64,000 nt of DNA from Alitta virens. Taxonomy: Eukaryota > Annelida > Polychaeta > Phyllodocida > Nereididae. Below are positions 1 through 64,000 of the stretch, in pieces. The notes below the pieces were generated by a model that was given only the letters and a program-made list of their open reading frames with translations, did not search any database and was not told where the DNA came from. Both the position numbers and the translations under genes were made by a program. The stretch lies in contig OW028584.1 of NCBI GenBank assembly GCA_932294295.1, forward strand, positions 35,597,969 to 35,661,968. The letters are read 5' to 3'. Each line of letters opens with the position of its first letter. Within the stretch, counting starts at the first letter, position 1.

Positions 1-261
1 ACCAATGTCGGCCCGATGTCGCCCCAGATGGCATTCCAAATCGTATTGACATCGACACGATGTCGGGGATGTCAAAAAGATATAAAAACGAAGCTGGCCC
101 AATTTGGAATGCTATCTGGGGCACACACTGAGTCAACGTCAAAATGATGTCAGATGCTATCTGGGAAGTCTTCTACCTTTGTTCTAATAATATTGTTTCA
201 ACACAAAATCTTTCTTGACACAACTAAATCAATAAAGAACATATACATAACATGCACTTAC

Positions 262-443
262 GGATGGTATGTGGAGTAGAGAGAAACACATCGGCCTTCT
301 ACTGCATTGAACCAAATCTTGTAGACCAAGAAGTACTGAGCAATTAAGACTGATAAGGCAATTAAAGAACCAATGAGTATAAGAAGAACCATGAAGTTGA
401 ATATCATGCAGCACTGGTTTCCACCTTTATTCTTTTGTGCCAT
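262..443 (-). CDS. First coding exon of a small single-pass membrane protein (partial)
   Basis: The exon opens at an ATG at 443 and runs to a good donor (C|GTAAGTG, GT at 261-260), giving about 60 residues plus two bases, so the protein continues left of the window. A candidate acceptor CAG lies at 456-458, so this may be the second exon of the transcript with a short 5' leader. The peptide has a basic N-terminus (MAQKNKGG), a CC pair, one strong hydrophobic segment at about residues 12-38 and then a polar stretch ending STYHP. No family is recognised; it could begin a tetraspan-like protein whose other segments are off-window. A possible 5' UTR exon, GA...GACAG followed by GTAATT, lies near 2165-2270. 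The hydrophobic exon with matching splice sites is solid; identity is unknown. Confidence 0.5.
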
Positions 444-469
444 CTTTCTTTTAATCTGAAAGGTAAACA

Positions 470-1720
470 ATAAAAAAGATATGCTTCTTGAAATCTGCTC
501 ATTTGTGAGATTTGGTAGCTCGTGATGTCATTATCTATTGTTTGATGATGTCAGAGCAGAGGTCATTAAGTGCAATATTTTCAATGATAATTAAACTAGG
601 TTTAAAAGGAATATAAAAGAGTGGAATCTCTCTTATTTGGGTAGCAATGAGGATCAAGCTTGGCCACATACCTTTTGGATCAATAATTTAAATAAAAGGG
701 GTCAGTTGACCTAATTTTAAACAAAATACTTCTGGGAGTCCAATTTCTCATCAGCATAGATGGGGTAGGCCTACAGGAAAAAAAAAGCCCCGCCAAATCC
801 CTGTTCCATCAGAACTCAGAACAATTTATTCAAAATATCACATATTAAAATATGTGCATTCGGGAGTGGCTTTCTAAGGCAGAAATCCTGACGCTATCAA
901 GGGCCACACTCTAGTTAATAAACAAATGAACAAAATTTCAAAAATACAAACCATGATCATTTTAAGACTTTTTAGTAATGACACTGCAGATGTATATAGG
1001 TACAGTCACTAATGTAATGTCAGTGTTAATGAAAATGATGAGTTGGGAGAGGGATGATGAATCATTGATGATGCTGGTTTGTCCATTTAAATGAAATTCA
1101 CATGCTGTCAGAACTTAGCATTTTCTAGATTTGAAGGTACAGAGCCTCAGTGATCCCCACACCCCAGAACTGAAGGATGGAGGTATTATTCAGGAAGTTT
1201 ATTTAAGCATGACAAAGACAAATTAATTCCACATACAAGAGGAAAAGAATAAAAGAAGAATCCCAAAGGGAACCGATAGAAACAAAAAGATAACTTTAAG
1301 GAGGGGCAAAGAGGAATCCCAGAGGGAACAAGATAGAACACCCAAAAAATTAAAAATTAAGAACACTGAAAAGAAGAGAATAGTCGAGGAAATAAATTTT
1401 CTTAGGTACTCATGAGATGAAAAACTTAAGACAAATATAACAGTTTTGTACATGGCAAGCTGTGTCATATGAATTGATGTATTTCTTAAAGCCATATAGG
1501 CTATGAATTTTATTAGTTATAATCGAAGGGGTATTATTATAAGTGTTTGGAATTCTATAAGAATGTTGTGTGTTATGTCTGTGAATATCGGAGTATTTTT
1601 TTAACATATGGTCACCGAAATATTAAGACATACAGACAGACATACAACTCTTTGTCCCATTATACTCGATAGATATGATTTTCTCAGTAGTTCCTATGGT
1701 AAAGAATCGATATAATGAAT
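470..1720. other. Intergenic/intronic, no gene seen
   Basis: AT-rich sequence. The longest reading frames here (about 90 codons near 1223-1495, minus) are hydrophobic low-complexity translations without splice or family support. Nothing else is recognised. Confidence 0.5.
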
Positions 1721-1765
1721 TTATGTGATTTTTATCGGTGCAAATTTAACCATGAAAAAATCATT

Positions 1766-1815
1766 ACTGGATGCTTTCCAGGGTCCATATACGCAATCCA
1801 GGGTCCATATAATTT
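1766..1815. repeat. Short direct repeat, GGGTCCATATA
   Basis: CCAGGGTCCATATA occurs twice within 35 bp (near 1777 and 1797), separated by cgcaat. It is a small tandem duplication of unknown role. Confidence 0.5.
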
Positions 1816-1969
1816 TCTGTACTTACATACATGTATTTATAATTGGTACCAAATCAATCAACCATCAATCAATGATTTTTAAGGTAATTCACACTTTGGT
1901 TCTCATATATTAGTAACCATTTGACCATCTTAACGGACTTCGTAATACATGATCAGTGATAAAGAAAAA

Positions 1970-2060
1970 AAAAAGAATAAAAATCTTTATTGAAAGTCTG
2001 ATTAAAATACAAACAAAAACAAAAGCATTAAAACGCTTTTCACCGACAAAATAAAACATA
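1970..2060 (-). mobile_element. Probable LINE 3' end remnant
   Basis: On the minus strand the sequence reads AATAAAGATTTTTATTC at its end, preceded by an A/T-rich 3'UTR-like stretch. This resembles the 3' ends of other LINE remnants in the window. No coding part is recognisable. Confidence 0.3.
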
Positions 2061-4860
2061 ACACAATTTAATAGCAATACTTAATTGGATTTGTCTTAAG
2101 GTGGAATTAATACCAAAGTAAATATAGAGTTAATTTTGTATCAGGCTAGAATAGAATTACCTGTCAATCGAAGTGAGGTCATGCACGTGTTGCAATTAGG
2201 CCACTGACATTGGCTCTGTCGCTCGTTTCATAGGCCTACCCTGTAAATTTCCTGAACTTGGCTATAAATGACAAATGTATAATAATTAACAAGTCCTTGT
2301 ATGTAGTGATTGTTAGGCTGCAAAGAAAGTTCAACGTCCTGCAGCAGCTCCTGTATTTACAGTACGTATTGGATCTTCTTGCAGTAAGTTATTTTTTCGT
2401 AGCTGGAACTTATTGATTTGTGTCAACAAGCAAAGTGATATTTCATTGGCTCAAACTGAGCAGTGCTGACATTGCACTTTACAGTCTTATACAACTATTA
2501 CAAGTATGCTGCATGAATGCTTTATCAAGTCTATACAAACATTTGTGTTCTGTTCATCCACTTCAAAACTGACAAAGTAATCAATGTTAAAAGATAAAAC
2601 CAGGACACTTTATTAGTCACAAAAAAACCATACACCTGGAAACAAAAAACACAGATTTATCTATAGATTTATCTATAGATTTATCTATATGTTAAAAGCT
2701 TTTTAATTTTCTTTTTACTATTCAGTCTCTGTGTTCTTAAAATGTCTACAGTTCATATTCAGTGTTTTTATGATACAATATTTTGGATTTTACTGTATAC
2801 ATTTTTTAATTACTTTTCCCTATCAAGGGTTTTCAAAAAAAAAAAAAAAAATGTACTCTATAGATTTATAGGCCTATACAATATATACATGTATATGAAA
2901 ATGGCGTCAAAGTATAATTTTAGTAAATCACATCCACTGTGGCCTCTCATGTACATTGCATTATCATATTAATTAATAATCATATATGATTTTTTTTAAA
3001 GAAGAAATAAATAAAAAATTAGATAAGCCTATCTAACCTATATCAAATAATAAGTCGAAAATCTTAACCAAAAAAAAATTAATAGTTATTTCGTCACAGC
3101 TATATCTTCTTCTAGGTAAAAAATATACATAAATAAAATAAAATAAAAATAGGCCTATGGAAAAAGATCGTATGGAGGACCCAATTGATGACCATATTTA
3201 GCGAGCCTTATGATGTCAAATGCTTAAATTTAATTGATGATGTCACAAACTAATGACAACGATTTCATTTTTTTCAAACCAAGAACGATGTTTTGTTTTG
3301 TTTTTGCCCCCAAACCTCTGCAAAACTAATCACAAATCACTATGTATTTGTATATAATATAGCGCCTGTTTCAGAATTGGATTCTGCTCACCGGCGCTTG
3401 GCATTGAGTATGGAATCAGGGGTAATTCTGTGTTGGTGCAATGTATCTTGAGCTATCTTAGTATCAGAGTTTGGTATCAGTTTTGGTATCAGAATTTGGC
3501 ATTAGTGTTTGGTTTTGGCAGCAGAGTTCCAGTGGTTTAGCAGGCCAGTGCTCTAACCATTAGGTTCTCTTACAAATGTTATACATACATAGAACTGTGT
3601 ACTAGGTCTACGACTAAAACATAAATGGTCAAAATAACAATATATATCATATTTAATGGCTGTAAAATATGGGCATGAATTTGGGTCCCCCATACTGCGC
3701 TAAACCCATTTTAAATGAAAATGTTTTTTCTTATATCTAATAAATCTAATTTTATCTTATTCTTAAAAAAAAAAATAGAAAATCGGTTGATAATCTTAAA
3801 CACAATTTTTAAAAAAATCTTAAAATGAATATCTTATCTTATCTTACACTTTAACTCAATAAAGACAAGACGTGGATAGTGGTTAGGTGTGGACAATAAG
3901 GGCCATTTTATTTGCGAAAAGCGTATTTAACACACACTGACATAACATGCATAACTGAAATGCTCTTATGGAAACCCTCAACATAAGTTACAGTAGTAGC
4001 AATAACCGTTTATAAACATTTATAGCAAAATGTAACAATAATGTCACACCAGATAATTAATAACATGTTACAATTACTTCCTCCTACAGCAATTAGGAAA
4101 TTAGTTTTAAATGACAATGTAAATCATGCATTGGAAATATCGTTACTACAAGCAACAGATTAAAGTAATGCTTAGGTAGATACATTGAAATGAAAGCGAA
4201 ATGTTAACCAGGGCTGGTGTAACCCCACTATAGACTTAAAGGAATCGGTAGTTTGTAAATTACACCATACAAACTTCATGCAGACTTAATTCTAAGTGCT
4301 TTTAGACTAATACACAGCAGAAAGGCTCATGGCTGATTAGCTAAAGTAACTAAGCAACTATAAGAAAGGAAATACAAGGAAAAAACTAGGAATTTTGATC
4401 GGCAGTACCTACACCTCTAATATATGGTAGAGGGGGGGGGGGGGGCGGGCGAAGATTATACGGCTGGCTGGCCAAGGTCATGATTAGCCACTTGAGAGCG
4501 CTGATGCGCATAGAGGAAGCGGAAGGTGAGAATGCTCTATTTATATTAATTACATTTATTACCCTGCAAATAAATTATATTAAAAAAATAATTGTTGGCA
4601 ATTTTAAAGTAAAATATTTACTGATCCCCACATCTCAGCAGAAGTAGATATGAGATTTCTGCCTGAGCTGTTCAGAGCGCAACAACGTTATGCATCTACT
4701 GATTGTGATGTCATAAAGACTTCTCATTATTTGTCATCAGACAATGGGCATTGCTTAGTTTGTTTCTCATTGATCAGCAGATTGACAGAGCACACTAGGT
4801 ACTACTGTTAGGAAATTACTAATATGTAGCTGTCAATACCAGGAGTGAGCGATCCAATAG
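2060..4860. other. Gene-poor stretch with simple repeats
   Basis: No credible coding exon is seen in 2.8 kb. It holds a short (ATTTATCTATAG)n array at about 2655-2690, poly-A runs at 2836-2851, a TATCTTATCTTA tract at about 3828-3845 next to AATAAA (an L2/CR1-like tail, degraded), and a 14-base G run at 4432-4445 followed by GCGGGC. A minus-strand stretch at about 3515-3575 (CTAATGGTTAGAGCACTGG) looks like a tRNA-type A box and may be a decayed SINE head. Confidence 0.45.
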
Positions 4861-4884
4861 ATGTATATTTATATGGCGACTTAA

Positions 4885-5248
4885 AGTTACTTTGTCTCCA
4901 GATTTAGCAAATTCAAGTAATTATATAAACCAATACTGCCTTCTTGTCTCATGATATTTTTCACCATTACATGCCCACTTTTGCACAACAATTTAGTCAT
5001 AATTTACAATAAATACTTTACATATTAGTTATTCATGCCATCAAAACTCAATATGGAAAGAAACCCAGTGTTTCCAATGTTTTAGTCTGGATTTTCTCTC
5101 AATTGATGGATTATTTATTTTTAGTAATTAATGTCTGATAAAATCATTAGTTCACACAAATTTAGTGTGTCCTGATTAATATAGGCTTTTTTCCAACTAT
5201 TTGAGGAGTCTTAAGTAGCAAATTGAAAATTTCACAGACAGTGCAGCT
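4885..5248. mobile_element. TTAA-flanked MITE, copy 1
   Basis: The element is bounded by TTAA at 4881-4884 and at 5249-5252. Its ends form an imperfect inverted repeat: AGTTACTTTGTCTCC at the left and AGCTGCACTGTCTGT at the right (minus). It has no coding capacity. TTAA target duplication is known for piggyBac- and Kolobok-type transposons. Two further copies with the same left terminus lie at 14721 and 19170. Confidence 0.6.
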
Positions 5249-5763
5249 TTAAATGTTACTATCTCTGTTCTTTTAATTAGACTCTATGAAGGTTTTTAAT
5301 TTTCAAAATCGAACAATAAATAACAATTTTAGAGGCAAAAGAAGTCAGGGAATTGTAAGGTTTTTTGTTTTTTTTCAGCCACCATAGGGCACTGCGATCG
5401 TTTACAACCATCCCCTGGTGTGAAAAAACGTCATCGTGAAAAATGTTTGGTGCAGGAGTGGCTCACGCGAACGTCATCAATTCGAATTTGTCACATCTGG
5501 TGGGTTCCTCTTTAACATAAACATTTCCACCTTTAGAATTGTTACTGTCAGAAACAAGTTTTTTCAAGTTTGATGCTGGATGTGTATTCATTACAAAATT
5601 ATGGACATCGTTGAACCGACAACGTTGTTTTCACGTGATGACGTAGTCTCGTTCTGGCCCATTATTGGTCAAGAAGCGATTAAGTTGATCTTCCATAGGA
5701 AGCCTCTTTTTGGGAAACACACAGCTCTCTACGGGAAGTGAGCGACTTCGGCACTCGATCTAT

Positions 5764-6780
5764 TATATATATATAGATTTTATTGACATGTAAAATATCA
5801 TAAGTGATACATATGTCATTCAGTTAAAAGATAACATGAAAGAGACATTAATGTAAATACAGAAAGCAATAAAATTTCAATAATCAAGGTTCCAGCCACC
5901 AAGTTAACTTATAATACGTGTTTAAAATCGACATACACAATAGAAAAAAAAAATACAAGCCGCTAATAAAAACATTTCACTCTTAAAGTCCAAAACATGA
6001 CAAGCACATCATAACTAATAAACTAATAAACTAAATTAATAACTGTGTGGATACAGGAGATGGTTTTCTCTACACATCGGCTTGAAGGAGAAACTTTCCT
6101 AAACTATTTAATAACTCAGGTTCCTTGTTTGTCATTATTGCTGTAAACTTAGTTATATCATCTAGAGACAAGAAGTTGTTAATAAATTTAGTTGCATTCA
6201 AAAAAAGGTTAATACGGTGTTGCTCATTACCAGGACAGACAATCAAACAGTGAATTTCGTCTTCTACAAAGTTTAACGTACACTTTTCACATATTCTATT
6301 TGGAGCAGGAATTATTGGTTTATGGTGTCGACCTGTTTCAATCTTCAGGCTATGTGAACTTGTCCTAAATCTAGCTATTTTAGTTAACACTTTGCGAATT
6401 TGTTGCAATTCAAGATAAGGTTCTATTCTACAATCAGTTTTAAATAGTTTATATGTCCTAAGTTTTGGTTGTTGTGAACTGTCATTTATTGCATTTATAA
6501 GTCGCTCATGTTTGGCTTCATAGAGTCTTAGTTTAACTGTGTTAGAGATATTATCAATGTCAAAGTTTCTGAGGTTACTAATATCATATTCAATGTTGCA
6601 GTTATTTAATACATGACACACTTTACTGAACCAGTTATTTCCATTTACTGCATTCACATAAATTTCCTTCTGAAAATTTAAACATTTCTTAAGTAAACTG
6701 TCATCAGGTGCTCTTTCCAATCTTATCCAGTAATTCACCATTCTAATTTTCTGTCTGACATGCAATGGGAATCTACCTGT
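5764..6780 (-). mobile_element. 3' end of a non-LTR retrotransposon
   Basis: A minus-strand open frame at 6765-6070 encodes about 231 residues typical of the region after the reverse transcriptase in CR1/RTE-like LINEs. It shows the pattern KIARFRTSSHSL...R.C..C.....EDE.H.L..CP..., a Cys/His cluster near the C-terminus. A 3' UTR follows and ends in AATAAAATC and an AT dinucleotide tail at 5764-5775. No RT catalytic motif is included, so this is a 5'-truncated copy. The frame is intact over 230 codons, so the insertion is probably fairly young. Confidence 0.75.
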
Positions 6781-6885
6781 TTCACAAAAAATTATAATAA
6801 CCTCAAGGTAACATCATTCATGGCGCAAAGAGATTTCCACATTTCGGCCAAACAGAGAGCAGTATTTCCTTCAGTCAGGAATTTA

Positions 6886-8220
6886 CGGAGCCCCTAAGAG
6901 GACATGGCAGAAAAAAAATTAAATTTTCCCGTGCGCACGAGTTAATGTAAGAAAAAAATATTTTTTTCCCATGCGCACGACTTAATTTACGAAAAATATA
7001 TGTTTTTCCCGTGCGCACGAGTTAATTTAAGAAAAATATATATTTTTCCCGTGCGTATGAGTTAATTTATGAAAAAAATATTTTCCCTGTGCACAAAAGT
7101 TAATTTACGAAAAAAAAAAAATTTCCCTGTGCGAAAAGTTTATTAACTCGTGCGCACGAAAAACATTTGGTGCGCACGAGAAACATATGGTGCGCACAAG
7201 AAACATTTGGTGCGCACGAGAAACATTTTGTGTGCACAAATTCTATCTGGATAGTTCTGCATTTGTGCACAAGTCAAAAATGCTGTTCCTTGCAATGAAA
7301 AATAGTCCCTGCAGTAAACTGCAATGAACAAATCAATCAATCAATCACACATATGGTATATCAATAATCAATCAATCAATCACACATGTAGATGTTATAT
7401 CAATTGATCAATCAATACCCATCTATCTATTTACCCATTTATATCTATCTGTCTGTCTAGCTGTCCCGCTGTTTGTCTGTCTGTCTATCAAGACTCAAGA
7501 ATACTTTATTTTGACCATATATTTACATACATAAATCTATCTGATGTTACAACTATATAAACTCTGTCTATTTATCTATCTATCTATCTATTCATCTATG
7601 TGTGTATGCTTGTTTATCAAAGATGTTTGTATATGTGACTATATGTATATAAATGATTATTGAATTTACAGAGCAAAAGTACAAATACATGTACATATAC
7701 AAGATTGCCATCTTTTGGTAGAACATGTAATTTCATGTGCTTAGTTGAAAACCCCATCTTTCTTGCACTTTTAGTTGCTGAAACAATACATTTTTGCAAT
7801 CAAGATATTCTAATGAACTTTCTGACATATGTCCTAATTGGCTGGGGTCACTGAGTGCACTTCACTACAGAGTGCTCGGCCATTGAATGGAACAGCATTT
7901 TTAAATCCTAGTAAAACAAAAACTATTAGGCCTAGATAAACGTTAATTATGTCGTGCGCACGACTTAATTATCTCGTGCGCACGACTTAATTATCTCGTG
8001 CGCACGACTTAATTAAACGGAAAACAATTTTTTGTACGCACCAAATGTTTCTCGTGCGCACGACTTAATTACTCGTAAATTTACTCATGCGCACGAGAAA
8101 AAAATATTTTTTTCGTAAATTAACTCGTGCTCACGGGAAAAAACAAAAAATTTTTCTTTAATTTACTGGTGCGCACGGGAAAATTTTATTTTTTTCTGCC
8201 ATGTCCTCTTAGGGGCTCCG
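6886..8220. mobile_element. 1.3 kb TA-flanked TIR element with palindromic subterminal arrays
   Basis: The left end CGGAGCCCCTAAGAGGACAT is repeated inverted and perfect at the right end, and both ends are flanked by TA (6884-6885 and 8221-8222). The inverted similarity extends well past 40 bp. Inward of each TIR are tandem units centred on the palindrome CGTGCGCACG, spaced 40 bp at the left (6931, 6971, 7011, 7051) and then about 20 bp (7155-7220), and about 22 bp on the right (7953-8010). The interior (about 7320-7900) holds (ATCA)n and (TCTA)n microsatellite and a decayed LINE-like tail near 7490-7560. No transposase is present, so the element is non-autonomous. Its termini resemble those of the 6 kb element at 42080. 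Confidence 0.75.
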
Positions 8221-8420
8221 TAGGAATTCCCTCTCAGCACAGAAAGCTAAAACAACTTTTGGTATGTGAACAACAGTTGAAGTGTGGGCATAAGTTGTGA
8301 GATCAGTAATTTAGGCCTGTGCATGAGGCTCCCACTGGGGGCTCTCTAGTTCCCTGAGTGCAGAAACACTCAGGTTGGGTCTAGCAAATTCATTTGATAT
8401 TTACATTTTAGTTCATGACT

Positions 8421-9010
8421 AAAAAAATGCATTCAGCGGTTTCTCAGAAAACTTCATGCAAGCAAAATCTAGTAAATTTCAAGTTATGTTTTTGAAACCA
8501 ACTCGTAACACAATGTCTGCACCAAGCTTAAAACAAATAGAAGATCCTGTAATTGAAGATGCTGTAATTAAAGCTAGTGATGTAGTTACTTTACTTGGTG
8601 TCTCAACTGTCTATAAATTAACCTTTGATTCACAATTCAAATGTTTATTTAAATTCAAAGAGAAGAAAATCTTATTTAAAACTTTTGTATTATCAAATTT
8701 TAACTTTTGTCCAGTTGTATCAAATTTCTGTAGCAAATCATCACGTAGAAATATTGAGAAAATTCAAGAACAGGCACTTTGTGTTCAGATTATAAAAGTT
8801 CTTATTCAAAGCTCTCACAAAAAAGTGGGTATAAGACTCTACATGTCAACCGATTAAAGACTATAGCTATTGAAGTATTCAAATGTATTCATATAAATTA
8901 AATACATCATTCTTCAATGAAATGCTTACTGTAAAGGAAAGTAATAGGAATCTAAGAGACTCATCAATATTGTTTGTTCCAAGACCTTTTCTTCTTATGG
9001 CTCTCACTTG
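8421..9010 (+). mobile_element. CR1-like LINE fragment (RT C-terminal region)
   Basis: The frame from 8456 reads MQAKSSKFQVMFLK and later SNFNFCPVVSNFCSKSS..NIEKIQEQAL, hallmarks of the post-catalytic part of CR1/Jockey-type reverse transcriptases. The frame closes at 8857 and further related residues continue in another frame to about 9010, so the copy is frameshifted. A central portion between the two motifs seems deleted. It belongs to the same family as the LINE at 35449, which has MKANPSKFQAICL at the equivalent place. Confidence 0.7.
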
Positions 9011-9520
9011 AGAGAAATGTTGACTTGATAAGTTTTAGAAAGCTGTTACACACAGGCCTGCATTGTTTTATATTTTGTCTTATTTGTTGTTTCCTATTGT
9101 TTTAGTATTGTTTAAAGCCCCGGTCTCACATAGCCGGTTTTGCCGTAGTGAACCTGTAGTATTACATAACGGTTATGCAATAGCTTTTTTCGCCAGGTTG
9201 GCGACAGATTCTGGCGGCAAAAAGGAGTGTGGTATCACCCGATGTGTGACTCGCTGGGTTCTACGGGTAACCCCAGGGGTTCTACGGGTAACCCGCCGGC
9301 TTCCACGGGTGACTCGCCGGGTTACGGCCACTTAGTGGACAAATTCCAGGGATGACTCGGCGGCTTCCACGGGTGACTCGCCGAGTTCTATGAGTAACTC
9401 GACGGCTTCTACGAGTTACGCAACGGCTTCTACAGGTAACTCTAATTTTAAAATATAACGACGGGAAAGTCGGCGGGTTTAAAGTAGTAGCCGTCGGGTA
9501 TCCGTACAACACGTTGAGTG

Positions 9521-9595
9521 TCTCCTGGAATTCAACGTTTTTCCCGTACATTAATTACCAAAATATATAAATAGGGGCTGCATCTCTTGCTCTTG
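9521..9595 (+). promoter_or_regulatory. Promoter copy A of the Harbinger element (TATA box)
   Basis: About 75 bp including TTTTTCCCGTACATTAATTA and a TATA-type ATATATAAATA at about 9563-9573, then GGGCTGCATCTCTTGCTCTT. A near-identical copy lies at 11103-11190. Position about 200 bp upstream of the transposase ATG fits a core promoter. Confidence 0.55.
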
Positions 9596-9778
9596 ATCAT
9601 TCTGTCTCCAGCTGCAGAAGAGAAAAAGACCATGTACATGCATCAACAAGAACGAAATAGAGCCTTGCTACTAGTAGCTGCTCAGGCCAATTATACATTT
9701 AATTTACAACTTGCTTGTGTGATGACAACACTAGCTGAGGAGAGGAAGAGAGAAGAAGAAGAAAACTGGCAGCCATGA
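9587..9778 (+). CDS. Short frame upstream of the transposase
   Basis: This 63-codon frame ends in a TGA that overlaps the transposase ATG (ATGA at 9775-9778). It is rich in Glu/Lys/Arg near its end (EERKREEEE) and reads like the variable leader seen before the basic RRRRR..WWVRPW region in Harbinger transposases. It may be an N-terminal extension now out of frame by one base, or an upstream ORF. Its function is unknown. Confidence 0.35.
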   Translation: MLLIILSPAAEEKKTMYMHQQERNRALLLVAAQANYTFNLQLACVMTTLAEERKREEEENWQP

Positions 9779-10962
9779 GGAGGTGGAGGAAAAGGAGGAG
9801 GTTTTGGGTGAGGTCCTGGCTGTTGAGAAGACCTCAGGTGGGATATTATGAGCGTCTACTGAATGAACTGCTCGTCGAGGATACCCAAAGTTACACCAAC
9901 TTTATAAGAATGGAACCAGCCATGTTTCAAGAGGTCCTTGGCAAAATTGGTCATAGGATTAACAGACAAAACACCTTCTGGAGGAAAGCTTTGGAGCCAG
10001 GACTCAGACTTGCCATCACCCTCCACTATTTGGCAACTGGAGACAGCTACAGGTCCCTCATGTATGGTTTTAGAGTGGCCCACAACACCATCAGCTCCAT
10101 AGTTCGAGAAGTCTGTGAAGCCATAATTGCAGAGTATTCCGATGATCTCCCGGCCTGCCCCACAACTCCAGAAGAGTGGAGACAAGTCGCTGAACTATTC
10201 TTTTCCAGATCGAACTTTCCTCATTGTGTTGGAGCCATTAATGGAAAGCATGTGGTCATCAAATGTCCTCCCAGAGGTGGTTTTGTGTACTACAACTGCA
10301 AGGGATACCACTCCATTGTACTCATGGCTCTTGTGGATGCTGACTACAAGTTCCTCAATGTAGACTGTGAAGCTAACGGAGCTGGATCGGACGGAGGAGT
10401 TTTTAGCACGACAGTCCTGAGGGAAGCACTTGAAGAAAGGATCCTTGGGTTACCTCCACCTAAACCAAATCTTCCTGGTAACCAATCTCTTCCCTACTTC
10501 ATTGTCGGAGATGATGCTTTTCCTTTGAGAACCTGGCTGATGAAGCCACCGTCCCTCAGAAACATGACCAAGGAGCAGAGGATATACAATTACCGACTCT
10601 CCCGGGCAAGAAGAATTGTTGAAAATGCATTTGGGATCCCAGCAGCAAGGTTCAGGTGTCTCCAGACTACCATGACACGGAGAACCAAGACAGCGGAATC
10701 CATAGTCATTGCATGCTGCTGCCTCCACAATCTGATGAGAATAAGGTATCCAACTGGCCAGAACATCATGGTGGACCAGGAAGATCCAATCACACATGTA
10801 ATCACCCCAGGAACTTGGAGGGCAGCTGGAGAAATCGATGAAATGCCACCACCCACTAGAGGCCATTCTATGACTGATGTAGCCAAGAATCAACACCAGT
10901 ACTTGGTCGACTATGTTAATTCAGAGGAAGGAAGTGTGCCATGGCAAGATGACATGGTATAA
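9775..10962 (+). CDS. Harbinger (HARBI1-like) DDE transposase, full length with D156N change
   Basis: An uninterrupted 395-residue frame. The N-terminus has a basic WVRSWLLRRPQ..YERLLNEL block, followed by a helix-turn-helix-like segment (about 78-115) and a DDE_Tnp_4-type nuclease domain (about 150-318). Recognisable motifs are GAINGKHV (153-160), VDADYKFL (187-194), SDGGVF (205-210), GDDAFPL (245-251), RRIVENAFG (279-287) and CCCLHN (314-319). In this family the first motif normally reads GAIDxxH, with a catalytic Asp; here codon 10240-10242 is AAT (Asn156). The later Asp and Glu positions are present. The frame is otherwise open, suggesting recent loss of activity or a functional exception. 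Confidence 0.9.
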   Translation: MRRWRKRRRFWVRSWLLRRPQVGYYERLLNELLVEDTQSYTNFIRMEPAMFQEVLGKIGHRINRQNTFWRKALEPGLRLAITLHYLATGDSYRSLMYGFRVAHNTISSIVREVCEAIIAEYSDDLPACPTTPEEWRQVAELFFSRSNFPHCVGAINGKHVVIKCPPRGGFVYYNCKGYHSIVLMALVDADYKFLNVDCEANGAGSDGGVFSTTVLREALEERILGLPPPKPNLPGNQSLPYFIVGDDAFPLRTWLMKPPSLRNMTKEQRIYNYRLSRARRIVENAFGIPAARFRCLQTTMTRRTKTAESIVIACCCLHNLMRIRYPTGQNIMVDQEDPITHVITPGTWRAAGEIDEMPPPTRGHSMTDVAKNQHQYLVDYVNSEEGSVPWQDDMV

Positions 10963-11102
10963 AGATACCACAAAACAACCCCGGCCTTTTTCAAGGCCAC
11001 CAAATGCTCGCAAAAGAGCAGACCATGTACACTTCTTGTGTTAATAAAAAAAAATAGTTCCTGTCTGACCCCACCAAAAATAAACACCATCCCAGGTAGA
11101 TT

Positions 11103-11190
11103 TCGTCTCTCCTGGAATTTGACGTTTTTCCCGTACATTAATTACCAAAAATATATAAATATGGGCTGCATCTCTTGCTCTTGATCATTG
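11103..11190 (+). promoter_or_regulatory. Promoter copy B of the Harbinger element
   Basis: This near-duplicate of 9521-9595 has the same TTTTTCCCGTACATTAATTA block, TATA stretch (ATATATAAAT, 11151-11160) and GCTGCATCTCTTGCTCTTGA segment. It lies on the same strand 140 bp after the transposase stop. Autonomous Harbinger elements carry a second gene, so this probably drove it; no such gene follows here. Confidence 0.5.
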
Positions 11191-11206
11191 TAGTACTTGT
11201 TCAGAA

Positions 11207-11634
11207 CTTTGTATTATTTTTTTGGTTCAGAAGTGCCGTAGTTGTTTCTTGTTCAGAAGTGCCGTATTTGTTTTTTTTTGGTTTAATAGTTTTCATATTT
11301 CTTTAGCAAACAAAGTTGCAATTAACTTAAGTGTGGTGTCAGGGTAAATAATTTTGAGCAAAGAAGACATAATCTTTTTGGTTCAGAACTGCCGTAGTTG
11401 TTGGTTGTTCAGAAGTGCCGTAGTTTTTTCTTGTTCAGAAGTGCCGTACTTTCGTCATTTTTATTATTTTCATGGCAGTATCCTAGAAAAAAATACGGCA
11501 GTTCTGAACCAAACAAAAAATACGGCACTTTTGAACAACTACGGCACTTCTGAACAAGAAACAACTACGGCAGTTCTGAACCAAACAAAAAATATGGCAC
11601 TTCTGAACAACCAACAACTACGGCACTTCTGATC
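11207..11634. repeat. Fold-back array of TTCAGAANTGCCGT units
   Basis: About twelve copies of a 14-base unit (TTCAGAAGTGCCGT or ...CTGCCGT). The first six are in plus orientation (about 11207, 11224, 11250, 11380, 11406, 11433) and the rest inverted (11494-11632). The centre of symmetry is near 11470 and the arms could form a hairpin of over 100 bp. The array occupies the place where the element's second gene would be expected. It may be a nested MITE or amplified transposase-binding sites. Confidence 0.7.
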
Positions 11635-12179
11635 AATCTTAATATACTGCCTGGATAGCGTACCCCGCTGTGATGACATAATAAACCCAATTTCGCATTG
11701 CATCACTAGCTCTAGAGCAAGGGTATTGGATCAACAGCCAGCGACACTGGGCAAACTCGACGGGTTACTTATGGAAGCCATCGAGTCACCCATAGAACCT
11801 GGCGAGTCACCCGTAGAACCCGTCGACTTTCCCGTAGAACTCCTGAACAAGCCGCCGGGTTTACTACGGGTAAAATTAGGCACGGATAATTCGACGGGTT
11901 CTACGGGTGACTCGCCGGGTTCTACGGGTAACCTGCCGGCTTCCAAGGGTAATCCGCCGACTTTTTGGACACCCGGGAGTTTGCCAAGGTGGCTCTTCCG
12001 GCTACCGGGCCCGAAACTCCCGGCTTGGCCACGGGTCCAGGAGTGACTAGACGGGTATTGCTGGGTATCCACGAGTAGCCGTCGGGTTGGAGCCGGGAAG
12101 CACGTTACGTCACCATTATGTAATACTACGGGTTCACTACGGGAAAACCGGCTATGTGAGACCGGGGCTTTAGTCACAT

Positions 12180-12960
12180 AAACGCTTTTGTGCTAGTGTT
12201 GATTGTTATATTATTTTATTGTGACTTCTAGGAACTGTCTATGAAGGCTAGTAGGAACTATCTGGGAACTAGGTTCAATACATCTAGGAACCTTCCAGGA
12301 ACTGGAACCTAGGAACTGAGTTCAGAAATTTTATAATTGGATGTATTTTAAATCACAAAAATATGTCAATTGATATATATTCACTGTATTCCATTGTCCC
12401 AGCTTATATGGTCATTCCTAACTTATGTGGAATACAGCAATATACTGTAAGTGTGATATCCCCCATTATTTTATGCAAAAACAAATGTACCAGCACTGAC
12501 GTAACCCAACAGTATTAGTATTGTCTTCACCAGTGTTTGACATAAGGGCCGGTCCATCGGTCCTGGGGACCGGCAGGTCTGAATGAAAGGCTAGTGTTAT
12601 GGCTTGGTAGGGACCGGCAGACCAGCAGCTTTTCTACACAGCTGGTCCTTGGGACTGGCAGCTATTTTGTGCTTACTGTGAACACTGGTCTTCACTGCAT
12701 CTACAATTAATTCTTCACGAAGCAATACAGATGTCTTTGTACTATGGACAGTTATTGTGCCGGTCATTATAAAATTAAATGTTAATCTGACCTAAATTTA
12801 AAAAACAAAAAACAAAAACACACTTTGAATTTTATTGATTTAAATATCATAGTAAAGGTGGCAAAATGACAAATTTATATTCAATGTATGTGGAAAAGTG
12901 TTACATAGACATTACTCAAGATAATGACATTCAAAATATTAAAGAAAGTATGATATAAAA
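12180..12960. other. Intergenic stretch; poly(A) signal of the AADAC gene at 12831
   Basis: No gene seen. A GC-richer patch at 12545-12670 carries repeated GGACCGGCAG and its complement (GGTCC..GGACC), likely a small inverted repeat. TTTATT at 12831-12836 is AATAAA on the minus strand, about 265 bp beyond the AADAC stop codon, and is its likely polyadenylation signal. Confidence 0.4.
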
Positions 12961-13098
12961 GCCACACAATTTTAGTGCACGTTTCAAATGCACTCTTTTA
13001 TCAAGCAGTTCTTAAGGGTTTTGACAATGTCTGTTTTGCTTTATTTGGCTTTGGTGCACTTATACTTCTTTATCTTTCTGTGCAGATTTTGAAGCATC

Positions 13099-16000
13099 TT
13101 AATTTGGTTTTTGTGAAGCTTTTTTCACTTTTTGAGTGTCCGGTTGTGATTTTTGCGCATCAGGTTTTGCTTTTTGTGGATCAGATTTAGATTTTTGTGG
13201 GTCAGATTTTGACTTTTTAGTGTCAGGTTGTGGTTTTTGAGTGTCAGGTTTAGATTTTTGAGTGTCAGGCTTAGAATTTTCTGTGTCAGGTTTTGGTGGG
13301 TCAGATTGTGATTTTTTAGTGTCAGGTTTAGATTTTTGAGTGTCAGGTTGTGATTTTTGAGTGTCAGGTTTAGATTTTTGAGTGTCAGCTTTTGGTTTTG
13401 GTGGGTCAGGTTGTGATATTTGTGCTTCAGGTGGTGATCTAGGAATATCGGGTTGTAACTTTTGTGGGTCAGATTTCGATTTCTGTGCATCGGACTTTTG
13501 TTTCTGAACTTTTTCTGGCTGGGTTTGTTCCATAGGTTTAGGGGCTGATTCAGTTGTGGTAACTTTTGGGATTTCAGACTTGTCTGGTGCAGGTTTTGCA
13601 CTTTTTTCAGCTTTAGTAGCAGTTTCTTGGCCTTTTCCATCCTTTTTGTTCAAGTTCGTTTCAACATCTATCTTGGCTGCCTTGGGTTTTTTCATTTCAC
13701 TCGGATTCTTCCTAATATCATCTAGGATTTGACGGGAAAATTTGATCATATTATCGGTTGCTCTAACAGCTTCATCAAACGCAAGTGGATCTTCCTGCAT
13801 CCCTATCATCGCATGAAATCCACTAGAAGAGTAATCATATTCTACTTTATTTCCAGCTTTCTTTAATCTATTTGCAAACCAAATACCTTCATCTCTTATT
13901 GGATCATTTTCTACAACCAAAACATAAGCAGGAGGTAGGTCTGACAGATCCTCAGCTAACAACGGCCACAAGTACGGATTGGTAAGGTCCTCTTCTACGA
14001 AATCTGCTAATACTTTGTTAATTTCTTTAGGCCGGACTGGCTTGTAGTTTGATGGAATACTCTTCTTTGGTATTTCATCTATGTTGAAATACTTCTTGTA
14101 CTTATCCCATGTTTCTGGTTTTACATGTCGGTTAGCGAGTAACTCGGGGAATACTCGAGGTGGAAGTCCGAGAAATGATCCGAGAAAAGATGTCATGATT
14201 TCGTGTGACATTATAGGAAGTGCATTTATACAATTGCGCTGGTAGGATGGAGTCTGCATATCCAGGCCTTGCACCCATGGATAAATTAGAAGTTGGAAGG
14301 CAAACTGGTCCTCTCCTTGGTCTCTTAAGGTAAGAGACAAAGATGATGCTAAGTTCCCACCACAACTGTCACCTGTAGTTGTAAACATGGATATATTAAG
14401 GATAGGAAGGAAAGTACCACCAGACGACAGCGCCACTATAAACAGATAAGCATAGTTTGATGACATCATCTATTCAGTTATGTCATTCTTGTAACCATTG
14501 ATGACGTCATCTATTCTGTGATGTCATTCTTGTGGACATTAAAAGATGACGTCATAATTGTGCTTCATCTGCTTTGGTGGCAGTGCTCTCTAGTAGTTTA
14601 CTTCCCATTGTAGGAAACAAATATACAGCTGCATAATATCATGTTGGGTTTGGTAATTCATTCCCCTATGCTATTATAGCTTATTGCCATTCGTGATATT
14701 TGACTTTTGTTCAGATTTAAAGCTCCACTGTCTGTCAAAATTACTATTTTCTAAAACTTCATTAAATAATTGAAAATCACCTTATTTTATCAAGGCACAC
14801 TAAATATGTGTATATAGTAAGTTAAATGAATTTATCAGGCAATAATTACAAAAAATACAATAAAATGATACTCTGAAATAAATCAAGACCAAAATATTGG
14901 AAACACAATGGAAATGACATCATCACACATTGTTTAGTATTGTGACATCATCACTTAGTTTGTTTACATATTGGATTTTTGATGGCATGAAAAATTAAAT
15001 ACTAAGTGAAGTTTTATAGAGAGGTAATGAACCCAGCAAGGCTCTGGATGGTAGGTAATCCATGTTAAGAAGACAATGAAGTGAATGCAAATAGATTCTG
15101 GCCACTGTCATATTGAGTGACAATCCAGCTTTAAGTAATTTTGCAAATAGGTATAAACTTTTCACAGAAATATAACTTTTTTTCACGATTTAATAACATC
15201 AGTATACCTCCCACTCCAACCAGTTTAGGATCAACACCATATTTTTCTGCGTTTATGAAGAAATGCTGCGTAGCTTTCTCACAGTCCTCGTGGGGCACCG
15301 GTGCCTTGACATTTGGAGTCAGTCTGTAGCTGAAAGAAGTAGCCAAGAATATATCAATTGAACCTTATCGGATAAATTGTTTGACATCTTATGGTAATTC
15401 TTGCAGTGGGAACACCGTAGCTAGAGAACTAAATTCAGCAGTTGGAGAAACTGAAGATGATGCTTGTGACATTGCATCATAGAAGTGACTTCATTTCCTT
15501 CACGGCATATTCAGTGATGACATCTAGCCTCTCCAACATAAGCAAAAAACATCACATACATGTGTGAAAAGATTGGAATTCCCAGGGAAACTTTGAACTC
15601 TGGAATGCTATCTGGGACTTGGTTAAAATATCATGTGATACTCAAATCTAGAGACAATTTGATCCATGCAGCGTTCATTAAAAGAACTTTCCGGAGTCAG
15701 AGATGGGATCTCACAATGTGTATTGTCACCTCAAGACTGTACAGATCTTATTAATTTTATTTGTGTAATTTAACATGTGTTCAATTTATAATTAATTGAT
15801 TCTAATTTCACACATTTATAATATGAATTATCGAATTTCTATATGTATACTCATGGTATGAATAAAATGGTGATAATAAAAATCAAAATTCAATAGTTAG
15901 TTAGTTAGTTAGTTAGTTAACTGGTCAAATCATCCATGTCCCTGCTAGGTTTGGGATAGCTGGACAGGCATGAACCAGAGTGTACATTGCGCAAGGCCCT

Positions 16001-19000
16001 GTGTGGGATTTGAGGTTTTCGCCAACATTATTACCGGTACCCTTGCCATGAGGAGGCCCATGACTTTCAAGGACCAGTCCCCTAACTGATTAAGCAATCA
16101 GGCTGTTAAAAGCACAAAGCAAAGCAAAGAAATAAAACTAAAGAGGGATCCATTCAAGTAGACTCTCTTAAAAATATCAGTGTTCTAGATAATGAACAAC
16201 TGAACATTCATGTATTGGTTGCATATTTTAGTTAATTTCAATACAGGAAATACATAGAGCCAATGCGGCCTGTCTCTGCCAGGGACCCTTGAATATTCAG
16301 GGTCCCTGGAAACTGAAGTGACCTACTTTTACGATATAGCTATGCATGTATTGCTGACCAAACAAATCAGTGCAAAGAGCATTTGATATCCTAACTGTGG
16401 TGGTTTTGTATTTCTTGTATAATATTGAGCAAGGTTAAATTGAGGACTATAGGTCAAAAGTGGCTGGGCTAGTTGTGCTAGACTTCTGGTGAGTTGTTTG
16501 CGGTGCTCACCCACTACATGTAATAAATTATAGTCAATTTAGATGGCGCCGGCAGCTGTAAACCTTGGTCATACCTCGAAATTTTGTTTAACAATTGTTT
16601 ATTCATTTGTGATGTGAAGCTGTCTTGCTATTTTTTTTTGTCTGACAAAACAAAATAATAATGCAACTTACTCGACTGAAATGACGACCATATCCAACTG
16701 TTTGACGAACTTAAAAATCATACTTTCATAAGCAGCTGTAAAAGACAACAGAGAATTAAATTGCGAACTTTTGTGTACATCTCAAAAGTATTTATATAAT
16801 TGTATTATTCATTATATTTTGACAGGATGGCTGTTTTTCAAAAGTAGCATAAATATCCCTTACTAGCATGACCTGTGCGAAATCCTCCCCCGTGTAAATA
16901 AATCAGAGCAGGTCTATTACTTTTCTTTATTCTTGGCTTGTAGATATATACATGGACACCGGCAAATGTGTCTTCGGATACCTTGAAATAAACATTGATT
17001 ATTACAGCAGATATCATAAAATTGGAAACTAAACTCTAAAAGACGTCATATGAATCCAGAACTCCGGTTGGCTGTCTTAGCCAATAGTGGATTTTCACAG
17101 AAGGTTATCTGTATTTCCACCAGGTGGCTACTACAGAATACTGCAATTCTATTGGCTGAAAAAGTTTCTGCCCTTGACTCTGATTGGCTGAAGCAAAGTG
17201 CATCCTAGCAGCAGTATTTTCAGTGCATTTTAATGTATATTTGACATCTTATCATTTAGTTGATTTCTGTTATTTCCCAGAGAAAATAATATTAATGGAA
17301 TCCGTTAATTATGATCTACTATGTCTGAAAAGCAAAATGAGTAATAAGAGGAGAGGAAAGACTTATGTCTTGCTGAATTCAGGGCTGCTCAGTGAAAAGA
17401 CTCTATGGGAGTCCTACATTCAATTGCGCACCCCTGGAGTATGGTTTCCAAGTTGATGAAATTTACCAGTAGGCCTATTTAATTCATTCTCTTATAAATT
17501 TAAATATTATCTAAGGATACCATTAAGTGGTGTAGCCAGTATTTGTAATGATGGATTGCTAAGTCTCAGTTTAGTATTACACACTTTAATCTTAATAAAA
17601 TGGATATATAATACATGTCTAAAAAGTGTTCTAGACCCTACAATGAGCTTAGCAAACAACTGAAGAACAATAGATTTTTGAATTAAATTCATAAGACTTT
17701 AGTATCACTCACTAATTAAGAAAAATTGAAGAGAATGCAATTGAAAATACGTAATAAATTTGTCTACCTATACTGTGTTAATAAGGCCTACACTGATAGT
17801 GCGTTGTCAATAAAAGATTATATAAATATACGAGTCAAGAAGCTAATTTGAGTCAGTTGTGATTCAGTTATCTCACTGGTGACTTGTCAGTCTTATATTT
17901 TTAAAGAAACCCATGACTAAGTCACAATCAAACTACTAAGTATAAATGATTCGTATTGTGTGGGTGACTGTATGTGTTTGTGTGTGATTAGGGCTTTACG
18001 TCCTGTATTTCTGCACCTGATGGGCTAATTAGGTCAGGCAGAGACCATGGCAATGAGATGAAGCATGAAACAGCCATCCACCTTAGGCTCGACCGGGAAT
18101 CGAACCCGGGACCCACGTTTGGAAGCCCAGAGCGCTACCTCTGAGCTAGGCCCCCGCCCTTTCATATTTTTAATGGACTCTGTCATCTTGGAGTTTCCTG
18201 ACCAATAGGCTCTCTGTATTCATAGTTGATTAAAAGCCCTTGTGATCAGTAGTGTTATTGTACGGGCACTGTTGATCGCATGGGGTGTTAAATTGGGGTG
18301 TCTTGTACGCGGTGTCTATGCTAAGGCAAGTAAAAGACTTCACCCATAGGATAGGTGTGTAACATGATCATCTGACCATTACGTCTGTCTTGGTAGATGG
18401 TCATGTAATGCTGACCTAACTTCTGACCCATTCAGACATAGATATACATTGGAGATATATTTCATCTTACCAGATATTAATCAAACTCACCAAAACGTCA
18501 GGATCCTGCATGCGATGGCTTAACATAACTTTTGCAGTATTTTGTTGTTCTACTATTCTGAAGTCGACACCTGTCCACCATGATTCAAGTTCAGCCTGAA
18601 GATTTAGGAAAACAATAAAAATTGATGTTTTTTGCTTTCACAAAATCATAATCGGATGAAGATATTTCAAATAAAAATTGGGCTTTCGCCTTTTATACAA
18701 TTTAAATTCAAGGTTCAACTGAGTCAAAATGTATCTATCATAACAATCAAGAGTAAAATTGTAAATCTCATTTCGTTCCAAACAACCATTTTTAAAGACA
18801 AGATTTAGAAGTTGGGCATTTATTATAGTATGATTCAACAAATAAATAAATAGATTCACATATTCACAGATATATAAATTTGAATATATGTATCTAACTA
18901 AATTTAATTAACTGCAGATTATGAGATACTTACAAACGCCAAGTGAAGTTTGAGGAAGCCAGCTATCATTTTGTATTTGACGGGATTGCCCGTATTTGGT

Positions 19001-19077
19001 GGCAAAGGCTCATTCAGCCAAAACAACAATATGGCCAAAAGACCCACGGGTACTGCAATGAATTTGCCAATGCCCAT
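13099..19077 (-). CDS. AADAC: Arylacetamide deacetylase-like esterase with repetitive C-terminal tail (six exons, complete)
   Basis: Exons (minus): 19077-18934, 18595-18491, 16981-16864, 16735-16672, 15329-15208, 14372-13099. All have GT-AG borders and matching phases and give 608 residues. The N-terminus MGIGKFIAVPVGLLAILLFW is a signal anchor, as in ER-lumen AADAC. The oxyanion-hole motif HGGGF is at 113-117, the nucleophile elbow GDSCGGN at 185-191 (Ser187), Asp341 in NDPIRDEG and His371 in SGFHAMIG; spacing matches human AADAC as I recall it (189/343/373). Family members hydrolyse lipid esters and acetylated amides. The elbow has Cys where Ala is usual. The last 200 or so residues are extra: Lys/Pro/Ser/Gln-rich repeats of a 7-residue KPDTQKS unit encoded by a 21-bp repeat. 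TTAA-flanked MITEs sit in intron 5 and just upstream of exon 1. Confidence 0.9.
13120..13470 (-). repeat. Coding 21-bp minisatellite in the AADAC tail
   Basis: On the plus strand the unit TTTTTGAGTGTCAGGTT(T/G)(A/T)GA recurs with point changes, giving (K/Q)S(K/Q)PDTQ heptads without breaking frame. Some units carry Pro-Lys or Ala variants. The array lies wholly within the last exon and is a candidate length polymorphism. Confidence 0.75.
14721..15130. mobile_element. TTAA-flanked MITE, copy 2 (intron 5 of AADAC)
   Basis: Flanked by TTAA at 14717-14720 and 15131-15134. It starts AGCTCCACTGTCTGTC and ends with the complement of AGCTGGATTGTCACTC. The right 120 bp (GAGAGGTAATGAACCCAGCA...) is repeated at 20014-20129 in copy 3. 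It lies in the intron between 14372 and 15208, ending about 80 bp from the exon 5 donor. Confidence 0.65.
15895..16120 (+). repeat. Dispersed repeat, inverted partner at 24948-25215
   Basis: Begins with a (TTAG)n run at 15896-15920. The stretch TAGCTGGACAGGCATGAACC...GCAAGGCCCTGTGT...CCATGAGGAGGCCC matches, in reverse complement and with about 20-25 percent difference, the block at 24948-25215. It is a non-coding interspersed element in intron 4 of the AADAC gene. Confidence 0.5.
16279..16309. repeat. 31-bp near-perfect palindrome
   Basis: CCAGGGACCCT and AGGGTCCCTGG flank a TGAATATTC centre. It could extrude as a hairpin; it is not associated with any splice site. Confidence 0.6.
17087..17460 (+). 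repeat. Dispersed repeat family R1, copy 1
   Basis: From TATTTCCACCAGGTGGCTAC to the AAGCAAAATGAGTAATAAGA region it matches the block at the right edge of the window (63719-64000) in the same orientation, with roughly 85 percent identity by eye. It contains two ATTGGCTGAA motifs and no significant coding potential. It may be a MITE or old LINE 3' part. Confidence 0.6.
17505..17800. repeat. Dispersed repeat R2, copy 1 (partner at 20335-20460)
   Basis: AAGACTTTAGTATCACTCAC and the segment AATTTGTCTACCTATACTGT GTTAATAAGGCCTAC are repeated at 20345-20460 with few changes and the same order. Confidence 0.5.
17970..18168 (-). mobile_element. tRNA-derived SINE, family A, copy 1
   Basis: On the minus strand the head has an A box (TAGCTCAGAGGTAGCGC) and a B box (GGGTTCGATTCCCGG), followed by a conserved body ending CAGAAATACAGGACGTAAAG. 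It is the most complete of five copies (others near 24270, 27850, 28903, 30904), all on the minus strand. The head resembles a tRNA but the body and multiplicity mark it as a SINE transcribed by RNA polymerase III. Confidence 0.75.
18262..18465 (+). mobile_element. SINE family B, 3' portion
   Basis: GTGTCTATGCTAAGGCAAGT and the following ACTTCACCCATAGGATAGG...GTGTAACATG match the tail of the complete family-B SINE at 23913-24165. The tRNA-like head is missing. Confidence 0.5.
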
Positions 19078-19169
19078 TGCTGAGACTATAATAAAAAGAA
19101 ATGCCACAATATGTATGAATAGTCATAAATATAAAGTATCGGTTTATTTCTGCAACTAAAGTCATTTAA

Positions 19170-20129
19170 AGATCCACTGTCTGTCAAATAACTATTTTCT
19201 AAAACTTTATCAAATGATTGAAAATATTTTGACTAGTTCGCTTGGTCATTGCCTTAAATTAGTCACGCTGTTGGCCCAATTTGTCAACTACGAGACTAAA
19301 TTATGGAAATTTACCAAGAAACATACAAGGCGAGCTTTTGGAATCATCAATAAAAAAAAATTCTCTTTTTAAAGTAGCATTGGTAATAACCAGTCCTATT
19401 GTGTTGTGATCCCAAGGCATTAGGGTCAATTCGAACCCAAATTTAACTGGCTCGCGACATTTTTTGACCAGGCATTTTGCTATGACAAGTGGGAGGCTGC
19501 CACATTTTGCTTTGAATAACTTGGGTGATTAATAAACAGATAGACAAAGACTATCTATAAAGTTCTATCGAATCAGAGGTCTCACTGGCGTTCGCCACAT
19601 CATATGTATGTATAATTGTAGGCTGCTGCGTTGCTGTGCAACTGTCAAAAGTGCTATTCTGATTTCTGTGACATAACCAGATTATACAAATTAGTCAAAT
19701 AACTGAATGTTTTAGTCATATGTCAGTCAATAGACTAAACAAATTAGTCAAATGAGGATGTGGTGACCATTGGGTCTCTTAGTTAAATGACTAGATAGAC
19801 TAGTCTAAGTACTAGATGAAAGTAAGTGGTCATTTGACTAAAATACTTCATCATGGCTAAGTGCTATACAAGACTAGCTAGTTTAGTTTCAACTGACCAG
19901 CTGTGTTAGACAAATTTCCACACAGATAAGGCACCGTCACTTGACTAAGTTAATTAGGCACTTTTACTAAGCAAACTAGTCAAAAAGATTTTCAGTGTTG
20001 AAGTTTATATATTTTATAGAGAGATAGTGAACCCAGCAAGGTTCTGGATGGTAGGTAATCAATATTAAGAAGACAATGAAGTGAATGCAATAGATTTTGG
20101 CCACTGTCATATTGATTGACAAACCAGCT
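19170..20129. mobile_element. TTAA-type MITE, copy 3, split by a nested element
   Basis: The left flank TTAA is at 19166-19169, followed by AGATCCACTGTCTGTC as in copy 2. The right part (20014-20129) matches the right 120 bp of copy 2 and ends CCAGCT followed by TTGA, one change from TTAA. The middle is occupied by the nested TIR element at about 19232-19988. It lies about 90 bp upstream of the AADAC start codon. Confidence 0.6.
19232..19988. mobile_element. Nested TIR element with TTGACTAGTT ends
   Basis: Left TTTTGACTAGTTCGCTTGGT and right (minus) TTTTTGACTAGTTTGCTTAG are inverted repeats, and the flanks GATTGAAAAT / CACTGAAAAT extend the symmetry. The interior from about 19680 is dense in (T)TAGTCAAAT and GACTAG motifs in both orientations. 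There is no coding frame. It sits inside the MITE copy 3. Confidence 0.6.
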
Positions 20130-20334
20130 TTGAAGTGTATATATCAGCTCCTCTGTAAGTCCAGAGGTCAACATCAATGCTTGACACTAATGGAATGAAT
20201 CTGATGTATGGTAACTGGCTGATAGTACCTTGGATCCAGTTTCTATGCTGAGGCAACTGTAGCACCCCATCTATAGAGTGAATATGGACCCAACAGCGTC
20301 TATCAGTTATGGAAATTCTCATTTTCCTCTATTA

Positions 20335-20460
20335 AGTTTTTGAATTGGATTGATAAGACTTTAGTATCACTCACTAATTAAAATAAAAAAGGAAGATTGC
20401 CATTGAAAATAAGTAATAAATGTGTCTATCTATACTGTGTTAATAAGGCCTACAACTTGC
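20335..20460. repeat. Dispersed repeat R2, copy 2
   Basis: Shares AAGACTTTAGTATCACTCAC and TGTGTTAATAAGGCCTACA with 17690-17800, in the same order and orientation. Confidence 0.5.
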
Positions 20461-20479
20461 ACTATCCTATATATGACAA

Positions 20480-21480
20480 TTCAACTTACAGATCACTAAA
20501 TACATATATATATATGATATACAAACATGTATACAGTCCACTTACCTTTTCATCAAGTTGCAATGAGGTCAGAGAATCAGAGAAGCTCCAGTACTATCCA
20601 AAGGGTAAAGTTCTGATTCTCAAATCTGTGTCAAACAGATAACTCATATTTTCCTCAATGTCACAAAATTGGAAATATAGTTCACTGACTGAACACAGCC
20701 GCTTGTCAAGAGGCTGGGGGAGCAAGGAATTCAACAAAGGAATTCAACATCATTAATGATTTTATACTAACCTTAGAATACATTCAGGTTTCAGTCCCAA
20801 GAAAAGCAACACAGGTTCAGCTATAATTAAAGAACTTTGTTCGCCGCTACGTTTAAATCAACGGGGGCAGTAAATGACCTACTTTCATCGCCTATATAGA
20901 GCAATGCTTTTTTTATTTTTTTTATTGTTTTTAGTGTCAGGCGTTCCACCTCCCCAGGTTTATTAATGTGTCAGTTAATTAATAACTTTAATTAATTGAT
21001 ATAAACACCATTAAGGGGGTAAATACAAGTGCAAGTATTAATATTATTCATAATGTCTTTCATTTCTTTGAAGGCGAAGCTTGCTGACCCTAGGGTTCTT
21101 AGTTCATAATAGTAATAATCCTAAATTGCGATACATAGTGAGTGTCTTGCAAAATATGAAGAAAAAGACAAACTAAAACAATCGTGAAATATCTTATTTA
21201 TCATCTTGTGTGTGTTTTTTATTTCCAGCAGGCACATTACAAAACTGATCATGCTGATCATGCACGTTTGACAGCTCTGATCACGTAGGCCTCGTGCAAA
21301 TAAGCTGAAAATATTTCGGCACGTCTTATTACGTCATAATTAGGCCCCTAAGTCATTATGACACATTTTACCAGCCATTAACGATTTGTTGCCATTGCTA
21401 TCGTTGTACTTTATTTACTCGTCGTACAGATCCAAACTAAAAATGTAGGAGTTCAATGTTCCAAGACGAGTCTTAATTGT
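20480..21480. other. Gene-free stretch
   Basis: No exon is supported. A duplicated AAGGAATTCAACA is at 20725-20750. The rest is AT-rich unique-looking sequence. Confidence 0.4.
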
Positions 21481-21483
21481 CAA

Positions 21484-21820
21484 TCAAGTTGATAATTTAA
21501 AATAGAAACATACGAATATATATGATTCAGTGTTGAATGCGTCCGATTCACCATTTTTGGCAGATTCAAAATCCCATGTCTTTGGGATTGATTCCTGGGC
21601 TCTAATCTGTCCGGTATATTTCTTAAAATCTTCATTTTCTTTCCAGGCTGTACGCATCATCTGTCTTCGTATACCTTTGCCAAAGCCACCACAAAAAGCC
21701 AGGGGCCGCCACTGTAATAATGCAGAAGCCTCCAAAGAATAATAAGTATCTCTTGATACTTATTATTCCCGCACTCTCGTAAGTAGGACGCGCTATGCCT
21801 AAAGGGAAAAGGAGGCACAT
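21484..21820 (-). CDS. Possible small ORF, unassigned
   Basis: Two overlapping minus-strand frames: 21820-21632 (62 residues, hydrophobic segment FFGGFCIITVAAPGFLWWLW) and 21735-21484 (83 residues, hydrophilic centre MRTAWKENEDFKKYTGQIRA). The first resembles a small single-pass membrane protein. If the two were one gene, a frame change would be needed between them. No family is recognised and no splice sites join them, so treat this as a weak candidate. Confidence 0.2.
21737..21768. repeat. Perfect 14-bp-arm hairpin
   Basis: GAATAATAAGTATC and its exact reverse complement are separated by TCTT. Stem 14 bp, loop 4. It lies within the weak small-ORF region and could be a structured RNA element or a tiny inverted duplication. 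Confidence 0.65.
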
Positions 21821-22479
21821 TGTTAACCGCGCTGATTACGTCATAAAGAACAATCGGCGACTATTGAGTGACATCATACTGACCGATTATGACGTCATAT
21901 GCCATGATACGGACATTGGTAGCGTTCAGATTTTGGTGTTTGTTGACCTCGTACATATGGTGAACATTAAGCTCTGTGCGTCATTATGACAATGAAATAA
22001 TGTGGAAATTACATTTTATTGTGTTGTTGTGAAATTGGCAAATCTACGCACTTGACTGGAAGTTGAATGAATATTATTATCCACTAGGGGCATTATAGAA
22101 CTCCGGCGAACAATGCATGCTGGGAAAAGGAGGCGCAGACATTTACAATGTGAAGTATAGGGAGTGGCGCTTCTTGGTAGTTATTCTTTGGAGCCTCCCT
22201 GCCATTTCTCCATTATCGCCCATCACTATAACTTATACATGGGAGTGTTGTCATAAGAATGCAGTTTGCTCTGACAGCTATGAAAGAAATACAACCCTGT
22301 AGATTCTAATCATAGATGTTTTACCTTTCTTAATTAGGATATATGATTATTATTCATGTTCAATGAGTGAGATTATATTGAAGATAATTAAATAAACTAT
22401 TTCTAACCATACCGTAGAAATTATACTTTTTCTACATATTTATTCATAGTAGGCCTATGGAACAGAATAAAAAAACACA

Positions 22480-22705
22480 TAGCAAATTTCATATGTAAGA
22501 CATAAGACAGCAGGAGAAATTTTTTGTATTCATAAAGGTTGTGCCTTGTTCATCCAAGGTTGTGCCATCATTGCAAATTTTTATTTGGAAGACATACAAG
22601 CCCATGGGGCTGAGGTGGTTTGAAACTCCATTTAGTGTATTTTGCTGTAATTCATGTATACCACATGTCAATAAAGATTGATCAAACTAATCTAATCTAA
22701 AAGGC
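22480..22705 (+). mobile_element. LINE 3' end remnant (L2/CR1-like tail)
   Basis: Ends with CACATGTCAATAAAGATTGA and a short (TAATC)n-type tail (TAATCTAATCTAA). This is the usual finish of CR1/L2-group LINEs. There is no open frame. Confidence 0.4.
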
Positions 22706-23910
22706 CCTGGTAAGTAGATTAATGAATACAAAGTAATAACACTGATATTCTACTATGTTGCTACATTCAATTACAAGCACTCAATAATTGATTAATCATT
22801 TCATATTTTTTGGCAAGTAGAAGCCAATTTTTTTCCATTTTATTGATCATTGTAAAATTTATGAAATATTGAAAATTGCATACTATTTTGGTTTGGGCTA
22901 TTGTATGGTCAAGCAGCATAAGATGTCCAGCTCTAGTTTTATGTCCAGCTCTAGTTCTAGTTATTGATTTACCGTTCCTCTGACTGTGGTCAATCAACAA
23001 TAATGACCAACAGGAAATCACAGCCAAATTATTTGCGATTACGGCCCTCTAGTTAATTCTTAATTTGCAGTTATTAACTATCAAATTGCTGTTAAACTCG
23101 ATATATATATATATATATATATATATCTTTTTTTTTTTTTAATTATCTTTTTTTTTAATCAGGCACACCCATAATCGGCCACTCTATATTAGAAATAATA
23201 TTGTGTAGTTCTTGAAGTGCTTCCTAATCTAAAGACACGCTTCACTGAATACCTGGTCACGGTTGATTGGGTCCATTCAAAATCCTGTGGATCTTAATAA
23301 ACAAATCAAAATAGCTCTATAACAAGGTTCTTTCTTTTGCTGAAAGCCCAATTTAATACACTGAAGTGTCCGCAAAATGTCAACTGGAAAATACTGACAA
23401 ACAAAATCATGCTCTGAACAAGGTGAGTTACCTACAATTTTAAGATATAATTTGGTAAATGAATGAATTTACGACATTGTTGTTACCGTACTTAATGAAT
23501 ACGAGTTATGTAACATACACAAATATTTCACAACAATTATATTCTGACCACAACCATAAACCAAATCCTCACGATTCTCACTAAAGTTAAAAACTACCAT
23601 TATACAGTGTACAGTCGGATGGTTATGATGCACAATTATGACAAAATCTCCTATTATAATTACAAGAGCCCCATGATATGAAATAGTTCATTACTAATCA
23701 ACTAAAGTGGTTGTGTGCTGATGGTAGAGTTCAAAATTATGTCAAAATAAATTATTGTGAATAATTTGAGGCCATGAATCCCATTTGCAGTTTTCTGATT
23801 TACAGACCTCTACTAAACCATTTTAGCATATACAGGACACCTAAAAAAGAACGTTTAGCTATCAAGAACTATGTAGTTATTACGACCTGAACAGCAAAAT
23901 TTCTAGATAG
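22705..23910. other. Gene-free stretch with AT microsatellite and possible 5' UTR exon
   Basis: Contains (AT)n at 23100-23126 and poly-T at 23129-23140. AACAAG|GTGAGT at 23416-23427 is a good donor and could end a non-coding first exon of the four-transmembrane gene that starts coding at 24540. Confidence 0.35.
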
Positions 23911-23912
23911 CA

Positions 23913-24165
23913 GCTGAGTGGCCTAATGGTTAGGCATCCGCCAATTCCATATAGGTCAGCTCTGCTGAAGTTCCGGGGTTTGATCCCCAGCCTAGGCACA
24001 CTTCACAAGGTAAATCCCAGCTGGATATCGATTGCATGAGAAGTTAAATTATTGTGCCTCGCACTCAAGTGTCTATGCTGAGGCAAGTAAACGACCCCAC
24101 TCATGGGGTAAATATGTAACATGGTGTGGCCCAGCACCATTGAGACATAGACATATATAGTATGG
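23913..24165 (+). mobile_element. tRNA-derived SINE, family B, full copy
   Basis: The head AGCTGAGTGGCCTAATGGTT (A box) and GGGTTTGATCCCCAGC (B box) are tRNA-like. The body contains GTGTCTATGCTGAGGCAAGT and ends near ATTGAGACATAGACATA. The tail is shared with 18262-18465. Confidence 0.65.
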
Positions 24166-24269
24166 GCTAGTGGTATAAGGTATAATCAGAGAGAAATGTT
24201 TTCATGGGCAGCCCTCTATTTGTTACAGTGAGCATTAGAAACAGAAGGTCAATAGTTCATTCCACATCT

Positions 24270-24425
24270 AACAGGTGGTGGGTGTGTGGATTAGGGTTTT
24301 ACGTCCTGTATTTCTGGACCCAAAGGGCTAGTAAGGACAGGCAGGGGCTATGGCAATGAGATGATGGATGAAACAGCCATCCAACTTAGGCTCGGCCGGG
24401 CATTGGACCAGCTGGGACCATCCCG
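24270..24425 (-). mobile_element. SINE family A, copy 2 (partial)
   Basis: Body TTTTACGTCCTGTATTTCTG...GGCAATGAGATGATGGATGA as in the 17970 copy. The tRNA-like head is degraded after CTCGGCCGGGCATTGG. Confidence 0.6.
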
Positions 24426-24539
24426 CACATCTAACAGTCAATTGTTGCTAAAAATGTATAATCTGGTAAATCACAGCTGTGCAAATGAGGGGTGTGACCA
24501 GTAACTTACAAGTTTATTATTTTATTTCACAGATCAACC

Positions 24540-26467
24540 ATGAGACCTCCAGAAGAATACCAGCTGGCCATCCGATGTCTGTCTGTCCTGGGCCTATTTC
24601 TCGGAGCTATTAGCATTGTCTGTGGGGTTCTGACATTGTCATATGCCCAGGCTAATTTGGTCTGGCCTCTCAACTCTGGGGCTCCTATATGGACTGGCAT
24701 TATAGTGAGTTATTTATTAACAATTGAATATATCATTGATTCAACTATCTGTAAACTTTATGGCTATTGGTGTATATTGTATTTCTTGATTACACGCTGG
24801 GTCTACAATACATCTAGACAGACAAACTGCCTATTGGCGCGGTTGCAAATGATAGTAATGTTTTGGACAACAATAAAACTACAATAAAGGTCAGGTTTTT
24901 TTAGAAACTGGGAAAAGGGTCCCCTCTTGAAAAGCAACCCCACCTTGTATTAAAAAAATACAGTGAGTTATTGGTAGGTGATTGGTTAGTGGCCCTGACC
25001 AGTTCCCCATCGAGATGACCGTAGATCAAACACTCAAAAGTCCAGGGTCTCCTCATGGCCAGGGTGGTAACACTGTGGGTGAAGACCTTCAATCCCAGTA
25101 GACAACACAAGGCTCAGCGCAATGCACATCCTATAAGTTATGCCTGTCTGGCCGTCCCATCTAGCAGACGTGAATGACCTTAATTACCAGTTAACGAGTT
25201 GTTAAATATAGTAACTCACTTGAAGGCATTCCCATCAGACTTAATATTTTCTGTGTGCATTGTTTACAGTGACTATGCAGGTACAATTAAAAGTCACAAT
25301 TCTAATATTGAAGCACAATTATTATCTTCTACAGGTTGTTGTAGCAGGAATCTTAGGCTGCACATCAAGTGTCAGTGACGATCCAAGCCGCAGAAATACC
25401 ACTTTTTTGTGTCAGGTAAGTAGCTAAAACTATTGTTGTAGGTTAAATCCAGTGGCGCCAATTTGCAATTTTTCTTAGAAGGGGAATGAAACCCCTCACA
25501 GCTACAAAATCGTAAACTTTTACATTAAAATATGAAGAAAATATGAATTTGTAGGATGGATGTCCCCTCAATGCCTACTAGAATTTGTGCCCATGGTTAA
25601 ATCAAACATAGATCTGGGTACTAATCAGAGAAGTACCTCACAAATGTGGGATTTGCCATGGATCCTGGAATAGGACATAGATAGGTGCGAAATTACTGGC
25701 CTCATAGCTAAAGCCCCCTTCACACATAGCCGGATCAGACGCCGGAGCATCACGGAGTATCACTCCGGCATACTCCGAGTAATACCGTGTAGACCTCGTG
25801 TTTATTTCCGGCATTGTCCGGGGCGATCCGGGACCACCGTGGGCCTCCGGGGGAAAAATTAAACATGTTCAATTTTTCATGCCAGGGGTCCCGGAAAAAT
25901 TTAATCCGTGTTGATTTGTGTTGCTCCTTGTTGACACCGTATTGCCATCGTGTACACACCGCCAAACATTTTCTTTTTTGTTGACATTTTCAGCGCTTTG
26001 TTCCCAGACCACCCCGGAGTGAAAGAAATTTTACTCCGGGACACTCCGGCGTCTGATCCGGCTATGTGTGAAGGGGGCTTAAGGCTGTATGGTGTCACTG
26101 GACATTGTAGCCGATAATCTTGTGCCAACTTTCCCTATAATTCCCAATAAAATAAAGCATATACCACATCTTATGTAATATGGTTTTTTTTAAATTTCAG
26201 ATTGACAGCTTTCTTGTGTTCACTGTTCTATCACTTGTGGTTGCTGCCCTGGACCTTGCACATGCCCTCGCCATCTTGGGAGAATGCGCAGCAGAAATCA
26301 ACACAGTGGCCACCTGGTGTATTAGCAACTACGAAGAAAACCTCATCATGGCTGCCATCAACCTCGTTCTGGCTGTTGTCATGACAACCATAAGCATTGG
26401 ATGTCTAATACTCTATGGTCTTCTTCGAAGAGATCTGAATTTCCCTCGACACGGATGGGGAAGTTGA
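24540..26467 (+). CDS. Four-transmembrane protein, MS4A/TMEM-like topology (three exons)
   Basis: Coding exons 24540-24704, 25335-25415 and 26201-26467, all in phase 0 with donors GTGAGT and GTAAGT, give 170 residues. The acceptor TTTCACAG at 24531 precedes the ATG by 7 bp, so at least one 5' UTR exon exists. Hydrophobic segments lie at about 10-34, 53-68, 84-110 and 131-158. A short loop SDDPSRRNTTFLCQ follows TM2 and a longer Cys-containing loop (ECAAEI...WCISNYEEN) lies between TM3 and TM4. The topology and length fit the CD20-like/MS4A class, but no signature motif proves it. A Harbinger MITE occupies intron 2. AATAAA near 26779 is the likely poly(A) signal. Confidence 0.75.
24948..25215 (-). 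repeat. Dispersed repeat, inverted partner of 15895-16120
   Basis: The reverse complement reads GACAGGCATAACTTATAGGA...CCATGAGGAGACCC and aligns with the copy at 15.9 kb. It lies in intron 1 of the four-transmembrane gene. Confidence 0.5.
25712..26079. mobile_element. Harbinger-type MITE with perfect TAA duplication
   Basis: AGCCCCCTTCACACATAGCC at the left is repeated inverted at the right, the TIR continuing to CGGATCAGACGCCGGAG (37 bp). The exact TAA target duplication is at 25709-25711 and 26080-26082. The termini match those of the transposase-bearing element at 9116 (AGCCCC...TC.CACATAGCCGG). The 368-bp interior is GC-rich and non-coding. It lies in intron 2 of the four-transmembrane gene, about 120 bp before the exon 3 acceptor. 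Confidence 0.85.
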
Positions 26468-26825
26468 TCAATAATTATGCAATCGACATTAAAAATGTGC
26501 AGCCATTTAATAGTGCTTTATGTGGCGATATGATATTATTAGAATCAAAACAATTATAGGTACGGAAATGTTTGCTGGTCAAAATTTTCCAGAATTAATG
26601 CAACAATGGATTACAATATTCATGTAAAGCATGATGTAACAATTCTTCTTTATTTAACCTTTTATGCAGCAAATAACAATTTTGTATTCAATAATTTAAA
26701 GGTAATATATTTGGATGTTACTTCTATGCTATTTTCTATGCATTCAAGCATATTTTTATACTAATTTTTTGTTCGAAAAATAAAAATATTAAATTTGTTT
26801 GAAGTAATTCATTCTAGACCCTGCG

Positions 26826-29800
26826 TTATACAGACACTAATGCTTCCTGGAATTCACGACCTATTGAATCCTCCTTGATCACCGTGAAAAATATCAACGG
26901 ATGATCTGTCGTCCTCAGATACTCCTGCGTAATTCAATGAAAGACAAAATTATCTCCTAGATGATATGATAACTGTTGAACATTATGGACAAAAAAACTA
27001 ACATGTATGCGTCACAAAATATAGCACAACAAAGGCAACAAAACAAATCACCATCCATTTTACTCACATGGCCAAATTCCACAGCCAACCGCCTGTCGTC
27101 TAATGAAGCCTTCTTCCCAATCCAAACAAAGCATTGATCACCTTTGTCAAAGATGCACACATTGTGGTGCTTGAAGTCTGGGAGACTGATGTTGCCTTCT
27201 TTGTGAATGGAAAACAGCAGGTCATCTTCCCTCACTTTGGGCCTGAATTATAAGAAGAGAATCAGAATGAAAGAAATGTCGTTACCTGCCATACAAACAA
27301 GGCAATATTACAGGAAAGTAATGGGAATATTCCACATACTTTACGGTATTAGGCCTATTACATGGTATTAAATGACAAGATACATCAGTAAAGCAGAATG
27401 TTAGCAATATAATGTTACCAAATGACATTCTGGTAACAAAACCTGATCTTGATATTACTTCAAATGTACAGTGTATGTGTGTATCGAAGGGATACCGGAA
27501 AATTTATATTCCTCAACTTGTTGCAACCATACCTGGCTGGGTTCACCTTGGTATGAGCTATTCAAAAATGTACTTCAACTACCGGATACCCCTTGACAAA
27601 TAACATAAGACTATCATATACTATCGCCAATATCTGAAATGTTGGCCTAACAAGCTCAAAGTACAAACGTGATCAATCTGGGCTGGGGACGCTGCAGCTT
27701 GGATGTATTCATAGATATACGACTCTGGGCTTCGTCATCCGAATCCACTCCGTTTTCAGAAAAGTCCATGTTGTCTTTCAAGTAAGCATGGAAAGTGTGC
27801 TAAAAGAAAAGTACAAAAACTCTGATGAAATCTCCTAGCATTCTAGCATGAGGTGGGTGGATTAGGGCTTTATGTCCTGTATTTCTGCACCTGATGGGTT
27901 AATAAGGACAGGCAGGGACCATGGCAATGAGACGATGGATGAAACAGCCATTCAACTTAGGTTCGACCAGGAAGTGAACACAGGTAGTTTTAATCCCATG
28001 CGTTACCTAGAGCTGTCTCGCATACTCATAATTTTATTTAATCTAAGGTTCTAAAACCCCGATTAGTATATATCAGATTCCACGGGGAGGAAGAAAAATC
28101 TCCAACTAAAAACTTACATTGTGACTAGTTTTTTCCTGGACTTGCTCAATATCAATGTCCCCACCTCGACTTCTCTTTATGGCTTGTATATACTTCATTG
28201 CCTGAAGAGAAAGACATTCCATAGTTGAGCGCAACACAATAGCCACACTGCTATTTTTTTTCAGTTATATATATATATGTATATATATAAATATATTTAA
28301 AAACAACAATAGAAAGTTAAAAAATGTAAAAATCTATAAAATCAACAAGTACAAAACTGACTCGATGAGTTAAAATCTCATCTGAATTAAAATAGTTTAA
28401 AGTATTAAAACCATCTCTGGCATCTATCAGCTGATCAGTTCTGATCAGTTCTTTTATCATATCACAAGTATTTATCCCAGCTATATGCCACTTACACACC
28501 CTCCTACTCCACTATCATAACACCATAGCCATGATGCACAATTTCAGCTCAATCTCTATATATACTTCCTATCAAAAGCAATCCAATGTGAGCGGAAACT
28601 CTTTACATCAATTTGGCTACATGATTTGCTGGCTCAGCAGGTGAGTTGTTACACAATCCTTAGCGAATTCCGACTTCCATGGCCACTGTCAATAGTATTT
28701 ATGATAAGGCCACCTTATAGCCTAAGGAAATTAGGATATCTTGATAATGACATACAATTACTAGTGCAACTAATTGATTAACCATGATTCCAATGGGTTT
28801 TGACCTTTCCAATGCTTCTACTAATTGAACAAAAGAGCAGTGCCCCTGTAGCCAAGTACTAGTGGGTGAGACCCATTGAGTATCACGGTCAGGCCATTGG
28901 TTATGGTGGGTGGATTAGAGCTTTATGTCCTGTATTACCTGATGGGCTAATTAGGACAGGCAGGGACCATGGCAATGAGATGATGGATGAATTAATCCGG
29001 GACCCAGTGGTTGGAAGCCCTGCGCTCTTCCACTGAGCTAGGCCCCCACCCCTGGTCAGGTCATTGAGTATTATTGTTGTTTTGCTGTATCTCCAATATC
29101 CACCGAAGGTTGTGACCAACCCTAGTCAACAGGTTGACAACCACATCACCCTGTGAGCTGGACTTGAATAACCTGCCCTACTGAAGAGGCCACAGGGGAC
29201 TGGATTCTCCACCATCAAGTGTGGCGACTGTACAACGCATCTAATAATTGGACCAAAAAGCATTTACCCTAGTCAAGTGCTATTTGCTGGGATCGTATAT
29301 CTTTAGTACTAATAACACTATTATTATTTGAAATTAGATTACTTTAATTCAAACAAATTACTGTCTCTTACATTTTTCCTGTCCAGTTCATCAGCATGAG
29401 GGCCATTCCACTGGATGATACTTTTGCCCAAATCAAGGAAGAAGATATTTTCATTATTCAGGCTCTTCTTGTGAGCAGACACCTGCAAAGTAATAGGTGC
29501 CAATTAAATATGTTGTGGGTCCATCACTATAATCAAGACAGAGAGAAAGAGACCATTAGGTGCACTGTATTTTCAAGTGGAAGTGATTTTCAACAAAGTG
29601 GGATTTGACCCCAATGCATAGACCAGTGCCAACAGCCACCTTTATTTGGTTTAGGCAATATCCTTGCTAGGCCCCAAATACGACTCATTTAAAGTAATAT
29701 CCACATTTGCAATTGCACTTATAACTTCACTCTTTGCTATTGTTAATATGAGTTTGAAACTGATAGTTGCTTTGAAAGGTTAACTGGTTTGTTGATTGAC

Positions 29801-30690
29801 TAAAATATCATTGAATATTGACGAACATCTCACCTCTTTCAACACAAAATTATTCCTTCTCCTGTCGGGGCGATACAAGCGAAGTAACTGCGCAGGGCGG
29901 CTCTTATTTGGACTGTTGAAGTAACTGTCACGACTAGAACCTCTCCATATTCTGCAAAGACCATTGGTAAGAAATTTAGGATTAAGACAAAACAATTAAA
30001 GTAAGGCGTCAAGCGAAAAATAGCTTAATATCTACATGAAGGCGAAGGATGGTTTGATAAGTACACCCAACAAGATGGCAGGTCAAAGATGCATCTCAAA
30101 AACCGTTCAGGGAGGGAGGTTCAAACCAATAGTCCCTGATTATATTACCCACAAGGCCAGTGCACATTATTTATCAGCAATCAGGTAAAAAATAACAGTA
30201 ACATGGTAACATCAGGACAACTTTCTGCAGAAAAGCGCGCAGTAAATGTAATAGGGTTTTGTCTGCCATGCTCAACAAGGTCGGCCGACATTACAATTCA
30301 CACCCCCGTTGGTCTGTTCCAGCTTGAGCCTTGCTCAACTCCTTGGGGAGTATGCACACAATGTGCAGCCATTACAGCGCTACTTTGATCAAGCACTCTA
30401 CAATTGCCATCACTGCCTGTAGCCAAGTACCCATTTGCACCTGGGTGGAATGAAGCAGAGGTTCAAGGAGGAGGATCTGCTCAGTTCCCCCATGCCATGG
30501 CTGCATGGATTTGAACTTATAACCATGGATGCGTGTGTAAGTTTAACACCTTTTCCACTGGACCGTTTTATACAGGGATATGGGGGGCCACCCAGGATAA
30601 AGTCAAATAGTTATATAGTATACACTAATCTAATATAGAAATATAATATCAAAGATGCAAAAATTGTATACCTCTTAACCTGGCCAGGAC
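26826..30690 (-). CDS. Gelsolin-domain protein, C-terminal exon block (two gelsolin repeats)
   Basis: Exons (minus): 30690-30672 (19-bp microexon), 29951-29834, 29482-29372, 28201-28118, 27800-27669, 27242-27068 and 26924-26826 with stop. The first repeat reads QLLRLYRPDRRRNNFVLKEV..ENIFFLDLGKSIIQWNG...DRKNAMKYIQ. The second reads DDLLFSIHKEGN...NVCIFDKGDQCFVWIGKKAS...RLAVEFGHEYLRTTDHP, matching the gelsolin/villin core (Asp-rich loop, WIGK, final YL.T..HP). Such repeats bind actin and calcium. Phases agree except at exon 27800-27669, which needs one base less to stay in frame (AAA at 27780-27782). Its N-terminal part is probably the 37556-39469 block; one linking exon was not found. Confidence 0.75.
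27852..27990 (-). mobile_element. SINE family A, copy 3 (partial)
   Basis: GGATTAGGGCTTTATGTCCT ... GGCAATGAGACGATGGATGA matches the family body. The tRNA-like head is truncated near 27990. It lies in an intron of the gelsolin-domain gene. Confidence 0.6.
28903..29052 (-). mobile_element. SINE family A, copy 4
   Basis: The body starts GTGGGTGGATTAGAGCTTTA. The A-box remnant CTAGCTCAGTGGAAGAGCGC is on the minus strand near 29026-29045, but the B box is missing (internal deletion). It is intronic in the gelsolin-domain gene. Confidence 0.6.
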
Positions 30691-30903
30691 CTACAAAATG
30701 ATTATCAGTGTTACATAAAATTACATTATTATATGCCTAGTGGCATGAAGGTCATTAAATTAATAATCCGTTAAAGGCAGGAACACAAATAGCCATTTGG
30801 GGTGAAAAGGCATGACCACTAGCCGTAGATAACAGGTCGTTCGATCAAATTTCTCAGCAATTACAGGGTGAACAGACAGAATCGACCCCTCTTACAGGTT
30901 ACA

Positions 30904-31070
30904 GGTGGGTGACACGGGCTTTACGTCCTATATTTTTGCAACAGATAAGACTGATCAGGACAGGCAGATGCCAAGGCAATGAGGCAAATGATGCAGCAAC
31001 CGTCCGTGGATTTGAACCCAGGACCTAGTGGTTGGCAGCCCAGTGCTACCACTGAGCTTAACCCCTGCTA
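30904..31070 (-). mobile_element. SINE family A, copy 5
   Basis: Body (GGGCTTTACGTCCTATATTT) and a degraded head with GAACCCAGGACC at 31013-31024 and GCTCAGTGGTAGCAC on the minus strand. Confidence 0.6.
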
Positions 31071-31228
31071 CTGACCCCTCTTATAAATTCTGCTCAGTAC
31101 GCTTGCTAAGTATTTCCTTTAGTGACAACTCAAGATTGCAAACTGAGAATTTGTGGTCCACAAAAAGTCCTCATGTGACTGACCTTCAGCTGGGAAGTCA
31201 AGTCAAGAAGAACTAGATAAGATGTATA

Positions 31229-31440
31229 CAGTGCCCGACGTCGAAGTTGTGGCCGACACCGGAGTTGTGGACTTCAATGGTGACGTCCTGGGGCCGATCC
31301 AAACATTCCGAATGAACAGGGTGATAGATATCGCTATTATTCTAAATCTTTCTCTGTCAAAATGTTCTGAATCCGCCTCTGGACGTCACTATTGAAGTCC
31401 ACAACTCCGGTGTCGGCCACAACTTCGACGTCGGGCACTG
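31229..31440. mobile_element. TA-flanked palindromic MITE (mariner-like)
   Basis: The left arm CAGTGCCCGACGTCGAAGTT... and the right arm are reverse complements over about 60 bp with one or two mismatches, flanked by TA at 31227-31228 and 31441-31442. The element is 212 bp. TIR plus TA duplication suggests Tc1/mariner mobilisation. The arms contain several ACGTC motifs. Confidence 0.75.
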
Positions 31441-31462
31441 TACATGTTCGACGTCCGTACCA

Positions 31463-31840
31463 TTTGACATTATGAAAGCGAACGTTCGTCGCTAACCACA
31501 ACGACAGGAGCGCATAACTTCGTCAAAAGTTGATCAATCTTCACAAATTATACATTAAATGAAAGCCAGAACGTCAGAGAATGCATGTCTGAAGAGAAAC
31601 GGTAATTAGAGGTGTATTTACCCTGGAAATATTGCGAGGAACAAGAGTTACGATGTTCGTTGACATTTGACAGTTTGACATTATCAAAGCGAACCCTCGC
31701 TACCCACGACAACCGGAGTGCATAACTTTGTCAAAAGTTTATCAATCTTGACAAATTATACATTGAATGAAAGGCAGAACGTCATAGAATTCACTTCTGA
31801 ACAGAAACTGCAAAATTCTACTGAAAACATACCTTTAACT
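31463..31840. repeat. Tandem duplication of a 200-bp unit
   Basis: TTTGACATTAT.AAAGCGAAC..TCG..ACC...GGAG.GCATAACTT.GTCAAAAGTT.ATCAATCTT recurs at about 31466 and 31675 with roughly 85 percent identity. Each unit ends in (T)CTGAA.AGAAAC. It lies directly right of the palindromic MITE. Confidence 0.6.
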
Positions 31841-31859
31841 TGCCTGACAACACCAACAT

Positions 31860-32990
31860 GAGCTATGACCTACAAAGCCGTGTCGACGTGTCACTGCACA
31901 TGCATTAAAGTAAGGAAAGAGGCCCCCAGTGAGTTTTCAAAATTGAACGACCAATCAACGCTAAGACACTGCAAGAATTCCCTGCCGGGGCCTCTAGCTC
32001 GAACATGCACGAAGCCATACAACAAACTTCAGTCATTTCCGTTGGAGTTTGCCATCTTTTTCATCTGAGAGGCACAGCGTGAAAAATGCATCTTTTCACT
32101 GGCGATTTGCACCAACTTCTACTGGACAAAATGCTACCAAAAAGTATACAGCTCTGAAGCAAGTCGTCAACTGCCTGCTGTCAAAACGCTAAGTCTGTAG
32201 AGTCATTTTTGTGGCGTGAATCGCGGCACATTGTTTCGTGCCCATTGACTTAACATACGTTTTCAAATTTGCCGCCGACCTAGTTATAAAAGCGGATACA
32301 ACGTCTCGTCGCACTGGCTTCCGAAGACCGATGCATACAAAGTTGGCAGCTAGTGCCAAGGAGGACATTCAAAACCAGAACAAGCCTTCAATTTCTGCTT
32401 TTTCTCACCTCTTTAATTAGCCCCCTTTCTTAGGACTCATAAATTTTAGATGACAGTCACAGGACATAATATTGTGACCTTTTCAGTATTTCATTATTTC
32501 ATATTTAATAACAATAACAACAATACAATAACAAAGAATCAACTGAAGCGTTCAATGAGAAGCATGCAAGCATTTGATGAGGACCTTTTACATAATTAGC
32601 TAAGACCCTCATGACACATTTTAAAAAGCTGAAATTTATTGACAGTTATCACCAACATAGCCAGCTATGATACAGAGTAAAAAAAGATAATTACATATAT
32701 ATATTATAATCTTAACGATCATAAAAGTACTTTGAGCCAATGAAACATGAATGAATAAACAATAACAAACGCGATGCAATAGTGTATTTGCCCAATCACA
32801 ACAATGTACATTTTACAAGGTGAGTCTTAATTCAAAGTTATATTTTTCAAGTTCATCTTTTTGAAGTTGTTTAGACGCGGTGGTTTAGGCTTACACAAGG
32901 CAGTAACCTTGACAAGTGCACCAAGATAAATGCAATAATACAAAAAAAGAGGCCACTAGAATATTAAACCTCCAATATTGTGATCAAACA
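31860..32990. other. Non-coding stretch left of the Kelch gene's 3' side
   Basis: No exon is supported. GC content rises at 31900-32380 with small unsupported frames. TTTATT at 32635-32640 (AATAAA, minus) could serve the BTB-Kelch transcript. Confidence 0.4.
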
Positions 32991-33009
32991 AATACGCTAT
33001 TAAATCAAA

Positions 33010-34851
33010 TCATCCCAAGAAAAACATGTCGTATGCATCTTCAGCTTCATCAACTAAATCCGCTTCATGAGTCGGTCGTTTTAATTCTTCTTCGGGAATA
33101 TCAACCTGATTAGGAACATGAAATATCGCAAGGCTTGAATTCATCGTCGAGTAGTCAAGAAGCGATTCCATGCTGCCGTCATAGAACTGGGTGTAGCTAA
33201 AGAAAGTGTTCTTGATGACGTCTTCTCGTTTTGTGTCTAGGGTAAGCGCCGAGCACTCTCCTCTCACACGGTAGATTCTCTCTTTGTGAACGACACAATT
33301 TCCCTCAGCAAAGAAAGGATAGATCCAGTCAACCTTCGTAAACTGATCTGTTTTAGGATCATACATCTCCGCATAATTGTCTGGGGTATCCAAAGTAAGC
33401 TGGACACCGATGATATAAATGAGGTCCTCAACCACACACATGGAATGACTGCTCCGCTTGTGTAACATATTGGACAAGCGATCCCATTGATTGGTGTCTG
33501 GGGAATAACGATACATAAAATCCATGCACTGTGTGTCACTTCTACCACCGCTGACATACACTTGGCCATTATACACACAAGCACCTGGAGCAAATACCCG
33601 ATGCGGGAAGCTCTCACTTTCAGTCCAAATGTCATTTACGATGTCATAAACAGATGTTGATGGTACGTCTCCGATTCTTTTCCGACATCCCCCGACAACC
33701 ATGATTTTCGTTGAACCATCTGAATACTCCACAGCAACGGCAGAATGACCTACTCGTCCTGTACTCAGGCATGCCATCATTCTCCAGCGATTTAGTACAG
33801 GGTTGTACTTCAGCACATGTGGAGAGGCAATAGTATCATTTCCATCTTCTTCGTCATAACCATACTGATATCCACCAATGAGAAAGACGATGTTATTGAT
33901 GACGACGGATGCATTGCATTCACGGTAATGTAAAGGCATAGGAAGAGGTTCAATGTTATTCTGTTGGCGCCAAAATCGAGCTTCGTTAATATCATCATCA
34001 CCTAACCCGACAGCTTCATGGATAAACTCCCCAGTATCTCCCCCAAACGCTGCTAAGACTGGTAAACCACGTGGTGTGCTGAATCGACCACCCAAAATTG
34101 GTTGCATGCGTTCATCCTCCAGGTAATGAATAGCTTTTTGAATCATTTTCTGGCAATATTCGGATGCTATATATTGATTGTCATCGCCGTTCGCATAGCC
34201 CTGTAGGACATCCAAATCCATTAGAGCAAACCTGACTTCTTGCAAAATTTCAATCGCCGTTTCCTCACCAGACTGAGTCTCACCTAGCCACCACAATACA
34301 GCTCCAAAAATCTGGTTTTCATCTGTCTCCGATACTTGTTCGTGCTGCAATACTGCTTTGAATATCTCTGGCTTCAACCTAAACATTGAAAAATCTTCTA
34401 TAAACTTATAGAAGTTCTTAGCAATAACTGTCACAGCCTTTTCAAAGATAGGAGACCCACTGAATTCTTCTGTTAAGCCCAAGTAAATAACACAGTTCTC
34501 GACATTGATATTATCAGACATGTATTCTTCACAATATGTTGTAAGTTCTTCTGCTTGCAAGTATGTCGCAATGCCATATACTTCCTCTATATTCTCATCA
34601 GTTAGATGAACCCGTCCACTATACACATAACACAAGAAACTTTTGAAATTTGCCGCTGTTTGTCCAATCAGTTTGATTTCATTTTTATCCTTTTCTTGGA
34701 AACCTGAAGTGAACATAGCACGGAAGAAGTCACTGCTCGCTGCAAGAACCAGTTTATGAACATTGAATTTCTCCTTTTCCACTGCAACAATGACATCACA
34801 CAATTCACCCCGCTCTCGCATGTCCGATATGTTCTTCAACAGAACACCCAT
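33010..34851 (-). CDS. BTB-BACK-Kelch (KLHL-type) protein, last coding exon
   Basis: The frame runs from ATG 34851 to the stop at 33010 (613 residues), within an exon whose acceptor (TTTGTTTCAG, next base 34888) gives 12 extra in-frame codons. BTB domain about 8-115 (GELCDVIVAVEKEKFNVHKLVLAASSD..., FFRAMF), BACK about 120-225, Kelch repeats about 285-560 with double-Gly motifs (FLIGGYQYG, IMVVGGCRK, VYVSGGRSD). The acidic C-terminus ends DMFFLG. KLHL proteins are usually substrate adaptors of CUL3 ubiquitin ligases; that role is inferred from architecture. The exon lies on the same strand between the two gelsolin exon blocks, and a CpG-richer stretch near 37000-37150 could be its promoter. 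Confidence 0.9.
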   Translation of the reverse strand: MGVLLKNISDMRERGELCDVIVAVEKEKFNVHKLVLAASSDFFRAMFTSGFQEKDKNEIKLIGQTAANFKSFLCYVYSGRVHLTDENIEEVYGIATYLQAEELTTYCEEYMSDNINVENCVIYLGLTEEFSGSPIFEKAVTVIAKNFYKFIEDFSMFRLKPEIFKAVLQHEQVSETDENQIFGAVLWWLGETQSGEETAIEILQEVRFALMDLDVLQGYANGDDNQYIASEYCQKMIQKAIHYLEDERMQPILGGRFSTPRGLPVLAAFGGDTGEFIHEAVGLGDDDINEARFWRQQNNIEPLPMPLHYRECNASVVINNIVFLIGGYQYGYDEEDGNDTIASPHVLKYNPVLNRWRMMACLSTGRVGHSAVAVEYSDGSTKIMVVGGCRKRIGDVPSTSVYDIVNDIWTESESFPHRVFAPGACVYNGQVYVSGGRSDTQCMDFMYRYSPDTNQWDRLSNMLHKRSSHSMCVVEDLIYIIGVQLTLDTPDNYAEMYDPKTDQFTKVDWIYPFFAEGNCVVHKERIYRVRGECSALTLDTKREDVIKNTFFSYTQFYDGSMESLLDYSTMNSSLAIFHVPNQVDIPEEELKRPTHEADLVDEAEDAYDMFFLG

Positions 34852-35448
34852 TGTTCTGCGATCCTTGCACTGTCCACTCAAAACAAACCTGAAACAAAGA
34901 ACACAGTCGTAAAGCCACATTATCATGCTAAATGTGTAAAATCAATTGAGGCATTATTCAAATACTATGATAAAGATAACAGGTAGCCCCTAATTATTAC
35001 ATGATTACAGCATGTATAGATCTATACAGGATTTCGTGGAAATTTTAACGTACATGCAACTGTGCGAGTGAAATTTAGAAAGGGGCGGGGAAGTAGAGCA
35101 GCTTCAGTGTGTTGTCATCAGCATAATTATATACATGGCATGTGCTTTGCAGATCATACAAAAGTCATAAATAAAAATATTAACAGAATAGGACCCATGA
35201 TCTCTCATGCAAAAAAATATTCTATCCATGTTATATAACTTATAATAATAGCATAACTATTTTTGGTTAATCTTAATTTAATTTTCTTTCTTTTTATTGA
35301 AGGTGCCACCATTACAGCTAATGCTTAGGTGGTTTCCTGATGGACCTATATTTATAACAGATTAAAATTCATAGTTAACATCATGTAATTTTTCTACTGT
35401 ATAATAATAATTTTTGTACCATTTCATCAAAATAAAGTATCTATATAT

Positions 35449-36669
35449 CTATATAATTATGCTGATGACAACACACTGTCTTTCTCACACAGTAACCCAG
35501 CTATAATTAAAAGCACATTAGAACAAGCTTCTCAACAAGCAATGAGATTGTTTAATGTAAACTTCATGAAAGCCAACCCATCTAAATTTCAGGCCATCTG
35601 CCTTAGCAAAGAGAATGTATCTATTGACTTTGAAATTGGTAGTCATGTAATCAAGTCAGACTGTTAAACTATTAGGGGTAAACTTTGATAACAGGTTAAA
35701 TTTTCAGAATTATGTATCACTTATCTGTAAAAAAGCAGCTCGACAGATAAATGCCTTAGCTTGCCTTACAGAGGCTATGTAAAAACCTTGACTATACAAG
35801 TAAACTCCACCCAGGAAATGTAGCCAAGGCAAATCTCGCAAAGTTGGGGTATCATCATAATTTATTCATGTGGCCCGGCCAGGGGTAGTGGTCAGGCATG
35901 TCACGGCAGGGTCAACTCATTTAAATATAACTTTGGCTCTCTGCTGATTGGCTAGTTTGGAGCCCTATCTCGACTTATTTACTGGAGCCTTTGCTGGAGT
36001 GGTAAACTCAGGATCTATGAGTCTTTTGTTGCTTCAAACTTTGTTTATTGCTCAACTGTCTATAATTCTTTTACAATAGGGCAGGATAAAAAACTTGAAG
36101 AACTAAACGAAATGGCAATAAGACTTAATATCTGCAATGACTACGATAACCCATGATAATTTACTGTCAAAGAAAGGTAAAAGAATGTTATATGTTACAC
36201 ATAAAATTAATCTAGTTGAATTTGTTTACAAAGTGCTTTACAAAATAGCACCTCCAGTGAATTGCATAAAGTCAGTTGTGTTCTTTACATTGATAGGTAA
36301 CATATTCCATACCAGAGGACCTTGATAAGCAATTAAACGCATGCCAAATTGGACTGTATTGTACACTGGTTTCATTAATTTGAAGTTATCCCTCATATCA
36401 TATGGAGTGACTTGTCTAGTAAAGAAGGAATTTTCCCAAAATGTGTTAAGAAGTAGCAATGTTCTTAGTACATGTCAATGAGGCAAAGTTCAGCATTTTA
36501 TGTAAAAGAAACAGCCTGTAAAATTTAACTTACACAATGTTATTAACTCATCTATTTATGTCTCATATATTTATTTGTATTTCACCTTGTTTTTTTGTCA
36601 CAATTTTCTGCTTTATTGTTATTTGTATCACTACCGACTTGAAATAAAATGTTATCTTATCGTATCTTA
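35449..36669 (+). mobile_element. CR1-like LINE 3' portion with insertion and internal inversion
   Basis: Opens with the RT catalytic motif YADDNTLSF, then MKANPSKFQAICL. The coding sense is interrupted at 35808-36001 by a small transposon, resumes as KLRIYESFVASNFVYC and continues to VYKVLYKIAPP near 36250. The next stretch (about 36255-36445) carries the expected following residues on the opposite strand (PYDMRDNFKLMKPVYNTVQF ... LVWNMLPINVKNTTDF). A plus-sense 3' UTR with AATAAAATG and the (TTATC)n-type tail TTATCTTATCGTATCTTA ends at about 36669. It is a dead copy. Confidence 0.8.
35808..36001. mobile_element. 194-bp hAT-like insertion with 8-bp target duplication
   Basis: GTAAACTC occurs at 35800-35807 and again at 36002-36009. 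The insert begins CACCCAGGAAATG and its other end is the complement of CACTCCAGCAAAGG, a short imperfect TIR. Removing the insert and one duplicate restores the LINE frame (DYTSKLRIYES). Eight-bp duplications are typical of hAT transposons. Confidence 0.8.
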
Positions 36670-37445
36670 GCTAGGGGATGGGGAAGTGAAGATCTCCAGT
36701 CTCTCCCTTAGAACTGCCCAGAAAACCCTAAATACAATTTATAGCCTTTTTTTGTTTTTCTTTTTAAAGCAAATCAATACATGAATTATTATTTCTCCTC
36801 TTTAAGTTTTATAGCAAATATAGGCATCTCCAAGTTTAATCAGCCACTGTAGCGAAGATATGACAGCGTGACAAATCATTTCTTGCATTACTTTGATAGA
36901 TTACCATTCCATTATGTCAGGTTACCGCTAATTCGACGAAATCCACCAAATATTTACCTTTAAATTCATTCAAATCATCCTAAACTCCGCCTTTCTCGCT
37001 CAACACATTCCTCCAAAAATCGGACGCAGTGCAGTTTTAATCCGGTAGGTGCCGTCAAGGAAGAAAAATAAAACACGAGATGCCGCTAGTAGTCCCATAA
37101 AATACGGGGTGTGCGGAACGTCCGCACGAGCACTTGCAAGTTCCAAGCAACCAATAAGTCTAAAAAAGCTGATTTGATATTGGCTATATATGCAATTCTC
37201 ATATGTTTCTATTACAAATGGCCGAAAATTCATGATGGGAAAGATTTGATTATATATGCATGCATTTTAAAAATCTGACACCTGCCAGAACTTTTTTAAT
37301 TTTGGATACATAGTAGAAAATTTACACTTGACATACAGTTGGAAGCAGAATTATTAATTTGTCATTTATGTCCTGCAATGAATGTTATAGTTAAAACATT
37401 TTCAAGCAAATTCCAGGGGGTAGAATAATTCTGATTCCGTTAACC

Positions 37446-37538
37446 ACAGGCGCCAGCCGGAAAATAATTTATCATTGCTTGCTCTTTGGCTTATAATAAT
37501 TATTAGGTAGTTAGTGTAATTTTCCGGCTAGCGCCTGT
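37446..37538. mobile_element. 93-bp miniature inverted-repeat element
   Basis: ACAGGCGCCAGCCGGAAAAT and, inverted at the right end, ACAGGCGCTAGCCGGAAAAT. It lies 18 bp beyond the donor of gelsolin exon 37683-37556. The target duplication is unclear. Confidence 0.6.
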
Positions 37539-37555
37539 AATTGGTCACCACTCAC

Positions 37556-37958
37556 ACAAAAGGTCGAAAGTATGATCTGAAACGCATTGATTCCTTCCCT
37601 TGAACTTCTCGATGAATTTCTGCTTGAAATTTTAATTTCTCATCCAAGTCAGAAGCTTTGTGAGCTCCGGTAGGGTAATCATCCTGAAAAAAGGAAAATT
37701 AGATAAATAGCTTGATAGATAGTTAGTTTGACAGTTTGACAGTTTGACAGTTGACAGTTTGATAGATAGATAGATAGATAGATAGATAGACAGATAGTTA
37801 GTTAGATAGATAGACAGACAGATAGATAGATAGATAGATAGTTAGTTAGATAGACAGACAGATAGTTAGTTAGATAGATAGAATGGATATAGATACATAG
37901 AATAGAATAGATAGATAGATAGATAGATAGGCAGATAGATAGATATATAGATAGATAC

Positions 37959-37991
<33 letters not shown>

Positions 37992-39469
37992 CAGATTGAT
38001 AGATTGATAGATAGATAGATATATTGATAGATTGATAGATTGATTGATAGATAAATTTATTTATCAGTGAATGTGATTTCGAGATTTATTTATTGATTGA
38101 TTGGTTATACCGTGCTATTTTTGACTCCTTTGCCAATCCACAGGTGAATGTGATTTCGAGATTTTGTGCCGTCCATGCTTCTTTCAGACTAAAAGTAAAA
38201 TGTGAATTAAAATTAAATTTAAATTAATCGATATGAATGTGCAAATGCTTTTGAGTAGAAAACACAAATATGGGCCTATTCTCGTTTTATCTCAAGGATA
38301 GGCTAGGACAATAAAACTAAAAACATGATAGATAAATAAAATAAATACATAAATATAATACAAACATGTAGAGCTAAGAAAACTTCATCTTCATAAAAGT
38401 GTCCATAGAGTTCCTCCGGCCAATGTACAGCATTGTGATCCTGCAAATATTTGATAAAATTCAGTTGTTTTGTACATACAGCCCTTTACGACATGTTAAT
38501 GCTCATTAAGATTGTCTGAGACCCATGGAGATTCCTCACAGCTGGGCTGAAATTTTTTTTTATGAAATGTTTTGCAAGTTTGTTTTTTGTCTTTTATTCT
38601 TGCATAAATTTTGGAAGTTGATAATTTTCTTACTGAGATGCGCCATATTTTCAAGCCATTGTGTCTGTGGATTGAATCAAATTTGCTTCCAATGCCAGAA
38701 TTTTCGGCATCTGAAAATAAGATTCAATAATGAGTAGAGCGCCTGGGCTTTATTTTTAATGTATTATTTTATTTATTTGACATTTTATTGGTTTTAAAGG
38801 CCCTATTGAAAACGAACGTTGCTGATAAGGCAAACTGAGATGATCTATACTTTATTTATTAAAGTGTTTACGTAATCTATAATCTAATTATAGAACACTC
38901 TTAGAAAGATTGTAGGCCTATAATATATTATGTGAAACAGTGATGCTGGTTAACTTACATGTTCAATGTCTGAATTTTTGTCTGAGGAAAAACAATATCT
39001 TGGCTTTTAAACAAAATTTTGGACTGACACCAGAAAAACAAACATTTGTCTGAAACAGTCATTTCTAAGAGTGAAACATTCAAATTGCAGGCTGAATAAA
39101 GTAGCCAGTTCATTTTAAAATAAAGCACCAACCAAAAAGGCTGTCTTGAAAATCAGCATCGAACAATTGGAGGTCACTGTCCTTCCATTCACACCTTCCA
39201 CCCTCTGTGACGTCATCACCTCCTAGCAGTGCATGCCATCTGACGACCTTTTGAGGAACATTTCCATTGCTTGTGTTGCCTTTGCTCTGAGAAGGAATTA
39301 ATTTTAAAGTAAAACGTGTAATACACATTCATGGATGAACAATTGTTATAATGCAGAAACACAGGCTGTTAAATTGATATCCACTTACAGAAAGGACAGC
39401 TGTCACATATCCTGTCATTCTTACCTTTGATTTTGTTTTCCTATTCCCTGACCTGACATTCGAAGCCAT
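37556..39469 (-). CDS. Gelsolin-domain protein, N-terminal exon block (six exons)
   Basis: Exons (minus): 39469-39425 (ATG), 39286-39133, 38710-38634, 38440-38384, 38188-38111, 37683-37556; phases are consistent throughout. The conceptual protein starts [15 protein letters not shown] and forms one gelsolin repeat: [45 protein letters not shown] and [20 protein letters not shown]. The usual DSYIVL.TY strand after YGHFYE.D is not seen, and exon 4's donor (GAA|GTTTTC) is weak, so part of an exon may be missed. The last exon ends at RPFV in phase 2. The C-terminal gelsolin block at 26826-30690 is the likely continuation; the BTB-Kelch exon at 34888 would also splice in frame. Confidence 0.75.
37705..38062. 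repeat. (GATA)n / (TAGA)n microsatellite
   Basis: About 350 bp of GATA repeats with interspersed GACA and GTTA variants, starting after a (TTTGACAG)n run at 37718-37750. It is intronic between gelsolin exons 5 and 6. Confidence 0.85.
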
Positions 39470-39479
39470 TTTTCTGCAA

Positions 39480-40690
39480 CATAAATTGCAAAACGAGACT
39501 TTAAAAGGCAGCAAAAAGCAGATAGTCCACGTGTTAACGTAATGATATTCTTACAAAATCACAGGAATTATTTCTTAAGAAACCACCATTATTATCTATA
39601 GTACCAAATTAAGACCACCGAAATATGAACATTTGCTATTATAATTAACTAACATTATCAATAATTAAGGCCACCCAGCCTCCAAGGCCCAGGCAAAAGG
39701 CCCGTCATTCAGAATTTTTCATTTCATATGTATAATTATTGCAAAATGTACTACCCAATGCACATTGCCTTAAAGGTAATATAGAACACTGCCTTAACCA
39801 CTCAATCATAATTCAGATGTGTAGTAAGTTATAACCATTACATATCATTTGGTTGTGGTGAAACTGAATCAATAACTGGTTCTTAGATCATACAATCAGC
39901 TTAAAGGAGCACTTACCTCCAGTATAGGTACAACCTTTATGGTATTTCAGTCTTCAGAGAGCCCTTATGTTTACATGGAGTCTTTTCTCAGCAAATAACG
40001 TGCTTGGGGAAGTCTTTTTTTAGCACATTTTTCACGCATGGTCACGGTCCATCTATTTACCTTAGCTTTTACATGCCGTAATTTTTGCTATTTCTTGTCA
40101 ATATCAAACGTGGTCAGTGAGTGTAATATCAACGCCATTATATGCCAAACTACAGTCAAGTATAGTTCTTGCTAAGTATTTATAAATACCTAAGGGCCTT
40201 TTAAAGTCATGGATGACCTACACTAAGGTCACAGGTCGTCATGCTCTGTTTGTCAGGTCTTTAAGAGCAATTTAAGACAAATAGACGGCCAGAGAAGCAT
40301 GAAATAACAAATATTTATATTTAATATATAAAGCTAGGATATGAGACCAATTTCACTAGGAATGGAATTCTAAATAGGCCTATATGTCTTTATATGTCCC
40401 AATGCTTAGCCGGCTGACACGGACAGCTGCTATAGGCATACGTAATGATGAGATGATACGGTTTGGAGTCCAAGCCATGTTACATTTACCCTGTGGGTGG
40501 TATATTTGTCACCAGAGCAACTATAAATGGAAATGTACTTCTTGTAAATTACCTGTTTCTTGAACAAAGTTAAATTCTGTTAATTTTATATTCCCTCAAC
40601 TTAATCATAATGGGCCGAAAGCATTGATGTGGACATATATAAGCTCATACAACTATTATTACAAGCTTCTGAGAAGAGACAATAAAATAT
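39480..40690. other. Gene-free stretch upstream of the gelsolin-domain gene
   Basis: No exon is supported. The first coding exon of the gelsolin-domain gene has a possible acceptor (TTGCAG, 39474-39479), so a 5' UTR exon may lie here; 39900-40060 is a candidate but unproven. Confidence 0.35.
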
Positions 40691-40699
40691 ATACAATTT

Positions 40700-41068
40700 A
40701 AATGGAATGAGTGCAAGACAGATTAAGTGCCTGTGCACTCTAGTCATGCTGGTATGACTGGTCAGCCCCGTGAAATTAGTTGTCCTCTTTCTGGCCCTAA
40801 TCCCAACAGATCACTTTCAAAGGCAAGGTTTATAGAATCACAGCTTATTATTTAGGTTGTTTATTAGTCATGTGAGATTGTGTAACGTCACTCTCCACTT
40901 TTAAGTTGCACTTGAAGCATTACGTTTTTACTCATTTTTGATTTATGTTCTTTTTAATGTGATATTTTATATCATATTTGATTTTTTTTCTTATCGGAGC
41001 CAATTGTAAAACATGTTTATCTGAATTGTTACCCTGAATAAATACATTTTATCAATCAATCAATCATG
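40700..41068 (+). mobile_element. LINE 3' end with (ATCA)n tail
   Basis: The stretch ends TACCCTGAATAAATACATTT followed by TATCAATCAATCAATCA. An AATAAA plus short tandem tail is characteristic of CR1/L2-group LINEs. Coding remnants are not recognisable. Confidence 0.5.
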
Positions 41069-42077
41069 TAAATGTATCGATCCCATGATACTGGTTCCAA
41101 GAAACGAATGGAATGCTGATAACAGGTAATTTGACCTCAGAGAAACTAGAACTCTATTTTGATCAAGCATTTACCATGTGGGTGGGATTTGATTCTTGCT
41201 TAAGCGGTTCCATGCACAGACACAGAACACAGGGAATTACACATGCATTTGTCGCCTCTGGTATCTTTGGTTGATAATTTGTTAAGATTAGGCCTATATG
41301 ATAGATATATTTATAGGGATATTTATTTGATTTCCAAAAATCGTTGAATTTGATGGCGAACACTGCTAGTTCATCACACAATGGATTGTACATTAAAGAA
41401 ATACTATGTCATTCAAATTATACCTGATCCAAAATGGACTTTCACATTTCACCCCTGATCATCAGGCACCTGGTCATAGTTTCCTCATTTGCATAAGTGC
41501 AATTCATTTGCAATTGTAATTAATGACCATTGTTATCTCTCATGTGACTCTACCACTCGATCACTTCAAACTAACTGATCACTCGAGACAGGTGAGTTTT
41601 CTACAGCTCCTACAAAATTTCAGTTCTTTTAATTGTAGAGATGCATTATTGAAATGTGAATATATGTGGCTAATAATTATATTGCATATTTTATTTAACA
41701 CAAGACCAATCTACTATATTAGGATCCATAATTAATGTCCCAATTGTTTTTCTACCATATTTTTTTCATAAAAAGCTTGAAGCAGCATATAATGGACAGA
41801 CATAGTCAATCTCCTTTTCTAACTCATGAAAAACCCCCATTTGAAGTATAATTAATTTCAGGCTTAATTCCTATCATTGCTATGATGACGTTTTGTTATG
41901 GTCACAGAGAAGCAACAGAAATTGCAATGGATAATATAGTAAACTTTAAGGTATTTCTTTCCCAAAAGTGTTTCTATCAATTAGATACGAAAACAGGTGG
42001 ATATTTATTTTGAATCTCACCGTATATAGCTGCACTTGCAGGATACGTTTCACATTCTTTTTCAATTGAATATTTTG
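41068..42077. other. Gene-free stretch left of the 6 kb element
   Basis: AT-rich with no supported exon, repeat or RNA gene. Confidence 0.4.
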
Positions 42078-42115
42078 TACGGAAGCCATTTTAGGACATG
42101 AGAAAAAAAAATTTA

Positions 42116-42290
42116 AATTGTATAAACGATGTAGTAAATTGTATATACGAAATACTAAATCGTATATACGAAGTACTAAATCGTATATACGAAATACTAA
42201 ATCGTATATACGAAATACTAAATCGTATATACGGAATACTAAATCGTATATACGGAATACTAAATTGTATATACAAATTACTAAACTGGC
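42116..42290. repeat. 21-bp minisatellite, left array
   Basis: About eight units of ATACTAAATCGTATATACGAA, each centred on the palindrome CGTATATACG. Because 21 is a multiple of three it stays open on both strands, giving misleading heptad-repeat frames (NRIYEIL). It is not a gene. Confidence 0.85.
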
Positions 42291-42420
42291 CATATCTTAG
42301 TTAATATTTGGTCTACAGTGATGTGCAACCTATGTAGAGACTCGTCTTGGGCAGGGCTATCTCATAAACAAAGTTAGAAAATTCTAGATACAATTTGATC
42401 TGTGACAACATGTCCGTATA

Positions 42421-42931
42421 CCCAGCTCTTTCTATCAAGCCCCAGTCTTCCCTTCCCTTCTTAGTAGTATTTCCTGTAGTTGGGTTTACTATGTGATGCT
42501 GACTTTAATTGTACCATGCTACATTTGAATAATATCTTGATCCATGCTTATTGCATATTGTCAAATTGCATAAGTATTACATATAACCTGCAATTATAGA
42601 CCAAACATGGATGATATCAGGAAGGAGGACTTTAAAATAACTTTTCCCATCAATCTAGGAGGGATCCAAGACAGATAGATAGATAGAAAGATAGACAGGT
42701 GATAAATTAGATAGATAGATATGGGAAATGCAGCCCTCTAAGGCAAGTATTTGCCACTATCGAGGGTTGATTGATGAGATGAGAGGGAGGAGGAGTCCAC
42801 CCATGTTACACTCTTACCCCATCAAATAAAAGGGGAGGGGAGGGAAGGAAAGGGAAAGGGAAGGAAAGGGAAAGGAAAGGAAAGGGACAGGGAAGGAAAG
42901 GGAAGACTGGGGCCTGATAGAAAGAGCTGGG
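42421..42931. mobile_element. 511-bp inverted-repeat element with purine tract
   Basis: CCCAGCTCTTTCTATCAAGC at the left is inverted at the right (CCCAGCTCTTTCTATCAGGC, minus), TIR about 36 bp including AGTCTTCCCTTCC. The interior has a (GATA)n patch at 42675-42720 and an 80-bp polypurine run at 42830-42908. It is nested in the 6 kb element. Confidence 0.6.
42830..42908 (+). repeat. Polypurine (GGGAAA)n tract
   Basis: About 80 bp of nearly pure G/A (GGGGAGGGGAGGGAAGGAAA...), with mirror-like symmetry capable of triplex DNA. Confidence 0.75.
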
Positions 42932-42939
42932 TTTAAAGA

Positions 42940-43900
42940 CAAGGGTAACTAGAAAACTGAAACTGCTGAACAGTTTCGAGGCTTCACCTGCATTCTGATT
43001 TCAGAAAGTATAACTTGATGAAGAGAAATTAAGTGAAAGAATAAGCACTGTTTGCAAGGCATTAGATTTGTTGCAGTGGTAGGCTCAGCAAGCTACCATT
43101 GAGCAAGGGCCATCTTTAAAGACTTCGCTGCATGTCGGCCGCGATAGCAAAACCGCCACAGCAACCAAGACATCCCACAGGAATCGAGCTGACTTCCTGC
43201 CGCATGCGGCTTTTCAAACAGCATCAGAATCTGTGCGGTACAAGCAAAGAATGTATGTTCAAAGTGGGCAGCCTCGGCCAGACCGTTAACCTTCCGCTCA
43301 TTACAGACGCCTCTTTACACATGTTTATCACATGATGAAGATATGGATCTGCCCCTGAATTCAGTGCAATGCAATTTATGACATGACATTCAATGACGCA
43401 TTTCACCCCTGCTTGCCTGCTTGGTGCACACAATCGACAATCCAAATGACAATTTCATGAAATTCACATACTGCTTTGGCTAGTATTTTCTTGCAATATT
43501 AAAAAAAGGTTTGATGAAATTCACATACTCTTTGAGCAAAGTATTTTGATGACAGAATATCGGAGAGCCATTATGGCTATTGCGGTTGCAACAAAGAGAC
43601 TGAACAAAAAAAGGAATCCTAGCAGGAAGAGGACATTTCCAGGTAGAGTGTAGTGGCACTGAATCCAGAAGGGGGTAGTAGTGATGGTAAAAGACAATGT
43701 TAGAACAGTGGAGAATTAGAGTATACAATATGATTGTGGAATTGTGGAATGAGGAAATGGAGGCGGTAGTAGTTTTCTGAAAATTTTATTAAGTGAAATA
43801 CTGGTTTTGATCTATGCATTGGACAGATTTATAGTAATACAGTAAATGGTGATAAGGTAAAATGTAATCATTGGCACCGTATGGAAGTGGAGTATGTAAG
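42940..43900. other. Unassigned interior of the 6 kb element
   Basis: No supported gene. The patch 43075-43330 is GC-richer, with a 67-codon plus frame of no known family. ATGAAATTCACATACT recurs at 43457 and 43514. Confidence 0.35.
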
Positions 43901-43916
43901 ATATATATAGACTATC

Positions 43917-44218
43917 TACAGGAACAAAAATGAAATATATACAAATACAAAGAAATGCTGAATGTACCTATGGCTAGACTATTCTACGTGAAGAGAAATA
44001 TAATAATATACAAAACAAATAAAAGGAAATGCTGAATGTAGCTTAATATGTTGTAGTATTTAAATGGATGTATAGACTATTCTACATGAAAAAAAAATAT
44101 AAGAATCACTAATATAAGGAAATGCTGAGTGTAGCTCGATATGTTTTGGTATTTGAATATATGTATATGGACTATTCTACATGAGCAAAAATATGAGAAT
44201 TACAAATACATGTAAATG
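43917..44218. repeat. Three tandem copies of a 95-110 bp unit
   Basis: Each unit includes AAGGAAATGCTGA(A/G)TGTAGCT, an ATATGTT.T.GTATTT segment and GACTATTCTAC(A/G)TGA. Copies start near 43950, 44020 and 44115. Located downstream (3') of the OB-fold gene. Confidence 0.65.
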
Positions 44219-44618
44219 GATGAGAACATTGATAAAGTAAAGGAATGTATATAAAAATGTAAAAGTAACTACACATATTTACAATGAAAAAAAGTGAATA
44301 GAGTAACAAAATGATGCAGATAGATGGTATGTGTACATTATGGAATGGATGATAGTAATAAGCACAGTTAGTATAGCTAGAGCATGTAAAGTAGCTAGTA
44401 ATGTACATAGAAATATGGGAAAAGCAGTAACTACTAAATAAAGGTAACGAAGTGAATAAAAAGGCCGTAATGGTTATACAATAGTGTACAATAGTGTACA
44501 AAGTCTACGCAAAAACTACAGAAATGAACATAGGAAAGTTTAGAAATACTAAGAGACTGATAGGGGTAGTATATACTAGGGGTAGCACAAAAGCAATATA
44601 AACAGTGAGTTTATTCAC

Positions 44619-46053
44619 TCAAAGCGAGTGGGAAAAGAAGTGTAAATCCTGAGGCAAGGCAATTGCGAGTTTATCAGGCAAGTCAGTGACGGCAATGTCG
44701 AGGTGGTTGGCCAGAAGGGCACATTCCACTTTGAATTCATCACCATCGTCATTCATGAGGGTGACAGTCAGGTCTTCGCACATGTAATCTGAAAAGGTGT
44801 CGATTACCTCTTTTTCAGGTGGCGTCGTGATCTGGAAATAGGTAAAGGAATGTTGATAATGATAAAATGAATGGTATAATGGCAGAGATTTGGTTGTGCA
44901 GTGAAGATATCATAGGGGATGTTACAGTAGGGTTCAAAAAGTATACTTACAGTAATCTGCGTGAACCGTGTAGTTGACAGCGTGATGTCATTTTGAAAAG
45001 TTTTGGGAATGGTATGTGATATTTTCACATAATATCCCATGGTTATGGTTGAGTTGGCGTGTTCACGCCATAAGGCTACACTGATGCGGCCCGTGGTATC
45101 TGAAATTGTAATATTTCTGATTGGGATGGGTCGATCGGAGCCTGCAGTGTTTACTGTTCGAGGAGCCTCATCCTGAAGAAAACAGAATCAGAGCAATTGA
45201 AATTGAGGGCAAAGAGTAACAACATAGATTGAGTTTTGGTGATGGGAGATTGATACAATGCGGAATACATAAAATGGCATAAGTAGATTACCAAGTAGGG
45301 TAAAAGTCAGTTGTATGGGAACGATATGTAGCAATGGAAAGTGTAAATAGATATAAATGATACGGACAAGTTATATATGTAGTAATGGATGTAGAGAATA
45401 GCATAAATGAGAATATAGACTAATTGTTAAGCAGGGTATAGAGACAAGCGATACAAATGCATAACAAATAAAAAGGGCAATGGTATAGATGCAAGATATT
45501 ATTGTAAGTACGTGGCTGATGCGAGTCATAACAAAAGTGGCCAGTAGAAATGTTCTTATGTATGCATGAGGAAAATGCATTTGCAATGATGTACATTTTT
45601 AACATCTAGATGGTAAAAGTAGACATTTACCTGTGCTATGGTACCTTCAACAATTTTCAGCGAGCTGCTGGGTGAGGCTTTGATTGCTTGGATGGAAAGA
45701 ATTTCACTGGGAGGGTTTATAATTGCCTCCGCCAGTTGTTCAGCAGTGTTGCTGACAGCAATGTGCATGGCACTGTCCAGGAGTTTTGCCGTGTGTTTCA
45801 AAACTAGTGTTGAACCACTGACACTGTAGATTTTGGCTGTCAAGGTCACGCCCTTCTTGACCCTTATGATATGATTGTCATATATAGTGGCTTTAATGGC
45901 AGCGTCACCTGCAACAATGCCAGCGGTGATGATGTGCTGTTTTTGGCCATTGCTATTTGTGAATTCACGCTGGTCTGATATAGATATAACTCTGAAGCGT
46001 AGAGGCTTTTGGAAGTTTGCGCCGCGCGCAAAAATTGATGTCAAGGTGGCCAT
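44619..46053 (-). CDS. RPA1-like OB-fold protein (three exons, complete)
   Basis: Exons (minus): 46053-45631, 45172-44951 and 44831-44619, joined at CAG|GTAAAT and ACT|GTAAGT donors, all phase 0, giving 285 residues. The first exon (MATLTSIFARGANFQKPLRFRV...) resembles an RPA-type OB fold: RVISISDQREF..SNGQKQHII, then IKATIYDNHI and GVTLTAKIYSVSGSTLVL. Exon 2 looks like a second OB fold (IPIRNITISDTTGRISVALW). These folds bind single-stranded DNA. Length is far below the roughly 600 residues of true RPA1, and no zinc-finger domain is seen. AATAAA (minus, 44615-44610) lies only a few bases past the stop. The gene lies inside the long-TIR element, so it is either cargo or a captured host gene. 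Confidence 0.75.
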
Positions 46054-46228
46054 CTGGAACAGGAAGCAAACAGAAAATTAATGTATGGTACAGTACTAGT
46101 GCATTGTATAATGGATGAGCAGCAAGACAGGAAAATGAAAAACTCAAACAACTGGTAGGGGTCAATGTGATGGTTGGGAATTGACAAGGTGTAGTCACTG
46201 AGATGTTTAAATGAGAGACATAGAGGCT

Positions 46229-46412
46229 GTTATGAATGATTGATACGGCAAATATGAGGCCTAATGTAAAATTATATATTTAAGACACATTTCTCATATG
46301 TCTTATATACTTTTAAAATGGCAATAAAAGGTAATCAGATGTCAAGCGATAGATTTTGCACTCATTATAAAACTCAGTTATAAACAAGGGAAAGGAAATA
46401 CGGCAAACAACA
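46229..46412. repeat. 185-bp direct repeat, copy 1
   Basis: GTTATGAATGATTGATACGG ... GGAAATACGGCAAACAACA is repeated at 47115-47299 in the same orientation with about 93 percent identity by eye. Copy 1 lies 175 bp upstream of the OB-fold gene start. Confidence 0.75.
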
Positions 46413-47114
46413 CTTTTTGTTTCTTCCAGTTTTTACAATTATGATGGAAAATAAAGAGTGAAAAGTTATTAGAAGTACTTTAATTTACATAATTTCACAG
46501 CAATATTTCATACATGTAGGTATCACAGAATCACAGCTGTCGTGCCTTGAAGAAATTTTAGAATAGGTCTAAAATGGTGGAGGCGTAATTGCCTAATTGA
46601 ATAATCAGATTGATAATAATTCTGATTATTTGAGACAATGAAACCTCAATGAGGTACAATTACAGTATTTTTGATTGACATCAAATCTATAAGTTTCTTG
46701 GTTTGCCTGCATTAAATGAATAATATTTGAAGACCCAAGTCATTTTTAAGATTGTTGGAATTTGAAACAAATTCTAAAAGTGTCTGAATAATGCTTGGTG
46801 TGGCTGTATATACATTTAAGTGTTCATAAATATATGGATGTCATTGTATAATATGAGATACTAGGAAGGGAGAAACGCTATTTATTTGGCAATATTTTTC
46901 AGACCTTCAATTGCAAATAAACATACACTGAACTTTAAATATAATTTAGACCTGCTAAAGAGATGTGACTGTAACATAAAAGACTTTTCAAATTATCAGA
47001 ATTAAGTTTTCCCCCACAAACTTAATGTTAACAATAAAATTGATAAAATTTTAATACGTCAGTGTCGAAAATACCTGCGCTGTTGATAATACCCTCTGTT
47101 ATGGTAACTGTTTT

Positions 47115-47299
47115 GTTATGAATGATTGATATGGCAAATATCAGGCCTTATGTAAAATTATATATTTAAGACACATTTCTCATATGTTTTATATACTTAC
47201 AATATGGCAATAAAAGGTAATTTGATGTCAAGCGATAGATATTGCACTCATTATAAAACTCAATTATGAACAAGGGAAAGGAAATACGGCAAACAACAT
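47115..47299. repeat. 185-bp direct repeat, copy 2
   Basis: Same content as 46229-46412 (CAAATATCAGGCCTTATGTA, AAGACACATTTCTCATATGT). The 700 bp between copies has no recognised feature. Confidence 0.75.
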
Positions 47300-47459
47300 A
47301 ATTAGGATGTCATATTGTGAAACAAAGTTATTCCCTTTGAGTGCTGTTGTGCTGTACCTAGAATTTTCCAGTATAGAGTATTAAATAGCACTGTCCAAGT
47401 CGAGTCTTAGATAGGTCACACATAATTGTAGACCAAATATTAACAAAGATATGGCCGGA

Positions 47460-48066
47460 TTAGTAATTTGTTTAACACTATAGTAATTCGTTTAAACGAT
47501 TAAGTATTCCATTTATACAATTTAGTATTTCGTTTATACAATTTAGTATTTCGTATATTCAATTTAGTATATTGTATATTCAATTTAGTATTTCGTATAT
47601 ACGATTTAGTACATCGTATATTCAATTTAGTATTTCGTATATTCAATTTAGTATTTCGTATATACGATTTAGTATATTGTATATTCAATTTAGTACTTTG
47701 TATATACAATTTAGTATTTCACATATTTAGTATTTCGTTTATACAATTTAGTATTTCGTATGTTCAGTTTAGTATATTGTATATTCAATTTAGTATATTG
47801 TATATTCAATTTAGTATTTCGTATATTCAATTTAGTATATTGTATATTCAATTTAGTATTTCGTATATATACGATTTAGTATATCGTATATTCAATTTAG
47901 TATTTCATATATTATTCAATTTAGTATATTGTATATTCAATTTAGTATATTGTATATTCAATTTAGTATTTCGTATATTCAATATAGTATATCGTATATT
48001 CAATTTAGTATTTCATATATACGATTTAGTACTTCGTATATACAATTTACTAAATCGTTTATACAA
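47460..48066. repeat. 21-bp minisatellite, right array (inverted)
   Basis: About 28 units of TTTAGTATTTCGTATATTCAA with variants (ATTGTATATTC, CGTATATACG). It is the reverse complement of the left array and several times longer. One ATTATTC and one missing half-unit break the period. Confidence 0.85.
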
Positions 48067-48404
48067 TTAAATTTTTTTTTTCTCATGTCCTAAAATGGCT
48101 TCCGTAATTTTGTACAGTTCGTAAAGAGTTTTTTTCACTAGCAACTCTGCAAAAATTGCTTCACTAACCAGGCCACATTTTATCTATATGAATTTACTAT
48201 AGATCTATATTTTATATATGTTCCTTGAAATACCTACTCTTTCTATAAATCAGTGTTTTAAATTTGTTTTAGCATTTTCTTAAACTCACTTCTGTTCCTA
48301 TTCGAGATAATGGGCACTAATAGGTGGTTAAGTATGCCTTTGTAATGAAAATTTTTTATAATTTCATTTTCAGTTGATTCCAAGAGTCTATATCCAGTGT
48401 AGCA

Positions 48405-49346
48405 ATGGCAGAAAAACGAACCTTCCTTTACTTTGCTGTTTTTCTGTTCATCTTTGGAATCTTTGACACCGCTTATGGACAAAAACGAAAACCCAAAGTA
48501 AAGGTGACCCCGACATTGAAGTCATATAACTGCGCTCACCGATGCACATGCTACCCCAACCTTTACATTATCACATGCCAAGGAGGAGGTTTAAAGTCGT
48601 TACCGCCTGAGCTACCGACTGGCGATGTCTTGATTCTGAACCTAAGAGACAACCTATTCAAAACGCTGAACATTGACCTGGGCGACTGGCCTCAACTACA
48701 CTTGATTGACTTGAGAGGAAACCTGTGGTTAAACTGTACGTGGCTAGCCCAACAGCAGTGGGGTGTCCATGTACAAAGTTGGTGCGATACTGAATCGAAA
48801 GGATCTGGCGATATTCTTGACTTTCTTCCTTCCACTACTCTCGCGAGCTTGCCGAAACGAGAGACCATCAAGTTTGATAATCCTATGAAATACCAACCCA
48901 CTCGAGGAAGCCAGCAGACACAAAAACCTGATAATGATGTTTTTGAAGACTATGACACTGAAACAGATCGCCAGCGTCCACCACAAAAAACCGACTATGA
49001 TGATGACAACCAGGTGAACTGTCGGCTTCCTGCAAAGCCAAAGCGATTAGGCGCCCAGGTTCGCCAAGCGATGAAGAATGATATGAAAGCCTTAGCAGCC
49101 ACCAAGACATGTGACAAATGCATTAAAGCGGGCATAATAGGAGCCTGTGTTGTCTTGGCAATAGGAGTGGCTGTCCTGTTAGTTGCGAAAGTCACTCGAT
49201 CCTGTGTTAAGTCATACAGAAGTGGTAGACGGAGGCCTCGGAATATTGTCATTCGTCACACAAATGGTTTGTCTGGCAGACGATCTACGGAAGCTTCTCT
49301 GTTTGATGATGAGGAAGAAAGAGTGACAAATGAAAGGGAGGTTTAG
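48405..49346 (+). CDS. LRR-type single-pass membrane protein (one coding exon)
   Basis: 313 residues. A signal peptide at 1-25 (FLYFAVFLFIFGIFDTAYG) is followed by a Cys-rich LRR N-cap (CAHRCTCYPNLYIITCQGGG, 43-62), two LRR-like turns (LPPELPTGDVLILNLRDN; WPQLHLIDLRGN), a C-cap-like WLNCTW...WCD (108-128) and an acidic linker. A membrane segment lies at about 242-263 (GIIGACVVLAIGVAVLLV) with a basic cytoplasmic RRRPRN and acidic end. A reasonable acceptor (TTTTCAG, 48367-48373) precedes the ATG. AATAAA at about 49815 fits the 3' end. It resembles short LRR receptors or adhesion proteins; the ligand is unknown. Confidence 0.85.
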   Translation: MAEKRTFLYFAVFLFIFGIFDTAYGQKRKPKVKVTPTLKSYNCAHRCTCYPNLYIITCQGGGLKSLPPELPTGDVLILNLRDNLFKTLNIDLGDWPQLHLIDLRGNLWLNCTWLAQQQWGVHVQSWCDTESKGSGDILDFLPSTTLASLPKRETIKFDNPMKYQPTRGSQQTQKPDNDVFEDYDTETDRQRPPQKTDYDDDNQVNCRLPAKPKRLGAQVRQAMKNDMKALAATKTCDKCIKAGIIGACVVLAIGVAVLLVAKVTRSCVKSYRSGRRRPRNIVIRHTNGLSGRRSTEASLFDDEEERVTNEREV

Positions 49347-49829
49347 ATTCAGGACTTTATCAAAAGTTGTATTTAAAAAAAAATTCAACTTTAAGAATAA
49401 GCCAATCTTAAAAGTAAACATTTATTTAAAACCCAAGCTTTATACCCAGAAATCTCTGAAGCTTCTAAACATCATATTCAGAACAATTCAACCAATAAAC
49501 TTTCAAAATGCACAGGTCTGAAACCTGTAGATTTAGTGGAGCATTTAACTTCTTTAATGTCATAAAATGAACGAGATTTCTCAATCTTTAATTCAATGAC
49601 TTTTTGTTCATATTTCAATTAATTAATAGTATAATACTGTTATGTAACTCCACATAATGTTGTTCAAACGTTAATCTGTATGAGCTCCTTGTCAATTCTC
49701 TTAATCACACCAGTTCCCGTCTTCTAGTCAGCCTTTGAAACTTCCTATTTATTGTTACTAGTGTTGCCAATTAGTTGCCATAATGCTTTTATATATATAT
49801 GTACGAATCAGAAAATAAAGTTGTCAACC

Positions 49830-50545
49830 AAGTTCTGGTTAGTTGCTTCTGATATTAACTGCAATTACAGTTTGAATATTGAAATTGAAATAAGAAGTTT
49901 GAAATAAGAATACACAATTTTTTATATTTCTTTTGTCATAATAGAATTAAAGTTATTGCATAGATTATAAGTATGTATAGTTGCCAGGAGACCCCCAAGA
50001 ACCTCGGCAAGTTGTGTTAGGGGCCATTTTTAGGGGCCATCTTGAATTTACACAATATTAGAACAAGAAAGAAGTTAATATAATTTATGTGACTTTCGTG
50101 TTCTTGTTCTTATAAAACTCCATGATATATAGTAGTTGAGTCCTTGAAAAGGCTTTTTCCAGGGTATCATCCTGTGACAAAAAAAGGACCATGACAAGAA
50201 GAATCATGAGTATCACTAAAGACTTAACAGTTCAAATTTCACTTTGAAAGCATAGGCTATACGCAACATATCCATTCCATCAACTGTAGTGGAGTGGCAT
50301 TAAGTGAAGTAGAATATTATACAGTTTAGAGGTGGCATGTTCGCAAAAGGTACGCCTAAGCGACTTTCGTTAGCATAATTACGACAGTAACAGGCATCTC
50401 TATTCGACCATTTTCTATTGGTTTTTTTTTAGATTTCTGTCATCTAACATGCATCTAATGTGCACCAAATTTTGTTTATATCAACAACAATAAAACGAAA
50501 TTGAGGGAGTGTTTTTTTATTGAAATATAAGAATATTTAAATGCG
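49830..50545. other. Intergenic between convergent genes; poly(A) signal near 50516
   Basis: No exon. The LRR gene (plus) and the EB/SEA gene (minus) converge here. TTTATT near 50516 is AATAAA on the minus strand, about 30 bp past the EB/SEA stop. A duplicated GGGGCCAT(T/C)TT lies at 50020-50042. Confidence 0.45.
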
Positions 50546-50549
50546 AACA

Positions 50550-53500
50550 TCAGGTTACTGTTTCATCTGTGAGATGGGCAGCAGGATTGTCAATCCCCAG
50601 GATGGTGGAGTCGTTTACTGAAAGAAATTGTTGATGATAATATAATGTTGATGATACATACAGATACACTATACCAATACATAGATGACATTATGATTTT
50701 ATTTGTTTTGTTGATTGTGATTGTCAGGGTATGGGTTGAATTCCTGGCTTTATTATGGGAAAATAAATTTGACTTGATTTTATAATGGAAACTATCTTAG
50801 CTGGATGTTATTCAGTTGGCTGAAGGGGACTGTGAAGCTTCACACTAGGAAATTAAGAATGCTGATTTTAATTTTCATAAATCATTTTCCCAGTCGGCAA
50901 AGATCACACCGTGCGTCGAGCTGGAACAGCAACCTTTTGCCCTAAATGGCCTTATTTCTGCGGATCGCAACGGTTGCCATCTATAATAACAGCTGGCAAT
51001 AGTCATTGCTGGACTAATGGAAGCCTTGCAGGTGCTGTCCTTTGGCGAAAAAAAAACAAACAATCAGACACCAGCTTTCACCATGATGCTATGACACCAT
51101 ATTCTAAGTATGAGTGCATTTTGTAAGGCTTTCTCTGATTGTGCAATAGGTTTCTGTTGCAACCAATGAGAAAGGAGATGAAAAGAAACAAAAATCAAGC
51201 CATTCAGCGCAAAGGTCACTGTGCCAGGAAAATGATCATGAATTCAAGAGCACATCACTGGATCCAACCTAAACTGTGTTATTCATACCAGTCTTTTGGA
51301 AACTTCTTTAGATTTGTTTTGTTTTGCTGAATAAAGGAATTTTACATAATGATTTAATCTACCTGTATAGCTTACTTTGATGGTTGGTAATCTTGTTGTT
51401 CATGAAACTGGAATCTTCTTTGTTTGGCATCTCTGCTTCAGAGGCTGTTAATGATGACAAAGATGATGTGGATGCTGATGATGATGAGGATGATGAGGGC
51501 GCACATGATGACGATGATAATAATACTGGTGATGCAGATGATAATAATGATGTTGACGATAATCCTGATGAACTGGTTGTTGATAACACTGGAGATGATG
51601 ATAAGGATGAAAGTCCACTGTTTCCAGCAAATAATTCTTCTTTTTTCTCGTTAAAGTCATTTTCTTCCTTTTCTAAATGAACTTCTGCATCTTCTGAATC
51701 TTTGACAAAATCATCATCTGCTGATTGATCATCATCGTCATGTGATTCACATGAGTCATGTGACTCATGTGACTCATGTGATTCATGTGATTCATGGGAG
51801 TCACGTGAATCTTGACTTTGGAATGATGGGTATGAATATGTAAATGAGGTCTCCTGTATCCGAACGTGTTTATCAGACTTTATGAAACTTTGAGATTCGA
51901 GACGTTTAAAATACTTTTTGTTTGCTTGTCTGAAAATAAATTAGAAAAAAAAGCAATGAGTTCCTCAAATAGTTCAGGTTTCTCTAATGCTCTTAACTTT
52001 TATATCTTATATTATCTTGCCTTGTGTCTTATCTTATCTTATCTTATCTTATCTTATCTTATCTTATCTTATCTTATCTTATCAACTAACCTCATTTTCC
52101 TTAACATGAAATAATTTTCCAACACCAAAAGAACAAATAACATTCCAAAAATAACCACCATGACGCCAATTACCACTGTAAAAAAGAGAAGAAATTATAT
52201 ACAAAAATATCGAATGACCTTACTTATGTATGTACCCAAAGTTTTAGCCATTTTTTCTCCAGCTGATGTTATCAAACAGGCAGTTAATATCTTATTGTGA
52301 ATACTTTTTTGTGATACCAAAAGAACAGCTGCAGTTTACATCTTTTAACATTCTTGTGATACTGTAAAACAACTTCAATTTACAATGTCATAATCTTAAA
52401 AGACAAAAATAACTTACTTCCCCATGGTGTCTCACATTTTTCAGTGGAACAACTGTTGAAAAAGAAAAGACGTCAATACATTGTTTCCATCGGTTTACTG
52501 TCAAAAAGTAAAAATCCTTGTCTTCTATTTCAATATGATCAGCACCATAGAAAAACAAATACTTTACCTCCCATGCTCTCCAATTTTTGCAAGATCTTTT
52601 AGCCGCTGATTATAATCAACTCCTGGAATGCAAAAGTATGTACTCAAATAATCTTTGAAAATTCTTATTTCTAGAATCTAATCTAATCTTAGAGAATCAT
52701 AGCATTATTTCACGTTGTCTTAATATAGATTATAATATATCGCAAACTATGTAATTTTAGTTTGGCTTATCATAAATCATATCATTCATGAAATCGAATC
52801 TTATGGATTACTAACTTTGACAAATCCTGCCTTCGAAAGCACTGTCCTCAGATTTATCCTCATACTCCACTCCACATATACAAGTGAAATAGAAATCTTC
52901 GTTGACACATTCACCCGCTATGTCACAGTCATTTAGGTCTAGAAGACACTCATTTGCATCTGATCAAGGCAACAACAAAAATCAGGATTAATAGTTCAAA
53001 TGCCAAGTTTAATCAAATCAATATTTGCTGAATCCGAAGTTCTATAATCATAAGAATAAGACTATCAATGGCCATCGTACACTCTCAAGAAAAATGGAAA
53101 GGGGTTAACCCTATCCATTCCTACTCTCACAAAGTAGTAAACTTCTACCCTATTGGGAGTAAATTTACCACCTATGGGGAGTAAGGTCACTCTTAAATAG
53201 AGAATATCATTGCTGCTACAGAGGGTACATTAACTCCTTTGTTGGAGCAATTTTTGGCATTTTCTAGCTAATAAAAACACAATTAACTTGCAGTTTGCTA
53301 TATTCTCCATTGTATTGTTTGCTGCTTCTTTGTGAATGCATCAAATAGCAATAATGATGACAAAACGGCAAAAAAATATCATTCCAAAGCAAGGAAACTT
53401 AAAGCTAATTTGTACAGAGAGGAGTTTTTATGAGTTTGAAAGTTGGGTTTTGACGTTACTGTTCGGTAACATTTATATCTATTTTGTGATTCTCAATGAC

Positions 53501-56500
53501 ATATATGTAAAAATAGGAGAAAAAATCCAATGATAAATCCTCACTGACCTGTTGTTGTTATGGAACTGTATGGAATACTTGTGTTAACATATATATTACT
53601 GGTCCCTATTTCTCCATCTGACCTGAAACAGTTTAGTCATGAGCAGTTCGATTAATTACTCAAGGTTGAATTATATTGATATATTTACAGCAGAGTACAC
53701 TCGGGGTCATCGAAATTGGCAAGGTCATCGAAATTAGCCACCTCTCACAAACACAAATACACACCTTGGAATTTCATAATTTGTTGCTAAACTAACTTTT
53801 CCCATCATTGACAATGTTCTTATACTTTGACAGGCATGTTTGATGTTTTTGTGACAGTTTATTTAGGGTGGTGCATTTCGATGACCCAGAGTGTACATTC
53901 CAAAAAACAGACAAGTCGCTCAACTAAACTTTTAATCAGTATGTGACAACCAAATTTTAAATGTGCCAAAATATTAGTTCACCTTACGCCCTCACTTGCC
54001 TGAATTAACCAGTTTTTGATGGTTCAATTCACACATCTGTACTTCGATTGTTTTGACAAAAAGTCCTAGTTCGCCATATTTTGATAACAAAATTGTTTAA
54101 ACCAACAGATAATTATATGACCGGAGACCGTGCCTGGCCCATTAAAAATGAAACCTCAATTGCTACAAAACGGATAAAACTAGAGAACTTACTCTTTGAT
54201 AAAATCCATGAAGATGTGTGTTATATCTTTAAATCGAATTGTGTAGTTGTGCTTAAGGTAAACGATAACATTTGATCTGACTCTTCCTTTGTATTGCTTT
54301 CCCACGATCTCTTTTGAGGTGAAGTCAATAAACAGACTTCCCAGGTAGGAATCTTGGAGATGAGGAGAGGACTGGAATATTGCGTCCATCTGTGAATAAG
54401 GACAAAGATGTGTCACAGCAATCAGACAAGGTTAGTTGCTTTAAGGCTTATAACCCAGACAGTAACAGAATCGCACATTAATTAGCCCATCGTTTACAGC
54501 AACAGGAGACATATCAATATGGAAGAAGAGAAAGTAGGATTATATCTCATTAACTCATTAACTTCTACATGCCTATACTTTGTGGTTTATTTATTTATTT
54601 TTAATACCAATTTCAAGGTTGGTAGGATTTATATATACCAAAATAAGAAATGTCACTAATGAAGGGAGCACAATCAAGCCAAACGTGTGGCATGTGGGAC
54701 ATACATACCTTCAACATAATTAAAGGAGGAAATGTAGGTTCTGGAAATTGTTGAACAACACCCATACAATTAAGGAATGATAAGATAATGAAATAATTTG
54801 GCACTTACACCAGAATGCTGAAGGCGAAGGGCTAATTCTTGGAATTGGGAAGTATTCGTCACACTCAGGTCTGGATTCATGATGACTTTGAACAAGTCGA
54901 ACTTGCCTGATATTTGGTCGATTGGGAATGTTAGTTGAACAGCCTCAGCCCCTGTGAAGGTAAAAAATCAACCAAAGAAAACTATGAAATGTTGTATAAT
55001 AACCTCATAGCTTTTGCAAAGACATGTGGAAACCTGTACTGGGTGACTCATGTATCTAATTATAGAAATATCTGTTAAATATACCTACTTTGACAGGAAG
55101 CCTGTGCAGACTTTCTGTAGAACCCTCCAAGGCACCAACATCTCGTTTCCTGTCCCCAGAACGAGGTACAATGGGTGTTTGTCTCATTTTCACATGGATC
55201 GGTGGCATTGAATACGGTGTCATTACAAAGTGGAGGAAGTTCAATCACAGGAGCAATATAGGGTTGTAAGGTGGGTCCTGTTTGAATTAAGCAAATATTT
55301 TCATCGTTGATTTTCTTGGAAGTGAATCTAATATATGACTAATAACTGACTATACTAAATTAAGTTGTGCCTGAAGATCCTATCATTTGCATGAATATGG
55401 ATATGTAGATGATACATGTAAACAGATTAGAAGCGTGTAAAGGGGATGTGCCCCAGACCAGAAATGGAAGCAATGCTTTGAACAGACATAGCTGCGATAA
55501 TATAACAACATACAACATAATCTTACTTGGAATGCATTTAGTTTTGGTATAATCTGGCAAGAATCCATACAGGCATCGACAGTGGCTGAGGTAACTGCAT
55601 TTGCTGTTGGCCACAGCGTAATTGCAATCTCTAACTTCAGTACAAGAGTCTCCTACTTTCCCTACAAACAAAAATGAAAATACAATGTAGCATTTAGAGA
55701 TATAATTACATCTGTACCATAGTGCGGAGGAGTTTGATAGACATACTGTGTTGGCCTATGGGTTTGCATTCTTCACCGATGTGTTACCACACTTATATCC
55801 ATAGCACAGCTAGACCTAGGACTTCCAAGACTAGGGAATAGTTTATTTAGTAAAGTGTTAAGTGAATGGGCTAGAAACATATCACATGGATGGTACTTTC
55901 ATTTAGTTACTTACAAGATAAACAAAATGAGGGTCTACTACAGTGTATATGATATACCAGGACTGCCAGAACAGACTCTGCTGAGCAAAACCATTTTTGG
56001 AATAATATGTACCCTAATAATATTAAGATCATTGTACTCGTGCTCAAAATGTGCAGTTAGGCCATGGTTTTTGGATCTTATGTTTCTCGGGAACTTTCTC
56101 GGACCATTTTTTATGAGACGGACGGTCGGAAAATAAAAAAAATAGAAAATTTACTTTAAATTTAAAGTTTTTTTTTTTTTATAAATAAATGTGCAATTGT
56201 TGATTCATTAATTGAGCGGCACTGCAAAAATTTGGCCGGCGGTGTCGAGAATCGAAAGATCAAAACACTGTGGCCTTAGTATGCCTCAAAGTAGTGTGCT
56301 TATAATGAAACCTTCTGTGGTCTATTTCAAATTTGATTACAATAACCATGTTGATAGAGAATATTACAATTCCATGAATTACAAATGTTGACTTACTTTT
56401 CACACAAGCAGTGTTGTTTTCCCTTGCAGCATATCCCCATTCACATTGACATTTTCCATGATGGTCACAGAGAGAAAATGGAATAACCCGGCTACATTCC

Positions 56501-57465
56501 GGTTTAGAGCCACACTTATCCCCTATTCTATCTGAAAAACACATTTTAATTCATTTACATAAAATTGCTATGCATGAAGGCAGTCATCAATGACTGAAAT
56601 ACATTGTAGCTCCAACAAGTACAACTAGAAGATCCGTATACTATATACAATCTGGACAGGTTCAATTCTAGTTATAAGTTCAATAGGAGTTATTAATATT
56701 TATAACTTGGCCCTCTTTTTACAACAGAGCTATGATAATAATAAGGCCTACAAAAACATTTGTGTAACAAATATAGATAACTTGAAATATCATTTTGCTG
56801 TTGAATTATCTGCATACAAAATAAACCTATTACAAACATAACATGCTCATTCCATTATAATCCCCGGAATTCAATTCATATTTTCCTTACTTTTTATGCA
56901 TTCTGTATTATCCAATACAGGATCAGGACTGCCTTCTAGCGGATAGTACCCAACATCACATGTGCACGTATTAATGTCACAATGGCTGTCATTCACCGCA
57001 GTAGAGCAGTCCTCATTCACAGAGCATGTGGGATCTCCAATTTTTCCTGGTAAAAAGTTGTATATACATTAATTTGGTTACATCAGAATATTATGTAATA
57101 TCTTGCATGCTAGTTTGATCAGCCGCACTTACTATAAAAAATGTACAAAAGCATAGCATGGAATGGAATATGATTACAGATTGCTTTAAGGTTGTAAAAT
57201 TTCCTTGAAGTGCACGTCACTGGGTATTGAAATTATTACAAATTCATCTTCTGAACAGCAGCTTAGCACCCAACTATCACGTTAAGTACACAATTAATAT
57301 CTAATATGTTAATCAATAAAACCTTACAAAGTGTGCTTACTTTTTGTGCAATATCTGCAGAATTAAGTACATTTTGGTTTGCTCATTAATCAATATACCT
57401 GATTGGTAATCCATTAGTAGAAAACAAACCAATAACAAGGAAAGATAGTATTTAAATGGAAACAT
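50550..57465 (-). CDS. EB/EGF/SEA type I receptor-like protein (14 exons, complete)
   Basis: Exons (minus): 57465-57399, 57046-56891, 56531-56397, 55661-55527, 55277-55089, 54951-54809, 54389-54193, 53622-53549, 52959-52816, 52622-52568, 52452-52418, 52175-52091, 51929-51376, 50617-50550. Every junction is GT-AG and in phase, giving 678 residues. Order: signal peptide MFPFKYYLSLLLVCFLLMDY; three EB-like Cys modules (GDPTC..., GDKCGS..., GDSCTEV...); a CxCxxGFY module; SEA domain (FKVIMNPDLSV ... LGSLFIDFTSKEI ... RSNVIVYLK); calcium-binding-type EGF (DANECLLDLNDCDIAGECVN); TM at about 445-465 (VIGVMVVIFGMLFVLLVL); cytoplasmic tail with DSHES repeats, Asp run and poly-Ser. EB exons are symmetric 1-1. 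The first intron of the tail has a (TTATC)n tract. Ligand unknown; adhesion or signalling is inferred. Confidence 0.85.
51735..51800 (-). repeat. Coding 9-bp repeat, DSHES units
   Basis: (CATGTGA(C/T)T)n on the plus strand encodes HES/HDS units of the receptor's cytoplasmic tail on the minus strand. A possible length polymorphism. Confidence 0.7.
52028..52083 (+). repeat. (TTATC)n microsatellite
   Basis: About eleven TTATC units in the intron between exon 12 (TM) and exon 13 (tail) of the EB/SEA gene, ending 8 bp from the exon 12 donor. It matches LINE tail sequence seen at 36650. Confidence 0.8.
53085..53290. other. Repeat-like patch, GGGGTTAACCC palindrome and GGGAGTAA units
   Basis: Contains GGGGTTAACCC at 53102 and complementary TACTCTC/GGGAGTA words spread over 150 bp, suggesting a degraded inverted-repeat element. 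Ends not defined. Confidence 0.3.
53698..53893. mobile_element. 196-bp TA-flanked MITE
   Basis: Left CACTCGGGGTCATCGAAAT; right (minus) CACTCTGGGTCATCGAAAT. TA flanks at 53696-53697 and 53894-53895 are consistent with mariner-type integration. ATCGAAATT is duplicated at the left end. Intronic in the EB/SEA gene. Confidence 0.7.
55855..56136 (+). other. Open frame inside an EB/SEA intron, unassigned
   Basis: 93 codons on the plus strand opposite the gene (MLSEWARNISHGWYFH..., ending FMRRTVGK). It has one hydrophobic patch (IFGIICTLIILRSLY). No homology is recognised and no splice or promoter signs were found; it could be a transposon remnant. Confidence 0.2.
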
Positions 57466-57857
57466 CACAACACTTTGATGGGTTCGAGCATGTATCACAG
57501 ACAAAAACAGGTTCAAATAAGAATACAATTGTTTTTAAAAGAAATATCTTTCCATGCATATATCCTGGTCCTTTAAATTAACTTTTGATTAACTGTACAG
57601 CAATATGCACACAAACAGATGGATAAAAGTAAATACTGTATTGTAACATAATATGGTCCCTAGATAATATTGTCATCATTTCTGATTTATGAGTCTTCGA
57701 AATTCTATCAACCATAAACTTCTAAGTATTGCTGCAGTGGCTTCACTTAAGAATAATAGCTCTGACACTTTTAAAATCAAACAACTAATATATTTATATA
57801 TATAAAAATCAACTTTGTACAATTAATTCAAAATAAAGCTATAATGATACTTCATTT

Positions 57858-60800
57858 TTACAATGGTAGAACAGTCTTCAATGAAGGTAATAATTTAACA
57901 GCAAACCATAACGTTAGTGTAATAAAGAGAAATGATAAAATACAAATTACAAACACTGATGAAGCCAATATTGCTGTGTCTTCTCTTTGATATAAATATG
58001 TACATGATTTCCAATCAGAGCTTTTAATGTACTCTCCAGAACAGGTGCATATATTACTGATACATTCAGAATTCTTTACAGCAGAATAACAGTCAATGTC
58101 TTCTTGACAATGGTCCCCTAGTTTTCTTGTAACACATGTGTGCCCATTGTTAATGGCCATATCACCATGGTAACAGTTGCAGTATTCTTGAAAACAGCGA
58201 CTGTCTCCTGTTATGCTGATGACGCATTCCCATGATGTCCGACACGGGTCACCTATGATCCTTCTCCGGCAGAATGTGCCATTATTGTCATCGATGTAAC
58301 CATAGAGGCACTGACACTGGCCGCTGTAACAGTGACTGAATCCTACTGCATCTAAACAGTCACTGTTAACAGCACAAGTATCACCAATTCGGCCTGCAAG
58401 TGCAAATCAGCATGAAGGAGACTCATCGTCACAGTAACATTCCAACTGCTGTTTCTTTGTCTTCTGTGGGCCTGGCCAGCCATCAAAGTGTTTGGTATTA
58501 CTAATGTCCAATAAGATATTACATACACTCATGCGCTAAATCAAGCTGTTAGTCAGAGCAATACCAAGGGGTGTTAGCCTGAAAAGCTAAGGAGTTACAG
58601 GTATTCATGGTTTGACAGCTAGAAACATGTATACACTAGTTTTAAGGGTGCTTACTACCTAAGGTATTTATATGGAACTAGCTGGAGATTTTGGCCTTGA
58701 TCTAAAAGTATTCTTGGTGAGGCTGTCAGAGGTTAGGCTCCAATGATGATGTTAATATCTAATTAGAAAAAAAAAGTTGATTACTTTATTACCTTAATCA
58801 GTTTTATATGCAGGAAGAGAACAAGAATAAATCTAACAATTCAAAAAGAATACCATAATGCAACAGAAAAATTGGATTTGTTGTAATGCACACTGACACA
58901 TACACACACATGAATAAGAGAATGAACCATATACATTTGTCAAAGAAACAAGACTTGTTTAATAACTAAAAACAATCTGAGCAAACCAACCTGTTAAATG
59001 TGTTAGCATCACCGCACTCCTCATGCCACTTACGTCGTGTGCAGAGCGAAACATTGGTGTCATGGTATCCCATAATGCACTGACAATTGAAACCATGACA
59101 ACGAGATGACTCCACAGCTAAACTGCAGTCTGAACCAATAACGCAGTCATCGCCTAGTATTCTTTTGATACAGGCTGTTAAATTGTTAGCTATCCTAAAG
59201 CCCCCATCGCATGAACACTTTCCGGTGTCACAATTGCTGTTCTCTACAGCAGTGGAACAGTCTTCATTCCTTGTGCAAAAGTCTCCGATTTGGCGCAGAA
59301 TGCATGTATCATTCTCTTCTGAACCTTTGTATCCCACGTCACATGCGCACTGACCAGCAGAACAGTGACTGTTGTTCATCAGTGTTGAGCAATCAAGGTC
59401 AATGTCGCATATATCACCAATAATCCTTGCACGACACACAGTGCCATTATTATCGCTGATGTATCCCAGTCGACACGCACAGATGTTACTGATGCATTCA
59501 CTGTTATTTACAGCTGACACACAGTGTAAATCCATGTTGCATAGTCCTTTTCCTATCTGTCGCTTGATGCAAGATGTTTTGTTATTTTCCACATAAAAAG
59601 CATCATCACATACACAGGTTTCCTTAAAGCAATTACTGTTAGAGACAGCGAATGAACAGTCATCATACGTATTGCAAGCATCCTCAATAGTTCGTTTGAT
59701 ACATGTAGTGCCATTATATGCATCATAATGCCCGATTATACATTCGCAAGTGCTATTTGAGCACTCACTCATTGGAATAAATGTTGTGCAGTCACTCGGC
59801 CATTTACACCTATCACCAATAGTCCCTGAAAACCAAAGTTTGAAATTGATTGACTGGTTATGACCTTGATCACATCATGTGGAATTGAATTGTGTTGTTT
59901 AAAAAATGTAATACAAAGTGTTTGTACTGTTTCAGGAAAATGTAAATTTGCTTATACATTTGTATTATAAATTATTTAAATGTTAAACAAGCAAGTAATG
60001 AACACAATTCCACACAGAAAATGTACTCGTACAAATGGTAGCTAATTATGACAGAAAGAAAATGTGAAAAAGATACAACATATGGTTTATTGTGGTTATA
60101 CACACTCTACCCGTATTTATTTTATTTATGTGTAACTTAATTGGATTTTCATTATTTATACCTACTTTTCTTGCACTGGTTGAGATCATTAGATTCCAGG
60201 TATCCTGTATCACATTCGCACTGAGTGTTATTACACAGACTGTGTACAATTACAGAGTTGCAATCAATGTCTATATCACAAGGATCATAAATTCTCCTCT
60301 TTTCACAAGTGAAGTTTCCTGTTTGCATGTAGCCTGGTTGGCAGGAACATAAACTGTTCATACAAATACTGAAGTTAACAGAGTAAGAGCAGTCATCGTC
60401 AACACAGCATTGATCCCCAAGGGCACGAGGAGTGCATGAAGAACTGTTATACTCCTTGAAGCCTAATAAGCAAGAACAGGATTCAAAAGCACACATGCTA
60501 TTCTCTATGACTGGCGAACAGTCACAATGAGTAATGCAAGAGTCATTCAAATACCGAATTGTACAATACGTGCCATTGATATCTCCATAGTGACCAGGCA
60601 GGCAATCACAGGTATTATTCAAACAAATGCCATTTTCTATGACTGCTGAGCAGTCATAGTTTGTAGTGCAAGAGTCATTCAAATGTCTGGGTACACATTG
60701 AGTGCCATTTTTATCACCGTAGTACCCCGGCATGCAGTTGCAGGTGCCGTTCGAACATATGCCATTTTGTATAACTGACGAGCAATCATCTTCTGTAATG

Positions 60801-63549
60801 CAAGAATCATTTAAATACCTTATTATGCAATGCGTTCCATTAATATCACCATAGTGTCCGGGTAAACATTCACAAGAGCTGCTCAAACACTTGCTGTTTT
60901 TTATCACCGATGAGCAATCATTATTGGTAATGCAGGAGTCATTTAAAATTCTTGAAATGCAACGGGAACCATTTAAGTTTCCATAATGCCCGGACAGACA
61001 ATTACAGGTACTGTTTACACACATACTATTTTCAATCACTGACGAACAATCAGAATCTGCGGTGCAGGAATCATTTAAGTATCTCCGCGAACATCGCATG
61101 CCATCGACACTTTCATAATGCCCGGGCGTGCATTTACATGTACTGTTTGAACACATACCATTTTCAATTACTGATGCACAATCAATGTTCATAAAACAAG
61201 GGTCATATAATCGTCTTGATGTGCAATATGTGTCATTCTTATCAACATAATGCCCAGGCAAGCATACACAGAAACTGTTTAAACACATACTGTTTGTGAC
61301 GACTGAAGAGCAATCATTATCCATTACGCAGGAGTCATTTAACACTCTTCTTGTGCAAAGTGTGCCATTTGTACTTCCGTAATATCCTAGAAGACAATCG
61401 CATGTGCTGTTTACGCATATACTATTTTCAATAACTGTTGAGCAGTCGTTATCTGACATGCAGGTGTCGTTTAAAAGTCTTGATATACATTTTGTGTCAT
61501 TAATATCACCATAGTGGCCTGGTAAACATTGACAAGACCCTGTTAAACATATACTGTGTTTGATGACTGCAGAACAATCAACATCTACAATGCAGGAGTC
61601 ATTTAAGTATCTTCTTGTACAATGAGTGCTATTTAAACCTTCATAATATCCTTGCAAGCACTGACACGTTCTGTTTGAACAAAGACTGTTTGCAATGACT
61701 GATACGCAATCTTCATTTGTAGTACAGGAATCATTTAAAATTCTTGATGTGCACTGAGTCCCATGCATATCGCCATAATATCCTTGCAAACATAGGCAGG
61801 TACTGTTTAAACATAAACTATTTGTAATAACTGAAAAGCAATCACTATCTGCTGTGCAGGAGTCATCTAAATGTCTTGATGAACAGTGTGTTCCATTTAT
61901 ATTTCCATAGTGTCCTGGAAGGCACTGACAAGATTCATTCGGACATACACTATTTTTGATGACTGATGCACAGTCAATATCTATGGTACAGAAGTCATTT
62001 AATATTCGTTGCGCACAGTTTGTGCCATTTAGATCGTTGTGATATCCTGGCAAGCATTTGCAAGTACTGTTGTTGCATTCACTGTTGACAATAGCGGACG
62101 AACAGTCGTTGTGAATATCACAGATATCTCCTAATTTACGTAAAGTACAAGATGAATAGTTATGTGCATGATAGCCCCATTTACAGACACATGTATTATT
62201 ATTGCAGGAACTATTGACAATGACCGCACTGCAGTCACTGTCGGTATCACATCGGTCGCCAACTTCTCGGCTGAGGCAATAGTCATTCGAATATGGTTTA
62301 TATCCGTGAGAGCACAGACATGTGCCATTTGAACAGTTTGAATTAGGAATGATTATGGAGCAATCCGATTTAGTTGCACAAGAAGCACCAAGATAACGCC
62401 CAAGACACGTTTCGTTGGTCTCGTCTGAGTAGTAACCCTTTACACAAATACAAGTGTTGTTAATGCAGTCACTGTTTGTAATGGCATCTGTGCAGTCTGC
62501 TGAAATCCGGCAGGTGGTATCACCAATTTTGCCTGCAAGGAAGGATGCAAGATCAAAAGAGAGAAATTTTCAAAAAGCAAATAGATTTAAATTACAAGAA
62601 AATCGATGCAAGAAATCCGATTAGCGACTAGGAACTGGAAAGCAGAAAGCAAAAGAAAATGAGCAGTCATTGCAATGCACCTATATTTCGAAATAAAATT
62701 GCCTTGAAGCGTATAAATTTGTCATGAAACTTAGGTGTATACCACCAGGCATGCATTATAAATTAAACCAAAATAAGCACCACTAACTGAGGCAACTAGG
62801 TCCAAAATCTAACAGCCAAACATAAGCTCCTTGTTGAAATAAATGCCATACACATTTCTACAGCTCATGCAGAACACCAAACACTTTGATTTCCTGCCAT
62901 ACTCCTTTGCAGTTTAGGAGTAGTTAAAGACTAACATCATCTAATATTACAAAAATCTGGATCTATAGGTTTCTGAAGCAAAATTAATAGCTATAATATA
63001 TTAAGCAAAAATATACTGAAGTAATGACTGGAAACAAATAATACAAACTTTTTACTTACGTTTTACGCATATCTTTGAATCTTCTGATTTGTAAAATCCA
63101 GAGTTGCAAATGCATATTTGTTCACTGCAATTGCTGTTTTGTATAACATTGGAACACTCTGTTTCTTTTAGGCAAGAATCACCCACAATGCCTGAAAAAA
63201 GAAAATGAAAAAACAAGGCTTCTTCAATAGGCCTAGTATATGAAGCACAGTGGTGTAAGGACATTGCCTCCAGCATCATGTCCAAACTTATGAATAAGTT
63301 TTCAATGCCACTATTATTTGTAACAACAACAATAGTTCTGAATAATCTCATGATGTTATGGTGCCAGGAGCTCAAGGCCCTTCACTAATTAAAATATGAA
63401 TACAAAGATAGACTTACGTGGAATACAGTTTTTCCCATCTTCTTTTGAATAGTATCCTACATCACAAAGACACTGCCCTTGAGAGCAACTACTGTTGCTG
63501 AAGGCATCATAACAATCACTACTCGCTTGACAAGAGTCATTTATCACAC
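57858..63549 (-). CDS. EB-module array membrane protein (3' part, at least 29 modules)
   Basis: Exons in view (minus): 63549-63418, 63191-63060, 62532-60166, 59825-59034, 58393-57858 with stop; each internal exon is symmetric (phase 1-1). They hold 1, 1, 18, 6 and 3 Cys-rich modules of about 44 residues. The repeating core is (I/Y)LNDSC....DC..VI.NS.C.N.TC.CL.GYYG...GT.C..R, matching the EB family. The last exon adds a TM (TAILASSVFVICILSFLFIT) and a 15-residue tail ending LKTVLPL. The protein is type I with a very long N-glycosylation-rich ectodomain (many NDS, NGT, NST sequons). The 5' end is beyond the window; a phase-1 donor at 63625 (GCCAG|GTAAGTG) may end another upstream exon. It is tandem with, and related to, the EB/SEA gene. 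Confidence 0.85.
60166..62532 (-). repeat. Coding tandem array of 18 EB modules (about 131 bp each) in one exon
   Basis: Eighteen repeats in 2367 bp with no stop. Modules 5-16 (about 60560-62030) are the most alike, all with (I/Y/H/R)L(N/D/Y)D(S/T/P)C starts and C(L/M)(P/L/Q/S)G(H/Y)Y(G/V) cores, suggesting recent unit duplication. The outer modules (KIGDTTC, ALGDQCC, RIYDPC) are divergent. Confidence 0.85.
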
Positions 63550-63718
63550 CTGAAAGATAGACAAAAAAGGAAAAAAGGAATAAGAGTCATTATTACACCT
63601 GAAAGACAACAGTGAAAGCACTTACCTGGCAAAATCATCACCTTTGAAGCTTTATTTTCAGTGCACAACAATGCCTATACAATGTCAATGTTACAACAAG
63701 AACAGGACTCATTTATTG

Positions 63719-64000
63719 TGGATTTTTCGCAAGTTTGCTATATTTCCACTTGGTGGCTACGACAGAATACTGCAATTATATTGGCTGAAAAAGTTCCCGC
63801 CTTTGATTGTGATTGGCTGAAGCAAAGTGCATCTTAGCTGCAATAATTTAGTGCATTGTAATGTATATTTGACATCTGATGATCCAATTGAATTCAGCTT
63901 TTTCTCTGAGAAATTATATTTACAGAATCAGTCAGTTATGATCTACTATCTGAAAAGCAAAATGAGTAATAAGAGGAGATGAAAGACTTATATCCAGCTG
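63719..64000 (+). repeat. Dispersed repeat family R1, copy 2 (runs off the window)
   Basis: TATTTCCACTTGGTGGCTAC, two ATTGGCTGAA motifs and AAGCAAAATGAGTAATAAGA match 17087-17385 in order and orientation. The right end is not in view. Confidence 0.6.

Follow-up and report, generated by a model that had tools for sequence, protein, structure and literature searches.

Helitrons are recognized by a 3′ CTRR end, a palindrome of 16-20 nt lying ~11 nt before that end, a 5′ TC, and insertion between A and T without duplication. Helentrons, in the excerpted part of their description, combine RepHel with an AP endonuclease and RPA (PMC4067079). Among cut-and-paste elements, excerpts of the literature describe IS3EU transposons as having TA..TA ends and usually 6-bp duplications (PMC10045372) and, in one set, TAYGG..CCRTA termini (PMC12730594). 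The locus discussed here lies in a 64,000-nt stretch of DNA (the window, to which all coordinates refer) and very probably represents two known kinds of mobile element stacked on each other: an IS3EU-type transposon that was later hit by a RepHel-less, Helitron-type insert bearing an RPA-like gene.

As far as the excerpted account of the rice Mothra mother element goes (PMC4683698), it and the insert are alike in having a CTAG end, a 3′ hairpin, and an RPA-like gene but no RepHel, as well as tandem repeats and RepHel-bearing relatives in the same genome. The insert differs from Mothra in that its host is probably an animal, a natural 5′ TC end was not found, and its OB protein is weakly similar to RPA. 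The available part of the Helraiser/Helibat description (PMC4778049) shows a 19-nt palindrome near CTAG (11 nt away there, 10 nt in the insert), with CTAG joined to T in both; in contrast to Helraiser/Helibat, the insert has an RPA-like gene and is without a 5′ TC end. In one relative, the helicase tail can be aligned to the Helraiser chain with an E value of 0.002. The locus adds, from a probably animal genome, an RPA-like-bearing, RepHel-less Helitron-type element of the "semi-autonomous" grade described in the rice excerpts (PMC4683698), and the same genome also contains long unbroken RepHel frames.

The outer element

The outer element occupies positions 42078-48106. Its left arm portion (42078-42948, plus strand) begins TACGGAAGCC and its right arm portion (47302-48106, plus strand) finishes GGCTTCCGTA, both being IS3EU-like. 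The initial annotation of this DNA described matching inverted ends together with inverted 21-bp arrays and an inverted inner block, all of which are borne out: the arms at 42078-42271 and 47913-48106 are 194 nt long and 88% complementary, the 21-bp arrays at 42114-42285 and 47481-48068 are mutually inverted, and the non-array block inside the arrays (~42143-42392 versus 47353-47600; measured in the window copy, L029) is inverted with an 83% match. Its description of one apparently non-autonomous element with two long minisatellite-bearing TIRs likewise holds. The TA on both sides, however, which had been taken for a duplication, is the terminal dinucleotide of the TIR itself (TACGG..CCGTA), and the element is bounded by a perfect 6-bp target-site duplication, ATTTTG, at 42072-42077 and 48107-48112. 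In a control for this duplication, 6-mers agreed by chance in 94 of 200,000 random pair draws within the window. A mariner-like TA duplication was rejected, given that the TA belongs to the TIR terminus and that 6 bp are duplicated.

A genome search for further copies yielded 635 candidates, of which 40 were scored. Nineteen further copies with both ends were examined and range from 1.0 to 4.6 kb; in these, the 6-bp duplication is exact in 11, has one mismatch in three, and is absent in five. Their terminal motif has few variants, e.g., CCGTT at one end of copy L012 and CTGTA in copy L011. Because the TACGG..CCGTA ends and the 6-bp duplications match published IS3EU transposons, the outer element is apparently a short non-autonomous IS3EU-like cut-and-paste transposon with a putative relationship to that group's transposase. 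The IS3EU superfamily (with GingerRoot) likewise has TA..TA ends and 6-bp duplications; what sets the outer element apart is that 21-bp minisatellites fill its TIRs and that no transposase is visible in the window copy. Long, internally repetitive TIRs are also listed for the foldback-like elements Tetris and Galileo, but the ends of the outer element and the length of its duplication indicate IS3EU.

The nested insert

In 18 of the 19 other two-ended copies, the left part (42078-42948) is joined directly to the right part (47302-48106). The uninterrupted site reads GGGTAATTAGG in 16 of these copies and GGGTAATAAGG in two, and the remaining copy has a small deletion there. The stretch between the two parts in the window, 42949-47298, and its gene are absent from all 19. 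As the site is uninterrupted in 18 of 19 copies and holds the insert in none, the OB-fold gene is not cargo of the outer element. The initial failure to find inner termini has to be corrected: a separate insert with a recognisable inner end lies on the minus strand at 42949-47298, with its 3′ end at 42949 and its 5′ end at 47298, and interrupts the outer element at GGGTAA|TTAGG.

The insert ends in a terminator-like 19-nt hairpin (42959-42977, minus strand; 7-bp stem, 5-nt loop) located 10 nt from the 3′ terminus, followed by AGTTTT and by CTAG (42949-42952, minus strand), after which comes TT. The same arrangement was present in 14 of 14 other fetched ends with 13 distinct flanks, drawn from 40 listed among 514 first-look candidates, and the base after CTAG is T in all 14; the 3′ end is slightly altered in two other copies of the RPA-like gene. 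Both 3′ hallmarks of Helitrons, the CTRR end and the palindrome near it, are therefore present in the insert. PIF/Harbinger was considered for the insert because of the TAA on both sides, and was dropped since by eye the ends are not inverted repeats and the 3′ end is a CTAG hairpin found at many places.

RepHel-bearing relatives

At C6:8811-8816 kb, frames matching Helitron_like_N (E 2.3e-11) and PIF1 (E 5.1e-21) precede the gene on the same strand, interrupted by stops or shifts, and at C2:6360 kb a helicase tail precedes the RPA-like gene. In the window, an aligned remnant of ~41 bp (46187-46227, minus strand) matches the tail of the frame preceding the gene in the C6:8815 kb copy. The window copy is a Helitron-type derivative with the RPA-like gene only and no RepHel. 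Five further 3′ ends with nearly equal scores rank directly after the copies that bear the gene, and four of them have stop-free RepHel frames of 2132-2378 aa, with the Rep domain starting 11.7 kb upstream of the 3′ end on the same strand. Large RepHel elements are located at C12:52-66 kb, C7:290-304 kb, C3:55.9 Mb, and C1:51.0 Mb. No RPA-like gene was seen near these four unbroken-RepHel elements, and no direct autonomous partner of the window insert was found among the RepHel relatives examined. The initial annotation was right in regarding the RPA-like gene as of the type carried by rolling-circle transposons.

The 5′ end and the route of insertion

The insert starts with TGTTG or TTATGTTG rather than with the 5′ TC of Helitrons. 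A 185-bp direct repeat (94%) is present as an inner copy at 46228-46412 and an outer copy at 47114-47298 (both minus strand), the latter ending at the insert boundary. The boundary falls inside the repeat unit. All 13 of the other copies read, taken from 41 first-look candidates, have the repeat continuing upstream (for ~25 bp only in L057), so that the 185-bp repeat was rejected as a natural 5′ terminus. With its boundary inside a repeat unit, the 5′ end of the window copy is, as read from the sequence, no natural terminus. In short samples of two near-identical large elements, on C12 and C7, 40 of 40 bases were identical 12.5 kb from the 3′ end, while the elements were unalignable at 13.5 kb, had a common repeat at 14.5 kb, and were again unalignable at 15.5 and 17 kb. 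TAA flanks the insert at 42946-42948 and again at 47299-47301, either as a 3-bp duplication or by chance.

This 5′ end can be read in two ways that are both compatible with the nesting, and we regard each as unlikely. The insert might be a Helentron with a C-terminal AP endonuclease, its endonuclease-primed, 5′-truncating entry having produced an arbitrary 5′ end and a TAA duplication. The boundary inside the repeat unit and the TAA on both sides agree with such a route, as do the TT after CTAG in all 14 ends, the endonuclease-like motifs seen by eye in a frame behind the helicase in relatives, and the RPA genes and preference for T-rich targets of Helentrons in the excerpted account (PMC4067079). 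The order RepHel, possible endonuclease, and RPA-like gene in the relatives resembles that of Helentrons. However, the 3′ terminus, with its CTAG and a hairpin at a distance of 10 nt, has the canonical Helitron form, which distinguishes the insert from Helentrons as described in these excerpts (PMC4067079), and the 3-bp match might arise by chance (1 in 64 with even bases). The endonuclease in the relatives is only a candidate: the frame has no Pfam match, and among solved structures the top-scoring ones are endonucleases of the LINE-1 type, with E 0.25 at best. The second reading, to which we give a similarly low likelihood, takes a longer Helitron to have inserted first and then lost its 5′ portion by deletion, leaving the insert as its 3′ remainder. 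It would explain a 5′ boundary that is not a natural terminus; yet no base is missing on the host side, and the additional TAA found there could have been left by a later deletion only by chance.

Far less probable is a single 6-kb non-autonomous transposon with the OB-fold gene as true cargo of the TIRs, for although one 6-bp duplication surrounds the entire 6 kb, the gene is missing from all 19 other two-ended copies, 18 of which are uninterrupted at precisely the point where the insert ends, the gene copies at C2:43.35 Mb and C2:50.22 Mb terminate at the CTAG hairpin within different flanks, and the TIR motif (≤4 mismatches) was not found around the gene copies at L030-L040 with their 1.5-kb flanks. 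Of the proposal that the arms are two ends of one 6-kb unit, the single insertion survives through the shared ATTTTG, whereas the gene-bearing unit gives way to the nested insert. Likewise, the idea of a giant element that is flanked by TA, carries RPA as cargo, and uses an unknown recombinase is replaced by 6-bp duplications, IS3EU-type ends, and a gene in a nested insert; with this, the claim of a new giant-transposon class is removed, illustrating that nesting can mimic cargo. The alternative offered at the time, a host gene with a short element on either side, fails as well, since the arms share one duplication and the gene region recurs elsewhere as repeated DNA sharing the same 3′ end.

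The nesting itself, both signature ends, the common 3′ terminus, and the RepHel-linked relatives are directly supported. Very probably, an IS3EU-type DNA transposon first inserted into ATTTTG, creating the 6-bp duplication, with a DDE transposase presumably supplied in trans. Subsequently, a RepHel-less Helitron-type derivative with the RPA-like gene inserted at GGGTAA|TTAGG inside it, presumably moving by rolling circle and stopping at the hairpin, with RepHel likewise provided in trans and the RPA-like protein binding ssDNA.

The RPA/SSB-like gene

The spliced OB-fold gene between the arms reported initially is present as a three-exon frame on the minus strand with consensus splice sites (exon 1, 45631-46053; exon 2, 44951-45172; exon 3 with the stop codon, 44619-44831). 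Exon 2 gives the best OB-fold match, but the profile scores are weak (SSB, E 6e-5; RPA2, E 0.014; RPA70, E 0.3) and the Pfam OB-fold match of the product is below cut-off. Protein database searches with the OB protein gave nothing at E 0.001, and the AlphaFold model of exon 1 is uninformative (pLDDT 32). The product, of 285 aa, is probably an RPA-like, putative single-stranded-DNA-binding protein. A protein database search with a neighbouring LRR-like frame also gave nothing at E 0.001.

The dN/dS ratio is 0.13 for the window versus the C2:43.35 Mb copy, 0.15 versus the C2:50.22 Mb copy, and 0.09-0.47 over ten pairs, values that do not prove present function because dN (0.039) is near the intron divergence and the gene is broken in each of five other copies examined. 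Between the window and the C2:43.35 Mb copy, 29 of 126 four-fold sites (23%) differ, compared with 17 of 577 intron sites (2.9%), and in ten copy pairs the four-fold sites differ 2.5-8 times more than the introns. An RNA-level process acting on the spliced message, i.e., exon replacement from the cDNA of other copies or synonymous escape from small-RNA silencing, might generate such a pattern. We consider it quite doubtful, as the exon effect is sharp at one splice boundary only and a RepHel pair has no excess exon divergence of this sort. Should the exon-versus-intron divergence hold in more copies, it would open a way to study how selection or conversion acts at the RNA level in transposons.

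A short IS3EU-like element with a nested insertion

The outer element occupies window positions 42078–48106. Its inverted arms (194 nt, 88% complementarity) carry 21-bp arrays at 42114–42285 (left) and 47481–48068 (right), confirming the array-bearing inverted ends of the initial annotation, and TACGGAAGCCATTTTAGGACATGA is read inward from either end. Directly outside lies a perfect 6-bp target duplication, ATTTTG (42072–42077 and 48107–48112); random 6-mer pairs in the window agreed by chance in 94 of 200,000 draws. The perfect duplication on both sides therefore shows that 42078–48106 is bounded by a single transposition event, so that the arms, as first proposed, are two ends of one unit. 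The TA noted on both sides is present, but it is the element's own terminus and not a flanking TA, the duplication being ATTTTG. Published IS3EU transposons (PMC10045372 and PMC12730594) end in TA..TA and usually have 6-bp duplications; TAYGG..CCRTA ends are given for one set. The ends of the outer element fit these published ends, which is consistent with placing it in IS3EU.

The genome of the window (671 Mb, 23 contigs) was searched with the first 221 bp of the element; 40 of 635 first-look candidates were scored and 20 stretches were taken from the best-scoring places. Both ends are present in 19 of these (L020 has a single end), giving copies of 1046–4600 bp. Of these 19, 11 have an exact 6-bp duplication, three (L011, L021, and L028) have one mismatch in it, and five (L009, L016, L019, L022, and L027) lack it. 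In the last (C2:7056000–7065900), the short element is clustered in tandem: three right ends follow one another head to tail at 1409-bp intervals, with CTACGGAAGA after each.

The match to 42078–42948 leads into the match to 47302 onward in the other two-ended copies examined (n = 19). The site reads GGGTAATTAGG in 16, GGGTAATAAGG in two, and is covered by a small deletion in one (L014), while the window junctions read GGGTAA[CTAG ... ACAACA]TAATTAGG. The OB-fold gene had been regarded as cargo of one giant element; sought between paired ends, the gene region is carried by none of these 19 copies. Since the site is joined in other copies and the gene region is found in none, 42949–47298 (4.35 kb) inserted into a short element that was already present. 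TAA flanks the insert on either side, either as a 3-bp duplication or by chance. Thus, the finding as first worded is not a new kind of element: two known kinds are present, one nested in the other.

Ends and make-up of the insert

On the minus strand, the insert terminates in GAAACTGTTCAGCAGTTTC-AGTTTT-CTAG, then TT. The terminal hairpin has a predicted free energy of -5.7 kcal/mol (z -2.44), and 3 of 200 shuffles fold equally well. A near-identical terminus with different flanks is found in two other gene copies. Searching the genome with the 3′ end yielded 514 first-look candidates, and 40 were scored and listed; all 14 further ends taken from those 40 have the hairpin and CTAG then TT, in 13 different flanking contexts (L062 and L064 have the same flank). 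An end-proximal palindrome and a CTAG–T junction are likewise reported for Helraiser, whose 19-bp palindrome lies 11 nt from the end (PMC4778049), and for Helitrons (background section of PMC4067079). At another such 3′ end (L068, C1:39995.6 kb), the flank begins directly with TTAGGCTTCACCTACTTCCGTAGGTGAAGAC, which, read in the inverse sense, resembles the subterminal GGTGAAGCC of the element itself and might represent self-insertion or a 5′-end motif.

The gene and the 3′ end are retained in the insert, as are approximately 41 bp from the tail of the post-helicase, putatively endonuclease-like frame. Upstream of this remnant lies 1.07 kb with a copy of a 185-bp repeat at either end. Because parts of this segment are common to the window and the C2:43.35 Mb and C2:50.22 Mb copies, the sequences suggest that a derivative with only the RPA-like gene moved as a unit. 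The C2:43.35 Mb copy retains a helicase-like piece further upstream. The rice Mothra mother element (PMC4683698) is similar to this derivative. The 5′ boundary of the insert lies inside a repeat that runs on upstream in each of the 13 other copies read (by only ~25 bp in L057), and is no natural terminus. It could stem from a truncated insertion, as the three extra bases TAA fit target-primed truncation (a single case and no proof), or from later loss of the 5′ part.

The RPA/SSB-like gene and its relatives

Three exons bounded by consensus splice sites make up the gene (44619–46053, minus strand). Pfam matches of its product are below cut-off, and a five-row profile matches archaeal SSB (E 6e-5), RPA2 (E 0.014), and RPA70 (E 0.3); an OB-fold, RPA/SSB-like identity is therefore probable without being certain. 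Searches of the genome with DNA and protein place relatives at approximately eight other places, two of them only 45–48% identical. At C6:8811–8816 kb, broken Helitron_like_N (E 2.3e-11) and PIF1 (E 5.1e-21) frames precede the gene on the same strand. At C2:6360 kb, it is preceded by a helicase tail similar to PIF1 structures (E 4e-7) and to Helraiser (E 0.002). Endonuclease-like motifs were seen, by eye only, in the frame behind the helicase of relatives, but were not confirmed. Upstream of one copy with Rep and helicase (RepHel) and RPA-like frames, L044 3–1343 (C6:8806502–8807842) holds an open frame of 447 aa that matches DNA_pol_B_2 (E 4.9e-17) and may belong to a Polinton- or virus-like neighbor.

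Across five copies (window, L030, L031, L032, and L034), the exons are more divergent than the introns, which is unexplained. Between the window and C2:43.35 Mb, differences amount to 77/855 in exons (9.0%), 17/577 in introns (2.9%), and 29/126 at four-fold sites (23%; four-fold versus intron, Fisher p 1.6e-12). The corresponding four-fold and intron values are 23/120 and 16/517 for the window and C2:50.22 Mb (p 9e-9), and 8/121 and 13/506 for C2:50.22 and C6:22.1 Mb, where the effect is small (p 0.04). The four-fold/intron ratio ranges from 2.5 to 7.9 over ten copy pairs. Several results temper the pattern. The pairs are not independent, since the copies are related, and the 3′ flank is intermediate (97/1527). 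Window-only changes are few (7 synonymous and 7 nonsynonymous, versus 4/498 intron sites); the C2:43.35 Mb copy bears the most private changes (25 and 12, versus 8/498). Divergence steps up sharply at the start of exon 2 (10/50, versus 1 in the preceding 58 bases). No comparable step is seen elsewhere (1/50 over the first 50 bases of exon 1 and 0/50 over those of exon 3). In one RepHel pair, raised third positions were absent from the helicase (14/190 versus 8/189 and 8/190) and from the endonuclease-like frame (6/142 versus 12 and 9). Mundane readings are that the introns are constrained, or that old functional divergence in exons is combined with homogenized introns. For the window and C2:43.35 Mb, where 12 of the 29 four-fold changes are transitions, CpG decay by itself is an unlikely cause; for the window and C2:50.22 Mb, 16 of 23 are transitions.

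Candidate RepHel partners

Helitron_like_N has 75 matches among 81 candidates in the genome, many in long unbroken frames. Among the 40 scored of 514 candidate 3′ ends, five near-equal ones (C5, C1, C12, C7, and C3) rank just below the gene-bearing copies and match the insert's 3′ end at 92% over ~395 bp. In four (all except C5), a RepHel frame of 2132–2378 aa without stops is present, its Rep domain starting 11.7 kb upstream of the 3′ end on the same strand. Moreover, 1.4-kb internal samples from C5, C12, and C7 are 99.4–99.9% identical. These features suggest a recently active family that has the insert's 3′ end. However, no RPA-like gene was detected at E 0.01 near the four unbroken frames, which counts against a simple partner story. 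RepHel frames of more than 2000 aa without stops occur in several groups of near-equal copies (C12:62978, C7:292654, C3:55908701, C1:51012981, and others). These are large and possibly active elements of Helitron type, and the two that were sampled measure at least 12.5 kb.

Other repeat structures in the window

The 21-bp arrays at 9252–9442 and 11782–11959 have consensus units that are largely reverse complements (CGCCGGGTTCTACGGGTAACC and CGACTCACCCGTAGAACCCGG), and inverted 26-bp arrays (11381–11448 and 11534–11636) lie between them; this set may be another minisatellite-TIR element. The tandem arrays at 6913–7237 and 7943–8196, which have a palindromic GTGCGCAC core in common and longer units that are inverted, are another foldback-like structure.
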